A DNA stretch of 64,000 nt from NCBI RefSeq assembly GCF_023734095.1, contig NZ_AP024620.1, forward strand, positions 864,501 through 928,500, given 5' to 3'. The translations under genes were made by a program, and so were the position numbers. The notes below the pieces were generated by a model. It was given only the letters and a program-made list of their open reading frames with translations. It had not been told where the DNA came from and did not search any database. Of the stretch, positions 1 to 64,000 are shown piece after piece; positions within the stretch are counted from its first letter, which is position 1; every line of letters begins with the position of its first letter. Source of the stretch: Moorella sp. Hama-1. Lineage in GTDB: Bacteria; Bacillota; DSM-521; Neomoorellales; Neomoorellaceae.

Positions 1-630
1 GGGCGCCACGGTGGGGTTATCGCCGTGGAGGAGGTCCTTGACGGTCTCTTCCACCGCCGACTCGCCCATGCCGGTAATCTTCAGCGCCCGGGAAAAGATG
101 ACCTCCCGCCGGGCGCCGTAGGGTTCCAGCAAGGGTAACAGCCGGTCCGTTACCATGGGCTCGAACTCCCGCGGCGGCCCCGGCAGCAGGGCATAGACCT
201 TGCCCCCGTGTTCCAGGAAGACCCCGGCCGCCGTACCGTAGGGGTTATCCAGGGCCCGGGCCCCGGCCGGGAGGAGGGCCTGCTTCAAGTTGTTGCTCGT
301 CATGGGGCGCCGGCGGGCCGTGAAGTAACGGGTAATGTTTTCCCGGGCCGCCGGGTCTTCCACCAGGGGCAGGTCCAGGGTTGCGGCCAGGGCTTCCCGG
401 GAAAGGTCGTCTTCCGTCGGCCCCAGGCCGCCGCTGACGATGATCAGGTCCGCCCGCCGGCGGGCATTGTCGATGGCTTCCCGGATGCGTTCCAGGTTAT
501 CGCCGATTACTACCTGGCGGTAGAGGTTGATGCCGGCAGCGGCCAGTTCCCGGCCCAGGAAAGCGGCGTTGGTATTGACGATCTGGCCGAGGAGCATCTC
601 CGTGCCGGTAAAGATGGCTTCAGCTTGCAA
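1..630 (-). CDS. cinA: CinA-family protein (competence/damage-inducible, NMN amidase family), 3' part missing
   Basis: Reading the minus strand from 630 gives an uninterrupted 210-codon frame that leaves the window at base 1. It opens TTG-CAA-GCT-GAA with GAAGG just upstream. The protein begins MQAEAIFTGTEMLLG, and has VNTNAAFLGRELAAAGI and the nucleotide-pocket motif VSGGLGPTEDD, the signature of the MoeA/MoaB-like N-terminal domain of CinA. CinA-family proteins hydrolyse ADP-ribose and/or deamidate nicotinamide mononucleotide for pyridine-nucleotide salvage (family knowledge). The C-terminal amidase domain would lie outside the window. The start falls at the edge of a dispersed repeat (650-900). 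The identity is clear; only the extent is unknown. Confidence 0.93.
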   Translation of the reverse strand, partial: MQAEAIFTGTEMLLGQIVNTNAAFLGRELAAAGINLYRQVVIGDNLERIREAIDNARRRADLIIVSGGLGPTEDDLSREALAATLDLPLVEDPAARENITRYFTARRRPMTSNNLKQALLPAGARALDNPYGTAAGVFLEHGGKVYALLPGPPREFEPMVTDRLLPLLEPYGARREVIFSRALKITGMGESAVEETVKDLLHGDNPTVAP

Positions 631-649
631 GGTAAACACCTTCTTTAAA

Positions 650-900
650 AATAGTGTTCTACCTAAATGTTTATTGCTGGGTAAAGCTTCTTGCGGGCTG
701 GAGGTACAGGCTCCGGGCTCCGGTGGTTCTCGGCTAACAAACTTGGCGCTCAGCCTTGCCGTGCACCGCCGCCTCGCTACGGCTTCGCTGAGTTTGCTAA
801 CGCCTCGAACCAAGTCGCCCTTCGCCTGTATTCTCCAGCCCCTGCTAAGCCTGCATTTTAGCAGTTCGCTGGTGGAGGCTTGCCCCCATGAGGGGATCAT
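650..900 (-). repeat. Dispersed repeat family 1, copy A
   Basis: Read on the minus strand this stretch shares long blocks with 60417-60790: GGCGACTTGGTTCGAGGCG, AAACTCAGCGAAGCCG, GAGCGCCAAGTTTG and GAGAACCACCGGAGCCCGGA, in the same order. Copy A lacks about 90 bp that copy B has in the middle. It sits between the small membrane-protein gene and cinA and ends just before the cinA ribosome-binding site. No coding frame in it looks real. Confidence 0.85.
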
Positions 901-908
901 CCCCAAAA

Positions 909-934
909 ATGAAAAGCGCCTTTCAGGTGGCGCT
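909..934 (-). terminator. Rho-independent terminator of the small membrane-protein gene
   Basis: On the minus strand AGCGCC and GGCGCT pair around an 8-nt loop and are followed by TTTTCATTTTT. It begins at the stop codon of the 934-1089 gene. Confidence 0.7.
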
Positions 935-1089
935 CAGTGGGCGGTTTCCGCTGCGGTAGTAGTAGCGGCGGGCTCGTGACCCCCGTGTTCTCCCCCTCCC
1001 AGGCTGTTTACAGCCGTCACCAGAAGCCCCAGGACCAGCCAGCCGGCGATAAAAAGGACTAACTTCCATTTCTTCATTTTTTGCACCAT
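934..1089 (-). CDS. Small single-pass membrane protein
   Basis: A 51-residue frame, MVQKMKKWKLVLFIAGWLVL then GLLVTAV and a short Gly/His/Glu tail ending in an Ala/Thr run. GGAGAAAGG precedes it. ATG 1089, GTG 1086 and ATG 1077 are in frame; the spacing favours GTG or the second ATG. Lys residues followed by about 18 hydrophobic residues predict one N-terminal membrane segment or an uncleaved signal, with a short outward tail. It has its own terminator immediately downstream. The overlapping 66-aa frame at 923-1123 is a shadow. I do not recognise a family; the function is unknown. Confidence 0.6.
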   Translation of the reverse strand: MVQKMKKWKLVLFIAGWLVLGLLVTAVNSLGGGEHGGHEPAATTTAAETAH

Positions 1090-1520
1090 CCTTTCTCCAG
1101 GGATTTGGAAGACATTTTTGCACGGGTTACGGACCCTGACTTGCTACCGTCTCTGGCAGCAGTTCCCGGTGGACTATGATTTGACCAGCCAGGTTATGCT
1201 CTAAATTACACGCTGAAATTTGATTCCAGCTATACCGGGTTAGGTTTAAACGAATATTTTCCCATTTAGTATACCAGAGGCTTTTACCGGTTGCAATGGT
1301 CGCAAGGGGGCTATATAATGCTAATTGAGCAAAATCTTCGGTACCGGAAGGGCTTTCTCCGGCGGGCACTATGACCCGGCCCGAACGACTACGGGATAAA
1401 CCGCAGCCTGGCAGGAAGGGCCGATTTCTTATCTTTTTCTCAGGTTGCCTTCATCTAAATTTCAACTTCTTATTTTATAATACCCTCAAAAGCAAGAGTA
1501 AAGGATTGGAGGTATGAAAC
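1090..1520. other. Intergenic region between the small membrane protein and htrA
   Basis: It holds a TATAAT hexamer at 1476-1481, 40 bp before the htrA start, without a convincing -35 box at 16-18 bp, and GGAGGT at 1507-1512 as the htrA ribosome-binding site. An 80-codon minus frame (1127-1369) has no ribosome-binding site and no recognisable motif, and is not called. Confidence 0.5.
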
Positions 1521-2684
1521 ATGTGGCTTCGAGCAGGACGAGCAAAGATTTCTGTACTGGCGGTCTTATTAGTCTTTCTGGCCGGGGTGGCGGTGACGGC
1601 AGGCTTCTACCATGTCACCGGTGCAGCGGCCGGTGCGCCGCAGGCTTACCAGAATGCCGTGGGTACAGCCCAGCCGGCTTCGGCCAGCATCCCGCCGGGC
1701 CTGGGGCCGGAGACCATTGCTGATATCGTTGAAAAAACCGGCCCGGCGGTGGTGCGTATCGATACGGTGACGGAGACCCCGGCCGCCAACAGCCCCTTTA
1801 ATGACCCCTTCTTCCGGCAGTTCTTCGGCGACCAGTTTAACAGCGGCCCCCAGGTCCAACGGGCCCTGGGCTCGGGCTTTATCATCTCTAGCGACGGTTA
1901 TATCCTGACCAACGAGCACGTCGTTGACGGTGCCAAACAGGTCAAGGTGACCATTGTCGGCTTCGACAAACCCCTGAACGCCATGGTGGTCGGTGCTGAC
2001 AGTTCCCTGGACCTGGCGATTGTGAAGGTCGATGCGGGTAAGCCCCTGCCTTTCCTGGCCCTGGGTGATGTCAACCAGGTGCGAGTCGGTGACTGGGCCA
2101 TTGCCATCGGTAACCCCGACGGCCTGGATCATACTGTTACCGTGGGTGTCATTAGCGCCAAGGGGCGGCCCATCGACGTCCAGAACCGCCACTACGAGAA
2201 CCTTTTGCAGACGGACGCCTCCATTAACCCGGGCAACAGCGGCGGCCCCCTGTTGAACCTCAAGGGTGAAGTCATCGGCATCAATACCGCAGTCAACGCC
2301 GGCGCCCAGGGAATCGGTTTCGCCATTCCCAGCAGCACCGTGCAGCCGGTTCTCAAAGACCTGATGACCAAGGGAAAAATCACCAGGCCCTGGCTGGGAG
2401 TAGCCCTGCAGCAGGTAACCCCCGACGTAGCCGACATCCTGGGCCTGCAGAGCCAGGAAGGCGCCATCGTCGCCCAGGTGGTGAATGGCAGCCCGGCGGC
2501 CAAGGCGGGCCTGCAGAAATACGACGTCATCCTCCAGATGGACGGTCAGCCGGTGAAGGATCCCAATGACCTGGTGGCCAAAGTTCAGGCCATGAAGGTC
2601 GGCCAGCAGGTGCAGCTCCAGGTCTTCCGCCGCGGCCAGACCTTGAATATCAATCTTGTCCTGGGGGAAAAACCGGCCCAATAG
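1521..2684 (+). CDS. HtrA/DegP-type membrane-anchored serine protease with PDZ domain
   Basis: 387 residues. An N-terminal membrane anchor (about residues 10-29) is followed by a linker, a trypsin-like domain with the catalytic triad His133 (NEHVVDGA), Asp164 (SSLDLAIV) and Ser240 (NPGNSGGPL), and a C-terminal PDZ domain (about 285-380, with GSPAAKAGLQKYDVI). This is the usual single-PDZ layout of Gram-positive HtrA, which degrades misfolded proteins outside the membrane. ATG 1521 is chosen because GGAGGT lies 8 nt upstream; an in-frame-shifted ATG at 1514 is too close to it. It looks monocistronic. The neighbours give no specific substrate. HtrA, HtrB and YyxA paralogues cannot be told apart here. 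Confidence 0.93.
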   Translation: MWLRAGRAKISVLAVLLVFLAGVAVTAGFYHVTGAAAGAPQAYQNAVGTAQPASASIPPGLGPETIADIVEKTGPAVVRIDTVTETPAANSPFNDPFFRQFFGDQFNSGPQVQRALGSGFIISSDGYILTNEHVVDGAKQVKVTIVGFDKPLNAMVVGADSSLDLAIVKVDAGKPLPFLALGDVNQVRVGDWAIAIGNPDGLDHTVTVGVISAKGRPIDVQNRHYENLLQTDASINPGNSGGPLLNLKGEVIGINTAVNAGAQGIGFAIPSSTVQPVLKDLMTKGKITRPWLGVALQQVTPDVADILGLQSQEGAIVAQVVNGSPAAKAGLQKYDVILQMDGQPVKDPNDLVAKVQAMKVGQQVQLQVFRRGQTLNINLVLGEKPAQ

Positions 2685-2900
2685 ATGCGGGTAGCGTTTA
2701 GCGCCGCGGCAGCCCGACCTTAGCGGTTGTACATGGCGGCCTGAGCGCCTCTGCTAAAAAAGCAGGGCCAACAGGGAGAGGGTAAAGCGCTCTCTGGGCA
2801 GGAAGCTTCGCGACAGGGGCTGATAAAGGCTTATTGAGTAAAGGTTAACGTTTATCATCGCGGCTAGCTGAGTATAACAGTTAGAAGAGGTAATTACGAG

Positions 2901-2930
2901 TTCCGGGGGTTGCTCCCCCGGAATTTTTTT
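2901..2930 (+). terminator. Strong intrinsic terminator
   Basis: TTCCGGGGG and CCCCCGGAA pair perfectly around TTGCT, followed by eight T. It lies 216 bp after the htrA stop; nothing coding is seen in 2685-2900, nor in the rest of the gap up to the permease stop at 3063. Confidence 0.85.
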
Positions 2931-3062
2931 TGCCCTGGTTCCCTGCGGTTTTACTGCCCCCATAGGCGCCCGTTTTTTATCCGGGCGACCTGGCCCGGTG
3001 ACGCCCAGGTGTCTATAACAAACCTGATCCACCGCCGTCAGGAGGCTTTAAACCACTGCCAC

Positions 3063-4589
3063 CTACTTCCGCCACCATGGCCGGAGCAGGCGCAAGAAGG
3101 CCGGCGCCGGGGCCGGCAGCCTGAAGGGGAAGGGCCTCCGGGCCGGGCCGGGCATCCCCAGGGGCGAGGGCCGGAAAGCCGGGCGGGGTGCGGCTGTTTC
3201 CTCCGGCTCCCGGCGCGCCAGGGCACTGTGGTGGCGGCCGTAGGCGAAGTAGACCACCAGGCCCAGGGCTACCCAGACACCGAAACGAATCCAGGTCAGG
3301 ATGGGCAGGTTAAAAAAGAGGTACAGGGCAAAGGCCATGGCCAGCAGGGGCGTCCAGGGCATCAGGGGCACTTTAAAAGGCCGCTTCAGGTCCGGCTGAC
3401 GGCGCCTTAAAACAAGGACCCCCACCGAAACGGTAAAAAAGGCCGTCAGGGTGCCGACATTGGCCAGTTCCGCAATTATGTCTACCGGCAAAAACCCACC
3501 CACCAGGGCCACGAAGGCGCCGACGATAATGGTCGTCAGCCAGGGAGTCTTAAAACGGGGGTGGACTTTGGTAAAAAGGGGCGGCAGCAGGCCGTCGCGG
3601 CCCATGGCCATGAAGACCCGGCTTTGGGCGAAGATGGTCACCAGCAGCACGCTGGTCAGGCCGGCCAGAGCGCCGACGCCCACGATGAGGGACGCTCCCC
3701 GGACGCCGGCAGCCAGCAGGCCGGTAGTCACCGGGGAGGGGGTATTGAGATTAGCATAGCGGGTCAAACCAGTCAGAACCAAGGTAACGGCTACATATAA
3801 TATAGTAGCTATGGCCAGGGAGCCGATGATCCCCCGGGGCAGGTCCCGGGCCGGCTCGCGGACCTCTTCAGCAGCAGTGGCCACGGCGTCAAAGCCGATG
3901 TAGGCGAAGAAGATAATAGCCGCCCCGTGCACCACCCCGCTAACACCAAAGGGCAGGAAGGGGTGCCAGTTGGCCGGGTTAACCCGGGGAATCCCTAAGG
4001 CCAGGAAGGCCAGGATCACCAGCAGCTTCACCCCAACAATAATCTTATTGGTCCGGGCGCTGGTGGTGGTACCGACGAGGGCTACGCCGGTCATGACGGC
4101 GGTAATCAAGATGGCCGGCAGGTTCACCAGGCCGCCGCCCAGGGGCGAAGTAACCAGGGACTGGGGCAGGGCAATGCCGATGGAGGCCAGCATGTCGGTG
4201 ACGTAACCGCTCCAGCCCACGGCCACGGCCCCCGAGGCCACCAGGTACTCCAGCACCAGGTTCCAACCGACGAGCCAGGCGACGATCTCTCCCAGGGAGG
4301 CATAGGCGTAGGTATAGGCACTCCCGGCCACCGGGATCGCGGCCGCCATCTCGGCGTAGACCAGGGCCGCCAGGCCGGCGGCCAGGCCGGAGAGGAGAAA
4401 GGAGAATACCAGGGCCGGGCCGGCGTAATTGGCGGCGGCCACTCCCGTCAGGACAAAGATGCCGGAGCCGATAATCGCCCCTACGCCCAGGGCGATTAGT
4501 TCCGGGGTGCCGATGCTGCGCTTGAGGCCTTGATTATCCTGGGCCTCCTGCTTTAAATCTTCGATTCTCTGGGTGCGCCAGATGCCCAC
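3063..4589 (-). CDS. APC-family amino acid permease (cationic amino acid transporter type)
   Basis: About 508 residues with roughly 12-13 hydrophobic segments. The N-terminal half has the APC hallmark IALGVGAIIGSGIFVLTG (first broken helix of the LeuT-like fold), then FSFLLSGLAAGLAALVYAEM and a YASLGE segment. Proteins of this type (YfnA/CAT group) import amino acids with protons. GTG 4589 is preferred over ATG 4598, because GGAGG is 10 nt from the former and only 1 nt from the latter. The C-terminus is a Pro/Arg/Ala-rich tail (last 45 residues) beyond the final membrane segment. The gene is transcribed against its neighbours. The substrate cannot be fixed from sequence. Confidence 0.9.
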   Translation of the reverse strand: MGIWRTQRIEDLKQEAQDNQGLKRSIGTPELIALGVGAIIGSGIFVLTGVAAANYAGPALVFSFLLSGLAAGLAALVYAEMAAAIPVAGSAYTYAYASLGEIVAWLVGWNLVLEYLVASGAVAVGWSGYVTDMLASIGIALPQSLVTSPLGGGLVNLPAILITAVMTGVALVGTTTSARTNKIIVGVKLLVILAFLALGIPRVNPANWHPFLPFGVSGVVHGAAIIFFAYIGFDAVATAAEEVREPARDLPRGIIGSLAIATILYVAVTLVLTGLTRYANLNTPSPVTTGLLAAGVRGASLIVGVGALAGLTSVLLVTIFAQSRVFMAMGRDGLLPPLFTKVHPRFKTPWLTTIIVGAFVALVGGFLPVDIIAELANVGTLTAFFTVSVGVLVLRRRQPDLKRPFKVPLMPWTPLLAMAFALYLFFNLPILTWIRFGVWVALGLVVYFAYGRHHSALARREPEETAAPRPAFRPSPLGMPGPARRPFPFRLPAPAPAFLRLLRPWWRK

Positions 4590-4766
4590 GGTTATCATGC
4601 CTCCGGAATGAGAAGTGGCCTCAGGTTGTTTTTATTATGCGCCTGGCGAAGACGCCTATACGTATTTCTAATTACCGCCGCATCGTGGCTATAAGTAAAA
4701 CCCAGGCTGACTTTTAACCCCTCCAGCAGGAGAAAGGAGTAGACTGTCGAAATAAAGGGCGAGGCG

Positions 4767-6776
4767 GTGAAGCCTTTGCCCAAAAGAATCCTGGGGCTGG
4801 TAATCTTAAGCCTCAGCATCATAGCCCTGTTCGCCAACCTGCGGGCCTCCCTCCGGGCCGATCCGGAGCCGGTCAGGACCCCATTGGACGCCACCTTTAA
4901 ACAAATAGTCCTGGACGCGCCGCCTTTGGAAGCCGCGGGCCAAATAATGGTTTCCGCCGGGGACTTTTTACCCCTGGCCGGCGGCAGTGCTGACTGGTAC
5001 CAGGGTCGCGGCGTCCTCCGGGGTAACGTGAGTGCGGCCATCATCGTCGGCAGCCGGGAGGCCACCGTTGCTGGTAAGCCCCGGCGGCTGGCGGCAGCTC
5101 CTTTCCTGGTAGGAGATAAGCTCTATATTCCCCTCCAGCTGGCCCTGGAGGTCCTGGGTACGCCGGCCGGCGGTGGGGGTAACGGCAATACAGGCAACGG
5201 TACTGCAGGCAGCGGTGCCGGGATTTCTTCCGGGCGCAACGCCAGCGGAGCTGGCTCGACCGGCAGCGGTTCCAACGCGGCGAGCGACGCCCGTAAAGGC
5301 CCTGGGGCTGGCTCGACCGGCGCCGCCCGGGATGGCCCGGGCCCTGACACTTTCCCTGGCGAGAGGGGTCCCGGTACTACTCTGGCCGCCGGGAGGGCCA
5401 TAGTTCCCGGTGCCGCCAGCGTTATCGTACCCGGCGGGGAAGGGGGGACCGGGTCCGGCCCCCAGTCCTTCGACCTGTCTCTACCTCCTATCCAGGCCAG
5501 CAGCGGTTTCCACTTTCGTTACCACCCGGTTTATGATATCCAGGCCAGGTACGACCCGGATGGGGGCGTGATCCAGGGGGAACTCCTCCTGGCCTACCAG
5601 AATCCTTATCCAACCCCTTTACGCCGGCTCTATTTCAACCTCCCGGCCAACGCCCCCTTTGGCAACGGCGCCGCCACAACGGTTACCCGGGTGGTGGTCA
5701 ACAACCGGCCGGTGGCCGTACGCCTGCAGGACGGCCAGCTGGAGGTGTCCTTGCCCCGGGTCCTGGCCCCCCGGGAGACCCTTTCCCTGGCTCTATCCTT
5801 TAAAACTACGGTGCCGCCGGGAAATACCCGCCTGGGCCGGGCCGGGGACTTAAGCCAGGTGGCCGGGTGGTACCCTATACTGGCCCCCGGGAACGGCGAT
5901 ACCCGGGCTGGTGTGGCCGGCACACCCTACGGCGACCCCTATTTCGCCGACGCGGCCTACTACCGGGTGCGCCTCTCCCTGCCCCCTGGCTACCAGGTCC
6001 TGGCCAGCTCCCGCCTTACCGGGCGCCAGGAACGGGGGGAGTGGACGGTTTGGTCCTTTAACAGCGAACAGCCGGTACGGGAGTTCGCCTTTACCGCCGC
6101 CCCAGACTGGCGCTTCACCACCTGCCAGGCGGGGGCGGTCCAGCTGGTGGCCGCAGACCGGGGCGAGGCGGCAGGGGCGGCCCTGGAGGTCGCCAGCCAG
6201 GCCCTGGAATTCTTCCAGGAGATCTACGGTCCCTACCCCTACAGCTACCTGCACCTGGCCTTTGTCCCCCTGGATAACCTGGCGGGCATGGAATACCCGG
6301 GCCTGATCCTCCTGAGTAACCGCAAACCCTACAGCCCGGCCGTGGTCATCCACGAGATAGCCCACCAGTGGTGGTACAACCTGGTAGGCAATGATACCCG
6401 CCAGGCCGCCTGGATCGACGAAGGCCTGGCCGAATACAGCACCCTGCTCTTTTACCGGCGCTACGACCCGGGCCTCTACCAGGCTAAACTGGCCGAAATT
6501 ACCCGGCTGGCCGCCGGCAGCAGCGACCCCATCAACCTGCCCCTGGAGGAATACGGCAGCGAGCAGGCCTACCGCCGGGCCGTTTACAACCGCGGCGCAG
6601 CCTTCTGGCTCAGCCTGGAAAGTGCCGCCGGGGAAGAGCCTTTAAGGAAGGCCCTGGCCTTTGTCCAGAGTTATTACCGGTACGAGATTGTCCCGCCCCG
6701 CTCCCTGTTAATCGCCCTTACATACTACGGTAAAATAGATTCCAACATTTTTAGCCCTTTTTTGCGGAACAATTAG
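4767..6776 (+). CDS. M1-type (gluzincin) metallopeptidase with stalk-like N-terminal domain
   Basis: 669 residues from GTG 4767. A signal/anchor (about 7-28) is followed by a region resembling the copper-amine-oxidase N-terminal 'stalk' domain (about 40-128), a Gly/Ala/Ser-rich low-complexity linker (about 130-232), then an M1-like beta domain and catalytic domain. The zinc site His529-Glu530-x-x-His533 (HEIAHQWWYN) and the distal Glu552 (WIDEGLAEY) have the 18-residue spacing of M1 peptidases. NLAGMEYPGLIL corresponds to the GxMEN-type exopeptidase motif, with EYP in place of EN. It is therefore probably an exported peptidase with altered N-terminus recognition. The next gene follows after 50 bp. 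Substrate unknown. Confidence 0.85.
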   Translation: MKPLPKRILGLVILSLSIIALFANLRASLRADPEPVRTPLDATFKQIVLDAPPLEAAGQIMVSAGDFLPLAGGSADWYQGRGVLRGNVSAAIIVGSREATVAGKPRRLAAAPFLVGDKLYIPLQLALEVLGTPAGGGGNGNTGNGTAGSGAGISSGRNASGAGSTGSGSNAASDARKGPGAGSTGAARDGPGPDTFPGERGPGTTLAAGRAIVPGAASVIVPGGEGGTGSGPQSFDLSLPPIQASSGFHFRYHPVYDIQARYDPDGGVIQGELLLAYQNPYPTPLRRLYFNLPANAPFGNGAATTVTRVVVNNRPVAVRLQDGQLEVSLPRVLAPRETLSLALSFKTTVPPGNTRLGRAGDLSQVAGWYPILAPGNGDTRAGVAGTPYGDPYFADAAYYRVRLSLPPGYQVLASSRLTGRQERGEWTVWSFNSEQPVREFAFTAAPDWRFTTCQAGAVQLVAADRGEAAGAALEVASQALEFFQEIYGPYPYSYLHLAFVPLDNLAGMEYPGLILLSNRKPYSPAVVIHEIAHQWWYNLVGNDTRQAAWIDEGLAEYSTLLFYRRYDPGLYQAKLAEITRLAAGSSDPINLPLEEYGSEQAYRRAVYNRGAAFWLSLESAAGEEPLRKALAFVQSYYRYEIVPPRSLLIALTYYGKIDSNIFSPFLRNN

Positions 6777-6826
6777 CGTTGGCTTGCGTCTAATATAAAT
6801 GGAAGAATAAAAAGGGGCGACCGGGA

Positions 6827-7852
6827 ATGAGCCAGGTGGTTAAGTACGTGGTAGAGTGCTGGGCCTGGGGGTCCAGGGTGATCAGGCAACCCTGGCGGCC
6901 GGATTGGCCGGCGCTAATCCTGCGCCTGGAGCAATTAGCGGCCCTGGCGGGGCTCATCGCCGTCATCCTGACTGCCGGTGGCGACAGCCTGGCCCGGCCG
7001 GCCGGCAACTACCACGCTCCCCATGGCAGTTATCGCTTGCCAGGAAGCTACCTGGCGACCGAGGCGTCGCCGTCAGATACAATCGCATCCGTCGCGCCGG
7101 TGGCAATCAAACCTGGTGCTCAGGCTTTCCCGCCGTCCACCCCGAACGACCAGCATCCTGCTGAAGAGCCAGGGGGTAGCGCTACGCCCGGGGCGGCCCC
7201 ACCCTACCAGGCCCAACCGGCAACTGACCCTCAGCCCCAGCAGAACCTCCAGCCCCTGCGCCAGGTGGCTGGGGCCGGTCACCGGGTGGCCATTACCTTT
7301 GACGATGGACCCTTCCCGGCCTGGACGGAGCGTTACCTGAAGGTCCTGGCGGCCATGGGAACCCGGGCCACCTTCTTTATGGTCGGTAGCCAGGCCGCGG
7401 CCCACCCGGATCTGGTTAAAGCCGTCCTGGCCGGCAACAACGAAGTAGCCAGCCACTCCTGGCGCCACGCCAACCTGGGCAAGGTCTCCCGGGAAGCGGC
7501 CCGGGATGATTTAAACCAGGCCGCCACCGCCCTGGCCGGGATCACCGGCCAGCCGGTCAAGTATTTCCGGCCTCCCTACGGCGCCATGGGGCCCAACCTC
7601 CTGGCTGCGGCCGGCGATTTGCATGAGCGGACCGTCACCTGGAGCGTCGATCCCCGGGACTGGTCTAACCCTGGCCCGTCAGCGGTTATCAAGCGGGTCC
7701 TGGCCAATGTCCACGACGGCAGCATTATCCTCCTCCACGAGGCTCATCCCGGCACCCTGATCGCCCTGCCTGAATTGATTAAAGACCTGCGGGAGCGGGG
7801 CTACGAACTGGTGACGGTGTCGGAACTCATCGCCGCCGGGGAACGAAAATAA
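6827..7852 (+). CDS. Polysaccharide deacetylase (NodB/CE4 family), membrane-anchored
   Basis: 341 residues. A hydrophobic segment at about 28-50 anchors it or directs export; a Pro/Gln/Ala-rich linker precedes the NodB domain (about 145-341). The metal-dependent deacetylase motifs are present: TFDDGP (Asp159, Asp160), HSWRH (His210, His214), RPPYGAM, WSVDPRDW and ILLHEAH. CE4 enzymes remove acetyl groups from peptidoglycan GlcNAc or MurNAc or from chitin-like polymers. The predicted extracellular location suggests cell-wall modification (inference). The ATG at 6827 has only a weak purine-rich site; AAAAGGGGCGACC lies upstream. Confidence 0.9.
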   Translation: MSQVVKYVVECWAWGSRVIRQPWRPDWPALILRLEQLAALAGLIAVILTAGGDSLARPAGNYHAPHGSYRLPGSYLATEASPSDTIASVAPVAIKPGAQAFPPSTPNDQHPAEEPGGSATPGAAPPYQAQPATDPQPQQNLQPLRQVAGAGHRVAITFDDGPFPAWTERYLKVLAAMGTRATFFMVGSQAAAHPDLVKAVLAGNNEVASHSWRHANLGKVSREAARDDLNQAATALAGITGQPVKYFRPPYGAMGPNLLAAAGDLHERTVTWSVDPRDWSNPGPSAVIKRVLANVHDGSIILLHEAHPGTLIALPELIKDLRERGYELVTVSELIAAGERK

Positions 7853-7854
7853 TT

Positions 7855-7930
7855 AAATTAGGAACTGGCTTTAGGCCAGTTCCTACCATTCTCCCGCATC
7901 TCGCCTCCTACCTCCAATTTCTTCCCTTTC
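7855..7930 (+). repeat. Dispersed repeat family 2, divergent copy (hairpin plus pyrimidine-rich tail)
   Basis: GGAACTGGC and GCCAGTTCC pair around a short loop just after the deacetylase stop, followed by a tail rich in CCTCC/CATCTC/TTCTTCCC. The same hairpin arms occur at 59279-59300 in flhB, and the layout matches 53785-53860 and 18508-18585. It may also serve as the deacetylase transcript terminator, though no T-run follows. Confidence 0.55.
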
Positions 7931-7944
7931 TTCCCTGGTATATC

Positions 7945-7974
7945 TTGCATATCCTCCCCCTCCTGCGGTATAAT
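7945..7974 (+). promoter_or_regulatory. Sigma-A-type promoter for the receptor gene
   Basis: TTGCAT (7945-7950) and TATAAT (7969-7974) are 18 bp apart, placing the start near 7981, just upstream of the riboswitch. Confidence 0.7.
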
Positions 7975-8002
7975 TAAGGCGAAAAAAGGCAAATTTCCCC
8001 GA

Positions 8003-8083
8003 AAGGGCAAACCTGCTGAAAGGCAGGGGCGCAAAACTAGAGGGTCTAAAGCCCCGGACGGGGGCCAGGACAGCCAGTTACCA
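8003..8083 (+). promoter_or_regulatory. Cyclic di-GMP class I (GEMM-I) riboswitch
   Basis: The segment carries the GEMM-I signature in order: GGGCAAACC, a stem capped by a GAAA tetraloop, GGCGCAAA, the tetraloop-receptor strand GTCTAAA, a second GC-rich stem, then AGGACAGCC and GTTACC closing P1. This lines up element by element with the well-studied Vibrio aptamer. It sits between a promoter and an intrinsic terminator, ahead of a chemoreceptor gene, a common target of this class. Confidence 0.88.
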
Positions 8084-8093
8084 CGGGTGGAAC

Positions 8094-8119
8094 GGCTACC
8101 CACCAGGTAGCCCTTTTTA
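8094..8119 (+). terminator. Terminator forming the riboswitch expression platform
   Basis: GGCTACC and GGTAGCC pair around a 5-nt loop and run into CTTTTTATATTTTG. It starts 11 nt after the aptamer, so ligand binding could decide whether it forms. The direction of control cannot be decided by eye. Confidence 0.8.
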
Positions 8120-8149
8120 TATTTTGTCCAAACCGGAGGAGGGGTTTTT

Positions 8150-9988
8150 ATGGGTTTAAAACTATTTAAAAAAAAGGAGCGGCAGCCGGAGGGGCGGGAG
8201 CGGCAGCAGGGCCAGGAACAGGAGCAGCCGCAGCAGCTCCGGGCTAAAGGACAGGGGGGAACCTCGGGAGCCCCGCGTAAAGCGCGGGTAGGCTTCTTCA
8301 GCCGCTGGCGCCTGGGGGCCAGACTGACGGCAGGTTTTTGCCTGGTCATCGCCATCTTTGTCGCGGGAGTCATTTACGTCAATTACAACCTCATACAGGT
8401 GGCTACCCTGTCCCAGCAGGCGACTACCATGCATAATCAGAGTATGATCTTTAACGATATGACTAATTCTATCTGGGACGCCTATCGCCGGGCTACCGAT
8501 TACATAATTAACGGTTCCCAGACCCACGTCATGGGCTTTGACGACGCCATGAAACGTTTCGAAAATTCTCGAGCCCAGCTGGAGAATCAGAAACTCGACA
8601 GCCAGGTGGCCGGGTATTTGACGGCCATGGGACAGGCGGCCAAGAGCTTTAGCGATACCTTCCATAACAGCATCGCCAGCACCAGCCAGCAAGACCGCAT
8701 GGCCGCCCTGCCTATCTTGAGCTTCCAGATGGGGGCCTCCCTGGACAACGTCAACAACATCGGCAATCATATGAACAAAGACATAATCTCTGGTACGTCG
8801 GCGGCGGAAGAAAAATTGAACGCGGCCGTCCGCAGCGCCCGGGCGACTTTGCTGGCCGGCTTGCTCCTGGCCCTGCTCCTGGGGCTGTTCATCGCCTGGT
8901 TTATCAGCCGCATGGTGGGTAAAACCCTGGGCCAGGTGGCGTCCTACGCCGACCGGGTGGCCAGCGGGGATCTCACCGCCGAGCCCCTCCAGGTGGCCAG
9001 TAAAGACGAGATCGGTAAGCTGGCCGCCGCCTTTAACACCATGGGCGAAAACCTGCGCCAGGTCATCAGCAAGGTGCGCGATATGACCGGCCAGGTAGCC
9101 GCGGCCAGCCAGGATCTAGCCCGCATGTCCCAGGAAGTGGGTGAGGCCGCCCGCCAGGTGGCCGCGACCGTCCAGGAGATGGCTAAAGGGGCGGAAGACC
9201 AGGCCCAGCAGGTCAGTGCGACGGCGGCAGCCACCGAAGGACAGGTGGCCAGGGTCGAAGAAGTCCACCGCGACACCGAGGAAATGGCGGCGGCCTCCGA
9301 GCAGGTGGCGATTAAAGCTACTGAAGGCAGCCGGGCCGTGGCTGAGGCTACGGACCAGATGGCGGCTATTTCCCAGCGTATGGATAGCATGGCCCGGGTG
9401 GTGGGTGAACTGGGGAATCGTTCCCAGCAAATCGGCCAGATCGTCGGCGTCATTTCCGGCATTGCCGAGCAGACTAACCTCCTGGCCTTAAATGCAGCCA
9501 TTGAGGCCGCCAGGGCCGGGGAACAGGGCCGGGGGTTCGCCGTAGTCGCCGAAGAGGTACGCAAGCTGGCCGAGCAATCGGCCGAAGCCACCAAGCAGAT
9601 TGTCGGCCTGGTCCAGGAGATCCAGCGGGAGACTGAGCGGGTGGTTACCAGCATGGCCGAAGGCTCCAAGGATGTCCAGCAGGGCACCGAGGTGGTAGCC
9701 CGCACCGGCAAGGCCTTTAACGCCATCGACCAGGCCATCCAGACCCTGGTAGCCAGGATCAAGAACGTGGCGGAAAAGGCGGAGGACATGTACGCCGGTT
9801 CCCGCCAGGTAAAGGAGCGGGTGGAGAGTATCGCCGCCGGCATCGAAGAAACAGCAGCCAGCACCCAGGAGGTTTCCGCTTCGACGGAAGAACAGACGGC
9901 GGCTGTGGATCAGATCAGCCAGGCCGCCGGCCAGCTGGCTGCCGCTGCCGGCCATCTGGAGGCGGCCATCGCCCGGTTCAAACTGTAA
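8150..9988 (+). CDS. Methyl-accepting chemotaxis protein
   Basis: 612 residues. A charged Lys/Arg/Gln/Glu-rich N-tail (1-50) precedes membrane segment 1 (about 57-80), an extracytoplasmic helical sensor region (about 80-228), membrane segment 2 (about 230-252), a HAMP domain and a long coiled-coil signalling domain. The conserved tip is near 435-465 ([20 protein letters not shown], then [18 protein letters not shown]), which binds CheW and CheA. The ligand is unknown. GGAGGAGGGG precedes ATG 8150. It is the first gene after the c-di-GMP riboswitch, so receptor level should follow c-di-GMP. The long hydrophilic N-tail is atypical for receptors, which usually start directly at the first membrane helix. 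Confidence 0.95.
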
Positions 9989-10072
9989 AGGGGCGGTGTT
10001 CCCCTGACTTCAACTAGGCTGTCATTTTGCCGGGCTAACCGGGGATAACGGCCTTGCCGGCCTGGCCCCCGC

Positions 10073-10231
10073 CTAGGCCCGGGCCTGGAAGGTCTCACAC
10101 TCCGTATCGCGATCGTTGTGGGCGCTGGAGTTGTTCGGCACCCCTTCGACGGCGATGTTGATCTTTTCCGCGTTGCAGGCGCCGTCCTGCCAGTAGATGC
10201 AGTTAGCCACCCGGCAATTGACCTGGGGCAT
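10073..10231 (-). CDS. DUF1540 small cysteine-rich protein
   Basis: A 52-residue frame with GGAGGTG 8 nt before ATG 10231. The pattern NCRVANCIYWQDGACNAEKI and a later ECETF matches DUF1540 proteins (Cys-x4-Cys-x-Tyr/Trp, Cys, then Cys-x-x-Phe), presumed small metal-binding proteins of Clostridia and Bacilli with no settled function. It lies divergent to cheW and convergent with the receptor gene. No sign of damage. Confidence 0.85.
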   Translation of the reverse strand: MPQVNCRVANCIYWQDGACNAEKINIAVEGVPNNSSAHNDRDTECETFQARA

Positions 10232-10571
10232 CGTTGCTCACCTCCTCAACGATAGGGTTCTGCTTCAAACGGAATTTAATACCGTAGATTCGACGATGCT
10301 ACTTCTACAGATTGAGAGAGGGAGGTTTCTTACGGCCACGTTTTGGCCCCAGGCCCCGGCGATTCCCGGCTGGCAAACTCCCGGCAAACATAGCGATCAG
10401 CCTTCACTGTAAATAGGCTACCGTTAACGATAGCTTATACCGGGGCCCAGGGTAATATCCCGGTAAAAATATTCCCGGCCTGAAGGATTCACGTCCCGGA
10501 CGCAGAATTTTCCTATGAGCGTACCCGTGAACATGCTACTCTCTTTGTCTATAGAAAGGTGGGATTTACAT
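10232..10571 (+). other. Divergent intergenic region DUF1540/cheW
   Basis: 340 bp that must carry the promoters of the DUF1540 gene and of the che operon. No clear sigma-A pair is seen. A TAAA (10410) with CGATAG 14 bp later is too short for a sigma-D site. AAAGGTGGG at 10555-10563 is the cheW ribosome-binding site. Confidence 0.4.
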
Positions 10572-11060
10572 ATGGCAGCCGAAACAGCCCCGGAAGTCCA
10601 GCTGGTCGTCTTCCAGCTGGCCGGCGAGACTTACGGCGTTGAGATCAGCCACGTACAGGAGATTATCCGCCTGCAGACCATCACCGAGATCCCCCGGACC
10701 CCGGCCTTTGTCGAGGGGGTCATCAACCTGCGCGGCCGGATCATCCCCATCCTCGACATGCATAAACGCTTCCACCTGCCTGCCGCCGAGGCTACCAACA
10801 ATACCCGCATCATGGTGGTCGAGCTGGGCGAGGTGACGGTGGGCATGATTGTCGACTCGGTTTCGGAGGTCCTGCGCCTGCCGGCAGACAGCATCGAGCC
10901 ACCGCCGCCCATGATCAGCGGCATTGACGTCGCCTACCTGAAGGGCGTGGGCAAGTGGAACGACAAATTGATTATCCTCCTGGCCCTGGACAGGGTGCTG
11001 CGGGAGAGCGAGCAACGCGAACTGCAGCAAGAAGTGGCCGCCGGGGTGGCGAGCAAATGA
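10572..11060 (+). CDS. cheW: Chemotaxis coupling protein CheW
   Basis: 162 residues. It is a single CheW-like SH3-fold domain with VQLVVFQLAGETYGVEI, VQEIIRL, FVEGVINLRGRIIPILDM and VDSVSEVLRL, which couples receptors to the CheA kinase. ATG 10572 is chosen over an upstream in-frame start at 10515 because AAAGGTGGG lies 8 nt before it and the protein then begins directly before the conserved domain. Its stop overlaps the cheA start (ATGA), so the two are translationally coupled. Confidence 0.95.
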   Translation: MAAETAPEVQLVVFQLAGETYGVEISHVQEIIRLQTITEIPRTPAFVEGVINLRGRIIPILDMHKRFHLPAAEATNNTRIMVVELGEVTVGMIVDSVSEVLRLPADSIEPPPPMISGIDVAYLKGVGKWNDKLIILLALDRVLRESEQRELQQEVAAGVASK

Positions 11061-13114
11061 GCGATCTGGATATGTCCCAGTACCTGGGCGTCTTCCTGGA
11101 CGAAGCCGAGGAACAGCTCCAGCAGCTGGACGAGGCCGTCGTCCAGCTGGAGCAGACCCCCAGCGACCAGGAACTGTTAAACACCATCTTCCGGGCGGCC
11201 CACACCCTGAAGGGCTCCTCGGCCTCCATGGGCTTTAACCGCCTGGCCACCCTCACCCACCGCATGGAGAGCGTCCTGGACTCCTTGCGCCAGGGCAAGC
11301 TGGCCGTCTCCCGGGAGATCATCGACATCCTCCTGGCCGCCGTGGATAAACTGCGGGGCTTAAAGGACAGCATCGCCGACGGTAAAGGTGAAGAAGGGGA
11401 AGTCGCGGAAGTAGTCGCCCGCCTAGAGGCGGTCCTGGCCGGCCCCACCGCCTCCGCGGCGGCCGGGGCTACCACCCGCGAAACCCTGACCCTGGACGAC
11501 GTGGAGCAGAACGTCATCCGGGCGGCAGAGGTTAAGGGCTTCCGCGCCTACGAGATCCGGGTGCAGTTGGAGGCCGGCTGCCAGATGAAATCGGCCCGGG
11601 CCTACCTGGTCTTCAACAACCTGAAGGACCTGGGCGAGGTCATCAAGAGCGTCCCCCATACCCAGGAACTGGAGGCGGAGAAGTTTAACGACTCCTTTGT
11701 CCTGGCCTTCGTCAGCAAAGAGGACGCCGACACCCTGGCCAATGTCGTTAAGTCGACCTCGGAGATCAAGGACGTCCAGGTGCGGCCCATCATCCTGGAG
11801 GAAGACCGGGTGGCGGCAGCGGATAGTCAGGCGCCCCAACCGGGCCGGCCGGACCACGAGGGCGCCCCGGGGGCCAATGGGAGCGGAGCCGCCGGCGAGC
11901 ACCGGGTCAGCCAGACGGTGCGGGTGGACGTCCAGCGCCTGGAGAACCTCATGAACCTGGTGGGGGAACTGGTCATCGACCGCACCCGCCTGGCCGAAGT
12001 CGGCAACGGCCTGCAGGCCAAGCTGGCCAACGAAGAACTCCTGGAGACCCTGGAAGAGGTCTCCCTGCACATCGGCCGCATCACCTCCGACCTGCAGGAG
12101 GAGATCATGAAGGCGCGCATGTTCCCCATTGACCAGGTCTTCAACCGTTTCCCCCGCATGGTCCGGGACCTGGCCCGCAAGGCCGGCAAGGAACTTGATT
12201 TTATCATCGAAGGCCGGGAAACGGAACTGGACCGGACGGTCATCGAAGAGATCGGCGACCCCCTTATCCACCTGCTGCGTAACGCCATCGACCACGGTAT
12301 CGAGCCCCCGGAGGAACGCCTTAAGAAAGGCAAGCCCCGCCAGGGGACGGTGCGCCTGAAGGCCTTCCACCAGGAGAACCAGATCGTCATCACCGTAGAA
12401 GACGACGGCGCCGGCATGGACGCCGAGAAGATTAAAGCCAAAGCCGTAGCCAAAGGCCTCATCAGCGCCGAAGCCGCCGCCCGCCTGGGCCGGCGGGAAG
12501 CGGTGGACCTGATCTTCCTGCCCGGCCTTTCCACCTCCGACAAGATAACCGACGTCTCCGGCCGGGGCGTGGGGATGGATATCGTTCGCAACCATATTGA
12601 GAAGATCAACGGCACCATCGATATCCGCACCACCACGGGCAAGGGGACCTGCTTTACCATTAAGCTCCCCCTGACCCTGGCCATCAACCGTTCCCTCCTG
12701 GTCCGCGTCGGCGGCCGGGTCTACGCCTTCCCCCTGGCCAATGTGGTGGAGATTATCGACGTCGCCCCGAGTAGCATCCAGCATGTCCACCGCCAGCAGG
12801 TGGTGGTCGTCCGCGGCCGGGTCTTGCCCTTGATCTACCTGGGCCAGGCCCTGGGGCTGGGTACCACCGCCCCGGAGGGGGAGAACTACGCCGTAGTCAT
12901 TGTCGGCCTGGCGGAAAAACAGGTCGGCTTTATCGTCGATAACCTCCTGGGCGAACAGGAGATCGTCATCAAGTCCCTGGGGAACTTCATCGGCAAAATC
13001 CCGGGCCTGGCCGGGGCGACCATCATGGGCGACGGCAGCGTGGCCTTGATTCTCGACGTGCGCAGCCTGGTGAACTTCCTGGGGGAGGAGCCGGACCGTG
13101 AGCTGGCCAGTTAG
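11057..13114 (+). CDS. cheA: Chemotaxis histidine kinase CheA
   Basis: 685 residues. An HPt domain has the phosphorylated His49 (AAHTLKGSS). A P2-like domain (about 150-255) follows, then a dimerisation helix pair (VDVQRLENLMNLVGELV), an HATPase domain with the N box (HLLRNAIDHGIE) and glycine boxes (DDGAGM, GRGVGMD), and a C-terminal CheW-like regulatory domain. CheA autophosphorylates and passes phosphate to CheY and CheB. The ATG at 11057 overlaps the cheW stop by 4 bp. The frame is open upstream but has no better start. cheB starts inside its 3' end. Confidence 0.96.
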   Translation: MSDLDMSQYLGVFLDEAEEQLQQLDEAVVQLEQTPSDQELLNTIFRAAHTLKGSSASMGFNRLATLTHRMESVLDSLRQGKLAVSREIIDILLAAVDKLRGLKDSIADGKGEEGEVAEVVARLEAVLAGPTASAAAGATTRETLTLDDVEQNVIRAAEVKGFRAYEIRVQLEAGCQMKSARAYLVFNNLKDLGEVIKSVPHTQELEAEKFNDSFVLAFVSKEDADTLANVVKSTSEIKDVQVRPIILEEDRVAAADSQAPQPGRPDHEGAPGANGSGAAGEHRVSQTVRVDVQRLENLMNLVGELVIDRTRLAEVGNGLQAKLANEELLETLEEVSLHIGRITSDLQEEIMKARMFPIDQVFNRFPRMVRDLARKAGKELDFIIEGRETELDRTVIEEIGDPLIHLLRNAIDHGIEPPEERLKKGKPRQGTVRLKAFHQENQIVITVEDDGAGMDAEKIKAKAVAKGLISAEAAARLGRREAVDLIFLPGLSTSDKITDVSGRGVGMDIVRNHIEKINGTIDIRTTTGKGTCFTIKLPLTLAINRSLLVRVGGRVYAFPLANVVEIIDVAPSSIQHVHRQQVVVVRGRVLPLIYLGQALGLGTTAPEGENYAVVIVGLAEKQVGFIVDNLLGEQEIVIKSLGNFIGKIPGLAGATIMGDGSVALILDVRSLVNFLGEEPDRELAS

Positions 13115-14285
13115 GGTCCTGGTCGTTGACGATTCCGCCTTCAGCCGCCGGTTGGTGAGTAATATTTTGGCGTCCGATCCCGCCATCCAGGTAGTGGGCT
13201 ATGCCCGTAACGGCAGGGAGGCCCTGGAGAAGGTTGCCATTTTGCAACCGCAGGTGATAACTTTGGACCAGGAGATGCCGATCCTGGACGGCCTGACCAC
13301 CCTGGAAGAACTTATGACGACCAACCCGGTGGCCGTCATCATGCTCTCCGCCCATACGGCCGCCGGGGCCGAGGTTACTATTAAAGCCCTGGAGCAGGGT
13401 GCTGTCGATTTCGTCCTGAAACCGGTACACCCCGGGGACACCAGGGAACTAGCCCGGGTTTTGCCGGCCAAGGTCAAAACCGCGGCCCGGGTGCCGGTAG
13501 GGCGTCTTTGCCGGGGTAAACCCTGCCGGGAAAACCTCCCGGCAGCTTTTATTTCTAGCCGCAAAGGCCGGTTGGCGGGCCTTGACCCCCGGGAAACAAG
13601 GGTCGACCAGGTGGCTGCCTTAGACCAGGACGACGGCGGCCAGACCGGCTTCAGCTCTGGAACCGGCTTGGCTAGTACCTCCAAGTCTCTGGCCTCCGAC
13701 ATCCAGTTCCCCCCTGCTGTTGTCGCCATCGGCACCTCCACCGGCGGACCGGCAGCCCTGCGCCAGGTCCTGGCGGCCCTGCCCGGCGACCTGCCGGCCG
13801 GGGTGGTCATCGCCCAGCACATGCCCCCAGGCTTTACCGGCCCCCTGGCCCGGCGCCTGAACGAGCTTTCCCCCCTGGAGGTTCGGGAGGCGAAGGAAGG
13901 GGACGTAGTCCGGGCCGGCCTGGCCCTCATCGCCCCGGCGGGGCGGCAGATGTTCCTGGAACGGCGGGCCGGTACGGTACAGGTGCGCCTGGCAGACGAC
14001 GCGGGTTTCGCCACTTTATTTAAGCCGTCGGCCGACGCCCTTTTTTTATCTGTAGCCAGGGCCTACGGCCCCCGCAGCCTGGCCGTCATCCTGACGGGTA
14101 TGGGCAACGACGGCTTGCAGGGATTGCGGGCCATTAAAGATCACGGCGGCCTGGTCATCGCCCAGGACGAAGGGACCAGCGTCGTCTACGGCATGCCGCG
14201 GGCAGCGGTGGAGGCCGGCCTGGCCGACCGCGTCCTGCCCCTGGAAGCCATCGCCCCGGCCATTGTTGCCCTGGTGGGCGGTTAA
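13098..14285 (+). CDS. cheB: Chemotaxis response regulator / protein-glutamate methylesterase CheB
   Basis: 395 residues from GTG 13098, overlapping cheA by 17 bp with GGGGGAGGAG upstream. The receiver domain has DD (11-12), phospho-acceptor Asp57 (ITLDQEMP) and Lys107-type KP. After an unusually long, Arg/Gly-rich linker (about 125-205) comes the methylesterase domain with Ser214 (GTSTGGP), His241 (AQHMPPGF) and Asp338 (GMGNDG). It removes methyl groups from receptors for adaptation and can deamidate receptor glutamines. No cheR, cheY, cheC or cheD is in the window, so these partners must be elsewhere. Confidence 0.95.
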   Translation: MSWPVRVLVVDDSAFSRRLVSNILASDPAIQVVGYARNGREALEKVAILQPQVITLDQEMPILDGLTTLEELMTTNPVAVIMLSAHTAAGAEVTIKALEQGAVDFVLKPVHPGDTRELARVLPAKVKTAARVPVGRLCRGKPCRENLPAAFISSRKGRLAGLDPRETRVDQVAALDQDDGGQTGFSSGTGLASTSKSLASDIQFPPAVVAIGTSTGGPAALRQVLAALPGDLPAGVVIAQHMPPGFTGPLARRLNELSPLEVREAKEGDVVRAGLALIAPAGRQMFLERRAGTVQVRLADDAGFATLFKPSADALFLSVARAYGPRSLAVILTGMGNDGLQGLRAIKDHGGLVIAQDEGTSVVYGMPRAAVEAGLADRVLPLEAIAPAIVALVGG

Positions 14286-14302
14286 AATCTAGTCCCACCG
14301 GG

Positions 14303-14329
14303 TAAAGTACAGACATGGTTTACCGATAT
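14303..14329 (+). promoter_or_regulatory. Sigma-D (sigma-28) promoter for flgM operon
   Basis: TAAA (14303-14306), a 16-bp spacer and CCGATAT (14323-14329) match the Bacillus sigma-D consensus exactly. It lies 93 bp before flgM. Confidence 0.82.
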
Positions 14330-14421
14330 ATAGATAATGATATAAGCCAAGATGCTTCCACCGCTCACCGCTGACGCGGTGCCAGCGCAATTTTAGAGTG
14401 GATTGACAGGGGTGCAGGGGT

Positions 14422-14727
14422 TTGAAGATCACCGGACAGGGGCCAGTCGCCTGGAACAGGGTACGCGAGGCCTACCAGCAGGCCGCAGGAGTCAAAGGTA
14501 AGGATAAGCCGGCGCAGGCTAGCCCGGCACCGGCCGGTGCCGGGGAGGATGCCATCCAGTTTTCCTCCAATAGCCGTTTTATCCGTGAACTAAAAACCCA
14601 CCTGGCCGGAGGGGATGACACCCGTTCCGCCCGGGTGGAGGCCATCCGCGCCCGCCTGGCGGCGGGCACCTATAACGTCCCGGCGGGGGAAGTAGCCGCC
14701 GCCATTTTGAAGGAGATGGGCCAGTGA
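14422..14727 (+). CDS. flgM: Anti-sigma factor FlgM
   Basis: 101 residues from TTG 14422. The start fits MKITGQGPVAWNRVREAYQQ, and the C-terminal half (FSSNSRFIRELKTHL, RSARVEAIRARLAAGTY, AAAILKEM) is the sigma-28-binding part of FlgM. FlgM holds sigma-D inactive until the hook is complete and is then removed, in Gram-negatives by export. A perfect sigma-D promoter in front implies autoregulation. The gene overlaps flgN by 4 bp (GTGA). Confidence 0.93.
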   Translation: MKITGQGPVAWNRVREAYQQAAGVKGKDKPAQASPAPAGAGEDAIQFSSNSRFIRELKTHLAGGDDTRSARVEAIRARLAAGTYNVPAGEVAAAILKEMGQ

Positions 14728-15110
14728 GGAGCCTGGCGGAAGTCTTGCAGGTAGAGCTGGAGGTTGTGCAGCAGCTGATAACCGCCTGTCGGGATGAGCA
14801 AGGTGCCCTGGTGACCAATGACCTGGCGGGCATCCAGGCAGCTACCGGCCGTAAAGGCGACCTCGCCCGCTATTTGGCCACCCTGGAAGAGGAGCGGCGG
14901 CAGGTGGTGGAAACAAGCCCGGATGCCTCTGTTTATGACGACGGCATAAATCACCTTCGTGATGCCCTGAAGCAGACGGTGCGGGAGTTCCAGGAAATCA
15001 ACGAGACTAACCGCCTCCTCACCCGCCAATCCTTGGCCTATGTGCAGAAAATCCTCTCGTTGCTGGTACCCGAAGGCACACCTGCGGGCATTATGGACCG
15101 GGTGGTATAG
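14724..15110 (+). CDS. flgN: Flagellar export chaperone FlgN
   Basis: 128 residues from GTG 14724, overlapping the flgM stop. It is a nearly all-helical protein with the FlgN pattern (LAEVLQVELEVVQQLITACR, EINETNRLLTRQSLAYV). FlgN escorts the hook-filament junction proteins FlgK and FlgL to the export gate, and these are the next two genes. Length is slightly below the usual 140-160 residues. Confidence 0.9.
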   Translation: MRSLAEVLQVELEVVQQLITACRDEQGALVTNDLAGIQAATGRKGDLARYLATLEEERRQVVETSPDASVYDDGINHLRDALKQTVREFQEINETNRLLTRQSLAYVQKILSLLVPEGTPAGIMDRVV

Positions 15111-15207
15111 CCTGACCGGAGCCCGGCATTTACTGTACCTGCCGCCTCGAGTCGAGCAGCTATCTGGCGTCAGGAGGAATAAAATTTAGCTTAAAGGGTG
15201 AAGCCCA

Positions 15208-16683
15208 GTGCCCGGAACCTTTTTTGGCTTTAACACCGCCTTGCGCGGTATGCAGGCCCAGCAGCGGGGCATTTATACCACCTCCCACAACATCGCCAAC
15301 GCCAACACCGACGGCTACACCCGCCAGCGGGTGGTCCTGGCCCCGACCCTGGCTTACCCCGTCCCGGCCCTGAACCACCCCGGCGGCACCGGCTGGCAGA
15401 TCGGCACCGGCGTCGACAGCCAGGAAACCACCCGCCTGCGGGACGCTTTTCTGGATACCCAGATCCGCCGGGAAACCGGCTCCCTGGGCCAGTGGGAGCA
15501 GATGCAGGACGTTTTAAAACAGGTCGAGGTTGTTTTTAACGAACCCTCGGACACAGGCCTGAGCACACTTATGAGCCAGTTCTGGGCCTCCTGGCAGGAA
15601 CTCGCTAAGTACGCCGAAAGCTCGCCGGTCCGCACCACAGTAGTCGAGACGGCCAACGCCCTGGCAGAAGCCTTCCGGCACAGCGCCACCCAGTTAACTC
15701 AGATCAAGGATGATATCGACCAGACCATAGACTTAAAGGTCAAAGAAGTAAACTCCTTGGCCCAGCAGATAGCCAACCTGAACGGCCAGATTAAAAACAT
15801 CGTCGCCGCTGGTGACCAGCCTAACGATTTGCTGGATCAGCGTGACTTGCTGCTAGACCAGTTGAGTAAGATAATTGATTTTACCGTAAAAGAAAATGTG
15901 GGTGCGGATGGAAAGGCGGACGGTACGATACAGGTTCTGGTAAGTAATATAGATATAACAGCGGTTGGTAGCGATAATAAAATAATTAATACTTTCAGCA
16001 CCAGCATAGACATCGATGATAATGTGCAATTAAAGTTAGGAGCTAGTCCTGTTAGTGTTACCTTTGATAGAGGCGAAATAAGAGGCCTTCTACAAGGACG
16101 CAGTAATGTTAAAACATACCTTGCTAATTTGGATAAGCTTGCTACAGACTTAGCTACCACAATCAATACTAAACATATGGGTGGATGGGGTATAGGGGAT
16201 ACCGCAGCACAAAACAGACCGTTTTTCGTCGATGGAGATAATTCAACGGATAACATTACAGCCAGTAGTATTTATATAAATCAGGATTTAATAGACCATC
16301 CTATGCACATTGCTGCGGCAAGTCCTCCTACTCCTCCTCTTACTACTGTTGCTCCCGGTGACGGCAGCAACGCCCTCGCCATAGCCAGGCTACAGCATGA
16401 ATTAATACCCGATCTTTCCAGCACCACCTTTGACGACTACTACAAAAACTTCACCGCCAAACTGGGCGTCGACGCCCACGAGGCCGTCCGTATGACCACC
16501 AACCAGGGCGTCCTGGTGGACCAGCTCACCAACCGGAAGGAATCCATCTCCGGCGTCTCCCTGGACGAGGAAATGGCCAATATGCTCCAGTACCAGCGGG
16601 CCTACGAGGCCTCGGCCCGGATGATTACCACCCTGGACGGCATGTTGGACAAAATCATCAACGGTATGGGCGTCACCCGCTAG
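15208..16683 (+). CDS. flgK: Flagellar hook-filament junction protein FlgK (HAP1)
   Basis: 491 residues from GTG 15208. The N-terminal rod-like signature (ALRGMQAQQRGIYTTSHNIA, then NANTDGYTRQRV) and C-terminal helix (LDEEMANMLQYQRAYEASAR, MITTLDGMLDKI) are the conserved D0/D1 parts that pack in the axial channel. The middle (about residues 211-391, 15841-16380) is markedly AT-rich: line 15961-16020 has 22 G/C of 60 against 46 of 60 at 15361-15420. That middle is the surface-exposed domain. FlgK joins hook to filament together with FlgL. Confidence 0.95.
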   Translation: MPGTFFGFNTALRGMQAQQRGIYTTSHNIANANTDGYTRQRVVLAPTLAYPVPALNHPGGTGWQIGTGVDSQETTRLRDAFLDTQIRRETGSLGQWEQMQDVLKQVEVVFNEPSDTGLSTLMSQFWASWQELAKYAESSPVRTTVVETANALAEAFRHSATQLTQIKDDIDQTIDLKVKEVNSLAQQIANLNGQIKNIVAAGDQPNDLLDQRDLLLDQLSKIIDFTVKENVGADGKADGTIQVLVSNIDITAVGSDNKIINTFSTSIDIDDNVQLKLGASPVSVTFDRGEIRGLLQGRSNVKTYLANLDKLATDLATTINTKHMGGWGIGDTAAQNRPFFVDGDNSTDNITASSIYINQDLIDHPMHIAAASPPTPPLTTVAPGDGSNALAIARLQHELIPDLSSTTFDDYYKNFTAKLGVDAHEAVRMTTNQGVLVDQLTNRKESISGVSLDEEMANMLQYQRAYEASARMITTLDGMLDKIINGMGVTR

Positions 16684-16764
16684 TGCGTTCCTCATTATAC
16701 TAAACAGGAGTAAGGGTCGGGGTTAGAATCCTCCCCAAAGCTAATTCGCCAGAGGTGAAGATAA

Positions 16765-17652
16765 ATGCGCGTTACCAACCGGATGCTCAACAATAACGTC
16801 ATCCGCAACATCAACCGCAACCTGGAGAATATGGCCCGCACCCAGGAGCAGATGTCTTCCGGCAAGAGGGTTAACCGTCCTTCCGACGATCCTATCGTCG
16901 TCGCTCGGGTCCTGGGCTTCAAGATTTCCATCGCCGCTAACGACCAGTATAAAAAGAACATGGAAGACGCCAAAGGGTGGCTGGACGCCTCCGAAAGCGC
17001 CCTGGGCATGGCCACTGATGTCCTCCAGCGGGCCAGGGAGCTGGCCGTTTACGGCTCCAACGGGACAATGCCCAAGGAATCCATGGAAGCCCTGGCGGCC
17101 GAGGTGGATCAGCTTTTTGGCGAAATGGTGCAAATAGCTAATAGTTCTTATGGTGGGCGTTTTCTTTTTGGAGGAAGCCAGACAACACAAAGACCTTTTA
17201 CTGATGACGGTACTTATCAAGGCATGAAGGGTTCAGGTTCAGAATTAAAGTGGGAAGTAGCGCCTCAAGTGACTATAACCGTCAACGAAAACGGCCAGGA
17301 TGTTTTTAAGCAGGATAGTATTGATGTTTTTAAGCTACTGGAGGATCTTAGCAAAGACCTTGCCAGCCATAATAACACCGCCGTCTCTAGTACCCTGAGC
17401 CAGTTTGACCAGGCTATCGATCATATCCTCAACCTCCGCGCTACCCTGGGTGCCAAGAGTAACCGCATGGAGATGGCCATGTCGCGCCTGGACGATACCC
17501 AGATCGGCCTGACGCAAACCATGTCCAAGCTGGAAGACATCGACCTGGCCGAGACCGTCATGAACTATAAAACCCAGGAAAACGTCTACCTCGCCTCCCT
17601 GTCCACCGGCGCCAAGGTCCTGCAGCCGAGCCTGATCGATTACCTCCGTTAG
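16765..17652 (+). CDS. flgL: Flagellar hook-filament junction protein FlgL (HAP3)
   Basis: 295 residues with AGAGGTGA before ATG 16765. MRVTNRMLNNNVIRNINRNL at the start, SSGKRVNRPSDDPIVVARVL, and the C-terminal LEDIDLAETVMNYKTQENVY are typical of FlgL, a flagellin homologue forming the second junction ring. The central segment (about 122-192, 17131-17340) is AT-rich (23 G/C of 60 at 17161-17220) between GC-rich ends, as in flgK. Last gene of the flgM-N-K-L run. Confidence 0.95.
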   Translation: MRVTNRMLNNNVIRNINRNLENMARTQEQMSSGKRVNRPSDDPIVVARVLGFKISIAANDQYKKNMEDAKGWLDASESALGMATDVLQRARELAVYGSNGTMPKESMEALAAEVDQLFGEMVQIANSSYGGRFLFGGSQTTQRPFTDDGTYQGMKGSGSELKWEVAPQVTITVNENGQDVFKQDSIDVFKLLEDLSKDLASHNNTAVSSTLSQFDQAIDHILNLRATLGAKSNRMEMAMSRLDDTQIGLTQTMSKLEDIDLAETVMNYKTQENVYLASLSTGAKVLQPSLIDYLR

Positions 17653-18015
17653 TTATTGACGTTAAAGTGGCGGTCAAGCCGGGGCGGGAGGCTGACGACA
17701 GGCATACCGTCTTACTAACCCTTGCAAAGTAGACCATCACGCCAGCAAGTGGCTGCCATTAGCGCATTAACGTATATGGCGATGGCCTTTAGTAGTCAGA
17801 AGTCGAGGCGAATGGACTCCATAGCTGCTGTTATGCCAATACCATCTTTAATTAGTGGATAAGTAAGCGGTCGCCCATTAGCCGTTAATAACCGCCACTT
17901 AAGGAATGAAAATGGCAGGGCCATTTTTCAGGGCAAATCGCATTAAAAAGATTACGGCCTGCGGGGCAATTTTATTACCCCGGCGGGCGCTTTATTTATC
18001 AGGGAGGCAATACCA
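17653..18015 (+). other. Intergenic region flgL-fliW with several inverted repeats
   Basis: 363 bp without a credible gene. It has AAGTGGCGGT (17665-17674) with its inverse ACCGCCACTT (17890-17899), and AAAATGGC/GCCATTTT around a 3-nt loop at about 17909-17928. It also has a weak sigma-D-like site (TAAG 17864-17867, 14 bp, CCGTTAA 17882-17888) and the terminator-like hairpin listed next. Confidence 0.45.
17957..17999 (+). terminator. Terminator-like hairpin before fliW
   Basis: GCCTGCGGGG pairs with CCCCGGCGGGC (one bulge) around an 11-nt loop and is followed by GCTTTATTTAT. It could end the flgM-L transcript or attenuate transcription into fliW. Confidence 0.5.
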
Positions 18016-18444
18016 GTGCAAATCAGCACTAGCCGTTTTGGTACGATAGAAGTAAAACCCGAGGAGATATTCCTTTTTCCCGCAGGTGTTCCCGCCTTCG
18101 AGGACTTGAAACAATTCTTCTTTTACCCCATCCCCGAAAACCAAGCCTTCACCTGGCTCCAGGCCGCCGCCGACCCGGAGGTAGCCTTCCTCCTGGCCGA
18201 CCCCTTCCTCTTTTTCCCCGGCTACGCCGTCGAGCTGCCGGCCAGCCTTCAGGAAGAGTTGGCCATCAAGAAACCGGCGGACGCCCTGGTCTACGCCGTC
18301 GTGACCATCCCTGACGGCGACATCCGCCGGGCCACGGCCAACCTGGTCGGACCCGTGGTCATTAACCCCACAGCCAGGCGGGGTATGCAGATCGTCCTGG
18401 AAGGGACAAAATATACTACCAGGCACCCCTTATTTATGGAATAA
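18016..18444 (+). CDS. fliW: Flagellar assembly factor FliW
   Basis: 142 residues from GTG 18016 with GGGAGG upstream. The FliW pattern is clear: TSRFGTIEVKPEEIFLFPAG, VPAFEDLKQFFFYPIP, PEVAFLLADPFLFFPGY, and VTIPDGDIRRATANLVGPVV with INPTARRGMQIV. FliW binds CsrA and also cytoplasmic flagellin, so that flagellin export frees FliW to relieve CsrA repression of hag translation (known in Bacillus). csrA is the next gene and hag lies 2.6 kb downstream. Confidence 0.95.
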   Translation: MQISTSRFGTIEVKPEEIFLFPAGVPAFEDLKQFFFYPIPENQAFTWLQAAADPEVAFLLADPFLFFPGYAVELPASLQEELAIKKPADALVYAVVTIPDGDIRRATANLVGPVVINPTARRGMQIVLEGTKYTTRHPLFME

Positions 18445-18585
18445 CTTTACGGAGGAGCCCCTCATGGGGGCGTGCCGCCGTAAGCCGAACGGAGGAAAAT
18501 GGGATGTGTGGCGAGCTTCAATCTGAAACCAACGCAGCCGGTTTCTACAGGCCTCTCACCTTCCACCTCCCACATCTCATTAGAA
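18445..18585 (+). repeat. Dispersed repeats: partial family 1 followed by family 2
   Basis: The fliW-csrA spacer opens with ACGGAGGAGCCCCTCATGGG, like the left end of the family 1 copy at 60417. It continues into a family 2 unit: a GAAACC/GGTTTC hairpin (18512-18528) and the tail CTCTCACCTTCCACCTCCC-ACATCTCATT. The csrA ribosome-binding site AGAAGGAG follows directly. Confidence 0.6.
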
Positions 18586-18598
18586 GGAGTTGCCGCCT

Positions 18599-18838
18599 GT
18601 GCTGGTCCTTACCCGGCGGGTAAACGAAGCCATAATCATCGATAACCGCATTAAAGTCACCATCGTCGGCATTGAAGACGATAAAGTCCGTATCGGTATC
18701 GACGCCCCGCCGGAGGTGCCCATCGTCCGCCAGGAACTCCTGGCCGCCGTGGCGGACGAAAACAAAGCCGCCGCCCAGACGCCGGCCGTAGCCTTGGATA
18801 ATTTATCTCTAAAAGTGACTCAGGGCAAACAGCGATAG
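18599..18838 (+). CDS. csrA: Carbon storage regulator CsrA (translational repressor)
   Basis: 79 residues. GTG 18599 gives the canonical start MLVLTRRVNEAIIIDNRIKV with GGAG 9 nt upstream; an in-frame TTG at 18590 abuts the site and is rejected. The VTIVGIEDDKVRIGIDAPPE and VPIVRQEL segments form the RNA-binding dimer, which recognises GGA in loops and blocks ribosome binding. The C-terminal 25 residues beyond the core are longer than in short CsrA proteins and resemble the extension found in FliW-controlled CsrA. The main expected target is the hag leader at 21451-21482. Confidence 0.95.
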   Translation: MLVLTRRVNEAIIIDNRIKVTIVGIEDDKVRIGIDAPPEVPIVRQELLAAVADENKAAAQTPAVALDNLSLKVTQGKQR

Positions 18839-19050
18839 CACTGAGCACATTGTTATGATATAATCAATTCAGCATATTAAAGGAAGATAGCAGTTAAAGG
18901 CTGGTGATAACTATGTTCCAGGGCTTATGGATAAATACGACCTATCCTGGGGGGGAGCAATGGTTAGTAGTTGCAATAAGTTGATTTAAGGGTTATACTC
19001 AAATTAACAATTATGGAACGAAAGTATTATCGAAACGGAGGTGAGCAGTT

Positions 19051-19287
19051 GTGCCTGATATCCTTACTCCTAAAATCAAGAGACATAATTGCAACCGTCG
19101 TGTAAGTATAATCGCTAGAGGCTTTGCACCAATAAAACGCAACAATTATTTTTACCCTAATAACCCGCAGAAAAAAGGCGATAATATTTTCTTGAATTAT
19201 GTCGGTGCTTTTAAAGGTCTGCGACGTTTCGATTTAAGTTCGGAGGAATTTCTTAATGAAACAAGGGGAGACTTACCAGAAAGGTGA
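19051..19287 (+). CDS. Putative antitoxin of a PIN-type toxin-antitoxin pair
   Basis: 78 residues from GTG 19051 with a very strong GGAGGTGA site. The basic N-terminal part has no motif I recognise. The C-terminal AFKGLRRFDLSSEEFLNET resembles the toxin-grasping tail of many VapB-type antitoxins. It overlaps the PIN gene by 32 bp, the usual antitoxin-first order. The N-terminal DNA-binding fold is not evident, so it may be degraded or a new type. Base composition is AT-richer than the flagellar genes around it. Confidence 0.5.
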   Translation: MPDILTPKIKRHNCNRRVSIIARGFAPIKRNNYFYPNNPQKKGDNIFLNYVGAFKGLRRFDLSSEEFLNETRGDLPER

Positions 19288-19804
19288 GAGTAAGACTATA
19301 AAGCTGGCTTTAGATACAAATATAATCTCATCAATGTTAAACGGAGAAGAGACAGCAATCACTATCGCCAAAACACTAAACGCTTATAACCAAAAAGGGC
19401 ATCTACTTATTTGTGGCCTAGTTTATGCAGAACTTTTAATATATTATCCACAGCAAAAGGTGGAAGAATTTCTACGGCGAACAAATATTGCGATCGATTT
19501 TTCTCTTTCCCAGGAAATATGGATTACAGCTTCTTCCGCGTGGGAGAAATATCTTATCCAAAGAAAAAAGCACGAGGGAAAATTATATTGTCCTTATTGT
19601 GGCCATGAAAATGCATTCATCTGTTCTTTTTGTGGGCAACCTTTGAAAGAACCCAAAAACTTATTAGCGGATTTTATAGTAGGTGCCCACGCCTTACATA
19701 AGGCCGATATGCTTTTCTCATTAGATAAGCGGGGTAAATTCTATAGGCGTTATTTTATAGGCCTAAAAATATTGACTATCGGTGAATCAGGAGTATCATG
19801 CTAA
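19256..19804 (+). CDS. PIN-domain protein with inserted zinc ribbon (VapC-like)
   Basis: 182 residues, GGAGG 9 nt before ATG 19256. The PIN acidic residues are visible: Asp20 (LALDTN), Glu59 (VYAEL), Asp139 (LADFIVGAHAL) and Asp157 (SLDKRGKFYRRYF). Between them Cys112, Cys115, Cys123 and Cys126 (CPYCG and CSFCG) form a zinc ribbon. PIN toxins cut RNA, often tRNA or rRNA, when freed from antitoxin. Together with the overlapping upstream frame it forms a likely toxin-antitoxin pair lying between csrA and hag. It seems intact. Confidence 0.8.
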   Translation: MKQGETYQKGESKTIKLALDTNIISSMLNGEETAITIAKTLNAYNQKGHLLICGLVYAELLIYYPQQKVEEFLRRTNIAIDFSLSQEIWITASSAWEKYLIQRKKHEGKLYCPYCGHENAFICSFCGQPLKEPKNLLADFIVGAHALHKADMLFSLDKRGKFYRRYFIGLKILTIGESGVSC

Positions 19805-19929
19805 AAAAGGACCTCCCTTTACCGCAGGCCAATCAATGCCACCAGTTCTTCTACAAAATCCTCAAACACAGGACCATTATTAAAGATCTCGTCCAGGAGG
19901 AAAATGCGATCTGTACTGGGCGAATTTTT

Positions 19930-20190
19930 TTAGCATTTTGTGGCGCGAGTTCTTTCACACCCACCATAGTCCAGCACTGCAATCCGCTTTTGCGCCATGG
20001 TCACATACCGGGGATTAATATCAATGCCCACAAAATTGCGCTACAAACTGGCAGCTACCAGGCCCGAGGTCCCCAAGCCAAAAAACGGGTCCAGGATATA
20101 GTCGCTGGGGGTGGAGCCGGGTTTGATGCAGGGTTCAACCAGCTTTTCGGGGAAGGTGGCGAAGTAAACGATATCCTGGAAGAACCGGAG
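19930..20190 (-). pseudogene. DNA methyltransferase remnant (C-terminal part)
   Basis: The minus frame reads YFATFPEKLVEPCIKPGSTP, then DPFFGLGTSGLVAASL, a stop (TAG at 20041-20043), then RNFVGIDINPRYVTMAQKRI. This is the SAM-binding end of a DNA N4/N6-methyltransferase, interrupted where families carry a Gly or similar. Another in-frame stop lies just upstream near 20200, so only about 85 codons remain. The plus frame that covers it (19798-20355) is a shadow. Confidence 0.8.
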
Positions 20191-20254
20191 ATTATCTATC
20201 TACGGCGACAGTTTGGCCTTGAAGTGGCGGCGAGTAGCGAAAAGGGTGTTATAG

Positions 20255-20352
20255 CACCGGGGCGGCAGCCGTGTATTGGGATTGATGTAGGTACTACCAC
20301 CTCCGAGATAGCTTATACGGCACCTGCCGGGCGGCCGATACTTCAATGCCTT
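20255..20352 (+). pseudogene. Short remnant resembling the start of an Hsp70/actin-fold protein
   Basis: The plus frame here reads CIGIDVGTTTSEIAYTA followed by PAGRPIL. IGIDxGTT-SEIA is the phosphate-1 motif at the N-terminus of DnaK-like ATPases. No continuation follows; a stop comes at about 20355. It is probably a relic, joined by chance to the methyltransferase remnant. Confidence 0.35.
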
Positions 20353-20375
20353 TAGAATTCCAGTGACAATGGAGC

Positions 20376-21147
20376 TTATGATACAAGACGCCCATGCCGC
20401 CAGGCGGCACCAGCAGAAGGATGAAAATAGTAAACTGCGTTATTTTCAGGGTAGAGGTAACAGTTCAGATCCTTACGGCCCTGCGGCGTCATGCTGAAAT
20501 AGCCAAGATTAACCTCGCGAATCTCGCCATGACGGAGTGAAAAGCGTGATACAAATTGACCGCCTCCTGGGAGCTTGCCAGGAAGCTTATCCCCCTTCCA
20601 ACAGCGAGATCTGGTCTTTGCAGGACCCAAAGAGCAGGGTTTCAAAACAGCTTACGCCCGCCAAGCCTACAAGCTACTCTCCGCTGCCGATGCCTGCACC
20701 ACTGACGACCTGGTACAAGGGGAAACCGGGGCTAACAATAAGCCGGTCAGCCATGCGGATACGGTGACAATGTTCCATTCGGTTTCCCAGGAAGCTTATT
20801 TTGAAAGGAGCCTGCCTGTAAACCATAGCGCTAAGCCCCTGGGAGGTATTGACCTGCCCTTTACCCCCACGACCAGAGACCTGGCGCAGCTGCCCACCAG
20901 TTACATCTACCGTATCTGGAAGCCAGTGCGACCCAGCGGGTATAAAGGAAGCTACCTGAAGGCCGGGTTATTCTCCTTAAACCGGCTGCTCCTTATAATT
21001 GCCGAGCATTTTGATGAATGTACTACCCTGGTGATGGCTGAAGAACTAATGTCCTTCCGGGGTATAAAGGCGGAACCCAGCGCCTATTTTACAGCGAACC
21101 TGTTTCTCTACCTGGCAGCCAAGGGGCGCGACGTACGGTTGGTATAA
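20376..21147. other. Gene relics or degraded reading frames, unassigned
   Basis: A minus frame (20376-20645) contains SLRHGEIREVNLGYFSMTPQ, and a plus frame (20575-21147, 190 codons) ends TANLFLYLAAKGRDVRLV. Neither has a convincing start or a family I recognise. With the two remnants beside them they suggest a decayed accessory patch between the PIN gene and hag. Confidence 0.3.
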
Positions 21148-21245
21148 CGCGCCCATCCGGGCTTTCAGGGCGCTAATAAGTGGCCTGGCAATTATTGATC
21201 CGGAACGATTGGCTATAGAGCAGGTTGAATAATTAGGACTTTAAT

Positions 21246-21272
21246 CCCGGGACCGTGGTCCCGGGTATTTTT
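21246..21272 (+). terminator. Strong intrinsic terminator upstream of hag
   Basis: CCCGGGACC and GGTCCCGGG pair perfectly around GT and are followed by TATTTTTTA. It insulates hag from the relic region. Confidence 0.85.
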
Positions 21273-21384
21273 TATGGCGGAACTAAATATTTTTCCCTCA
21301 GTGACGATATAAAAAGATGCGGGAGCAGTAATTTCCATCTGAAAACAGCCCGGGAGGTGAGGTTAAAGGGGTAGAAAAAAGGCA

Positions 21385-21409
21385 TAAGTTTTCTTCGTTT
21401 AGCCGACTC
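21385..21409 (+). promoter_or_regulatory. Probable sigma-D promoter of hag
   Basis: TAAG (21385-21388), a 14-bp spacer and CCGACTC (21403-21409) resemble the sigma-D consensus with deviations in both boxes. The predicted start near 21417 gives a leader of about 75 nt. Confidence 0.5.
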
Positions 21410-21450
21410 CAGTTTATAGTGTAGTTGTTATTGCTGACCTACAGGTTTAA

Positions 21451-21482
21451 GGCAGGGATGCCGAATACCACATTCAAGGAGG
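21451..21482 (+). promoter_or_regulatory. CsrA-binding sites in the hag leader
   Basis: GGCA-GGGA-TGCC (21451-21462) is a short hairpin presenting GGA in its loop, the ideal CsrA site. CAAGGAGG (21475-21482) places a second CANGGA-type site on the ribosome-binding site of hag. Bacillus hag has the same two-site arrangement. Confidence 0.65.
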
Positions 21483-21492
21483 AAGCGTGTAG

Positions 21493-22452
21493 ATGATTAT
21501 CAACCACAACATCGCGGCGCTCAATACCTATCGGCAGTTGTCGAGCGTCAACTCTGCCACCAGCAAGTCCCTGGAGAAACTCTCCTCGGGCCTGCGCATC
21601 AACCGCGCCGGCGACGACGCTGCCGGCCTGGCCATCAGCGAGAAGATGCGGGGGCAGATCCGGGGGTTGGATCAGGCCCAGCGGAACGCCCAGGACGGCA
21701 TCTCCCTCATTCAAACCGCTGAGGGCGGCTTGAACGAAACCCATTCCATCCTGCAGCGAATGCGCGAACTGGCCGACCAGGCGGCCAACGATACTCTGAC
21801 CCAGGATGACCGGGTGCAGATTCAAAAGGAGATCAACCAGCTAACTGAGGAAGTACAGCGGATCGGTGTTACTACCGAGTTCAACACTCAGAAACTCTTA
21901 GACAGCTCGTACTCCAACAAGAAAATCCACATCGGGGCGAACGAGAGCCAGACGCTAACGATAGATATTAGTGATATGCGTTCCATGGCGATTTCCTCCA
22001 CAGGTACTGCAACTTCTGGAGCTCTTAGCCTAGCATCAACCGCTGGTGCTGCAACCATCACAGATAGTAGTGGAAACACCGCTACTGTGAATGAGATTAA
22101 CCTTGTCTATTATACTAGCACTGGTTTATATACGTCCACGACCGGCTATGCCATCAGTGTCATGGACCAAACAAGCGCCGAAAGCGCCATTACCATGTTC
22201 CAGAAGGCCATCGATACGGTTTCCACCGAGCGGGCCAAGCTGGGTGCCTACCAGAACCGCCTGGAGCATACCATCAACAACCTTGGCACGGCCTCCGAAA
22301 ACCTCTCCGCCGCCGAGTCCCGCATCAGGGATGTCGACATGGCCAAGGAAATGATGAACTTCACCAGAAACAACATTATCTCCCAGGCGGCGACAGCCAT
22401 GTTAGCCCAGGCAAATCAGGTGCCGCAGCAGGTACTGCAATTGCTAAGGTAA
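21493..22452 (+). CDS. hag: Flagellin
   Basis: 319 residues. The N-terminus MIINHNIAALNTYRQL with SLEKLSSGLRINRAGDDAAG, and the C-terminus AESRIRDVDMAKEMMNFTRN followed by MLAQANQVPQQVLQLLR, are the classic D0/D1 helices. The middle (about residues 145-225) is Ser/Thr/Ala-rich and AT-richer: 26 G/C of 60 at 21961-22020 against 43 of 60 at 21601-21660. That segment is surface exposed and offers possible O-glycosylation sites. The AAGGAGG site is 10 nt before ATG. Regulation by sigma-D and CsrA/FliW is indicated by the leader. Two glycosyltransferase genes follow. Confidence 0.96.
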   Translation: MIINHNIAALNTYRQLSSVNSATSKSLEKLSSGLRINRAGDDAAGLAISEKMRGQIRGLDQAQRNAQDGISLIQTAEGGLNETHSILQRMRELADQAANDTLTQDDRVQIQKEINQLTEEVQRIGVTTEFNTQKLLDSSYSNKKIHIGANESQTLTIDISDMRSMAISSTGTATSGALSLASTAGAATITDSSGNTATVNEINLVYYTSTGLYTSTTGYAISVMDQTSAESAITMFQKAIDTVSTERAKLGAYQNRLEHTINNLGTASENLSAAESRIRDVDMAKEMMNFTRNNIISQAATAMLAQANQVPQQVLQLLR

Positions 22453-22461
22453 CTTGGCTTA

Positions 22462-22489
22462 TGAAGGGCTGGGAATCCCAGCCCTTCAT
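22462..22489 (+). terminator. Terminator after hag
   Basis: TGAAGGGCTGGGA and TCCCAGCCCTTCA pair almost end to end, ten bases after the hag stop. The T-run is short (TTGATACTT). Confidence 0.7.
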
Positions 22490-22561
22490 TGATACTTATG
22501 CTCATGCGTGGCTAAAGTTAGTGGATTGCTCAATTACTATCATACAAGGAGGATTATGTAA

Positions 22562-22774
22562 ATGGATTTTGGAATTATTTTTTGTGCTCAATGTGGAAGC
22601 TCGCTAGTTGATAGCGGGTTTGAGTCTGGCTCGACTTTAAGATGTTGTAAATGCGGTAATACTGGTGAATTTAAGGTGGGTAAGGTTTCAATAGATAGTG
22701 AAATAGTTAACGTAAATTTCTTAATTGAAAAAGCCAAGCAGGATGCTGGCATATTACTAGGTAATTCAAGGTGA
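22562..22774 (+). CDS. Small zinc-ribbon protein
   Basis: 70 residues, with AAGGAGG before ATG 22562. Two Cys pairs, CAQCG near the N-terminus and CCKCG 21 residues later, form a likely zinc ribbon; the rest is a short hydrophilic tail. The gene lies between hag and the glycosyltransferases, with its own ribosome-binding site and AT-richer composition than the flagellar genes. I know no function for it; a regulator or an accessory of glycan modification are both possible. Confidence 0.6.
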   Translation: MDFGIIFCAQCGSSLVDSGFESGSTLRCCKCGNTGEFKVGKVSIDSEIVNVNFLIEKAKQDAGILLGNSR

Positions 22775-22924
22775 ATCTTTAAGTGATCTTAAGTACCACA
22801 TCCAATTGCCGATATTACATTGAGTAAGATAATTTGATTATATAAGCCCAGGCTGGCCTGGCGACTGTACCAGGGATAAAAGGTTGGTCTTTTTCGACTG
22901 GCAAAAACCAAAGGAGATGGCGCC

Positions 22925-25450
22925 ATGACAGATACCCGGGCGTTCCTGCTCATCCTTGACGGCGAGGAAAAGAAGATTCTAAAAAAGCTGGACCGCGCGG
23001 GCTTTGGGGATGTCCAGCTCTACTTCCCCCTGCTGCCCCAGCCGGGAGGGACAAAGCGGACCGCCTGGTGGGCGGGAGCCGCCAGGTTATTTAATTCCCT
23101 GGGCTCGGAACCCGGCAGCCGGGTCTTTTACTGGGGGCCTTCCCGCTTTTTATCCGCCTTCCTGCAGCATCTGGATGCCGGCAGGGGGGAGGCCTTCGTC
23201 TGGTCCCATTGGGAGAGGGTGCCGGCAGAAGGCGTATCCCGTTTCTACGGCGCCCTGGGGGCCTACCTCCCGGAAGAAGCTGCTTCCGTAACTTTACCTA
23301 CCCACCTGAGCAACAGGTTCTTTGCCAACCTACTGGAGGAAGAGCTGGCTAAAGCAGGGATCCCTTTGACCCATCGGGGCCGGCCCTGGCCATCCCCAAA
23401 GGAAGAACTGGCGACTGCCAAGGGCAGCGCCCGGCTGACCCTGGCCCTCATTGCGAAGGACGAGGAGGAATTCCTGGCCGGCTGCCTGGAGCAGGCCCTT
23501 CCTTACGTTGATGATATCTTGGTCGTAGATACGGGCTCCCAGGACCGGACGGTGGAGATCGCCAAAGCCTATGGGGCCAGGGTGATCGAGTACGAGTGGC
23601 GCAACGATTTTGCCGCCGCCCGGAACGTCTACCTTGAGGAGATTACCGACGGCTGGATAGTCACCCTGGACGCCGACGAGTACCTCACGACCGAGGCGGG
23701 GGTATCCCTGCGCCGCCTGGCGGAAAAGGGCGAACCCAAGGTTTACTACCTCCGCACTTATAATTACCACAACGAAATCGTGCCTCACTTTTCCGACCAG
23801 GCTAACATCAGGATGACCTGGCGGGCGGCGGACCTGCATTACACCGGTAAAATTCACGAGCAGCTCCAGACCAGCCTGCCCCGGGAGCTCTTTGGCGGCC
23901 CCATTGTCCTGCACTATGGCTATCTCCCGTCAGTCAGCCTGCGTAAAGGCAAGCTGGAACGCAACGCCGGCATCCTGGACGAAACTACCCAGAAGGGGAC
24001 TTCCTTCGATTGGTACAATAAAGGTTTAAACTTGATGGCCATGAACAAACCGGCTGAAGCCCTGGAAGCCCTGGAGAAATACCTGGCTATGGAAGCGCCG
24101 GAATCGGCGCAGTACCGGCCCTCGGTCTACTGGCACGCGGCCCGGGCGGCCCTGGCCTGCAGCAGGCGGGAGGTGGCCCTGGAGTATGCCGAAAAGGCCT
24201 GCCAGGTGCCCATGCCGGAGTGCTATTTTACAAAAGGCCAGATCCTTGAGGCCCTGGGGCGCACTGACGAAGCCATCGCGGCCTACAGGGAGGCCGCCTC
24301 TTTACCTGATCCGCCGGCAAGCATTTACCAGCTTTTTAACCAGAGCGATTCTACCATCAAGCTGTGGCGGGCGGGCATTGCCGCGGCAGCCCTGCTGGAA
24401 AAGGAAAAACGATATACCGAGGCCGAACAGGAATACCGGAAGGTCCTGCAGGGCGATATGGCCAATCTCCCCGCCCTCGTCGGCCTGGCCCGGGTCAAGC
24501 GTCTGCAGGGCCGTTACAGCGAAGGGCTGAAATGGTCCAGGCGGGCGGTAGAGATCGGCCCCCAGGCGCCTGAGGCCCGTGTTGAATATATAGAAGGCTT
24601 GCTGCAGGAGGGAGAGCTGACCGCAGCATGGGATCATCTTCATGGGAGTGAACTCCCGGAAGGCAGCAGGTACGGCCTGTACCTGCGCTTCGGCGATGTA
24701 GCCGTGGATAGGGAGAACTTCTCCCTGGCCCTGGCGGCTGCGGAAGAAGCCCTGAAAGCAAACTCCAGCAGTGTACCCGCCCTGGTGCTGAAAGCCCGCT
24801 CCCTCAAAGAGCTGGGGCGCCTGGAAGAAGCCGCGGAGGTGCTGAAAAACGCGCCTGTCCACCCGGAAATAGAAAATGAGCGCGGCTGCCTGGCCCTGGC
24901 CCGGGGCGCCCTGGATGAGGCAGAAGGTTATTTCCGGCAGGTGCTGGCCCAGGATCCTGACCATGCCGCGGCCGCTACCAACCTGGCCCAGGTCCTCGTC
25001 TTGAAAGGAAAGGTCGAGGAAGCCCTGGCCGTCGTTTACCCCCTGGCCACCTCGAATCGGGAGCAGCCTTCAATCCGGGCCATGCTCCTGGCGGCGCGCT
25101 GTTTGAATTCCCTCCAGAGATACCTCGAGGCCCTGAATTTGCTCTCCTTTACAGATACTGGTGACATGAAGCCTAAAGAGTTTATCGAGTGGCACCTGGT
25201 CCGTGGCAACGCCCACTTCGGCCTGGAAGACTGGAACATGGCCGCGGACTGTTACTTCGAAGCCTATAGCCTCAATCCCAACGACCCGGAACTTCTCTAC
25301 CGCATCGGCCTTTTGATGGTTAAGCTTGAACGCTGGGAAGACGCCGAAAATGCTTTTTCCGGGGTGTTGAGGTTTGAACCGGGTAATAAGGATGCATATA
25401 TCTACTTTGAGTTATCAAGGAACATGCGTGTGGCTACAAGTATAAAATGA
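22925..25450 (+). CDS. GT2 glycosyltransferase with C-terminal TPR repeats
   Basis: 841 residues. A 170-residue N-terminal region of unknown fold precedes a GT2 domain (about 174-330) with ALIAKDEEEFLAGCLEQALP, DDILVVDTGSQDRTVEIA and the metal-binding DAD at 249-251. About 14 TPR-like helical pairs fill residues 360-835. Such GT2-TPR enzymes add sugars to proteins or glycans in the cytoplasm, the TPR part holding the acceptor. Its place directly behind flagellin suggests flagellin O-glycosylation (inference). AAGGAG lies upstream of ATG 22925. Its GC content matches the flagellar genes, unlike the next gene. Confidence 0.85.
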   Translation: MTDTRAFLLILDGEEKKILKKLDRAGFGDVQLYFPLLPQPGGTKRTAWWAGAARLFNSLGSEPGSRVFYWGPSRFLSAFLQHLDAGRGEAFVWSHWERVPAEGVSRFYGALGAYLPEEAASVTLPTHLSNRFFANLLEEELAKAGIPLTHRGRPWPSPKEELATAKGSARLTLALIAKDEEEFLAGCLEQALPYVDDILVVDTGSQDRTVEIAKAYGARVIEYEWRNDFAAARNVYLEEITDGWIVTLDADEYLTTEAGVSLRRLAEKGEPKVYYLRTYNYHNEIVPHFSDQANIRMTWRAADLHYTGKIHEQLQTSLPRELFGGPIVLHYGYLPSVSLRKGKLERNAGILDETTQKGTSFDWYNKGLNLMAMNKPAEALEALEKYLAMEAPESAQYRPSVYWHAARAALACSRREVALEYAEKACQVPMPECYFTKGQILEALGRTDEAIAAYREAASLPDPPASIYQLFNQSDSTIKLWRAGIAAAALLEKEKRYTEAEQEYRKVLQGDMANLPALVGLARVKRLQGRYSEGLKWSRRAVEIGPQAPEARVEYIEGLLQEGELTAAWDHLHGSELPEGSRYGLYLRFGDVAVDRENFSLALAAAEEALKANSSSVPALVLKARSLKELGRLEEAAEVLKNAPVHPEIENERGCLALARGALDEAEGYFRQVLAQDPDHAAAATNLAQVLVLKGKVEEALAVVYPLATSNREQPSIRAMLLAARCLNSLQRYLEALNLLSFTDTGDMKPKEFIEWHLVRGNAHFGLEDWNMAADCYFEAYSLNPNDPELLYRIGLLMVKLERWEDAENAFSGVLRFEPGNKDAYIYFELSRNMRVATSIK

Positions 25451-25513
25451 TGGTTAAAAATGTAAAACATGAGTATAAGTATATCTTAAAATAAAATAGG
25501 AGAGTTTTTAAAT

Positions 25514-27172
25514 ATGCCAACCAGTTGGTATCAGGTAATTTCTGTTATACTTGACCAAATCCAATTATATAAACCCGCTTCCATACTTGATATAGGTATT
25601 GGTTTTGGTAAATATGGTGTACTTATTCGGGATATGCTTGAAATACCTTTAGAGAGGTATCACAAAAACCAATGGCAGGTTAAAATTGATGGGATCGAAG
25701 CCTTTTCTGATTACAGAAATCCTTTACACCAATATTGTTATGACCAGGTATATTATGATGACGTTATGAATGTAATTCATAACCTCCCCTGCTATGATAT
25801 TATCATGTTAATTGATGTTCTTGAGCATTTTGAAAAGGAAGAGGGATTTAATCTAATATCAAGTCTATTGAAATATACGGCTAAATGTTTAATTATTTCT
25901 ACGCCGCTTTATCCAGATGTACAAAAAGAATATATGGGTAACAGACACGAAAAACATAAAAGCAGGTGGGTAATAACTGATTTTCTCGAATATGATTACA
26001 GTTATAAATTAGTACCCATTGGTAATAATGCAGCACAATTAATTACCATTTTTCCAAAATCCAACAGGCAAAAAATAGACTTACATGCAGATAAGATATT
26101 ACAAATAAATACACATAATAAAAATAAACATCATTTGACAATAGGTTATATACTTCCCCATAAAAAATTGACTGGCGGAATGAAAATGCTTCTAGAACAG
26201 ATGAAACATCTTCGCGCCAGAGAACATCATATTATAGCCATTGGGAAAACTGGAGGAGAAAATAAAATTTTACCCGATTGGTATGATATAACAGTAGATG
26301 ATGAAATTAGTATACCTAGAAACGAATCGTATTTAAACCATGTCAATAATTGTGATGTAATTATTGCAAGTTGGGTAAGCCAAATACCGGAGCTTATAGG
26401 TGCTAAGATCCCTGTAGTCTATTGGGAACAAGGACACGAATGGCTTTTTGGCGACTTTGATGATCTATCAGAGAATTCGCCTATACGACAGCATTTGATT
26501 CAGTGTTATAGTTTACCCTGTTTTTTGATCGCTGTTTCTCCACTTATAGCCAAAATATTAAAAGTAAGATATAACAGGGAAGCTTTTGTCATACCTAATG
26601 GTATAGATACAGATTTTTATAGACCGGGGCATAAGCCCGAGAACGGAACGATATTGTTAGTAGGCAACCCATTTTTACGGTTTAAAGGGTTTGATATAGC
26701 ATTAAAAAGCTTACAAAAAGTATGGAGCTATGGTCGGAGGTTTAGGGTAAAATGGATTTGCCAGACTGAACCAAAAGTAAGAGGTATAAATTTTCCTTTG
26801 GATATTATTGTAAAACCATCTCAAGTAGAACTAGCGGAGCATTATCGCACTACAGATATATTTTTGTTTACTTCCTGGTATGAAGGTTTTGGTATGCCTC
26901 CATTAGAAGCAATGGCCTCAGGGGTGCCAGTAGTTGCAACGCAATGTGGTGGCATTGATAGTTATGCAATACCAGGAGAAAATGCCTTATTTGCTGACCC
27001 TGGTGATATTGATTCGTTGGCTGCGGCTATCATATATCTCCTCGAAAATAAAGGGGCGAGGGATATCTTGGGAAAAAGAGGAAGGGAGACGGCCATGAAA
27101 TTTCGGTTCTCAGAAATTGTTCCTTTACTGGAGAATTACTTGTTTAGTGTAGTAAAAACGTATAACTATTAG
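25514..27172 (+). CDS. Fusion of SAM-dependent methyltransferase and GT4 glycosyltransferase
   Basis: 552 residues. The N-terminal third is a class I methyltransferase: ILDIGIGFGKYG at about 24-35 binds SAM and IIMLIDVLEHFEKEEG follows. From about residue 205 a GT4 domain begins (IGYILPHKKLTGGMKMLLEQ), with the donor-site pair Glu457/Glu465 in EGFGMPPLE and SGVPVVATQCGG. Fusion of a methylase to a retaining glycosyltransferase suggests building a methylated sugar on a common acceptor, perhaps the flagellin glycan. The gene is very AT-rich next to its neighbour, pointing to horizontal transfer. It lies just outside the IS island. Confidence 0.85.
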   Translation: MPTSWYQVISVILDQIQLYKPASILDIGIGFGKYGVLIRDMLEIPLERYHKNQWQVKIDGIEAFSDYRNPLHQYCYDQVYYDDVMNVIHNLPCYDIIMLIDVLEHFEKEEGFNLISSLLKYTAKCLIISTPLYPDVQKEYMGNRHEKHKSRWVITDFLEYDYSYKLVPIGNNAAQLITIFPKSNRQKIDLHADKILQINTHNKNKHHLTIGYILPHKKLTGGMKMLLEQMKHLRAREHHIIAIGKTGGENKILPDWYDITVDDEISIPRNESYLNHVNNCDVIIASWVSQIPELIGAKIPVVYWEQGHEWLFGDFDDLSENSPIRQHLIQCYSLPCFLIAVSPLIAKILKVRYNREAFVIPNGIDTDFYRPGHKPENGTILLVGNPFLRFKGFDIALKSLQKVWSYGRRFRVKWICQTEPKVRGINFPLDIIVKPSQVELAEHYRTTDIFLFTSWYEGFGMPPLEAMASGVPVVATQCGGIDSYAIPGENALFADPGDIDSLAAAIIYLLENKGARDILGKRGRETAMKFRFSEIVPLLENYLFSVVKTYNY

Positions 27173-27281
27173 CAAATTTGCTTAAAAAAACGTAAGCGTA
27201 AAATAACCCCCACTGATCCTCCCCCGATTTGTAGGACACAGAGTTAAGAGTGTATAATCAGAGCAAGGAGGCGTTGTGTCC

Positions 27282-27431
27282 ATGGGAGAGTTCAGACGAA
27301 AATATGATGAAGAGTTCAAGCGCAATGCCGTCGAGCTATGCCGCACCAGCGGCAAAACTGCCAGCCAGATTGCCCGGGATCTGGAGATCAACAGCAGCAC
27401 GCTCAATAGGTGGCGCAGAGAGAGCATATAA
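27282..27431 (+). pseudogene. IS3-family transposase orfA fragment
   Basis: 49 codons from ATG 27282 with AAGGAGG upstream. FRRKYDEEFKRNAVELCRTS and ASQIARDLEINSSTLNRWRR are the helix-turn-helix of IS3-family OrfA, which is normally about twice as long. The frame stops at TAA 27429-27431, just before the IS110 element, and no orfB follows, so it has been cut by insertion. CCCCCGATTTGTAGGACA upstream resembles an IS3 terminal repeat. Confidence 0.75.
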
Positions 27432-27439
27432 GCATTCCT

Positions 27440-27535
27440 GTAATAACGTGAGGTAGGTGTTGCCAATAAAAAAGCCTCCTGGTATAAAGAAAATAGACCA
27501 AAAACAAACAAACCAACCAGGAGGCGAGAAACCGT
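27440..27535 (+). ncRNA. Candidate bridge RNA region of the IS110 element
   Basis: The short non-coding left end of the IS110 element holds GCCTCCTGGT (27474-27483) and its inverse ACCAGGAGGC (27516-27525) around a 32-nt A-rich loop. In IS110-group elements this left end encodes the bridge RNA that guides recombination (established for IS621). Whether this one is transcribed and long enough is not shown. Confidence 0.3.
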
Positions 27536-28831
27536 ATGAATGAAGTGCAAAAGAAATTACTGGTCCATGGCGATGTGATAATAGTCGGTATCGACGTAGC
27601 CAAGCACAATCACTGGGCCCGGATCTATAACCAAATGGAACTGGATGTGGTCAAACCCTTCACGTTTCATAATAGCAAAGAAGGCTATTATCGTCTAGTG
27701 GCCAAAATGGAAGAAGCCAAAGAAAAAGCCGGGGCAACAAAGGTAATAATCGGCATGGAACCCACCGGTCACTACTGGAAACCCTTAGCATGGTTTCTTA
27801 AGGAGCAAGGCTATACGGTAGTGATAGTCAACCCCTATCACGTCAAAAGGCGGAAAGAGGAAGTAGGCAACTCCCCCACCAAGAACGACCGCAAAGACGC
27901 CGGGATTATAGCCAAAGTGGTCAAAGACGGGAATTTCCTCCACTGCCTTTTGCCCCAAGGAAAATATGCTGAGTTAAGGAACCTCGCCGTAACCCGGCGG
28001 CAGCAACGCCGGAAACTAAACAGCGCCTTAAACCAACTCCAGGCCATCCTGGACGAATACTTCCCCGAGCTGGAGCAAGTATTCAAAAATCTGTTAGGCA
28101 AAGCCGCCCAATGGGTGTTAAGAAACTGCCCCTTCCCCAGCTTAATATTAGCCCATAAGGTCGAAGAATTAGCCGAGCAACTAAAAGAAGCCAGTAACCA
28201 CCGGGTAGGGATGAAAAGAGCCCAGGCCCTCTACCAGACGGCCCAGGAGTCCATAGCCGTAACCGAAGGACTAACCGGAGCCCGACACAAGCTAAACGCC
28301 TGCTTAGACGAAATAGCCTTTTATCAGCAGCAGATCGAGGAAACAGAAGCAGCAATGGCCGAAATCCTAGCAGGAATAGATATCGCAGGATATTTATTAA
28401 GCATTCCCGGCATAGGCCTGGTAACAGTAGCCGGCTTTTTAGGCGAAATAGGCGATCCCCAGAATTACGAGCACTGGAAGCAAATCCAAAAACTCGCCGG
28501 GCTGAACCTAGGCGAACAAAGTTCCGGGAAGAAAAATGGACAAAGCAAGATATCCAAACGCGGGCGAGCCGAATTAAGGAACCTGTTATACCAGGCCAGC
28601 CTAATTCTGGTAGCCAAAAACCGTGAATTCAGAGCCCTATACCATTATTTCCTGACCAGGCAACAAAACCCCTTAAAGAAGAAACAGGCCTTAATAGCCA
28701 TAGCCGTAAAATTACTGCGGGTGATGTACGGTCTGGCCAGGAAGAAAGAAAACTACGACCCTGACAAAGTATTAGGAGCCTGTTGCCCAACCCCCACTTT
28801 TCAAGGGGATATTACCTCATCCAAAAACTAA
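27536..28831 (+). CDS. IS110-family transposase (DEDD recombinase)
   Basis: 431 residues. The RuvC-like N-terminal domain shows Asp20 (IVGIDVAKHNHW), Glu75 (GMEPTGHYW), Asp118 and Asp121 (KNDRKDAGII), the DEDD set of this family. The C-terminal Transposase_20 domain has SIPGIGLVTVAGFLGEIGD and a Ser-containing NLGEQSSGKKNG stretch expected to hold the catalytic serine. A coiled coil (about 230-285) links them. The gene appears intact. It interrupts an IS3 fragment and is followed after 111 bp by a convergent IS1182 gene. Confidence 0.92.
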   Translation: MNEVQKKLLVHGDVIIVGIDVAKHNHWARIYNQMELDVVKPFTFHNSKEGYYRLVAKMEEAKEKAGATKVIIGMEPTGHYWKPLAWFLKEQGYTVVIVNPYHVKRRKEEVGNSPTKNDRKDAGIIAKVVKDGNFLHCLLPQGKYAELRNLAVTRRQQRRKLNSALNQLQAILDEYFPELEQVFKNLLGKAAQWVLRNCPFPSLILAHKVEELAEQLKEASNHRVGMKRAQALYQTAQESIAVTEGLTGARHKLNACLDEIAFYQQQIEETEAAMAEILAGIDIAGYLLSIPGIGLVTVAGFLGEIGDPQNYEHWKQIQKLAGLNLGEQSSGKKNGQSKISKRGRAELRNLLYQASLILVAKNREFRALYHYFLTRQQNPLKKKQALIAIAVKLLRVMYGLARKKENYDPDKVLGACCPTPTFQGDITSSKN

Positions 28832-28942
28832 TTGACAGGATTTAGGCGATAAAATCAGGCTTAAGGAGGCATAAAGGAATGGATTGTAGACATTTTTGCT
28901 ATCATCCTCTTTAACTTCCCTGTTATTTCCGATTATTACCAG

Positions 28943-30568
28943 CTAAGTAGCGACACTTATCCCTGGGCTTGTAACTTGATTTTTTAAGGCGGCTGCCTGC
29001 TCCTGAAGTTTTTTGACGAAGAGTTTGTAGTTAACAGCAGCCGTGACAAAGAACATCTGCAGCCGTACTTTGGCCAGGCCGAAGTAGCGGGCCTTGCGGA
29101 CACCATGGCGCACCATCTCGGCTTGTTTGCGTTCAACGGCCGGGCGGTGCTGGCGGTATTCAGCTTTAAATGCAGGTGTTTCTTGCTGCTTTCTGCCTTC
29201 CTGGAGGTAGCGTTCATAGGGATGCACCGGGATGCTGCGATAACCTTTTTTGTTGCTGATGCACTGGTCTTTTAAGGGGCAGTTCTGACACTGTGCAGGT
29301 GCGAAGTCAAAGGCTTTGAGTTCCTGAGTTTTGTGGTCCCGGCGTATTTTGACTGCTTTTTGCCCTGCGGGGCAAAAGCAGGTTTCGGCCTTGAGGTCTA
29401 TTTGAAAATCGGCCTTTTTAAACAAGCCTCCTGCGTTCCTGCCTTCGGCTACCGGTGCTAATACTTCGATGTGGCGCTCTGCCATATCTTTACGGACCGG
29501 GCCGGTGCCGTAACAGGTGTCGCCTATCATTTTGTCGGGCTTCAGCTCTTCGGGCTGCTGGTCAATGAGGTCTTTAGCCACCTCGCCGTCGTGTACGTTG
29601 CCAGGGGTTACCTCTACCGCACTGATGAACTCCGACTCCTGCTCCATGGCAATATGGGTTTTATAGCCGTTAAAGGTACGGGAGGCTGATTTGCGGCCAT
29701 GACGCATCTCGGGGTCTACAGTGGAGATGATCCGGTCTTTGGCTACTCCCTTTTTGATTACGACACCGTCACCTTCAGCCCGGGGTTCGATATCCTGATA
29801 AGTAACCCTTACCAGGGTATCGCGTAGCTTTTGTTCGATTTCTGTAAGGCGTAAGGTGGCGGTTAGGGCCAATACCTTTTGGGCGTCGGCTACTAAATCA
29901 TTGAGCAGGGCCTCCCGCGCTTCGGCGTTGTCCCAGTCTATATCCGGTTTTTTTCTATCCTGGTAGTCCAGCTTCAACCCGGTAAATAGTTGCCGGTCCT
30001 CCGGGTTGGTTCTCCGGTTTAAGGAGTGCAGGAGCTTACGAATGGCGTTACGGATAAGCCTGTAGGTGTCCTGCACTGCGGCGGCGCCGATGGTAAAGGT
30101 GGAGTCCATGATCTGGGTAACCTGTTCCCCCGTGAGGAAGCCGTGTGCTGCCGCCTTTTCCAGGATGGCGGCAAAGACGGTCCGTTCTTTACGGAAGAGC
30201 AGGAGGCGAGTGCGAAACTTGGACAGGGTGGAGTAATCAAAGCCGGCTTCCCCTAACCCGATCCCCAGGGCTCGCTTCCAACGCAGGTCATAACGCGCCC
30301 GGTCCTCGGCCTCGCGGTCAGAGCAATTGTCCAGAAACTGCAGGACCATGACTTTACACAGGAAAGCCGGGGACTTGGAGGGATGCCCTACCTGGGCATA
30401 GGCGTCGGCGAAGAGTTCGTCCCGAAACACCTCTTCGTCTCGCCCCAGGGCGGCGTAGATGCTGTCTTCCGGGACGATCGGCAACCCTTCCCATTGGCTC
30501 AAGTTTTCCAGGCTGGTAAAGGTAAGCTGTTTTTGCTTCTCGCTCTTCCCCATCATGGCTACATTCAC
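28943..30568 (-). CDS. IS1182-family transposase (DDE)
   Basis: 541 residues on the minus strand. The N-terminal DUF772-type region (SLENLSQWEGLPIVPEDSIY, GHPSKSPAFLCKVMVLQFLD) and the DDE domain (QIMDSTFTIGAAAVQDTYRL, ISTVDPEMRHGRKS, KMIGDTCYGTG) are typical of IS1182. A Cys cluster (CPAGQK, CQNCPLKDQC) forms the usual zinc-binding part before the C-terminus. Length is normal and no break is seen, so it may be active. ATG 30568 is the first start; a second Met five codons later is possible. Confidence 0.9.
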   Translation of the reverse strand: MNVAMMGKSEKQKQLTFTSLENLSQWEGLPIVPEDSIYAALGRDEEVFRDELFADAYAQVGHPSKSPAFLCKVMVLQFLDNCSDREAEDRARYDLRWKRALGIGLGEAGFDYSTLSKFRTRLLLFRKERTVFAAILEKAAAHGFLTGEQVTQIMDSTFTIGAAAVQDTYRLIRNAIRKLLHSLNRRTNPEDRQLFTGLKLDYQDRKKPDIDWDNAEAREALLNDLVADAQKVLALTATLRLTEIEQKLRDTLVRVTYQDIEPRAEGDGVVIKKGVAKDRIISTVDPEMRHGRKSASRTFNGYKTHIAMEQESEFISAVEVTPGNVHDGEVAKDLIDQQPEELKPDKMIGDTCYGTGPVRKDMAERHIEVLAPVAEGRNAGGLFKKADFQIDLKAETCFCPAGQKAVKIRRDHKTQELKAFDFAPAQCQNCPLKDQCISNKKGYRSIPVHPYERYLQEGRKQQETPAFKAEYRQHRPAVERKQAEMVRHGVRKARYFGLAKVRLQMFFVTAAVNYKLFVKKLQEQAAALKNQVTSPGISVAT

Positions 30569-31227
30569 CCTTTCATGGCTCTACTTTTTTAGTTTCGCCA
30601 TGAAAGCGGAAATTCCTGGTTGGTTATTATGGTATTTATGGTAGCCGCTGGATTTGCAATACATTTCTCTATTGCTTACTACCCCGGTGGGGTAGTTTGG
30701 TCAACAGTCTCCTAGGCGACTATCGCCGCGCCCAATTACAAAAAGCAGCTTAAAAGACCCAAACACCAGGTAAAAAGTCTTGGGTGGGGGAAGCCTTATC
30801 ACCCCCCATAAGGGCATAGACCCTGCATACAAGTAACAGGCACAACCCCACCCGCCCTCAAGAGGCCGAACGAAGGAATGAAACAAGGCATAGACCCCGG
30901 GAGACATGATAGGGTAGCCGAGGGCCAGGAAGTGGTGAGGTTACTACCCAAGACTTAAAGATTAAGCTATCGTATTGTTGTTGTGGATGATTATGGAGGC
31001 TTAGTCTGCCCTCTTGGACTTTATCGTAAAAAATTGGAAATCTAAGAGAGCAGGCGATTTAACGAGCTAGAAGCAAATTATTGAGATAGGCGGGGGTTAT
31101 TTTACGCTTACGGGATTAAAAAATTAGTTTATGATGGTTAGCCGAAAAAAATGGCCATAAAAACGGTATTAATATTAATGGAGGGTTCTGAGAGATGGGG
31201 TATGAGTATTAAAGGAGATTATGCCAT
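30569..31227. other. Non-coding end region of the IS stack
   Basis: About 660 bp with no credible gene. GGGCATAGACCCTGCATACA near 30825 and GGCATAGACCCCGGGAGACA near 30886 are imperfect direct repeats. GGTGGGGTAG and similar purine-rich blocks surround them. It looks like the structured end of another insertion element rather than a gene. It contains the right 21-bp inverted repeat at 31092-31112. Confidence 0.4.
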
Positions 31228-31302
31228 ATGGCGCTGGATTTATTTGATTTCATATTTAGGAAATCCTGTCGTGTCGTAAGGAGGAAACAATGTTGGGTGT
31301 AG
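31228..31302 (+). CDS. Tiny cationic peptide, upstream partner
   Basis: A 24-residue frame, MALDLFDFIFRKSCRVVRRK then QCWV, with AAAGGAG 10 nt before ATG 31228. The first half is amphipathic and the second strongly basic. It overlaps the start of the next small gene by 13 bp, with the AAGGAGG site of that gene inside it. The tight coupling suggests both are translated. No family recognised. Confidence 0.4.
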   Translation: MALDLFDFIFRKSCRVVRRKQCWV

Positions 31303-31484
31303 TACTTCAAGTAATTAATAACCTATTACAGAAAGCCACAGGTTTATTATTAGATTATATACTGGGAAAAATCATCAAAATAATAGGTGGATTGGTAACA
31401 AAAAAATCTCGGAAACGATATGCAACTAAAGTATATATAGTTGAGAAGAATGTAAAACAACCATTTCGCCGTACAATATTCTGA
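31290..31484 (+). CDS. Small hydrophobic/cationic peptide, possibly membrane-active
   Basis: 64 residues with AAGGAGG 7 nt before ATG 31290. Residues 1-38 (MLGVVLQVINNLLQKATGLL, LDYILGKIIKIIGGLVTK) are highly hydrophobic with regularly spaced charges. Residues 39-64 are rich in Lys and Arg. This resembles leaderless bacteriocins or small membrane toxins in general character only. It lies between IS elements in an AT-rich patch with no immunity or transporter gene beside it. Function unknown. Confidence 0.5.
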   Translation: MLGVVLQVINNLLQKATGLLLDYILGKIIKIIGGLVTKKSRKRYATKVYIVEKNVKQPFRRTIF

Positions 31485-31684
31485 ATTGGATATAATAAAA
31501 ATCATATAAGTAATAAAATTTCAACGGCCAACTCATCTAGTAGTTACCCTGATATGGTAACCTCTACCACATCCATTCTTTAGAACCCACCCTTATCATT
31601 TTTTTAATTGTTTATACTTGGAAATACTAGCGTTGCATAAAAAAGATCTCGAACTGTCAAGAGCAGTAGAATCCAATTGTCACC

Positions 31685-31729
31685 GGACAGTGATATTGTC
31701 ACCCTATAAGCGGACAGCGATAATGTCAC
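31685..31729 (+). repeat. Tandem 18-bp repeats in front of the ISNCY transposase
   Basis: GGACAGTGATATTGTCAC (31685-31702) and GGACAGCGATAATGTCAC (31712-31729) are near-identical, 27 bp apart; a further TTGTCACC precedes them. They probably form the left transposon end bound by the transposase. Confidence 0.7.
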
Positions 31730-31748
31730 TATGAGAGGAGAAATCTTT

Positions 31749-32397
31749 TTGAGTGCCAAAGAGTCGCGTAGGGTGTTTATAATCGAGCAAGCCGTTAACG
31801 GCAAAATCACTAACCGGCAGGCTGCCGAGGTTCTGGACTTAAGTGAACGCCAGGTAATCCGCTTGAAGGAGAGGATGGAGGCTGAAGGTGTTGCGGGCCT
31901 GGCTCATAAAAACAGAGGTCGGACGCCCAAGCAGGCTGCGCCTAAAGAAACTAGAGAAAAGGTGGTCATGTTGGCCCAGAGCCCTCTTCGTGATGCTAGC
32001 TGCCAGCAGGTAGCTGAGCTCCTGGAAGAGTTCTATGGTACCACCCTTTCGGCTAAGACCGTGGGCCGGATCTTGAAGGAGGCTGGTATTCCTCTGGCCC
32101 ATACCCACAGGTTGCCCAAACGCCAGAAGTCGCGTGACCGTTTGCCCCAGGAGGGCCTGCTTTCTCAGGTCGACGCCAGCCCTTTTGCCTGGTTGGAGGA
32201 GCGCGGCCCGGAGCTTGCTTTGCACGGTTCCATTGACGATGCTACCAGCAAGGTTCAAGGGTTGCATTTTGAATTTCATGAGTGCCTCCACGGCTACTTG
32301 CAGCTGCTGTTGCAAGTAGTGCAGAATTACGGCGTGCCCAGAAGTCTATACACTGACCGCCACACTATTTTCTTTTCCCCTAAGGAGGACAGGCTCT
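31749..32397 (+). pseudogene. ISNCY-type transposase, 3' end lost
   Basis: TTG 31749 with GAGAGGAG upstream opens SAKESRRVFIIEQAVNGKIT and AAEVLDLSERQVIRLKERME (helix-turn-helix), then SQVDASPFAWLEERGPELAL and SIDDATSKVQGLHFEFHE of the rve-like core. The sequence ends at YTDRHTIFFSPKEDRLS near 32397, where family members continue for another 150-200 residues. From there the bases belong to a minus-strand element. It is therefore a truncated, inactive gene. Confidence 0.85.
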
Positions 32398-32399
32398 CT

Positions 32400-33085
32400 T
32401 GCCGGAATTCCGGCGCGTTATCGGTCTTGACCAGGGTAGGGCGACCATACTGGCGGCTTACAGTTTTGATTAAGTCTACCACCCGGGCCGTACTTTTACT
32501 AAAGTCCAGGCTCCATCCCAGGATAAAGCGGCTGGTTTCATCTAACAGTAGGCAAAGCTGGGCTTTCAGTCCGCCAAGGGTTATTTCCGCATGGTCGATG
32601 CAGGTGGCAAAATTGACCCGGCCAAAGGTATGCAATTTGCGGCGTCGTTTTTTATCCCGGGGAGGTACAGGGTGTTCCTGTTTAAGGACCTTGTGGACGG
32701 TGGCCGGGCTCACTTTATGGCTCTCCTTCTGACCCAGGTAATGGGCTATTTGTTTGGCGCCCCAGTGGGGGTAGTGTTCATGGCAGGCAACAATGGCCTG
32801 GCGCGTTACCGCCGGTAACCTGGGTTCGGAAAAGGCTTGGGTTTTATCCGCTAAGATGGCCAGGGCTTCGGCTTTATTTTTACCGCGCACTAATTTACGC
32901 CAGCGTAACAGGGTGGAGTAGGCTTTGGGGACTGCCTGGCTAAAACCCGTAATGGTGCCGCCCTGGGCGCGTAAACTTTCCAGGTGCTGGAGAATGGTCC
33001 ATTTGTCGGCAGCGCTGAACCGCTGGTAGGCTGTGTTTAAGGTGCCGAGGAGGGGCCTTAAGATGGCGCTCAAAAAATTAATCAC
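32400..33085 (-). pseudogene. rve-domain transposase orfB, C-terminal end lost
   Basis: From GTG 33085 the minus frame shows a helical N-terminus, HYPHWGAKQIAHYLGQKESH, CIDHAEITLGGLKAQLCLLL and TLVKTDNAPEFR, the first two acidic blocks of an integrase core. It stops matching just after DNAPEFR at about 32400 where it meets the ISNCY remnant, so the third catalytic Glu is missing. It forms a pair with the small helix-turn-helix gene immediately upstream. Confidence 0.8.
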
Positions 33086-33115
33086 CGCCTGGGCCTGGGC
33101 GTTCTGACGTTTAAG

Positions 33116-33418
33116 TCACTTTACCTCTTGTTTTAGCGCTTTGTTCTCTGCTTCCAGTTCCCGGCAACGGGCCTGCCAGTCCACTTTAGGGCCGGGCTTT
33201 AATCCTTCCAGGCCGGTAAGGGCGCCCAGAACGAAGCCGGTCAGCCATTTATAGATGGTGGGCCGGGAAACTTCAGCCTCTCCCGCCGCGGCGGTGATGG
33301 TTATACACCCCGTGAGGATCTGGATAATGAGTTGCCATTTTTGCTCCTGGCCGCGGGCGATAATCTCCTGGTCCAATTGGCTATTGCCGGTTAACCTTGT
33401 TGATGTTATACTGGCCAT
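33116..33418 (-). CDS. IS helix-turn-helix protein (orfA)
   Basis: 100 residues. ATG 33418 has AAGGAGGT 9 nt upstream; the longer frame to 33559 lacks such a site. GCITITAAAGEAEVSRPTIY with KWLTGF is a helix-turn-helix, and the C-terminal CRELEAENKALKQEVK is a short leucine-zipper-like coil, as in IS3-type OrfA proteins. It is the first gene of a two-gene element whose second gene is truncated, so it is likely non-functional alone. Confidence 0.75.
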   Translation of the reverse strand: MASITSTRLTGNSQLDQEIIARGQEQKWQLIIQILTGCITITAAAGEAEVSRPTIYKWLTGFVLGALTGLEGLKPGPKVDWQARCRELEAENKALKQEVK

Positions 33419-33503
33419 AGGGGGAAGACCTCCTTTTTGGCTGGTTTTGCTTGCTGACAAAACATTTCGCCAAATAAAGGGGTCTTCCTCCCTGTTTTTT
33501 TGT

Positions 33504-34694
33504 TCAGACGACTTTTTTAGGGATGAGATCCATGGCCTTGAAGAGTTTACCGTCGACATGCAGCTCCAGGCGGCCGCCGCTGTCCTCTAACCTTACCTGG
33601 TGGCCTAAGACCTTGCCGACTACAAAGACGGCCGGCGGGCCGGCAGCCACTACTTCTTCGTTACCCAGGGCCTTTTTCTCTTTTTGCCAGCGCTCCACCT
33701 CCTGGGCGATGCCGAAGTACCGGTCGGCCGGGGTGAAGCCACCAATACCCTCATGGGGCCGGCTGTAGTTGTAGTGCTCGATATACCAGCTGATGCGGGT
33801 GGCGGCTTCTGCCATGGTGCGGAAGACCTCGACGTTTAAAAGCTCCCGCTCGATATTGCGGTGAAAGGATTCGATTTTCCCCAGGGTCTGGGGGTGATGC
33901 GGCCGCGCCTTAGTATGATAGATGCCCAGCTGCTGCAACAGCTTCTCAAACCGCGTCACCCCCTTCCAGGTGACAAACTGGGGGCCGTTGTCGGTTAATA
34001 TTTCCCGGGGCAGTCCATGTTTAGCCATGGCTCCTTTGAGAACTTCTAATACCGCCTCCGCCGTGGCGCTCTTAAACAGGCCGTGGTTAACCACAAAGCG
34101 GCTATGGTCATCCAGTACCGTAATCAGTCACACCCGGTACTGGCTGCGGATAAAGAAAGTGCTTAAGTCGATTTGCCACAGGTCGTTGGGGTTGGCCCGG
34201 CAGAAACGCTGCCATTCCTCCCGGGCCGCCTGTAATTCTTCTTCATAGGCTTTAGCCTTCTCCGGGTCGTTACTCCTGGCCTCGGCCTGAATGATTTCGT
34301 CGGCCGGTTTAAAGCCAAAACGGCGCAGGATCCGGTTGATCGTCACCTGGCTTAAGTGAATGCCCTCAAACCGGGCTAAAAAATCTCTTAGCTTCCTTGA
34401 CCCCAGAAACGGATGGGCTTTTTTAAGCTCTACCACTTTCGCCTGGACTTCCGGTGGGGTTTCCTGGGGGAAGTTTTTTGGCACCGGGGCAGCGTCCCGC
34501 AATCCTTCTTCACCTTTCTGCCGGTAGCGGTTCAGCCAGCGGTAATAGACGGACTTGTGGATGCCGTACTGCCGGCAGATTTCTTCGACAGTGAGCTGCC
34601 TTTCCCGGGCTGCCTCCAGGACTCTTAGCTTGAATTCTTTACTGTAATGCTGCCTGGGTTTACTCTGTTTTTCATTTTGAACTCGAGCTTCCAT
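33504..34694 (-). pseudogene. IS481/IS3-like transposase with an in-frame stop
   Basis: Two frames in the same phase join across one TGA (34130-34128). The first (MEARVQNEKQSKPRQHYSKE, helix-turn-helix EICRQYGIHKSVYYRWLNRY) ends ..RSQYRV, and the second resumes LITVLDDHSRFVVNHGLFKS with EILTDNGPQF and KIESFHRNIERELLN, completing the D-D-E core. A TGG-to-TGA change would explain the break. Total length would be about 396 residues, normal for the family. Confidence 0.88.
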
Positions 34695-34842
34695 AAAGCA
34701 TATCCCCCTTTTTGGGCTGGCCCATCAGGAGGAACCGCACGGTGTAAACCGAATTCCGGCTGGCCCCCTCCTCCCCCCAAGGGGGCCAGTAACCCTTCCT
34801 GCTTTAAGTGTAAAGGGAGCTTGGTCGAGTGGCAAATATCAT

Positions 34843-35130
34843 TTGTCGCTGTATAGGACACGTAAGGCTTTTGTGACTGCGGGAGAAAATCCCCTCAGTA
34901 ATTTCCCATTTATAGCCGCAATTAAAGGGACGGTTAACACTAATGGTAAACAGGATACCGCCTGGTGCCTAATTCCTCGCAGCGTTGCAAATAAGTATTT
35001 AATTATGAGTGGTGAGGCTGAACCCGAAAAGGAGGGAAAAGCAAAACCATTGCCAAGCCCTTTTACTGGCACGGAAATATATAAAATAGTGGAGGTGCCA
35101 GCAACAGAGGATTACCTTGGAAAGAAGTAA
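34843..35130 (+). CDS. Hypothetical protein, possibly truncated at its 5' end
   Basis: 95 codons from TTG 34843, hydrophilic, with NTNGKQDTAWCLIPRSVANK and KPLPSPFTGTEIYKIVEV. Codon use looks natural, but the start lies at the edge of the IS material and lacks a ribosome-binding site. It may be the surviving end of a gene cut by the insertion. I recognise no family. It overlaps the HicB remnant. Confidence 0.3.
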   Translation: MSLYRTRKAFVTAGENPLSNFPFIAAIKGTVNTNGKQDTAWCLIPRSVANKYLIMSGEAEPEKEGKAKPLPSPFTGTEIYKIVEVPATEDYLGKK

Positions 35131-35294
35131 AGCTAGAACAAGGAGATCCCATTCCAGAACCTACCGGCAGTGAGAATTACAGCGGTAAATTTGTGCTACG
35201 GATTCCTAAAAGCCTTCATAGAAAACTGGCCATAGAAGCGCAAAAGGAAGGGGTTCCCTTAAACCAGTATGCCCTTTACAAGTTGAGCAGGTGA
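35112..35294 (+). pseudogene. HicB-type antitoxin remnant (C-terminal end)
   Basis: In the frame ending TGA 35292-35294 the sequence reads GDPIPEPTGSENYSGKFVLR, IPKSLHRKLAIEAQKEGVPL and NQYALYKLSR. This is the ribbon-helix-helix tail of HicB antitoxins (SGKFVLRIPKSLH-x-x-L). The N-terminal HicB domain and any hicA toxin are absent. Confidence 0.75.
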
Positions 35295-35501
35295 TTAAAG
35301 GCCAGCTCGTTATATGGCGGAACTCATTGGGAGTCATGGCTTTTATTGCTCCCGCTAGTTTTTGTTTTTTTCTCCAGGTAATGCCTTTTAACCAGGACGT
35401 GAGGCGAGAGGTGATAATCCTGTGGGGGTGTGGTAGTTGCAAGGGGTTTATTTAGAGGTTATATTTATGGTATGACAATATGAAACGGGGGCAGTGCCAA
35501 A

Positions 35502-36131
35502 ATGAGCCAACCGGATAACGATAGCCTGCTCAAAGAGGTTGTGGCCCAATATCAGTACGCCTCCACCGCTGACCATCCCCTTCCGCCCGGTAAAATAAGT
35601 TTCGAGGAATTTTTAGATTGGACCGATGAGGACACCCTGGCTGAATGGGTGGAGGGAGAGGTTGTTCTGATGACGCCAGCGTCATTAAAACACCAGACGG
35701 TAATCGTCATACTTCTTGAAGAAGCGGGTTCATATATACGCAGCAAAGGTTTAGGCATGATGATACCGGCACCTTTCCTGGTCCGCCTGCCGGAGCCTTT
35801 AAAACGCGCCCGCGAGCCCGACTTAATCTTTATAGCCAGGGAGCGCCTGCACCTGCTCAAGCCCACCTACCTGGACGGGGCGCCCGATCTGGTAGTAGAA
35901 ATAACTTCGCCTGAAAGCCTTAACCGTGACCGGCACGTTAAATTTGCCGAATACGAGCAGGCCGGTGTCCGGGAGTACTGGCTGATCCACCCTGACATCC
36001 CCCAGGCCGAGTTTTTCCAATTGCAAGAGGGGAGCTACCGGCAGATACGGCCGGGTGAAGACGGGGTTTACCAATCACGGGTGCTGCCTGGATTTGAGCT
36101 GAACCTCAAGAGAATATGGGGAGACATATAA
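35502..36131 (+). CDS. Uma2-family (DUF820) putative endonuclease
   Basis: 209 residues. SFEEFLDWTDEDTLAEWVEG, EGEVVLMTPASLKHQTVI, REPDLIFIARERLHL and PDLVVEITSPESLNRDRHVK form the PD-(D/E)XK-type nuclease fold of Uma2 proteins, with PD and the E-x-x-SP block as likely catalytic residues. Family members are common in mobile-rich genomes; their role is unsettled. It stands alone, and a second, different Uma2 gene lies at 41413-41982. Confidence 0.88.
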   Translation: MSQPDNDSLLKEVVAQYQYASTADHPLPPGKISFEEFLDWTDEDTLAEWVEGEVVLMTPASLKHQTVIVILLEEAGSYIRSKGLGMMIPAPFLVRLPEPLKRAREPDLIFIARERLHLLKPTYLDGAPDLVVEITSPESLNRDRHVKFAEYEQAGVREYWLIHPDIPQAEFFQLQEGSYRQIRPGEDGVYQSRVLPGFELNLKRIWGDI

Positions 36132-36223
36132 TTTAATTTATCTAATAACTTGAACCCAGATTTTACGACTGCCTTCAGGGATGTATATACTAAGACCCCC
36201 ATAACCTAATCTATGCGATTTGC

Positions 36224-36487
36224 CTATTTATACACGTCGCCGCGAGAGCCGACCGCCACTACCACCGCTACGCGGGCTTCTTCATCAATACGGAAAAGAA
36301 TACGCCAGTTTCCGACCCGTAACCGCCATTCCGGTCGCCCGGTCAGAGGCTTTATATCAGCATGCTCGGGCTCTGTTAACAGCATCTCGATGGCCATTCT
36401 TATCCTGCCCTGCTCTCTGGCCGGAAGGCGTTTAATGGCTTTTTCTGCTGAAGGGGAAACATAAACCTGCGTCCATTTAGGACTCAC
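36224..36487 (-). CDS. RelE/ParE-type toxin
   Basis: 87 residues, with VYVSPSAEKAIKRLPAREQG, PLTGRPEWRLRVGNWRILFR and ARVAVVVAVGSRGDVYK, the compact RelE fold with basic residues that cut mRNA on the ribosome. It overlaps the antitoxin gene by 11 bp. Complete and probably functional. Confidence 0.9.
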   Translation of the reverse strand: MSPKWTQVYVSPSAEKAIKRLPAREQGRIRMAIEMLLTEPEHADIKPLTGRPEWRLRVGNWRILFRIDEEARVAVVVAVGSRGDVYK

Positions 36488-36698
36488 GGGCCAGTTCCTC
36501 CCGTATCTCCGCCCACGGCCGTGCCTTTCCCGCGAGGTATTCCTGCCAGCCCTTCTCCGCTGCCATCTTTTCGTCCTCGGTCAGGAATTCTTCGTTGTCT
36601 TCGTTTAGGATTTTCTCCAGGGCTCGTTTAGCACGTAGGACTTTTGTTTCCGGCATAGCCTCTACAAGGCGGTAAAGGTCTTCCTTAGGCACGCTCAA
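36477..36698 (-). CDS. Antitoxin partner of the RelE-type toxin
   Basis: 73 residues beginning MSVPKEDLYRLVEAMPETKV, with a helical DNA-binding/dimerisation N-terminus and an acidic tail (LTEDEKMAAEKGWQEYLAGK) of the kind that wraps its toxin. AAAGGAGG precedes the start. Antitoxin-first order and overlapping translation fit a relBE-like operon with autorepression. Confidence 0.85.
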   Translation of the reverse strand: MSVPKEDLYRLVEAMPETKVLRAKRALEKILNEDNEEFLTEDEKMAAEKGWQEYLAGKARPWAEIREELARES

Positions 36699-36722
36699 GG
36701 TTTGAATGCCTCCTTTCCTTGC

Positions 36723-36911
36723 CTAAATGGCCCTTTTAACTTTTTTAGTCAAGGATTCGTCGTCCTCAGGGACAGTCTCAACGTCACGCTCCCTTATCCG
36801 CCAAAGCCTTTCTGCCCTAACGCCTTTGAGTTTCCCTTGCCTCAGCCATGCCCGAATACTCATAGGGCTTACCGCTAACCGATCAGCCACCTCTTACGTA
36901 TAATGCTTAGC
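36723..36911 (-). pseudogene. Excisionase-like helix-turn-helix remnant
   Basis: The minus frame reads AKHYT, stop (TAA), then EVADRLAVSPMSIRAWLRQG and KLKGVRAERLWRIRERDVE, ending at TAG 36723-36725. This is the MerR/excisionase-type fold where YTVKEVA is usual; one codon is lost and a stop created. A start at GTG 36890 would leave 55 residues without a ribosome-binding site. Confidence 0.7.
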
Positions 36912-37629
36912 GGATCTTTGCTTTTCGGGCCGGCAGCTCGATCTGGTCAATATCGATTCCCCACCTGTACAGCTCGTCGATAATGTTCCTCACACTCCAG
37001 CCGGCTCGCCTCCAAGCAAATATCTGTACCAGGGTCTTCTACCCGGTTAAAGCTGTAAGTGATAGGCTGTAGGTCTCCTGGCGGAATCTCCTTTCTTTGT
37101 GCATATCATAAGTTCTTTATCCTTCTATGTCAATGTCAATCCTTGAAAAACATGCCGGCGGCCTGGAGGCTAAAAAAGTGGGGAGAGTTTTTTAAAGTAA
37201 AAGGTGGACTAGGGTGGCAAGCTATAAGCGGTAACAGCCACAAGAGATTTCGTTAACGCTGCTTCTAAAAAATTACTAAAATTCAATTACTTGTTTCTTG
37301 AGAAAGGAGCCGCCCTATTAACCATCTTGTCGCGGATAGGTACCATCCTCTTATCCCTGGCCAGGGTAGGCCGGGATTTTGTTTTGAGTAAAAACGTGTC
37401 AATAATACCAACGGTTTTAGCCGAACGGCCCTTTCTCTTTTTGTTGCCCAGCATCCCCGGCCTAATGGGAAGCCTTTTCTGCTGGTAAACTTTCGTCGCC
37501 GGGACCGTAGATTAATTTCTTCTCCGGCTAAATTTTTCCCGCCTCCAGCCGAATATTACCTTATAGAAAGGTGGCATCATGGAGGCGCAATTTGATTCTA
37601 TAGAGTACTTGACGGGGGAGTGAAGGCTG
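36912..37629. other. Accessory-island border before fliD
   Basis: About 700 bp without a gene I can support. A minus frame contains IFAWRRAGWSVRNIIDELYR near 36960-37030, likely a relic of another small regulator. Two plus frames (37059-37256 and 37291-37488) lack ribosome-binding sites and motifs. TAAA (37486) with CCGTAGA 15 bp later is a poor sigma-D match upstream of fliD. Confidence 0.35.
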
Positions 37630-39240
37630 GTGGTGAACACCGTAAACACCTTAAATACCCTGCGGATCAGCGGGCTGGCTTCGGGTATAGATACGGAATC
37701 CATTATTAAGAATCTGATGGCGGCCGAGAGGATACCGGTCGATAAATTAAAACAGAACAAACAGATCCTCCAGTGGCAGCAGGAGGACTACCGGACGATT
37801 AACAACAGCCTGCGCACCTTCCGGGATAAAGTCTTTAATATGAAGCTGCAGGCGACGTATTTGGCCAAAAAGGCGACCAGCAGCAACGAAGGCGCAATGG
37901 GAGTCACCGCTACTTCCGCTGCTGTGGAAGGCTTTTATACTATAGGCATCCAGAACTTGGCGAAGGGTATCACCGCCATGAGCTCTGCGGGCTTAAATGA
38001 GGAAACGGCATCAGACGGGACGACCAAGAAGCTTTCAGACCAGTTCGGCCTTGGTTCTACCACGACTATCAGTTTTATTTTGGAAGGTTCAGTTAAAGAC
38101 GCGGACGGGAGTTATAAGCAGCAAACGTTTAGTTTTGCTGCCGGCGATAAGACGATCTATGACGTGGTCAATGACATCAATTCCGCCAACCTGGGGATTC
38201 AGGCCTCCTACGACAGTGTCAACAATCGTTTTATGCTTATAAGCCCTGGTACCGGGGCAACCCAGCACCTTAAATTAGTAAGTGATTCTAATAGTTTTCT
38301 AAGCGGCACCTTACAGCTTCAAATAACATCGGGCGAAAAATTCATAAATCAAACTCCAACTGAAATAACCTCACCTGAAGCCCTCGGAGTAGGTACTGAC
38401 TATACCGGCGTGAACGCCCAATTTACCCTTAATGGCGTTACATTTTCCGAGCCCACCAATACCTTCACCATCGCCGGAGTCACCTATGAGTTACGGCAGG
38501 CGGGTACTACCGCCAATGTAACCGTCAGCTCCGATACCGATGCCATCTTCAACGCCATCAAAGACTTCGTCAGCGCTTATAATGACGTTATTGCTCAAAT
38601 TAACAGCAAGTTGTCTGAAACACGCCACTCGGATTACCCGCCCCTGACTGACGATCAGAGGGCAGCCATGTCGGCCGACGAGATCAAAAAATGGGAGGAT
38701 ATGGCCCGCAGCGGTCTTTTGCAAAATGATCCCCTCCTGGACGGGATAGTTAACACCATGCGTTTAAGTATGGCCACCATTGTGCCAGGTTTGACCGGCG
38801 GCCAATATAATACTCTTTCTTCCATAGGCATAACCACCGGCCTTTATGAGGAAAAAGGCAAGCTCTATATCGACGAGACCAAACTCCGGGACGCCATCCA
38901 GAAGGATCCCAACGGGGTGATGAACCTCTTTACCAAAAGCGCCGATAGCTATAGCGATAAAGGCATTGCTGCCAGGCTTTACGATGATGTGAATAACGCT
39001 ATAACCCAAATTTCCCAGAAGGCGGGCAGCGACAGCACCTTCACCCTGGCGGATAACAGCTATATCGGCCAGCGCCTGCGAGATATCGATAACAACATCT
39101 ATAATATGGAAGACCGCCTCAAGCAGGTTGAGGACCGTTACTACCGCCAGTTTACGGCCATGGAACAGGCCATCAACCAGATGAACGCCCAGAGCGCCTG
39201 GCTCTCCCAGCAGCTCGGCATGGGTGCGGCCTCAAGATAA
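37630..39240 (+). CDS. fliD: Flagellar filament cap protein FliD (HAP2)
   Basis: 536 residues from GTG 37630, with GGGGGAG 9 nt upstream. RISGLASGIDTESIIKNLMA and the C-terminal AARLYDDVNNAITQISQKAG with NIYNMEDRLKQVEDRYYRQF are the conserved helices of FliD. FliD caps the growing filament and folds exported flagellin. The exposed centre has an AT-rich stretch (23 G/C of 60 at 38281-38340). It heads the fliD-fliS-chaperone group and directly abuts the accessory island. Confidence 0.95.
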   Translation: MVNTVNTLNTLRISGLASGIDTESIIKNLMAAERIPVDKLKQNKQILQWQQEDYRTINNSLRTFRDKVFNMKLQATYLAKKATSSNEGAMGVTATSAAVEGFYTIGIQNLAKGITAMSSAGLNEETASDGTTKKLSDQFGLGSTTTISFILEGSVKDADGSYKQQTFSFAAGDKTIYDVVNDINSANLGIQASYDSVNNRFMLISPGTGATQHLKLVSDSNSFLSGTLQLQITSGEKFINQTPTEITSPEALGVGTDYTGVNAQFTLNGVTFSEPTNTFTIAGVTYELRQAGTTANVTVSSDTDAIFNAIKDFVSAYNDVIAQINSKLSETRHSDYPPLTDDQRAAMSADEIKKWEDMARSGLLQNDPLLDGIVNTMRLSMATIVPGLTGGQYNTLSSIGITTGLYEEKGKLYIDETKLRDAIQKDPNGVMNLFTKSADSYSDKGIAARLYDDVNNAITQISQKAGSDSTFTLADNSYIGQRLRDIDNNIYNMEDRLKQVEDRYYRQFTAMEQAINQMNAQSAWLSQQLGMGAASR

Positions 39241-39421
39241 GGTGAACGGGGGATAGTGAGAGGCAATTCTACGAAAAGGGAGAGCAAAGCAGTAAACTCC
39301 CTGGCGTAAGAGAGAAGGATCAGGCCCAAGATCGCATCATTTATGAGGGCCGAGACCATTATCTACATTAACAAATGAGATCGGAAGTTAGCAACGTGAT
39401 ATACACTGGGGGGGCGAGAGT

Positions 39422-39790
39422 ATGACCCTGAATCCCTACCAGGTTTACCAGCAGAACGCCGTCATGACGGCAAAACCCGGTGAGCTGACGGCCATGCTTT
39501 ATGACGGCCTGGCGCGGTTTTTATATCAGGCCCGGCAGGCCATTGATATGCAAAGAATAGCAGAAGCCAACCATGCCCTGCTGCGGGCTCAGGATATTGT
39601 CAATTACTTAGCCGGTACATTGGACCTCAACTACGAAATTAGCGCCAGTTTAGGCGACCTTTATAACTTTATGCTGCGCCGCCTGGTGGAAGCTAATTTA
39701 AAAAAAGATAGCGCCGTTGTAGAAGAGGTGCTGGATCTGGTTAAAGATTTGAGTGCCGCCTGGCGCGAGGCCATGAAAAGGGCGGTATAA
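39422..39790 (+). CDS. fliS: Flagellin export chaperone FliS
   Basis: 122 residues from ATG 39422. NPYQVYQQNAVMTAKPGELT, MLYDGLARFL and AQDIVNYLAGTLDLNYEISA are diagnostic of FliS, a four-helix chaperone that binds the flagellin C-terminus and prevents early polymerisation. Usual length. The site before it is a run of G with GCGAGAG. Confidence 0.95.
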   Translation: MTLNPYQVYQQNAVMTAKPGELTAMLYDGLARFLYQARQAIDMQRIAEANHALLRAQDIVNYLAGTLDLNYEISASLGDLYNFMLRRLVEANLKKDSAVVEEVLDLVKDLSAAWREAMKRAV

Positions 39791-39876
39791 GAGGCTGGCG
39801 GTGAAATGGCGGCGGACTTAAGCAGGCCGGATAAATGTTACCAGCAGTTGAAAAATTATAGGAGTTGAAAGAGAAA

Positions 39877-40311
39877 TTGGCGGCGGATCTACGGGCTTTA
39901 CTCGCTGAAGAGAGAAGGCTCTGGCAGGAACTCTACCGGCTGACCTTAGCCCAGGGCCGGGCCCTGGAACCGGTTGATGCCGATAAACTCCTGGAGTTGT
40001 TGCAGCAGAGGGGCCGTTGCATGACCGACCTTCAGGCCCTGGAGGAAAAGTTCAAATGTCTGGTCGAAACAGCCGGTGGTAACGACGCGACAGAAGAACT
40101 GGGGGAACTCCGGGGCAAGGTATTGGGCGAAATAAAGACCCTCATGGAGAAAACCTGGCAGGTGGATAGCGAGAATCGTCGGCGTCTGGCAGCATGCTAT
40201 GCCAGCTTGAAGAAGGAATGGGAGAATTTTCAATCCGGCAAGGAGGCGGCTCTGACCTACAGGGGGGGCCGCCGGGTCGGGCGGGGCTATTTTGTTGATG
40301 CCAACCGTTGA
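39877..40311 (+). CDS. FliT/FlgN-like flagellar chaperone
   Basis: About 144 residues, nearly all helical, starting LAADLRALLAEERRLWQELY with many Leu heptads and a Gly/Arg-rich end (GGRRVGRGYF). The position after fliD-fliS is where fliT usually lies, so a chaperone for FliD is likely, though the FlgN family shares the pattern. The AGGAG at 39860 abuts TTG 39865, so TTG 39877 is taken as start. Identity rests mostly on context. Confidence 0.65.
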   Translation: MAADLRALLAEERRLWQELYRLTLAQGRALEPVDADKLLELLQQRGRCMTDLQALEEKFKCLVETAGGNDATEELGELRGKVLGEIKTLMEKTWQVDSENRRRLAACYASLKKEWENFQSGKEAALTYRGGRRVGRGYFVDANR

Positions 40312-40501
40312 GGGTAAGGACTTCAGCTTAGTTAACCTCCGTACCCTTATGTGTCACCGGCAGTTGATGAAAAAAAGTTGGCGTGATATACGCAGGATGC
40401 CTTCCTTGCAACCGGCAGGGGATAAATAATTCCAGCTATGAATCTATGTTGCAAAACGTACTAAAGCAAAGATTCATCAAGCAGGAATAATTCTTTTAGA
40501 T

Positions 40502-40528
40502 TAAAGGGAACGGCCTTTTTACCGATAT
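40502..40528 (+). promoter_or_regulatory. Sigma-D promoter for flaG
   Basis: TAAA (40502-40505), a 16-bp spacer and CCGATAT (40522-40528) form an exact sigma-D consensus site, identical in layout to the flgM promoter. flaG starts 77 bp later. Confidence 0.82.
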
Positions 40529-40605
40529 ATTAAAAATGCGGGAAGCGCTTGCGGACCGGTCGCGGCTACGAACTTCATTGCGATAGGGAGGAGGGAAGCA
40601 AGAAT

Positions 40606-40965
40606 ATGCGGGTCGAAGGCGTCGATCCCTTGATTCTCAACCAGGTGCAGGGACAAACGCTCAACCAGCAGGTCCCGAAAACCGAGCATATCAAGGTTTC
40701 CACCGAAGGCAAGGGACAGCAGCAGGAGCGGGGACAGTACACGGAAGGGGATCTCCAGCAGTCGGCGGAACAGCTCAATAAAGCCGCCGAAGCCTTTAAT
40801 GTCGAATTACGGTTCAAAGTGGACCGGGAAGATAATCACCTGTATGTTTATGTGGTGGATGTCGCCAAGGGCGAAGTCATCCGCCGCATCCCGCCGGAGA
40901 ATATCATCGAAGCTGCCCAGCGGGCCCAGAAGATGGTCGGCCTGATACTTGATGCTTTGATCTAA
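40606..40965 (+). CDS. flaG: FlaG family flagellar protein
   Basis: 119 residues. ATG 40606 follows GGGAGGAGGG; the in-frame upstream start at 40549 lacks a site. The C-terminal two-thirds (QLNKAAEAFNVELRFKVDRE, YVYVVDVAKGEVIRRIPPEN) is the FlaG domain. FlaG proteins influence filament length or FliD function. The sigma-D promoter in front fits a late filament gene. Confidence 0.92.
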   Translation: MRVEGVDPLILNQVQGQTLNQQVPKTEHIKVSTEGKGQQQERGQYTEGDLQQSAEQLNKAAEAFNVELRFKVDREDNHLYVYVVDVAKGEVIRRIPPENIIEAAQRAQKMVGLILDALI

Positions 40966-41035
40966 AGGCGGGCAAAAAAAGCGGTGCGGTTTATGAAACG
41001 CCGAATAAGGCGGGGCGGGGAGAGGAAAATTTTTT

Positions 41036-41239
41036 ATGGGCAGGCACGTCGAGATAACGAAGCTGTCCAGCCGGGGGCAGGTGGTAATCCCCAAGGAGAT
41101 CCGGCGGCAACTGGGCTGGGATGCCGGCGACCACATGGCTGTGGAGGTGCGGGGGGATATGGTTGTCCTGCGGCGCCTGTTGCTGGAGGATTTTCAAGAG
41201 GAAAAGTCCCCGCCGGCCAGGGTGAGCCTGATGAAATAG
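41036..41239 (+). CDS. AbrB/MazE-type DNA-binding protein
   Basis: 67 residues. HVEITKLSSRGQVVIPKEIR with RQLGWDAGDHMAVEVRGDMV is the swapped-hairpin AbrB fold, which binds DNA as a dimer. It could be a transition-state-type regulator or an orphan antitoxin; no toxin gene follows. It lies 70 bp after flaG and ends at a terminator, so it may be cotranscribed with flaG. Confidence 0.88.
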   Translation: MGRHVEITKLSSRGQVVIPKEIRRQLGWDAGDHMAVEVRGDMVVLRRLLLEDFQEEKSPPARVSLMK

Positions 41240-41302
41240 AGCCGGGAAACCGGGTTCACGCCAGCGTAGTAGCGGCAGGGAAAGGTTTCTGGAACCAGAA
41301 GA

Positions 41303-41338
41303 GGCCGCCAGAATAAAAAGGCGGTCTTTATCTTATTT
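41303..41338 (+). terminator. Terminator after the AbrB-type gene
   Basis: GGCCGCC (41303-41309) pairs with GGCGGTC (41320-41326, one G-U) around a 10-nt A-rich loop and is followed by TTTATCTTATTT. Confidence 0.7.
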
Positions 41339-41412
41339 ACCTTTCATGATCCCGGGCTGATGTTATGGCTATATTATACCACAGGCTCCAGAATAGTGGG
41401 AAAAAGCTTGGG

Positions 41413-41982
41413 CTAATCTCCCGGTAAAATATCCCGAACGGGGATGTTTAGCCCCGGGAAAGCCAGCGGCGCAATATGGTCGTCGCGTTCGTACTCTTTA
41501 GCCTCTATATACCCGGACGGAGAAGGCAGACGATAGGCAGTTACCTGGTGCGTCTGCAAGTTAACCAGCCATACCTCGCCTATCTTGCCTCTGGCGTACA
41601 GGTTGATCTTTACTTCGCGGTCATAGGCCACTGAAGTATCGGCCACCTCGACTAACAACAGCACATCCTCCGGCCGGGGGTGGCTGGTAGCATAATAATC
41701 ATCGCGCAGCTTGAGCAGCATCAGGTCGGGCTGGGGTTCCGATTTTTGGCCCAGGCGTAAAGGGTTCTGGGTGTCTACCAGAGCATTGTCGCCTATTTTG
41801 GTGCTAAAGATATGAAGCAGCCGTCTAATACACGCGGCGTGCCGGGTCCCTATGGGCACCATCTCTATAATCTCCCCCTCGATCAGCTCTACCCGGTCGT
41901 CTTCTCCCAGGATGCCTGCCCGGGCCATCTGGTAGTATTCGTCAACAGTAAAACGCCGGCGGGCCACCTCTACTGCGGCCAT
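41413..41982 (-). CDS. Uma2-family (DUF820) putative endonuclease, second copy
   Basis: 189 residues. RRFTVDEYYQMARAGILGED, DRVELIEGEIIEMVPIGTRH, EPQPDLMLLKLRDDYYATSH and EDVLLLVEVADTSVAYDREV carry the PD-(D/E)XK-like core. It is not a recent duplicate of the Uma2 at 35502; the two share only family motifs. It is transcribed toward the AbrB-type gene and away from the flgB riboswitch. Confidence 0.9.
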   Translation of the reverse strand: MAAVEVARRRFTVDEYYQMARAGILGEDDRVELIEGEIIEMVPIGTRHAACIRRLLHIFSTKIGDNALVDTQNPLRLGQKSEPQPDLMLLKLRDDYYATSHPRPEDVLLLVEVADTSVAYDREVKINLYARGKIGEVWLVNLQTHQVTAYRLPSPSGYIEAKEYERDDHIAPLAFPGLNIPVRDILPGD

Positions 41983-42265
41983 TCTTTGCTACCCCCTTTT
42001 ATATAGCTTTTCTAAAGTTATCTTATAGCTCTCCTCTAACGGGATGATCGTTGCGGCAATATTATACCACAAGCAAAAGCAAAATCTCCTTATTTTATTT
42101 TACTTTGCTTATGACAGGGTCAGTGCTGGATCAACTTGTCGAAACCAGAGCCGTCCATTAGCGGCTCTTTATTTTTTGGTTAAATTTCTCTCTTCGTGCA
42201 GGAATTTGCCAGAACGTGTTGAATAAATACCGAAAGTATCCAAGGTAAAACTTTCTTACCCCGGG
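41983..42265. other. Divergent intergenic region Uma2/flgB leader
   Basis: AT-rich spacer. TATTATACCACA occurs near 42060 and again near 41372; on the minus strand it reads TGTGGTATAATA, a -10-like box for the Uma2 gene. The promoter of the flgB operon must lie near 42190-42250 but I cannot assign its boxes. Confidence 0.35.
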
Positions 42266-42419
42266 TGTTAAGGGCAAGCTCCCTGAAAGGGGACGCGCGC
42301 AAAGCCATGGGTCTAAGGTCCAAACCGCCAGGCAGGGGCACTATCCCGGGTAACCTGAAGGTCCCTGCGGTAGTTGCCGGGCGGGTGGACTAGGATCGCC
42401 AGGCTACCGTTACCGGTTT
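42266..42419 (+). promoter_or_regulatory. Cyclic di-GMP class I riboswitch with an enlarged arm, flgB operon leader
   Basis: The order of GEMM-I elements is kept: AGGGCAAG, a stem capped by GAAA, GCGCAAAGCC, the receptor strand GTCTAAGG, a long second arm, then CTAGGATCGCCAGG and CTACC closing P1. The second arm is closed by GTCCA/TGGAC, ACCGCC/GGCGGGT and GGCA/TGCC. It contains an extra domain of about 50 nt, with GCAGGG/CCCTGC able to pair. In Clostridioides difficile the flgB operon is controlled by this class as an OFF switch. Confidence 0.8.
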
Positions 42420-42425
42420 TATATT

Positions 42426-42447
42426 GCCCGGGAACGGGCGTTTTTTA
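42426..42447 (+). terminator. Terminator behind the flgB riboswitch
   Basis: GCCCG and CGGGC pair around GGAA and are followed by GTTTTTTA. It starts 7 nt after the aptamer, as in the receptor leader at 8094. Confidence 0.8.
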
Positions 42448-42552
42448 TAGAGTGTTGCCAGGCGGGCCAGGCAAGGATCGCTATTCTTCTGGCGGCAGGA
42501 CTCGACACCCATGAGGGCTATCCTAAGAGGATTGAGGCTCTCTCCTGGGACC

Positions 42553-42592
42553 TGGGACTTTAGTCCCACAAAAATATGGGTCTTTAGTCCGA
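42553..42592 (+). repeat. Two tandem TTTAGTCC palindromes in the flgB leader
   Basis: TGGGACTTTAGTCCCA (42553-42568) is an inverted repeat around TTTA. TGGGTCTTTAGTCCGA (42577-42592) is an imperfect second copy 24 bp on. They lie after the riboswitch terminator and about 80 bp before flgB, so they may be an operator or an RNA element. Confidence 0.55.
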
Positions 42593-42673
42593 TACCAAGA
42601 ATCCCACAGAAATGCTAAAGTGGTAACTGTTGGGGAATCGAATCGATTTTCCCGGAAAAAGGGGGTAATTTGG

Positions 42674-43072
42674 GTGTTCATGACACCGGCCATGTATGTC
42701 CTGGAAAGATCTCTGGACGCGGCTACCCTGCGCCAGCGGACCATCGCCCATAATATCGCCAACGTCAATACCCCCGGCTTCAAACGCTACGAGGTTTCCT
42801 TTGAGGGGCAGCTCCGCCAGGCCCTGGGACTGGAACCGGGTTTGCCCTTGTACCGGACAGATCCCTATCACCTTCCGGTGGGAGGCGGGGATCTCACGCC
42901 GGCGGTCATCCAGGACAACACCACCACCATGCGCGAGGACGGTAATAACGTCGACATCGACCGGGAGATGGTGGACCTGGCTCAGAACAGCCTGAATTTC
43001 AACTTTGCCACCCAGCAGCTCAATACCCGCCTGGCCATGCTGCGTTATGTGATTAACGAGGGCCGCCGTTGA
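42674..43072 (+). CDS. flgB: Flagellar basal-body rod protein FlgB
   Basis: 132 residues from GTG 42674, with AGGGGG 8 nt upstream; ATG 42680 is the alternative. VLERSLDAATLRQRTIAHNI with ANVNTPGFKRYEVSFEGQLR is the rod-protein signature, and EMVDLAQNSLNFNFATQQLN closes the C-terminus. FlgB forms the proximal rod on top of the MS ring. First gene of the long riboswitch-led operon. Confidence 0.95.
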   Translation: MFMTPAMYVLERSLDAATLRQRTIAHNIANVNTPGFKRYEVSFEGQLRQALGLEPGLPLYRTDPYHLPVGGGDLTPAVIQDNTTTMREDGNNVDIDREMVDLAQNSLNFNFATQQLNTRLAMLRYVINEGRR

Positions 43073-43215
43073 GATAGGGCTTTCTCCAGGCCTCGGCATG
43101 CCGGAGCTTTTATTAAAGGAGCCCTGCAAGGGAGCTAACGCCCTGCTACTGTGAACAGAAAGGACCGGTAGCCTGGGCCCTCCAGTTAGGCGATAAACTT
43201 CGGGAGGTAGAAAGT

Positions 43216-43659
43216 GTGGAGTTACTGCCAGCCTTAGCCATCAGCTCCTCCGGCCTTACAGCGGAGCGCCTGCGCCTGGACCTCATCGCCAACAACCTGG
43301 CCAATATCAATACCACCCGCACGCCCCGGGGCGGCCCTTACCGGCGGCAGGTGCCGGTCTTCGCCGAGAAGCTACGGGAAGCCATGGGGGCGGGGCCAGG
43401 GCCCGGGCCGCAGCCTAGCCAGGCACCGGGCCAGGGGGTGGAGGTGGCGGTCATCGCCGAGGATAACACCCCGCCGCGCCTGGTCTACGACCCGTCCCAC
43501 CCGGACGCCGACGCCAATGGTTACGTCGCCCTACCCAACATTAACGTTGTCAATGAGATGGTGGACATGATTACCGCCAGCCGGGCCTACGAGGCCAACG
43601 TGACGGCCTTGAACGCCGCCAAAGCCATGACCCTGAAGGCCCTGGAAATCGGCCGCTAG
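43216..43659 (+). CDS. flgC: Flagellar basal-body rod protein FlgC
   Basis: 147 residues from GTG 43216 with GGGAGGT 7 nt upstream. LLPALAISSSGLTAERLRLD, LIANNLANINTTRTPRGGPY and the C-terminal NVVNEMVDMITASRAYEANV are typical. FlgC joins FlgB in the rod. A Gly/Pro-rich loop (about residues 57-75) is slightly longer than usual. The 143-bp gap before it holds no gene. Confidence 0.95.
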   Translation: MELLPALAISSSGLTAERLRLDLIANNLANINTTRTPRGGPYRRQVPVFAEKLREAMGAGPGPGPQPSQAPGQGVEVAVIAEDNTPPRLVYDPSHPDADANGYVALPNINVVNEMVDMITASRAYEANVTALNAAKAMTLKALEIGR

Positions 43660-43691
43660 GCACAATGGCTTAACGACCAATAGCCACCACA

Positions 43692-43826
43692 CCCACCGCG
43701 AGGCAATTGAGCGCCAATTTGCTAGCCGAGGGCCACCGGAGCCAGGAACTGTACCTAACTGCCCATAGCAAACTGCCTGCCGACGACATTAGCTATATTT
43801 GGCATAACCCTACTTTCGTAGGAGGT
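43692..43826 (+). repeat. Dispersed repeat family 1, partial copy C
   Basis: GAGCGCCAATTTGCTAGCCG, CCACCGGAGCCAGGAACTGT and CCTACTTTCGTAGGA match the right-hand part of copy B at 60660-60785 in order and spacing. The copy fills the flgC-fliE spacer; the GGAGGT that drives fliE begins at its end. Confidence 0.75.
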
Positions 43827-43835
43827 AAGAACCCT

Positions 43836-44147
43836 ATGCTCGTTAACCCCGTATCCCTATTGATGCCGGCGCCCCTCCAGGAGACCCGGCAGGCGGCGCC
43901 ATCCCCCGGCGGTACTGAGGCCGTGGCCCGCTCCTTCAGCGATCTCCTGCAGCAGAAGCTGGGCGAACTGAACAACCTGCAACAGCAGGCCGACGCCCTG
44001 ACCCAGGAGTACCTGGCCGGCCAGGTCCAGGACGTCCATCAGGTCATGCTGGCCCTGGAGCAGGCCAATCTCTCCCTCCAGCTGGCCATGCAGGTACGTA
44101 ACAAGGCGGTAGAAGCCTACCAGGAGATCTCCCGCATGCAGGTTTAA
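43836..44147 (+). CDS. fliE: Flagellar hook-basal body complex protein FliE
   Basis: 103 residues. ATG 43836 has GGAGGT 9 nt upstream; the open frame back to 43707 is repeat sequence. ARSFSDLLQQKLGELNNLQQ, QVQDVHQVMLALEQANLSLQ and LAMQVRNKAVEAYQEISRMQ are the FliE core that links the MS ring to the rod. Confidence 0.95.
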   Translation: MLVNPVSLLMPAPLQETRQAAPSPGGTEAVARSFSDLLQQKLGELNNLQQQADALTQEYLAGQVQDVHQVMLALEQANLSLQLAMQVRNKAVEAYQEISRMQV

Positions 44148-44469
44148 GATGGGGGTGCTATCTGTCGCTGCCCGATTTCCTTAATAAACTGGTGGCCCGG
44201 CTCATGCCCACCCGGGGTGTAGCCAGTCGCCCAGGGATCAGGTGGACCGGGATGGCTGCCTCTTGAACAGGCACCGTACCGGCCGGGCCGGCTAGCGCCC
44301 CCACATTGTTAGCGATCCCAATTAGATAGGGATAGCAACGGGCCGGTATTTGTCCCGGCAGGCCCGGCAGGCATCAATGCATACCTTTAAGGGTCAGGCT
44401 ACAGACCGCAGCAGAATTCGCCACCCAATCGTTACTTCCAGCTAAATACATAATCCCAGGGAGCCCAGC
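44148..44469 (+). other. fliE-fliF spacer
   Basis: 322 bp, unusually long inside this operon. No gene, terminator or clear promoter is seen; CGGCCGGGCCGG-like GC-rich inverted motifs occur near 44280-44300. AGGGAG just before ATG 44470 is the fliF site. Confidence 0.4.
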
Positions 44470-46056
44470 ATGAAGATTGCCGACATCCGCGACAAGTTAA
44501 AAGCCTTCTGGCAGAATCTAACCCCGGCGAAACGTTCGGCCCTGCTGGCGGTGATTATAGCCGCCCTGGCGGCTGCCGTCTTTTTGGTGCAGTGGCTGGC
44601 CAGGCCCCAGTACGCGCCCCTTTTTGCCAACATGCAGCAACAGGACGCCGCGGCGGTCACGGCCAAATTGAAAGAAATGAAGGTTCCCTACCGCCTGACG
44701 GGTGACGGCACCACCATCGAGGTGCCCAAAGACCAGCTCTACCAGCTGCGTTTGGACCTGGCCAACGCCGGGGTCCTGAACAGCGGCCAGGGTTTTGAAC
44801 TTTTTGATCAGAACAAGCTGGGAATGACGGATTTTGAGCGCAACCTGGACTACCAGCGGGCGCTGCAGGAGGAACTGCGGCGGACAATTATGACCATGAA
44901 CGAAGTCGAAGACGCCCGGGTACACCTGGTAATCCCCCAGCCCAGCGTCTTCCTGAAAGAACAGCAGCCGCCGTCAGCGGCCGTTGTCCTGAAGCTGAAG
45001 CCCCTGGCCCGGCTGAAGCCGGAGCAGGTAAAGGGTATCATGGAGCTCATTGCCGCCAGCGTACCCGGCCTGAAGCTAGAGAACATCCGGGTAATCGACA
45101 TGTACGGCAACGTCCTGAGCGACGGCATAGCTGACAGCCAGACCGCCCCCATCGGCCAGAAGCAGCAGACCCAAATGGAGTTGAAGCGGCAGTACGAAAA
45201 GGACCTGGAGCAGCGGCTGCAGTCCATGCTGACCCAGATCCTGGGGCCAGGGAAGGCCGTGGCCATGGTGACGGCCGACCTGAACTTTGACCAGCAGGAA
45301 ATCAACCAGACCACCTGGGGCAAGCAGGGGGCCCTCCGGAGCGAGCAGATAAAAACGAGCCAGGGGACTACCGGCGGGGGCGCCGCCGGCGCCGCCGGGA
45401 CGCCGGCCAACAACCAGCCGCCCGGCTACCTGGCCGTCAACCCTGCCACTGGCAACTATAACACGAGTGATACCGTCCACAACTACGAGCTGGATAAAAC
45501 CGACACCCATACCGTTGTCGCCCCGGGGCAGGTCCGGCGCCTGTCCACCTCCGTGGCCGTCAACGGCCCAGTTACCCCGGCCGTAAACGCCCAGATCCAG
45601 CAAATCGTCAGCGCCGCCGTGGGGTACCAGCCGGCCCGGGGTGACCAGATTAACGTTACCAGTATGCCCTTTGATAACTCCCTGCAGCAACAGATGGCCG
45701 CCGACCAGGCTGCCCTGCAGCAGCGCCAGCAGATGCTGCGCCAGTACATCCTCTGGGGAACGGTAGGGCTGGCGGCCCTGGCCCTACTGGTGACCCTCAT
45801 CGTTCTCCTGGTGCGGCGCCGGCGCCAGGCGGCTCCAGAGCCCCAGTTCGCAACTCAACCTTTGCCGGCCGGCGTGCCTGTTGAACCTCTGGAGGTGGAA
45901 CCGCTGGAACCTGTGGAGCCGGTATCACCGGAGGACCTGGAAAAACAGCGCCAGGAAGCCAAGCGCAAGGCCAAACAAGAGCGGCTGCAAGAGATCATTC
46001 GCCAGCGGCCGGAGGACGTGGCTTTATTACTCCGGGCCTGGCTGGCCGAGGATTAG
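44470..46056 (+). CDS. fliF: Flagellar MS-ring protein FliF
   Basis: 528 residues. Membrane segment 1 lies at about 18-40. The ring-building motifs follow (YAPLFANMQQQDAAAVTAKL, NLDYQRALQEELRRTIMTMN, VEDARVHLVIPQPSVFLKEQ, GPGKAVAMVTADLNFDQQEI). Membrane segment 2 lies at about 430-452 and the C-terminal tail RPEDVALLLRAWLAED docks to FliG. FliF houses the export gate and is the base of the rotor. The Gly/Ala-rich beta-collar insertion (about 295-325) is of normal type. Confidence 0.97.
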   Translation: MKIADIRDKLKAFWQNLTPAKRSALLAVIIAALAAAVFLVQWLARPQYAPLFANMQQQDAAAVTAKLKEMKVPYRLTGDGTTIEVPKDQLYQLRLDLANAGVLNSGQGFELFDQNKLGMTDFERNLDYQRALQEELRRTIMTMNEVEDARVHLVIPQPSVFLKEQQPPSAAVVLKLKPLARLKPEQVKGIMELIAASVPGLKLENIRVIDMYGNVLSDGIADSQTAPIGQKQQTQMELKRQYEKDLEQRLQSMLTQILGPGKAVAMVTADLNFDQQEINQTTWGKQGALRSEQIKTSQGTTGGGAAGAAGTPANNQPPGYLAVNPATGNYNTSDTVHNYELDKTDTHTVVAPGQVRRLSTSVAVNGPVTPAVNAQIQQIVSAAVGYQPARGDQINVTSMPFDNSLQQQMAADQAALQQRQQMLRQYILWGTVGLAALALLVTLIVLLVRRRRQAAPEPQFATQPLPAGVPVEPLEVEPLEPVEPVSPEDLEKQRQEAKRKAKQERLQEIIRQRPEDVALLLRAWLAED

Positions 46057-46058
46057 AG

Positions 46059-47078
46059 GTGGCTCGATTGGCGAAGCAAAAGGCCCTGACCGGGCTGGAG
46101 AAGGCAGCTATTTTCCTGATTACCGTCGGCCCGGAGCTGTCGTCTCTGATCCTGAAGCAGATGGGCCAGGAGGAAATTGAACGCCTTACTTATCAAATCG
46201 CCAACACGACTTCCGTTGACCCGGCGACCAAGCAACAGATCATCGATGAGTTTCTGGAGCTTAACGACGCCCAGCAGTTTATGCTCCAGGGGGGCATCAA
46301 GTACGCCCGGGAGGTTCTGGAGAAAGCCGTCGGCCCGGCCCGGGCGGCAGAGATTATCAAAAAGCTCCTGGCCACCTCCAAGATTCGTCCCTTTAACATG
46401 GTCCGCAAGGCCGACCCCAAGCAGCTGATCAACTTCATCTATAACGAGCACCCCCAGACCATCGCCCTCATCCTGGCTTACCTGGAACCGGAGCAGGCCT
46501 CGGTGATCCTGGGAGCCCTCCCCGACCAGTTGCAGGCCGATGTGGCCAAGAGAATCGCCATTATGGAGCGCACCTCGCCGGAGACGGTGCGCGAACTGGA
46601 GGGCATCCTGGAGCAGCGCCTGTCCTCGGTGGTCGACCAGGACTTCGCCGTCGCCGGCGGGGTCAAGAGTTTGGTCGACATCCTGAACCGGGCCGACCGG
46701 GGTACGGAGCGGACCATTCTAGAATCCCTGGAGCAGGACGACCCCGAACTGGCCGACGAGATTAGGAAGCGCATGTTTGTCTTTGAGGACATCCTGACCC
46801 TGGACGACAACTCCATCCGCCGCGTCCTGCGGGAGGTTGACCTTAAAGACCTGGCCCTGGCCCTCAAGGCGGCCAGTGAAGATGTGGCCAGCCGGATCTA
46901 CCGCAACCTCTCCAAGCGGGCCGGGGAAATGCTCAAAGAGGATATTGAGTACATGGGTCCGGCGCGCCTGCGGGACGTAGAAGAGGCCCAGCAGCGGATT
47001 GTCCAGATTATCCGCCGCTTAGACGAAGCCGGCGAGATTATCATCGCCCGGGGAGGCGAAGACGCCATTGTGGTGTAG
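46059..47078 (+). CDS. fliG: Flagellar motor switch protein FliG
   Basis: 339 residues from GTG 46059, two bases after the fliF stop. N domain (GLEKAAIFLITVGPELSSLI), middle domain with the EHPQTIALILAYL motif, and C domain with MFVFEDILTLDDNSIRRVLR and the charged torque helix (DLKDLALALKAASEDVASRI). FliG links MS ring and C ring and contacts the MotA stator. Complete and typical. Confidence 0.97.
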   Translation: MARLAKQKALTGLEKAAIFLITVGPELSSLILKQMGQEEIERLTYQIANTTSVDPATKQQIIDEFLELNDAQQFMLQGGIKYAREVLEKAVGPARAAEIIKKLLATSKIRPFNMVRKADPKQLINFIYNEHPQTIALILAYLEPEQASVILGALPDQLQADVAKRIAIMERTSPETVRELEGILEQRLSSVVDQDFAVAGGVKSLVDILNRADRGTERTILESLEQDDPELADEIRKRMFVFEDILTLDDNSIRRVLREVDLKDLALALKAASEDVASRIYRNLSKRAGEMLKEDIEYMGPARLRDVEEAQQRIVQIIRRLDEAGEIIIARGGEDAIVV

Positions 47079-47079
47079 G

Positions 47080-47859
47080 GTGCTGAAAGAAACCAGGCCC
47101 ACCAGGGAGGAAAGGGTTATTCCCTTGCGGGTCCTGCGGCTGGTGCCGCCGCCAGAGGCGGCTGCACCCGGTGATCAGGCTGATGCGGCTAATCCGGCTG
47201 CAGCTAAAGCGGAAGCCGCGACAGCCGAGGCCCGGGCGCAGGTGGCGGCCGCCCGGGAAGAGGCTGCTGCCATCTTAGCCCGGGCCCGCCAGGAGGCGGA
47301 GGAGATTAAGGCCGGAGCCCTGGCGGAGCGGGAGCAGGCCCTGGCCGCGGGCCGGGCCGCCGGTCAGGAGCAGGGCTACCAGGAAGGCCTGGCCCGGGCT
47401 GAGGAAGAAGCCGCCGCCATCCGCCGGGAGGCGGATAACCTGCGGGAGGAGGCCGGCCAGGTCTTGGCGGAAGCGCAGCGCAGTTACCAGGAAACCATCG
47501 CCGCCGCCGAAGGAGCGATCATTGACCTGGCCCTGACCATCGCCGCCCGGGTCGTCGGTCGGGCCGTGGAACTGCGGCCCGACCTGATCCTGGAGATTGC
47601 CCGCCCGGCCATCCGCCAGGTGGCCGAAGGCCAGCATTACCTGATTTATGCCGCCCCGGCTGCCGCCGCGGTCATCCGGGAGCATCGCCAGGAACTCCTG
47701 GCCGAGGCGGCCCCCGGCGCCCGGCTGCAGGTGTTGGCCGACCCCGGGTTTAAGGCCGGGGGCTGCCGCATCGAAACAGAAAATGGCTTTGTCGACGCCA
47801 GCGTCGACACCCAGTTAGAAGAAGTGAAGAAGATCCTCCGGGGAGGTGACCGGCAGTGA
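47080..47859 (+). CDS. fliH: Flagellar export apparatus regulator FliH
   Basis: 259 residues from GTG 47080, one base after the fliG stop; an upstream TTG at 47068 would overlap fliG. A long Ala/Glu/Arg-rich coiled coil (about 35-140) leads to the conserved C-terminal domain (IIDLALTIAARVVGRAVELR, DPGFKAGGCRIETENGFVDA) that binds FliI. FliH carries FliI and substrates to the gate. Its stop overlaps the fliI start. Confidence 0.93.
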   Translation: MLKETRPTREERVIPLRVLRLVPPPEAAAPGDQADAANPAAAKAEAATAEARAQVAAAREEAAAILARARQEAEEIKAGALAEREQALAAGRAAGQEQGYQEGLARAEEEAAAIRREADNLREEAGQVLAEAQRSYQETIAAAEGAIIDLALTIAARVVGRAVELRPDLILEIARPAIRQVAEGQHYLIYAAPAAAAVIREHRQELLAEAAPGARLQVLADPGFKAGGCRIETENGFVDASVDTQLEEVKKILRGGDRQ

Positions 47860-49166
47860 GCCTGGCCCCGGATCTCACCCCTTACAAAGAGCGCCTGGCC
47901 GGAGCCAGCCTCTGGCTCCGGGGTGGCAAGGTCACCCGGGTGACGGGCCTGACCATTGAGTGCCGGGGCCTGAAGGCGGCCGTCGGCGAACTCTGCCAGA
48001 TCTACAACAACGGCTCGGGGCCCATTGTGGCCGAAGTGGTGGGCTTCCGGGAGGAAGTGACCCTCCTCATGCCCCTGGGGGAGCTGGAGGGCATCGGTCC
48101 CGGCTGCCGGGTCATGGCCACCGGCCGCGGCCACTACATCCACGTGGGAGCCGGGTTTCTGGGCCGGGTCCTGGACGGCCTGGGCCGCTCCCTGGACGGC
48201 ACCCTCCTGGTGGGGGGTGACCCCCAGCCGGTCAACAACCGGCCGCCCAACCCCCTGGCCCGGCGGCGGATCAAAGAGGTCCTGGCTACGGGGGTCAAGG
48301 CTATTGACGCCCTCCTGACCGTCGGCTGCGGCCAGCGGGTAGGCATCTTCGCCGGCAGCGGCGTGGGTAAGAGCACTCTTCTGGGGATGATCGCTCGCCA
48401 CAGCACCGCCGATATCAACGTCATCGCCCTCATCGGCGAACGGGGCCGGGAGGTGCGGGACTTTATCGAGGGCGACCTGGGGCCGGAGGGCCTGGCGCGG
48501 TCCATCGTCGTGGCTGCCACCTCGGACCAGCCGGCCCTGGTGCGGATCAAGGGCGCCTTTACCGCCACGGCCATCGCCGAGTACTTCCGCGACCGGGGTA
48601 AAAACGTCCTGCTGATGATGGACTCCCTCACCCGTTTCGCCATCGCCCAGCGGGAGGTGGGCCTGGCCATCGGCGAACCGCCTACGACCCGGGGCTATAC
48701 CCCCTCGGTCTTCGCCTCCCTGCCCAAACTGGTGGAACGGGCCGGCAACAGCGAGGCTGGCTCCATTACCGGCCTGTATACAGTCCTGGTGGAGGGGGAC
48801 GACATGAACGAGCCCGTGGCCGATACCGTCCGCGGCCTCCTGGACGGCCACATCGTCCTGTCCCGCCAGCTGGCGGCCCGGAACCACTACCCGGCCATTG
48901 ACGTCCTCCAGAGCATCAGCCGTCTCATGCCGGAGATTACCTCTGCGGAGCAGCGGGAGCAGGCCGGCCGGCTGCGGGACCTCCTGGCGGCCTACGAAGA
49001 AGCGGCCGATTTGATTGAAATCGGCGCCTACCAGGCCGGCTCCAACCCGCGGGTGGACGCGGCCCTGAAACACTATGACGCCATCCAGTCCTTCCTGCGC
49101 CAGGGCAAGGATGAATACTCCGACTATAACGCTACTCTGGCGGCCCTGGCGGGGATTTTTAGTTAG
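47856..49166 (+). CDS. fliI: Flagellum-specific export ATPase FliI
   Basis: 436 residues from GTG 47856 with a 4-bp overlap. Walker A GIFAGSGVGKST (Lys172), Walker B LLMMDSLTRFAIAQ, and RGYTPSVFASLPKLVERAGN with GSITGLYTVLVEGDD mark an F1-beta-like ATPase. It forms the hexamer that energises export together with FliH and FliJ. The large antisense frame across it is a high-GC shadow. Confidence 0.97.
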   Translation: MSLAPDLTPYKERLAGASLWLRGGKVTRVTGLTIECRGLKAAVGELCQIYNNGSGPIVAEVVGFREEVTLLMPLGELEGIGPGCRVMATGRGHYIHVGAGFLGRVLDGLGRSLDGTLLVGGDPQPVNNRPPNPLARRRIKEVLATGVKAIDALLTVGCGQRVGIFAGSGVGKSTLLGMIARHSTADINVIALIGERGREVRDFIEGDLGPEGLARSIVVAATSDQPALVRIKGAFTATAIAEYFRDRGKNVLLMMDSLTRFAIAQREVGLAIGEPPTTRGYTPSVFASLPKLVERAGNSEAGSITGLYTVLVEGDDMNEPVADTVRGLLDGHIVLSRQLAARNHYPAIDVLQSISRLMPEITSAEQREQAGRLRDLLAAYEEAADLIEIGAYQAGSNPRVDAALKHYDAIQSFLRQGKDEYSDYNATLAALAGIFS

Positions 49167-49255
49167 GGCCCCTTTGTTGCGCCGACGTCTTCGTTTAAAC
49201 CTCATCCAGCCAGGAGCATTGCCGGTTTTCTCCCCAAGGTAGAAAGGAGGAACCT

Positions 49256-49690
49256 ATGGCCAGTTTTCAGTTTTCCCTCGAGAAGGTGCGCTCTTACCGG
49301 GCCTCCCTGGAAAAACAGCTCAAGCTGCAGCTGGCCGAGGCCCGGCGCCGCCAGGAGGAGGCCGAGGCCTGCCTGGCCCGTTACCGGGAGATGCGCGCCG
49401 GCTGCCTGGTGATCAGGGGAGCCGTAGCCGGGGAGGATCTCCTGCGGGAAGCCACTTATATTGAGGCCCTGGACGGACGCATCGCCGGCCAGCAGGAAGA
49501 GGTCGCCCGGGTGAGCCAGGTTGTGAACGAGCGGCGGGACCAGGTCCAGGAGGCTATGCAGGAGCGCAAGGTCCTGGACCGCCTGCGGGAGCGCCAGCTC
49601 CAGGCCTACCGGTACGTCGTGACCCGTGAAGAGCAGAAGCAGATTGATGAAACGGCCGGTAACCGCTACTTCCGGGGGATGGCGGAGTAG
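49256..49690 (+). CDS. fliJ: Flagellar export protein FliJ
   Basis: 144 residues with AAGGAGG before ATG 49256. FQFSLEKVRSYRASLEKQLK and the long antiparallel coiled coil, ending in EEQKQIDETAGNRYF, are typical of FliJ, the stalk that sits in the FliI ring and contacts FlhA. Confidence 0.94.
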   Translation: MASFQFSLEKVRSYRASLEKQLKLQLAEARRRQEEAEACLARYREMRAGCLVIRGAVAGEDLLREATYIEALDGRIAGQQEEVARVSQVVNERRDQVQEAMQERKVLDRLRERQLQAYRYVVTREEQKQIDETAGNRYFRGMAE

Positions 49691-49725
49691 CTGCATCATA
49701 TTTTTCGGCGAAAGGAGGTGAAATC

Positions 49726-51549
49726 ATGACCGTGGAATCGTTGGTAAGAACTAACAATACCATCTCCCCCCTGCCGGCAGCTCGCAGCCGGGGCCGGTAC
49801 GGGGAAGGAGCCGGAGACTTCGGTTCCCTCCTGGCAGGTCTCCTGCAGCAGGCGTCTTCATTCATGCCGGCCGGCGGCCTGGCGGCGGCCTATGGGGAAC
49901 AGCCGTACCTACCGAATGACCCCCAGCCAGGGGAATACAGGCCGGACCGCTCCGCACCTAGACCGGGAGAAGAAGCTTATTCCCGACCGGAAGCCGGCGC
50001 CTGGAGCCGGGTTGAGGACCTGGGCAATAGCTATGACGGCAGGGATGAACAAACCATAGCGGCCGGGTCCCGGGGCCGGGAAGAAGTAGCAACTACACAG
50101 GGTACCCGGGCCGGCGAGGCGCAACCCGCCTCCGCCGGGGAGAAGGACCAAACTCCGGCAGGGGGGGAGAAGGCATCCAGCCAGGCCGGTAATCTCAGGG
50201 GAAGCGGGGGCCAGAAGCCAGCTGCCGACCAGGTTGGCAAAGCCGGGAAAAATGGTGACGACCAAGGAAAAGCTGCCGGCTCCGAAGGCACCAGCGGTGC
50301 TGCCCCTGCAGACCAGGAAGCGGCAACTGGTAGCAGCAAATCCCCGGCAACTGTAAGTTCAGCCGGTAAAACCGGAACGCCTGGCACTAAAGGGCCCGGC
50401 ACTATCGGGCAGGCCGGCAACAGTGACGATCTGAACGGGACGGCCGGGAAGCAGGCCGGCCCCGAAGCCCTTAGTACGCCAACCACGGCCGGCCACCAGC
50501 CGGAACTAAAAGGGAAAACCGTCCCGGGCAAGGCAGGCCTGGACGGCCAAACCCCAACGCCGGCAGCGGGAGCCGGCCAGCCAGGAGAGCAACAATCCGT
50601 AGCTGGGAATATGGCTAGGAACGGCCTGAACTCGGCCACCGCTAAACCAGATGCATCCCTTGCACCAGGTACAACAGCTAAAGTAGGCGGTGAAGCCGGA
50701 ACAAATGCGCCAACCGCCGGGACCGGGGCAAACCCCGTTACCGCTGGTGTGGCGCCGGCCAGGGGCGACAGGGCCGGTAGTCCCGTAGGTGTAGGCAGTC
50801 ACGGCAATACCGTTAATACCGACAGTACTGGTAAGGCCGACACCGCCGCAGGTAGCCAGACCTTAATTCCCGGCAGCCAGCCGGCTGTGAGGGACGGCCC
50901 CTTAGCGGCGCCTGGGCTGGCCAACCAGGGCGCAGCGGTAATAGCCGGCCAGGCCGGCACAGCCGGTGGTAGCGCCGGCAACCGGGGTTTCGCCAGCCAC
51001 CAGGAGCCAGGGGAGATCCTCCCCGGTAGCGGCTTCGGGGCTACGGGCGGCGGCCAGGCGCCGGCGGGAACGGTGAGCTTCGCGGCGGTGCTGGGGGGAC
51101 ATAACCAACCAGCCAGCGGCCCGGCAGCCGGGGTGACCAATCTGCCGGAGGTCATTGCCAGCACTCTAACGGCGGCCCGCCTGGCCCGCACCGGCAGCCA
51201 GCGGGAGCTGGAACTCCAATTGCAGCCGGAGAACCTGGGGACGTTAAAGCTACGGGCTTCCCTGGAAGGAGGCCGGATGATCCTCCACTTGCTGGTGGAG
51301 AGCAGCGAGGCGGCCCGGGCCCTCCAGGCGGCGGTGCCGGAAATGCGCCAGGCCGTAGCCGGCCAGGGTTTACGCCTGGACCAGGTACAGGTGCAGGTCG
51401 GCGGCGACGGCCAGGCAGGTGATAACCAGAACGGCGGTAATGGAGGCTATCACCAGGGTAGCGGCAGGCAGCCCCAGTCACCGCTGTGGCCGGAGACCGC
51501 TGTAACCAGGGACACTACCGGCAATTACCGCCTGAACTACCTGGCCTGA
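49726..51549 (+). CDS. fliK: Flagellar hook-length control protein FliK
   Basis: 607 residues, AAAGGAGGTG before ATG 49726. Residues about 70-470 are a Gly/Ala/Pro/Thr/Ser-rich disordered ruler with many short approximate repeats. The C-terminal Flg_hook domain (RELELQLQPENLGTLKLRAS, LEGGRMILHLLVESSEAARA) switches the export gate from hook to filament substrates. The position between fliJ and flgD is the usual one. The ruler length would set hook length. Confidence 0.93.
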   Translation: MTVESLVRTNNTISPLPAARSRGRYGEGAGDFGSLLAGLLQQASSFMPAGGLAAAYGEQPYLPNDPQPGEYRPDRSAPRPGEEAYSRPEAGAWSRVEDLGNSYDGRDEQTIAAGSRGREEVATTQGTRAGEAQPASAGEKDQTPAGGEKASSQAGNLRGSGGQKPAADQVGKAGKNGDDQGKAAGSEGTSGAAPADQEAATGSSKSPATVSSAGKTGTPGTKGPGTIGQAGNSDDLNGTAGKQAGPEALSTPTTAGHQPELKGKTVPGKAGLDGQTPTPAAGAGQPGEQQSVAGNMARNGLNSATAKPDASLAPGTTAKVGGEAGTNAPTAGTGANPVTAGVAPARGDRAGSPVGVGSHGNTVNTDSTGKADTAAGSQTLIPGSQPAVRDGPLAAPGLANQGAAVIAGQAGTAGGSAGNRGFASHQEPGEILPGSGFGATGGGQAPAGTVSFAAVLGGHNQPASGPAAGVTNLPEVIASTLTAARLARTGSQRELELQLQPENLGTLKLRASLEGGRMILHLLVESSEAARALQAAVPEMRQAVAGQGLRLDQVQVQVGGDGQAGDNQNGGNGGYHQGSGRQPQSPLWPETAVTRDTTGNYRLNYLA

Positions 51550-51596
51550 AACGTTTTGGCAAAGATATTGAGTATCTTGTGGAAGGGAGTATTTAC

Positions 51597-52070
51597 ATGA
51601 ACGTCGGTGGCGTAACGGCGGCTGCCAGTCAGGCAGCAACGGGCACAACGACCACGGTGCCCAATAAGGGTCTGGGTAAAGACGATTTCCTGAAGCTCCT
51701 GGCGGCCCAGCTGGAGAACCAGGACCCTTTGAGCCCCATGAGCAACACCGATTTTATCGCCCAGATGGCCCAGTTCAGCGCCCTGGAACAGATGAACAAC
51801 CTCAATGACAGTTTTAACCGGGTCCAGCAGGAACTGCAGGCAGCTTTAGCCCTGCAGGCGGTATCTTTAATCGGCAAAGAGGTAACGGCCACAGTAAACG
51901 AGCAGACCCTGCAGGGCACGGTGGAGAAGGTCAACCTGGCCGGGGACGGGGCCGTGCTGACGGTCAACGGGCAGCAGGTGCCCTTGAGCGCCGTGACCGA
52001 GGTCGGCCCGGCGGCACCCACTAGTCCGGCTACACCAACTGGCCCGGGGGCAGCCCCTACCCAACCTTGA
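51597..52070 (+). CDS. flgD: Hook assembly scaffold protein FlgD
   Basis: 157 residues. ATG 51597 follows GGAAGGGAG; the frame is open upstream to 51486 but overlaps fliK. KGLGKDDFLKLLAAQLENQD, PLSPMSNTDFIAQMAQFSAL and EQMNNL are the FlgD core; a short beta region and a Pro/Thr-rich end follow. FlgD caps the growing hook and is absent from the finished organelle. Confidence 0.95.
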   Translation: MNVGGVTAAASQAATGTTTTVPNKGLGKDDFLKLLAAQLENQDPLSPMSNTDFIAQMAQFSALEQMNNLNDSFNRVQQELQAALALQAVSLIGKEVTATVNEQTLQGTVEKVNLAGDGAVLTVNGQQVPLSAVTEVGPAAPTSPATPTGPGAAPTQP

Positions 52071-52262
52071 GCACCGGCCCGGTTCCAGGTAGCAGGACAG
52101 GGGGAACTACCCCCCCACCTTAATCACGGGTTATATTTTTATTCACGGCCCCATTCAAAGGGGCGCATGGGTTTAAGCCATTGATTTAAAGGCACTGAAC
52201 AGACGGTAGTTGGCAAGAGCAGATTAACTGCAGGATAACTCCTGCAGGCAGGTGATTTAAGG

Positions 52263-52658
52263 GTGAGTGCTATCGAATTACGAGGGTTGACACCTGTAGC
52301 ACCGCCAGGGCCCGGTACAGCCCCGAGCAGGCGAGTAGGGGAGCAGCCGGCAAAGAGCCGGCAGGCCCCTGGAGGTTTCCAGGCCGTCCTCCAGGAGAAG
52401 ATGGCGGGCCTGAAGTTCTCCCGCCATGCCAGCGAGCGCCTGGAGAACCGGCAGATAAGTCTCTCACCGCAGCAGATGGCCCGCCTGGAAGAGGGCATAA
52501 CCAGGGCCGCCGGCAAAGGGGCGCGGGAGTCCCTGGTCCTGCTGGACGACCTGGCCCTGGTGGTCAGCGTCAAGAACCGCACCGTCATCACCGCAGCTAA
52601 CAGGCAGGACCTGCGGGAAAACGTCTTTACCAATATCGACAGCGCCGTTTTACTATGA
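52263..52658 (+). CDS. Flagellar operon protein of the TIGR02530 type
   Basis: 131 residues from GTG 52263. The C-terminal part (GLKFSRHASERLENRQISLS, MARLEEGITRAAGKGARESL, VVSVKNRTVITAANRQ) matches the conserved protein found between flgD and the hook gene in many Firmicutes (TIGR02530). The N-terminal 50 residues are Pro/Arg-rich and variable. Its exact role is unknown; genetic position suggests hook assembly. Confidence 0.88.
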   Translation: MSAIELRGLTPVAPPGPGTAPSRRVGEQPAKSRQAPGGFQAVLQEKMAGLKFSRHASERLENRQISLSPQQMARLEEGITRAAGKGARESLVLLDDLALVVSVKNRTVITAANRQDLRENVFTNIDSAVLL

Positions 52659-52766
52659 GCCAGTGCCACTTTTGCGCGTTACCTTTTCATGGGCCGGACC
52701 CCGATAGGGAGGCCCACCGGCCGCCGATTGACCGAGGCGGCTAATCAGGAAAGGGGTAATTTAACC

Positions 52767-53615
52767 ATGATGCGTTCACTTTATTCCGGTGTATCTGGAT
52801 TGCGTACCCACCAGACCCGCATGGACGTTATCGGCGACAACATCGCCAACGTAAATACGGTGGGCTTCAAAAGGAGTGCCGTGACCTTTAAGGATGTCTT
52901 CTACCAGACCCTGCGCGGCGGCTCGGCTGGATCTGCGAACGCGAGCCCTGCTGGCCTGGGCGGCACCAACCCCCAACAAATAGGTTTGGGCGTAACTATG
53001 AACAGCATCGATGTAATTCATACCCAGGGTGCTGCGGCTCCGACAGGTAATGGGACCGATCTTATGATCCAGGGGGACGGGTTCTTCAGAGTTTCACCTG
53101 ATGGTGGAACTACTATATATTATACCCGGGCGGGAGCGTTTCATTTTGACGACAAAGGCTATTTAGTAAATGCTGATGGGATGCAGGTTCTAGATACTCA
53201 GAGCACTCCAAAACCAATACAGATTGCCGATATGGCAGATCCCGATAAAATGCCCCAGAGTTATAGCATTGATAAGATGGGCTTTGTCCATTATGTAGAC
53301 AGTACCGGTGCTGCTAAAACTCTTACCTATCCAATTAGCATAGCAAAATTCTCTAATCCGGTAGGTTTAGAAAAGGTTGGCCAGAACCTTTATCGGGAAA
53401 CAGCAAGTTCTGGTGCTCCAGGTAATGATTTATCACCGGGTAAAGGTGCGCTCGCCAACACCTCCATCATCCCCTCGGCCCTGGAGATGTCCAACGTCGA
53501 CCTGGCGCAGGAGTTCACCGATATGATCATCACCGAGCGCGGCTTCCAGGCCAACGCCCGGACCATCACCACCTCCGATCAGATGCTCCAGGAGCTGGTG
53601 AACCTGAAGCGGTAA
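52767..53615 (+). CDS. flgE: Flagellar hook protein FlgE
   Basis: 282 residues; ATG 52767 (or 52770) after AGGAAAGGGG. MRSLYSGVSGLRTHQTRMDV, IGDNIANVNTVGFKRSAVTF and the C-terminal SNVDLAQEFTDMIITERGFQ with ANARTITTSDQMLQELVNLK define the FlgE/FlgG family. The short length and the place after flgD fit the Bacillus hook protein; a distal-rod assignment is the alternative. The exposed centre (53080-53450) is AT-rich (24 G/C of 60 at 53161-53220 against 39 of 60 at 53461-53520). Confidence 0.9.
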   Translation: MMRSLYSGVSGLRTHQTRMDVIGDNIANVNTVGFKRSAVTFKDVFYQTLRGGSAGSANASPAGLGGTNPQQIGLGVTMNSIDVIHTQGAAAPTGNGTDLMIQGDGFFRVSPDGGTTIYYTRAGAFHFDDKGYLVNADGMQVLDTQSTPKPIQIADMADPDKMPQSYSIDKMGFVHYVDSTGAAKTLTYPISIAKFSNPVGLEKVGQNLYRETASSGAPGNDLSPGKGALANTSIIPSALEMSNVDLAQEFTDMIITERGFQANARTITTSDQMLQELVNLKR

Positions 53616-53744
53616 CATTTGCGGCGAGATTTCCTGAAGGAAAAAGCAGAGGTTAGCCGGGCGGGGCGGGTTCCCGGCAGGGTAACCGCTGGGAACCCCT
53701 TCTTTCACCGGTCGGGAGGGAAATTTTACGACCGGAATTCTGCA

Positions 53745-53860
53745 GCCAGTTCCATGCTATTTTTGGTGGAGGTGGGGCAAAGGTTTAAATCCGAAACGGG
53801 CGCGGCCGGTTTCGACAGCCAATCCCATTTCCCATTTCAAACCTCTCACATCTATTTAGG
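53745..53860 (+). repeat. Dispersed repeat family 2, copy between flgE and flbD
   Basis: TTTAAATCCGAAAC, a GAAAC/GGTTTC hairpin with a GC-rich loop, and the tail AAACCTCTCACATCTATTTA. Aligned from TTTAAATCCG it is the same length (70 bp) as the copy in flhB (59268-59337), with paired changes in the stem. It ends just before the flbD ribosome-binding site. Confidence 0.75.
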
Positions 53861-53871
53861 GGGCGTAGAAC

Positions 53872-54081
53872 ATGATCAAGGTCACCACCCTGGATAAGCG
53901 GGAAATGGTCCTCAACGCGGAACTTATCGAGCGCATCGAAAGCGTCCCCGAGACGGTTATAACCCTGACCAGCGGTAAAAAGATCCTAGTGACCCAGACG
54001 GCGGAGGAGATTATGGAACTGGTGATAGCCTACCGACGCCGGGTTCTCCAGCCGGTCGACTCCCGGGATGAGGTGAAGTAG
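53872..54081 (+). CDS. flbD: FlbD/SwrD family flagellar protein
   Basis: 69 residues, AGGGGG before ATG 53872. MIKVTTLDKREMVLNAELIE with ESVPETVITLTSGKKILV and a helical end is the FlbD family; in Bacillus the homologue SwrD raises motor torque and is located before motA-like genes as here. motA starts 3 bp after the stop. Confidence 0.92.
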   Translation: MIKVTTLDKREMVLNAELIERIESVPETVITLTSGKKILVTQTAEEIMELVIAYRRRVLQPVDSRDEVK

Positions 54082-54084
54082 AGA

Positions 54085-54900
54085 TTGCGGCGTATTGATT
54101 TTATGACCATTGCCGGTATAGTCGCCGGTATCGGCCTCATGGGCGGCGCCCTGATCATGGGGGGCAACCCCAAACTCTTCTGGAACGTCCCCTCCCTGAT
54201 GGTCACCGTCGGCGGTTCCTTTGCCGCCGTGCTGATCAACTTCAGCTTCCAGGACGTGAAGAACGTCTTCGGCACCGTCAGGCAGGCCTTCACCACCGAC
54301 CTCATGGACCCGGAGGAGCTCATCGACCTTTTTAGTGAGCTGGCCCGCAAGGCCCGGCGAGAGGGTCTCCTGGCCCTGGAGGATGACGCCAGCCGCCTGG
54401 ACGACCCCTTCTTCACCAAGGGCATCCAGATGATGGTCGACGCCATGGAACCGGAGATGATCCGGCAGATCCTGGAGACGGATATGGCCTACATGGCCCG
54501 CCGCCACGAGATTGGCTACGGCATCTTTAAAACCTGGGGGAATCTCGCCCCTTCCTTCGGCCTTATCGGCACCCTCATCGGCCTGGTGCAGATGCTGGCT
54601 AAACTGGATAAACCGGAGACCCTGGGCCCCAGCATGGCCCTGGCCCTCATCACCACTTTCTACGGTGCCATCATGGCCTATATGATCTTCATCCCCCTGG
54701 CCGGGAAACTGAGCCTGCGCAGCGAGCAGGAGATCATGCTGCGCCAGATGATGCTGGAGGGCATCATCGCCATCCAGTCGGGGGTGAACCCGCGCATCCT
54801 GGAAGAACACCTGCGTTCCTTCCTGGCGCCGCTTAGCCAGCGGCAGCAGGCAGGGGAGGAACCTTTGCCCCGGGAAGAGGCTTACCGGGAAAGGATTTGA
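54085..54900 (+). CDS. motA: Flagellar stator protein MotA
   Basis: 271 residues from TTG 54085 with GAGGTG 8 nt upstream; ATG 54103 is the alternative. Four membrane segments (about 9-27, 34-52, 150-172, 185-205) flank a cytoplasmic loop with SELARKARREGLLALEDD, the charged face that pushes on FliG. FGLIGTLIGLVQMLAKL and GVNPRILEEHLRSFL are typical. With MotB it forms the proton channel. Confidence 0.96.
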   Translation: MRRIDFMTIAGIVAGIGLMGGALIMGGNPKLFWNVPSLMVTVGGSFAAVLINFSFQDVKNVFGTVRQAFTTDLMDPEELIDLFSELARKARREGLLALEDDASRLDDPFFTKGIQMMVDAMEPEMIRQILETDMAYMARRHEIGYGIFKTWGNLAPSFGLIGTLIGLVQMLAKLDKPETLGPSMALALITTFYGAIMAYMIFIPLAGKLSLRSEQEIMLRQMMLEGIIAIQSGVNPRILEEHLRSFLAPLSQRQQAGEEPLPREEAYRERI

Positions 54901-55118
54901 TCGTATAGTGAGTGGTGGCTATTGCTTTAACAGCAGCGGCAAAGCGTTAATCCACCGTTAAGATTATGGCGCCACGGTAGCAGTAAGGGATCCTCTGCCG
55001 CAAGGTATAGTTGGAGGCTGCAGGTGACGGATGGTAGTTTGCGATAAACCTGCCCAATTGGGTAGTCCCTGAGTTGGACTGCTTCGACCGGAGAACAGGT
55101 TTGGGAGAGGTATAGTTT
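54901..55118 (+). other. motA-motB spacer
   Basis: 218 bp, long for this pair. No gene, terminator or repeat copy recognised. GGGAGAGG before ATG 55119 is the motB site. Confidence 0.4.
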
Positions 55119-55889
55119 ATGGCCGTTAAAAGATGGCAGAAGAAACCGGATGAAGGCGCCCCGACCTGGATGATCACCTACTCGGATCTCATGACCCAGC
55201 TGGTGGTTTTCTTCGTCCTGCTCTTTTCCTTCTCCATCATCAACCAGCAGAAATTCCAGCAGTTCATTGCTTCCTACCAGGGGATGGGGATCCTGGACGG
55301 GGGCGTGTCGCCCCTTGTCCAGACCGAGCCGGCCCCGAGCAGCTACCCCGAAAATATCCAGACCCCCGAGGCAGCTGCGGCCCTGGCCCGGGCCCAGGAG
55401 ATGATGCAGACCTACCAGACGGTCAAAAACTTCCTTACGGAGAACGGCCTGGAGTCCGACGTGGAGGTCCGCTACGAGGACCGGGGGATTGCCCTGGATA
55501 TTAAAGAACGCATCCTTTTTGATTCCGGCCGGGCGGATCTCAAACCAGAGGCCACCCGGTTGTTGGATAAATTAGCGGGTCTGCTGGCCCGGCTGCCCAA
55601 CGCAATCAAAGTCGAGGGTTACACCGACAACCGGCCCATCCATACCGTCCAGTTCCCCACCAACTGGGAACTGTCCACAGCCCGGGCCTCCCGGGTGGTG
55701 CGTTATTTTATCGAAGAACACCACCTGCAGCCGGAACGCTTTGTGGCCATGGGTTACGGCGAGTATCATCCCCTTTACCCTAACGACTCCCCGGAACATA
55801 TGGCGGAAAACCGGCGCGTAGTATTACTCCTGGGGATGACCAATAACCAGCAGACCAACGGGAAAGAGGTGTATAAGAGTGCCCCCTAG
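55119..55889 (+). CDS. motB: Flagellar stator protein MotB
   Basis: 256 residues. A short cytoplasmic N-tail, then a membrane helix with the proton-binding Asp23 (YSDLMTQLVVFFVLLFSFS), a plug/linker, and a C-terminal OmpA-like peptidoglycan-binding domain (VEGYTDNRPI, NWELSTARASRVVRYFIE). The helix has Asp in the MotB/PomB position; ion choice (H+ or Na+) is not readable with certainty. The stop overlaps the fliL start by 11 bp. Confidence 0.96.
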   Translation: MAVKRWQKKPDEGAPTWMITYSDLMTQLVVFFVLLFSFSIINQQKFQQFIASYQGMGILDGGVSPLVQTEPAPSSYPENIQTPEAAAALARAQEMMQTYQTVKNFLTENGLESDVEVRYEDRGIALDIKERILFDSGRADLKPEATRLLDKLAGLLARLPNAIKVEGYTDNRPIHTVQFPTNWELSTARASRVVRYFIEEHHLQPERFVAMGYGEYHPLYPNDSPEHMAENRRVVLLLGMTNNQQTNGKEVYKSAP

Positions 55890-56364
55890 AGAAGCGGCGG
55901 AAAAGACAGCAGAAAAGGTGGTGGAGAAAAAGGAAGGCCGCGGTCAGCAGTTGTTGACCATCGTGTTACTGCTGGTGGTCCTGCTCTTAAGCGGCGGTTA
56001 TGTTTATACCTTTTTCTTCAGCAACAACAGCCGCGGTATATCAGCGTCGGCGGCCAGCGCCCCGCCGGTCAACACGCAGCAGCAGAGTCTGGACAGCATC
56101 GTCGTCAACCTGGCCGATCCGGGCCTGCACCGCTACCTGCGGACTAAGATTACCCTGGAATACAACGACCCCAAGCTGGCGACGGAACTGGGCGAAAAGC
56201 TCTATCGCATCAAGGACACGGTTATCTCCGTCCTACGGAGCAAAAAGACCGACGACCTGCAGAATGAGGAAGCCTTAAAGCGGGAACTGCTGACGGCCAT
56301 CAACGCCCAGTTGACCAGCGGCCAGGTCCGGGCCCTCTACTTCGAGGAGTTCCTGGTCCAGTAA
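55879..56364 (+). CDS. fliL: Flagellar basal body-associated protein FliL
   Basis: 161 residues from GTG 55879, overlapping motB. A Lys/Glu-rich N-tail, one membrane helix (about 27-47), and a periplasm-facing-type domain with DSIVVNLADPGLHRYLRTKI and LKRELLTAINAQLTSGQVRA. FliL rings the stator and supports high torque. In most relatives fliM follows; here it does not. Confidence 0.94.
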   Translation: MPPREAAEKTAEKVVEKKEGRGQQLLTIVLLLVVLLLSGGYVYTFFFSNNSRGISASAASAPPVNTQQQSLDSIVVNLADPGLHRYLRTKITLEYNDPKLATELGEKLYRIKDTVISVLRSKKTDDLQNEEALKRELLTAINAQLTSGQVRALYFEEFLVQ

Positions 56365-56507
56365 GGGCCATCCAGGCGGCCGGCTACCGGACCGGCGGCT
56401 TGGCCGCCCTGGTTCACTGCCCGGTTAAGCTCCTGTGCGATGCGATATTGCCTGACTGGCAGAACTGGTTAACCTGGTGCGTCGATTATGCAGTAAGGAG
56501 AATATTT

Positions 56508-56894
56508 ATGGGCTTAACGGACGAGGAGATTCAAAGATTGTTGCAGGCCATGGAGGCGGGGGAGGACCGGCCGCGGGTAGAGAAGGCCCGTTTTGCCCCC
56601 CTCCAGCCGGGGCCGGTGACCGGGGCGCCGGCCAGTTTTAAGCGGATCGCTGATGTGCCCCTGCGCCTGACGGCCAACCTGGGCCGGGCCCGCCTGAAGG
56701 TCAAGGAGATCCTGGACCTGAAGGAGGGTTCCCTGATTGTCCTGGATAAGCTGGCGGGTGAACCCGTGGAGCTGCTGGTCAACGGCACCCCCATGGCGAA
56801 GGGCGAGGTCGTGGTGATTAACGAGGCCTTCGGCGTCCGGATTAACACCCTGGCCGCCGGCGAGGAAGAAGGGCAAAGCCAGGATGGATCATGA
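56508..56894 (+). CDS. fliN: FliN-type motor switch protein with FliM-like N-terminal motif
   Basis: 128 residues; ATG 56508 has AAGGAG 9 nt upstream. The C-terminal SpoA domain (VPLRLTANLGRARLKVKEIL, LDKLAGEPVELLVNGTPMAK, VVVINEAFGVRI) is FliN. The first residues MGLTDEEIQRLLQAM resemble the EID-LL peptide at the start of FliM, which in other species binds phospho-CheY. A 30-residue Pro-rich linker joins the two. The FliM core (CheC-like) domain is missing and no separate fliM precedes it; 56365-56507 holds no remnant. Confidence 0.9.
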   Translation: MGLTDEEIQRLLQAMEAGEDRPRVEKARFAPLQPGPVTGAPASFKRIADVPLRLTANLGRARLKVKEILDLKEGSLIVLDKLAGEPVELLVNGTPMAKGEVVVINEAFGVRINTLAAGEEEGQSQDGS

Positions 56895-57291
56895 TCTCCT
56901 TTGGGCCCTGGTGCGGGTAGCCATCTTCCTGCCCCTGGTCGCGCTGCTGGCCTACTTGACGGTACGCCTGGGCTTCGGTCAGGCCACGGGGCTGGCGGCA
57001 GGGTCCGGCGAATTGCGGCTGATTGAACGCCTGCAACTTAGTAACAAGTCCGGGCTGGCCGTCGTCCGCTGCGGGGAGAGGTATTTCCTGGTGGGCCTGG
57101 GGGAGGGACCGCCGGCCTTGCTGGCGGAATTGCCCGATTACCCGGCGACGGCGGCGGCCGGTGACGTCAAAGTTTTTCCCGTGCAAACCCTGGACACCCG
57201 GGGGGGAGAAGATGTTTTGGCTGAGGAGAAAGAACCTGTGCTGCGCTTATTAAAGGGTGGCTGGCAGAGGCTCAAGGGACATGACAAATAA
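56884..57291 (+). CDS. fliO: Flagellar export gate protein FliO
   Basis: 135 residues from ATG 56884, overlapping fliN by 11 bp. One N-terminal membrane helix (about 6-25), then RLIERLQLSNKSGLAVVRCG and GERYFLVGLGEGPPALLAEL, the FliO/FliZ domain that helps assemble FliP. Gene overlaps show tight coupling with fliN and fliP. Confidence 0.92.
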   Translation: MDHDLLWALVRVAIFLPLVALLAYLTVRLGFGQATGLAAGSGELRLIERLQLSNKSGLAVVRCGERYFLVGLGEGPPALLAELPDYPATAAAGDVKVFPVQTLDTRGGEDVLAEEKEPVLRLLKGGWQRLKGHDK

Positions 57292-58066
57292 AGGGCACAG
57301 ACGCTGGCAGCCCCTGGCCCCGGTAGGAGCAGCCTTGCTGCTTTTCCTGGCCTTGATGGTCCTGGGGTTAAAACCGGCCCTGGCCCAGCCGGTGCCCCTG
57401 CCCCAGGTAAACCTGAACCTGGGCCAGACCACCGACCCGCGCCAGGTAGTGGACACCGTCAGGCTCCTGGTGCTGCTGACGGTTCTGGCCCTGGCCCCGG
57501 CCCTGGTCCTGATGATGACTTCCTTCACCAGGATCATCGTGGTCCTTTCCTTTGTCCGCAGCGCCCTGGCCACCCAGCAAACACCGCCCAACCAGATCCT
57601 GATTGGCCTGGCCCTGTTCCTGACCTTCTTTATCATGACGCCGGTCTACAGCCAGGTAAAGACCCAGGCCATCGACCCCTACCTGGCCGGGCAAATCACC
57701 CAGGAACAGGCCCTGGCGGCGGGGGCCCGGCCGGTGCGGGAGTTCATATACCGCCAGACGCGGGAGAAAGACCTGGCCTTATTCGTCCATATGTCCGGTA
57801 TGGCCCAGCCCCGCACCCGGGACGACGTGCCCCTGCATGTCCTGATCCCGGCCTTTATCATCAGCGAGCTGAAGACAGCCTTCCAGATGGGCTTTTTGAT
57901 CTACATCCCGTTTCTGATTATTGACCTGGTGATCGCCAGCACCCTCATGGCCATGGGCATGTTTATGGTACCGCCGGTCATGATCTCCCTGCCCTTCAAG
58001 CTCATGCTCTTCGTCCTGGTAGACGGCTGGTACCTGGTGGTCAAGTCCCTGTTGGAGAGTTTTTAG
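57281..58066 (+). CDS. fliP: Flagellar export gate protein FliP
   Basis: 261 residues; ATG 57281 overlaps the fliO stop, with GAGG 10 nt upstream. A cleavable signal peptide (1-35, ending LKPALA) is usual for FliP. LTSFTRIIVVLSFVRSALAT-type segment (here MMTSFTRIIVVLSFVRSALA), TPPNQILIGLALFLTFFIM and PAFIISELKTAFQMGFLIYI are diagnostic. FliP forms the core of the export channel with FliQ and FliR. Confidence 0.96.
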   Translation: MTNKGHRRWQPLAPVGAALLLFLALMVLGLKPALAQPVPLPQVNLNLGQTTDPRQVVDTVRLLVLLTVLALAPALVLMMTSFTRIIVVLSFVRSALATQQTPPNQILIGLALFLTFFIMTPVYSQVKTQAIDPYLAGQITQEQALAAGARPVREFIYRQTREKDLALFVHMSGMAQPRTRDDVPLHVLIPAFIISELKTAFQMGFLIYIPFLIIDLVIASTLMAMGMFMVPPVMISLPFKLMLFVLVDGWYLVVKSLLESF

Positions 58067-58096
58067 TGGTAGGAATATGTTGCGGAGGCGACAGAG

Positions 58097-58366
58097 GTGA
58101 CCCAGGAATTCGTCATTCACCTGGCCCGGGAGGCCCTGACTACGGCCCTGCTGCTGGCGGCGCCGGCTTTAGGCTTAAGCCTCATCGTCGGCGTGGGGAT
58201 CAGCATCCTCCAGGCGACCACCCAGATCCAGGAGCAGACCCTGACCTTCGTGCCTAAAATTGTGGCCGTCATCCTGGGGATGCTCCTCCTGGGTTCCTGG
58301 ATGCTCAACACCCTGATCCAGTTTACAGCCAACATCTTCGGCAACCTGGGCGCCCTGGTGAAGTAG
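58097..58366 (+). CDS. fliQ: Flagellar export gate protein FliQ
   Basis: 89 residues from GTG 58097 with GGAGGCG upstream. Two membrane hairpin helices (APALGLSLIVGVGISILQAT, VAVILGMLLLGSWMLNTLIQ) and TQIQEQTLTFVPKIVAV between them are typical. FliQ wraps the FliP/FliR channel. Confidence 0.96.
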   Translation: MTQEFVIHLAREALTTALLLAAPALGLSLIVGVGISILQATTQIQEQTLTFVPKIVAVILGMLLLGSWMLNTLIQFTANIFGNLGALVK

Positions 58367-58392
58367 ATTAAGCTATTTATGGGGGAGAGTTG

Positions 58393-59160
58393 ATGAGCTA
58401 CTTAACCCAGGCGGAATTATTTTTCCTGGTCCTGGTCCGGACGACGGCCTTTTTCGTAACGGCGCCCTTTTTCGGCATCCGCGGGGTCCCGGGCCTGGTA
58501 AAGGCTGGCCTGGGTTTCCTGGTGGCCCTCCTGCTGCTGCCGGTCCTGCCGGCAGGGCAACCCACCTTTAGCAGCGGCTGGGTCTATGCCCTGGCCGCCC
58601 TGAACGAGTCCCTGGCCGGCCTGGCCCTGGGTTACCTGGCCAGCCTGATCTTCAGCGCCATCCAGATTGCCGGCCAGCTTCTGGATATCCATATGGGCCT
58701 GGCCATGGCCAGCCTCTTTGACCCCCAGAATGCCACCACTACCACCATTATGGGCCAGTTCTTCGCTATCCTGGGGTTGCTCCTTTTCTTCCAGATGGAC
58801 GGCCACCATACCCTGCTCCTGGCCCTTCAGGAGAGCTTTCGCCTGCTGCCCCTGGGCGGGGTCCATTTCAGCGGCGACCTGGTCTGGGCCGTGGTCAAGC
58901 TCTTTACCGGCACCTTTGCCCTGGCCCTGAAGATTGCCGCCCCGGTCATCGCCGTCCTCCTCATCGCCGACCTGGCCCTGAGCCTGGTGGCCCGGACGGT
59001 GCCCCAGCTCAATGTCTTTATCCTGGGTTTTCCCTTGAAGGTGGGCCTGGGGCTGCTGGTCCTGATCGCCATCCTGCCCCTGCTGGCTACGGTCTTCAGC
59101 AATCTCTTCAGCCAGATGGAACACGACCTGGCCCTCATTATCAGGAGCTGGCCGCACTGA
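58393..59160 (+). CDS. fliR: Flagellar export gate protein FliR
   Basis: 255 residues; ATG 58393 with GGGAG upstream, TTG 58390 being the other option. Five to six membrane segments, with LVRTTAFFVTAPFFGIRGVP near the start and LDIHMGLAMASLFDPQNATT in the middle, identify FliR. Its TGA overlaps the first possible flhB ATG. Confidence 0.95.
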   Translation: MSYLTQAELFFLVLVRTTAFFVTAPFFGIRGVPGLVKAGLGFLVALLLLPVLPAGQPTFSSGWVYALAALNESLAGLALGYLASLIFSAIQIAGQLLDIHMGLAMASLFDPQNATTTTIMGQFFAILGLLLFFQMDGHHTLLLALQESFRLLPLGGVHFSGDLVWAVVKLFTGTFALALKIAAPVIAVLLIADLALSLVARTVPQLNVFILGFPLKVGLGLLVLIAILPLLATVFSNLFSQMEHDLALIIRSWPH

Positions 59161-60401
59161 TGGACAGGCAGAACCAGTTCGCATTTTACTACATCCCGGA
59201 CGGGGCAGACTCTCATGCCCCGCGTGGGGCACCAGTGGAGGATAAAAATGATTGTCAGGCCTACTTTAAATCCGGAACTGGCATAGCCAGTTCCCACGGC
59301 GATTCCAACCGCCAACATCTAACTTCTCACTTCTTGTTTGACCTGCAGCTCTTTGCCGAGGAGAAGACCGAAGAGGCCACGCCCCACCGCCTCCAGGAAG
59401 TGCGGCAGAAGGGCCAGGTGGCCCGGAGCAATGACTTGAGCGCGGCCCTGGTCCTGCTGGCCAGCACCGTCTTCCTTTACTGGCGGCGGGAGGCCTTTTA
59501 CCAGGCCATGGCGGACCTGATCACTGCCACCCTCCGGGACGGCTGGCACCAGCAATTGGACGACGGCACTTTCCTGGCCCTCACCGGCCAGTTGGCCTTA
59601 AAGGTGGGCCTGCTCCTGGCCCCCCTCCTGGTGCTGGCGGCGGTGGTGGGCCTGGCAGCCAACTTTGCCCAGACGGGATTTGTTTTCTCCCTGGAACCCC
59701 TGACGCCGCGCCTGGAGAACCTGGACCCCATCAAGGGACTGCAGCGCTTCTTTTCCCGGCGCGCCTTGATGGAGCTTTTGAAGAGCCTGGCCAAGGTAAC
59801 CATCGTCAGCCTGGTAGTCTGGAAGGTCGTCCAGGGGCAGTTCACCCGGCTCCTGATGACTGTGGACATGGGGCTGCCGGCTACCCTGGACCTGGTGGGG
59901 CAGCTGCTTTACCGGGTGGGGTTGGGGGCCCTGGCCGTTTTCCTGGTCCTGGCGGCGGCCGACTACGTTTTCCAGCGGCGGGAGTTCCAGCGTAACCTGC
60001 GCATGACCAAGCAGGAAATAAAGGAAGAAATGAAGCAGATGGAGGGCGACCCCCTGGTGCGTTCCCGGCTGCGGGAGAAGCAGCGCCAGTTCGCCCGGCA
60101 CCGCATGATGCACGCCGTGCCGGAGGCCACTGTGGTCATCACCAACCCTACCCACGTGGCCGTGGCCCTGCGCTACCGGGAGACGGAAGGGGCGCCCCGG
60201 GTGGTGGCCAAGGGCGCCGGGAGCATCGCCGAGCGTATCAAGGCGGTAGCCCGCAGCCACAACATCCCGGTAGTGGAAAACCCGCCGGTGGCCCGCGCCC
60301 TCTACCGCCAGGTGGAACTGGATCAGGAGATCCCGGTGGCCCTCTACCAGGCGGTGGCGGAGATCCTGGCCCGGATCTATAAGTTGCGGGGGAGATTGTA
60401 A
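59160..60401 (+). CDS. flhB: Export gate specificity switch FlhB with a repeat-encoded N-terminal extension
   Basis: 413 residues if translation starts at ATG 59160, coupled to the fliR stop. The family normally begins at LQLFAEEKTEEATPHRLQEV, here at residue 61; the 58 residues before it are encoded by a family 2 repeat. TTG 59334 would give the normal length but has a pyrimidine-rich upstream with no ribosome-binding site. Four membrane helices follow, then the autocleavage site NPTHVAVALRY, whose cut between Asn and Pro switches export from hook to filament. The C-terminal cytoplasmic domain is complete. Confidence 0.92.
   Translation: MDRQNQFAFYYIPDGADSHAPRGAPVEDKNDCQAYFKSGTGIASSHGDSNRQHLTSHFLFDLQLFAEEKTEEATPHRLQEVRQKGQVARSNDLSAALVLLASTVFLYWRREAFYQAMADLITATLRDGWHQQLDDGTFLALTGQLALKVGLLLAPLLVLAAVVGLAANFAQTGFVFSLEPLTPRLENLDPIKGLQRFFSRRALMELLKSLAKVTIVSLVVWKVVQGQFTRLLMTVDMGLPATLDLVGQLLYRVGLGALAVFLVLAAADYVFQRREFQRNLRMTKQEIKEEMKQMEGDPLVRSRLREKQRQFARHRMMHAVPEATVVITNPTHVAVALRYRETEGAPRVVAKGAGSIAERIKAVARSHNIPVVENPPVARALYRQVELDQEIPVALYQAVAEILARIYKLRGRL
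59200..59337 (+). repeat. Dispersed repeat family 2, copy inside the flhB frame
   Basis: TCATGCCCCGCGTGGGGC hairpin, GTGGAGGATAAAAATG, then TTTAAATCCGGAACTGGC with inverse GCCAGTTCC and the tail ATCTAACTTCTCACTTCT. The last 70 bp align without gaps to the copy at 53785-53854. It fills the place where other operon pairs have a spacer. Confidence 0.75.
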
Positions 60402-60416
60402 GAACCTGGCGGGAGT

Positions 60417-60790
60417 ACTTTTCGGAGGAGCCCCTTATGGGGGGCTGACGCCCCCGCCAGCGAACAATGAAAATGTAGGTTGAGGTAAGGGGCTGGCGGG
60501 TACAGGCGGAGGGCGACTTGGTTCGAGGCGTTTGCAAACTCAGCGAAGCCGCAGCGAGGCGGCGGTGAACGGGATGGGGATCGTAACGTAAGTTGAGAAA
60601 CTAAGAGTTTCGCTCCCCATTGCTATTATTCAAAGAGATAAAGTCAAGCCACCCCCGCCGCCAAGCAAGGCTGAGCGCCAAGTTTGCTCGCCGAGAACCA
60701 CCGGAGCCCGGAGCTGTACCCGCTAGTCCCGAAGCTGGATGGCATCAACATCTATTTTTACGAGAAGGCACCATTTTTGGTAGGAATCTA
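60417..60790 (+). repeat. Dispersed repeat family 1, copy B (longest)
   Basis: It starts TCGGAGGAGCCCCTTATGGG and contains GGCGACTTGGTTCGAGGCG and CAAACTCAGCGAAGCCGCAG. A 90-bp central piece with a GAAACT/AGTTTC-type hairpin follows, then GAGCGCCAAGTTTGCTCG and CCACCGGAGCCCGGAGCTGT. It fills the whole flhB-flhA spacer (434 bp with flanks). No gene is visible in it. Confidence 0.85.
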
Positions 60791-60835
60791 TTTTCGGGAG
60801 AGCCAGAACCATAACTGTGGAGGAAAAAACGCTTT

Positions 60836-62905
60836 ATGCCGTCCCCTGGTGGCCTGTTAGGAGCCTTGAGGCGCCTTACACCATACAATGACATTCTGGT
60901 AGCAGCCCTGGTCCTGGGGATAGTCATGCTGATCGTTATCCCGGTCAGCCCCGTGGTCATGGACTTCCTGCTCATCGTCAGCATGAGCATCAGCATGGTC
61001 ATCTTCCTGACTACCATGTTTGTCACCCGTAGCCTGGACTTTTCCGTCTTTCCCTCCCTACTGCTGGTGGTGACCCTGTTCCGCCTGTCCCTGAATATTT
61101 CCTCCACCAGGCTCATTTTGAGCCAGGCCGACGCCGGCCATGTCATCGAGACCTTCGGCAGTTTTGTCGTCCGGGGCAACTACATTGTCGGCTTCATTAT
61201 CTTCCTTATTATTACTATCATCCAGTTTATCGTCATTACCAACGGTGCCCAGCGGGTGGCCGAGGTGGCAGCCCGTTTCACCCTAGACGCCATGCCCGGC
61301 AAGCAGATGAGCATCGACGCCGACTTGAACGCCGGCCTGCTGACGGAAGAAGCGGCCCGGGCGAAACGCCGAGAGCTGCAGCGGGAGGCCGACTTTTACG
61401 GGGCCATGGACGGCGCCAGCAAGTTCGTCCGGGGGGACGCCATTGCCAGCCTGATTATTACGGCCATCAATATTATCGGCGGCCTGGCCATTGGCATCTG
61501 GCAGCTGAAGATGCCCTTTATGCAGGCCCTGCAGACTTACACCCGGTTGACCATCGGCGATGGCCTGGTCACCCAACTGCCGGCCCTACTGGTTTCCACC
61601 GGAACGGGCATCCTGGTGACCCGCTCCGGGGCCCTGGATAACTTCGGCAAAGAGGTAATCGGCCAGCTGACGGGCTTCCCCCGCATCGCCGGCCTGGTGG
61701 CGGCTGTTCTCTTCCTGCTGGGCCTATTGCCGGGGATGCCCCACCTTTCCTTCCTGATTATGGCCGGGGGCGTGGGCTACGCCGCTTATGCCCTGGCCCG
61801 GGAGGAAAAGGCCCAGAAGCTGCACCAGCAGGAGGTGGCCGCCGGCCGGCAGCAGCAGCGCCAGCCGGAGAATGTCCTCAACCTTTTCCAGATTGATCCC
61901 CTGGAGGTGGAGATTGGCTACGGCCTGATCCCCCTGGCCGATGAAGGCCAGGGCGGCGACCTCCTGGACCGCCTGGCTGCCGTCCGGCGCCAGAGCGCTA
62001 CCGAGATGGGCATTTACGTCCGGCCCATCCGCATCCGGGATAACCTGCAACTGCCCCCCGAGGGGTATATCTTTAAAATCCACGGGGTCGAGGCGGCCCA
62101 GGGCGAGATCCGGCCCAGTCACCTGCTGGCTATGAACCCGGCCGGCAATGAAGGGCCGCCCGGGGGGATACCCACCCGGGAACCCACCTTCGGCCTGCCG
62201 GCCTGGTGGGTGCCTGAAGCCAGGCGGCAGGAGGTGGAGGTGGCCGGCTTTACCGTCGTTGACGCTGCCACCGTCCTGGTGACCCACCTGACGGAATTTA
62301 TTAAAGCCCACGCTGCCGAACTCATCGGCCGCCAGGAGACCCGGGAACTGCTGGACAAGGTTAAGGAGAATAATCCGGCGGTGGTGGAGGAACTGGTGCC
62401 GGACCTGCTGACCGTTGGCGAGGTGCAGAAGGTCCTGGCCGGTCTTCTCCAGGAACAAGTTCCCATCCGCGACCTGGTAACCATCCTGGAGGCCCTGGCC
62501 GATGCCGCCCGCAGCAGCCGGGATCTGGATTTCCTGGTGGGTGCCGCCCGCCAGGCCTTGAAGCGCACCATCAGCCGGCAGTACGCCCCGGACGGGAAAT
62601 TAGTAGCCCTGACCCTGCACCCCCAGCTGGAGCAGAAGATAAGCGAAGCCATCCAGCCGACCTCCCAGGGCAGTTTCCCGGCCCTGGCCCCGGAGGAGGT
62701 CCGGGATCTCCTGGGCCGGTTGGGTCAGGCTGTCGAAAAGGCCGCCCTGGGCGGGGGGCAGCCGGTACTCCTCTGTTCCGCCCGGGTGCGGCTGCCTTTG
62801 CGGCGGTTGCTGCAGCGATCCTTTCCCCACCTGGCCGTACTGGCCTATAACGAGCTGGAGCCCGGTCTGGAAGTAGAGGCTGTGGAGGCGGTGAATGTAG
62901 TGTGA
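60836..62905 (+). CDS. flhA: Flagellar export gate protein FlhA
   Basis: 689 residues, GGAGG 12 nt before ATG 60836. Eight membrane segments fill about 1-310, with the FHIPEP signature region LDAMPGKQMSIDADLNAGLL. The cytoplasmic domain (about 345-689) forms the nine-fold docking ring for chaperone-substrate complexes. The proton-responsive loop and QTYTRLTIGDGLVTQLPALL are intact. The stop overlaps flhF (GTGA). Confidence 0.97.
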   Translation: MPSPGGLLGALRRLTPYNDILVAALVLGIVMLIVIPVSPVVMDFLLIVSMSISMVIFLTTMFVTRSLDFSVFPSLLLVVTLFRLSLNISSTRLILSQADAGHVIETFGSFVVRGNYIVGFIIFLIITIIQFIVITNGAQRVAEVAARFTLDAMPGKQMSIDADLNAGLLTEEAARAKRRELQREADFYGAMDGASKFVRGDAIASLIITAINIIGGLAIGIWQLKMPFMQALQTYTRLTIGDGLVTQLPALLVSTGTGILVTRSGALDNFGKEVIGQLTGFPRIAGLVAAVLFLLGLLPGMPHLSFLIMAGGVGYAAYALAREEKAQKLHQQEVAAGRQQQRQPENVLNLFQIDPLEVEIGYGLIPLADEGQGGDLLDRLAAVRRQSATEMGIYVRPIRIRDNLQLPPEGYIFKIHGVEAAQGEIRPSHLLAMNPAGNEGPPGGIPTREPTFGLPAWWVPEARRQEVEVAGFTVVDAATVLVTHLTEFIKAHAAELIGRQETRELLDKVKENNPAVVEELVPDLLTVGEVQKVLAGLLQEQVPIRDLVTILEALADAARSSRDLDFLVGAARQALKRTISRQYAPDGKLVALTLHPQLEQKISEAIQPTSQGSFPALAPEEVRDLLGRLGQAVEKAALGGGQPVLLCSARVRLPLRRLLQRSFPHLAVLAYNELEPGLEVEAVEAVNVV

Positions 62906-64000
62906 AGATTAAACGTTATCTCGCCCGGGATATGCAGGAAGCCTACCTGGCCATCAGGCGGGACCTGGGGCCGGAGGCGGTCATTGTGGCTACCCGCCAA
63001 GTACGCCGGCCGGGGCTGTGGGGCTTTTTCCAGCCCCCCCGCCTGGAGGTGACGGCCGCCCTGGATACGGCAGCTGGTGGGCCGGGTGGGGCGAAGGCTA
63101 ACGGCGCGGGCGCCTACCCGCCAGCGGGGGCGGCAACAGCGCCGGCGGGCGCGGTTGGCATGGCGGAAGCTACTGCTACTGCAGGCCCGGTCGGGCCGCC
63201 CGGCGGGGCGCCGGCTTTCCCCCTTGCAGCGGCGCCAGACCGGGGCGGCTTCCCGGCCTTTGACGGCTTGCGCCGCGAACTGGCGGACATTAAAACGGCC
63301 CTGGCGCGCCTGGCCCGGCCGGAGGGCAGCGCCACTTCCCCCTGGCAGCAGGCGCTGCAGGATCAGGAACTCGCGGCGGACCTGGTCGTCGAGCTAACGG
63401 CCGGCCTTGAGGCCACGGCCGGTCCGGAGGTGGTCGGCGGGGTAGTCCGCAACCGCCTGGCGGAACGGCTGGCCGGACAGGTAGCGGCGGCATCCCGGCA
63501 GCGGGTGCAGGCCTTTATCGGTCCTACCGGGGTAGGCAAAACGACCACCCTGGCCAAGGTAGCCGCCCGCTACAGTATTTACCAGGAGCAGAAGGTCGGC
63601 CTCATCACCCTGGACACCTACCGCATCGGCGCGGTGGACCAGCTGCGGACCTACGCGGAGATTATGGGCCTGCCCCTGGAGGTAGCCATGACCCCGCGGG
63701 AGTTCCGGGAGGCCCTGGAACACCTGGGGGACCGGGATATAATTCTGGTGGATACCGCCGGCCGGGCGCCGGAGAATAAGGCCATGCTGGCGGAAACCCG
63801 GGGCTTCCTGGAGGCTATGCCCGGGGGTGACGTTTACCTGGTCTTAAGCAGCGCCACCAGGCGCCAGGACCTCCTGCAGGCGGTGGAAAGGTTCCGCCCT
63901 TTGCATTATAACCATCTGATCTTCACGAAACTCGATGAAACCAGCTGCCCGGGGGTAGTGGTTACGGTTACGGCGGCGGCGGGGGTACCCCTGGCCTATA
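62902..64000 (+). CDS. flhF: Flagellar GTPase FlhF, 3' end beyond the window
   Basis: 366 complete codons from GTG 62902. The N-terminal B domain (MKIKRYLARDMQEAYLAIRR with DLGPEAVIVATRQV), an Ala/Gly/Pro-rich linker (about 55-110), the N-like helical domain, then the SRP-type GTPase with Walker A GPTGVGKT (207-214), LITLDTYRIGAVDQL, DTAGRAPENK and TKLDETSCPG. FlhF sets flagellum number and place with FlhG, whose gene would be expected next. Overlaps flhA by 4 bp. Confidence 0.96.
   Translation, partial: MKIKRYLARDMQEAYLAIRRDLGPEAVIVATRQVRRPGLWGFFQPPRLEVTAALDTAAGGPGGAKANGAGAYPPAGAATAPAGAVGMAEATATAGPVGPPGGAPAFPLAAAPDRGGFPAFDGLRRELADIKTALARLARPEGSATSPWQQALQDQELAADLVVELTAGLEATAGPEVVGGVVRNRLAERLAGQVAAASRQRVQAFIGPTGVGKTTTLAKVAARYSIYQEQKVGLITLDTYRIGAVDQLRTYAEIMGLPLEVAMTPREFREALEHLGDRDIILVDTAGRAPENKAMLAETRGFLEAMPGGDVYLVLSSATRRQDLLQAVERFRPLHYNHLIFTKLDETSCPGVVVTVTAAAGVPLAY

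Follow-up and report, generated by a model that had tools for sequence, protein, structure and literature searches.

The short FliN protein encoded between fliL and fliO in Moorella sp. Hama-1 is, with a probability of about 0.8, the third SpoA subunit of a C ring that is both complete and enlarged, with FliG, FliM, FliY, and FliN as its components. FliM, FliY, and FliN are all encoded intact on one chromosome, as a C ring with three SpoA proteins requires. The genome is a single 3.32-Mb contig that is 99.6% complete. Bases 864501-928500 of this contig form the window, the 64-kb stretch of DNA that was analyzed.

The fliM and fliY genes outside the window

The sequence-only reading of the window reported fliM to be missing and offered two explanations. 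Either FliM is encoded elsewhere, or FliN has replaced it in a simplified switch. Within the window the absence is real: no FliM domain is present, and the short FliN stands alone between fliL and fliO. The chromosome itself has an intact fliM. The Pfam FliM model identified one full-length gene in the genome (match at 937494-938066, E 1.5e-63), and the FliMN_C model identified three SpoA proteins, the short FliN, FliM, and FliY. The coordinates of fliM and fliY on the contig are as follows.

937383-938354: fliM, intact, 323 aa, starting MADVLSQAEIDALLQAM; TIGR01397, 332.5 bits (cut-off 219.6)
938355-939644: fliY, 429 aa, starting MADFLSQEEIDALL; NF005995, 449.6 bits (cut-off 218)

These directly adjoining genes lie 16.4 kb downstream of the short fliN and 8.9 kb beyond the end of the window. 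FliY is composed of an EIDALL start, two CheC units, and a SpoA domain. FliM has a perfect EIDALL peptide of its own at the N-terminus. The downstream gene order is cheD, a cheR-like gene, cheC, cheY, fliM, and fliY, and flhF and flhG are located in the same gene cluster; cheD, cheR, flhF, and flhG were named by reading their open reading frames (ORFs).

A C ring without FliM, in which FliN has taken over CheY binding, would fit the lack of fliM in the 64-kb window and the EIDALL-like start of FliN. This explanation is almost certainly wrong. The genome search with a FliM profile, proposed by the sequence-only reading itself, found full fliM and fliY genes on the same contig whose products score far above the profile cut-offs, the result that this reading had named as its refutation, and FliM already carries the EIDALL peptide that FliN was thought to have acquired. 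Moreover, among the 170 sampled genomes of the phylum that have FliN/FliY, all but one (169) also have FliM. Of the two options, it is the encoding of FliM elsewhere that holds. Since intact FliM and FliY are present besides the short FliN, the switch is enlarged, not simplified.

The short FliN and its gene slot

The features of the slot, in window coordinates, are listed below.

46059..47078, + strand: fliG, intact (annotated by reading the ORF and its sequence, without a profile)
55879..56364, + strand: fliL, 161 aa (ORF)
56365..56507, + strand: non-coding fliL-fliN gap of 143 bases, enlarged in Moorella sp. Hama-1
56495..56500, + strand: Shine-Dalgarno-like AAGGAG, 7 bases 5' of the fliN ATG (sequence)
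56508..56894, + strand: short fliN, 128 aa, start ATG, with peptide, arm motif, and SpoA domain
56514..56543, + strand: LTDEEIQRLL, codons 3-12, degenerate EIDALL-type peptide within a helix predicted at residues 5-16
56583..56603, + strand: KARFAPL arm motif, codons 26-32, N-terminal to SpoA, conserved in 36/36 short FliN
56643..56849, + strand: SpoA (FliMN_C) domain, codons 46-114 (profile match, fold search)
56884..57291, + strand: fliO, whose start overlaps the end of fliN (ORF, fliL-fliN-fliO synteny)
57257..58066, + strand: fliP (ORF, loci of relatives)

The product of fliG is the C-ring protein bound by FliM. A fliL orthologue lies immediately 5' of the short fliN in every relative examined. 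A 164-aa fliN product beginning at an upstream TTG was considered and ruled out; the ATG at 56508 is preferred because orthologues of the family start at the equivalent of this ATG and because of the position of the Shine-Dalgarno sequence that precedes it.

The product of this gene, the third SpoA protein of the genome, is a FliN by its single C-terminal SpoA domain, which scores above the cut-off of the FliN model (TIGR02480, 90.2 bits, cut-off 84.05). PF01052 (FliMN_C/SpoA) matches residues 46-114 with 84.8 bits. Together, these matches confirm the earlier description of a FliN SpoA domain. No other Pfam match and no CheC/FliM middle domain was found in the 128 aa. An AlphaFold model built from a 52-sequence alignment has a mean pLDDT of 79, with about 87-93 in the SpoA region; the model built from 16 close sequences only has a mean of 48. 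The top Foldseek matches of the short FliN model are FliN chains of Salmonella and Thermotoga, and the SpoA domain is 46-54% identical to these FliN structures. The longest modelled FliN chain among the matches is 9n49 chain Q. The GEVVV hydrophobic patch, which bears on putative binding to FliH and FliM in the C ring, is also conserved. A protein search of genome contigs returned three loci, two from Moorella and one from a Clostridia MAG. The closest named relative is Moorella thermoacetica, at 80% identity.

The gap between fliL and fliN was measured correctly by the sequence-only reading: 56365-56507 is exactly 143 bases. Its size is specific to the Moorella sp. Hama-1 species, and the median fliL-fliN gap among 36 relatives is 12 bases, with one relative (G008) at 297. 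The gap sequence occurs once in the genome and contains a G+C-rich stem. No promoter- or terminator-like site was found in it, and its folding is not better than that of shuffled sequences (z -1.1); nothing in these analyses points to a function of the gap. The possibility that the gap is the scar of a deleted fliM was rejected because relatives share the fliL-fliN-fliO order with the 12-base median gap. The unique sequence, the lack of a regulatory match, and the lack of excess structure also oppose a fliM relic.

Distribution and layouts in the phylum

In total, 199 sampled genomes of the phylum were surveyed, and individual loci were then read. FliN/FliY-type SpoA matches are found in 170 genomes and FliM above the cut-off in 169; the sole mismatch seen between them is a fragmented assembly (G167). 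One layout is fliL-fliM-fliY-cheY-fliO-fliP, in the style of Bacillus subtilis. The other, the Moorella type, has fliL-short fliN-fliO, followed by cheC-cheY-fliM-fliY roughly 14-17 kb downstream. Both halves of the Moorella-type layout were confirmed in about 30 genomes that represent 14 families. Within the same taxonomic order, 17 genomes whose loci are intact keep fliL-short fliN-fliO, and most of the complete genomes encode exactly three SpoA proteins. The Moorella-type layout is ancient and common.

Other arrangements were also observed. Two loci (L128 and L139, in G157 and G022) have a third layout similar to that of enteric bacteria, where fliL and fliM are followed by a short FliN gene without a CheC domain; their FliN has no EIDALL-type start. 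In the same family as Moorella sp. Hama-1, one genome encodes a fourth SpoA protein of 396 aa (L056:1313-2500; G017:C1 about 1556.8-1558.0 kb). This protein has two SpoA domains near its C-terminus and reaches the cut-off of neither the FliN nor the SctQ model. It may resemble FliM/FliN or SctQ and belong to a second system. Another member of the family, with a 1.4-Mb genome, has fliM and fliY each split over two reading frames (L027; G015:C1:21127-24336), and no short fliN was found in this genome. This could reflect decay of the flagellar switch or frameshifts in the assembly.

Relationships among the SpoA proteins

A tree of 89 SpoA domains places FliM in a clade with 100/100 support. A 100/99 branch separates FliM and 35/36 short FliN from all FliY, and the FliY proteins of the Moorella-type layout form one clade (99/95). 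The tree has only 73 columns, and many of its inner forks are unsettled. As far as these domain sequences can tell, the short FliN is a lineage of its own, distinct from the FliY that accompanies it. Because of this split, it did not branch off recently from its partner FliY. The exception (L137; G189:C1:1169600-1173000) occupies a fliL-fliN-fliP slot and groups with FliY. The FliN encoded there has a long proline/alanine-rich N-terminus, and in that genome no fliM-fliY pair was found where it usually lies downstream.

The arm motif

The KARFAPL arm, located between the N-terminal peptide and the SpoA domain, is the most constrained segment of the short FliN (pN/pS 0.10). Its Phe is near-invariant over 52 sequences, and the arm aligns with VFQQL of Salmonella FliN. 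All short FliN (36/36) match the arm pattern just N-terminal to the SpoA domain, compared to 2.4 expected from shuffles. Among the FliY proteins of the classical layout, 14/15 have the arm by pattern, and the fifteenth, AAQFAPL, was recognized by eye. The same pattern is found in 0/27 FliY of the Moorella-type layout, and a slightly different pattern in 1/34, a borderline APQFETI. Thus, FliY carries the arm where it occurs without the short FliN; where both are present, the short FliN carries it. Fisher's test of this contrast gives a p of 1.6e-10, a value that overstates independence because the arm-less FliY proteins are one clade, possibly reflecting a single event. The two FliY groups may thus differ through a single loss in an ancestor. 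This reciprocal placement suggests divided labor within the ring. In Salmonella, the N-terminus of FliN is described as disordered and as dispensable for export but required for proper motor function (PMC11673145).

The N-terminal peptide

The short FliN begins with MGLTDEEIQRLLQAME, in which residues 5-16 are predicted to be helical and the hydrophobic positions L..EI..LL are present within the first 20 residues. A peptide of the form [LMI][ST]xx[EQDK]IxxPhiPhi opens the short FliN in 31/36 genomes compared. In these 31 proteins, position 1 is L, M, or I, the Ile is found in 30, and L/M and then L follow. Relative to LSQxEIDALL, Gln is replaced by Glu or Asp, Asp by Gln, Glu, or Lys, and Ala by a polar residue. 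FliM (8/8) and the partner FliY (25/26) have a nearly invariant LSQxEIDxLL that retains the Asp, which is present in only 2/31 short FliN and is Gln in Moorella sp. Hama-1. In the Moorella group, pN/pS is 0.24 for the peptide, 0.21 for the SpoA domain, and 0.53 for the linker. Judged from these alignments, the peptide is constrained toward an alternative consensus that keeps the hydrophobic residues and drops the conserved Asp. The similarity to the FliM peptide seen in the sequence-only reading is therefore real and beyond chance (31/36), though the peptide is degenerate. Likewise, its designation as a CheY-binding motif agrees with the hydrophobic positions but not with the loss of the Asp, which is retained in FliM and FliY. 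Five of the 36 short FliN, among them the two from sister family f3, are without the peptide, which is thus dispensable in some lineages.

In B. subtilis, the FliY peptide presumably lets each ring hold more CheY molecules. In the same way, the short FliN peptide could be a real second or third docking site for CheY-P. The retention of the helix hydrophobics L, I, L, and L in 31/36 genomes, the predicted helix, and the purifying selection on the peptide are consistent with this role. It is nevertheless doubtful: the Q and D of LSQxEIDALL are consistently replaced, whereas these positions are almost invariant in the FliM and FliY of those genomes. In E. coli, the equivalent of this Asp, FliM Asp12, forms the main salt bridge to Lys119 of CheY (PMC7012829). 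With the Asp lost, a full CheY site in the short FliN is disfavored. The argument is not decisive because Moorella CheY seems to have Ser at the Lys119 position and thus to be without the partner Lys. Alternatively, the peptide could descend from an ancestral EIDALL start and now be decaying, with no present function. The five orthologues that lost it would agree with such decay, as would the sporadic or degenerate EIDAL motifs described in FliN and FliY (PMC6946799). This explanation is unlikely, since a pN/pS as low as that of the SpoA domain, an Ile kept in 30/31, and a coherent alternative consensus are unlike random decay. A plausible partner of the peptide is FlhG, which in other bacteria binds either the FliM N-terminus or FliY (PMC12826062).

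A model for the C ring

In Salmonella, a FliM-FliN1 pair and a FliN2-FliN3 pair are arranged in a spiral, where one FliM is present per three non-equivalent FliN (PMC11528121). By analogy, these three FliN positions are probably shared in Moorella sp. Hama-1 by two gene products, FliY and the short FliN. FliY most likely pairs with FliM, and the short FliN would form the other pair, though this placement could be reversed. A FliM-FliY-FliN-FliY repeat, as proposed for Campylobacter jejuni, is an alternative arrangement (PMC6946799). The arm motif could contact the ring or a regulator at the FliN position. FliM and FliY, with their intact EIDALL peptides, would most likely capture CheY-P, which the CheC units of FliY together with CheC would dephosphorylate. 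The short FliN peptide most likely binds another partner, for which FlhG is a candidate, or binds CheY weakly.

A broader and tentative proposal is that the lower C ring is obligately heteromeric in a widespread group of the phylum, where two genes would encode the FliN positions that are non-equivalent in Salmonella. FliY would provide the phosphatase and a CheY peptide and would have lost the arm. The short FliN would provide the arm and a peptide that turned from CheY to a partner such as FlhG.

Comparison to known switches

Rings that contain FliM, FliY, and FliN are known from Campylobacter, Helicobacter, and Leptospira. The conserved three-SpoA switch is a variant of this known ring type. 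As in Moorella sp. Hama-1, C. jejuni and Helicobacter pylori have adjacent fliM and fliY, a short FliN encoded elsewhere, and three SpoA proteins (PMC6946799). However, the FliN and FliY of these species stem from a separate lineage, and their FliY is reported to be without phosphatase active sites (PMC6946799), whereas Moorella FliY has two CheC units. The Moorella short FliN also differs in its location between fliL and fliO and in its altered EIDALL-type peptide. The FliM and FliY switch of B. subtilis and Thermotoga shares the EIDALL starts and the CheC-type phosphatase domain in FliY. In contrast, it has no short FliN, its fliM-fliY pair is in the slot after fliL, and the arm is on FliY. 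FliN of Salmonella and E. coli is similar in length and has a SpoA domain preceded by VFQQL, which aligns with the arm. Unlike the Moorella protein, it does not start with an EIDALL-type peptide, and with no other FliN/FliY-type protein present, it occupies all three positions.

A description of a FliM, FliY, and FliN switch for this phylum was not found in the open-licence literature, and the listed papers that name Moorella together with the flagellar switch offered nothing useful. A 2020 study reports that in such bacteria the presence of FliN usually excludes that of FliY and vice versa (PMC6946799).

The claimed switch without FliM is thus removed, and a better-defined C ring with three SpoA proteins is in its place. 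The placement of the arm points to a conserved contact in a region that is mostly called disordered. Moreover, with two gene products in place of the three copies of one in Salmonella, position-specific roles of FliN would become separable by gene deletions.
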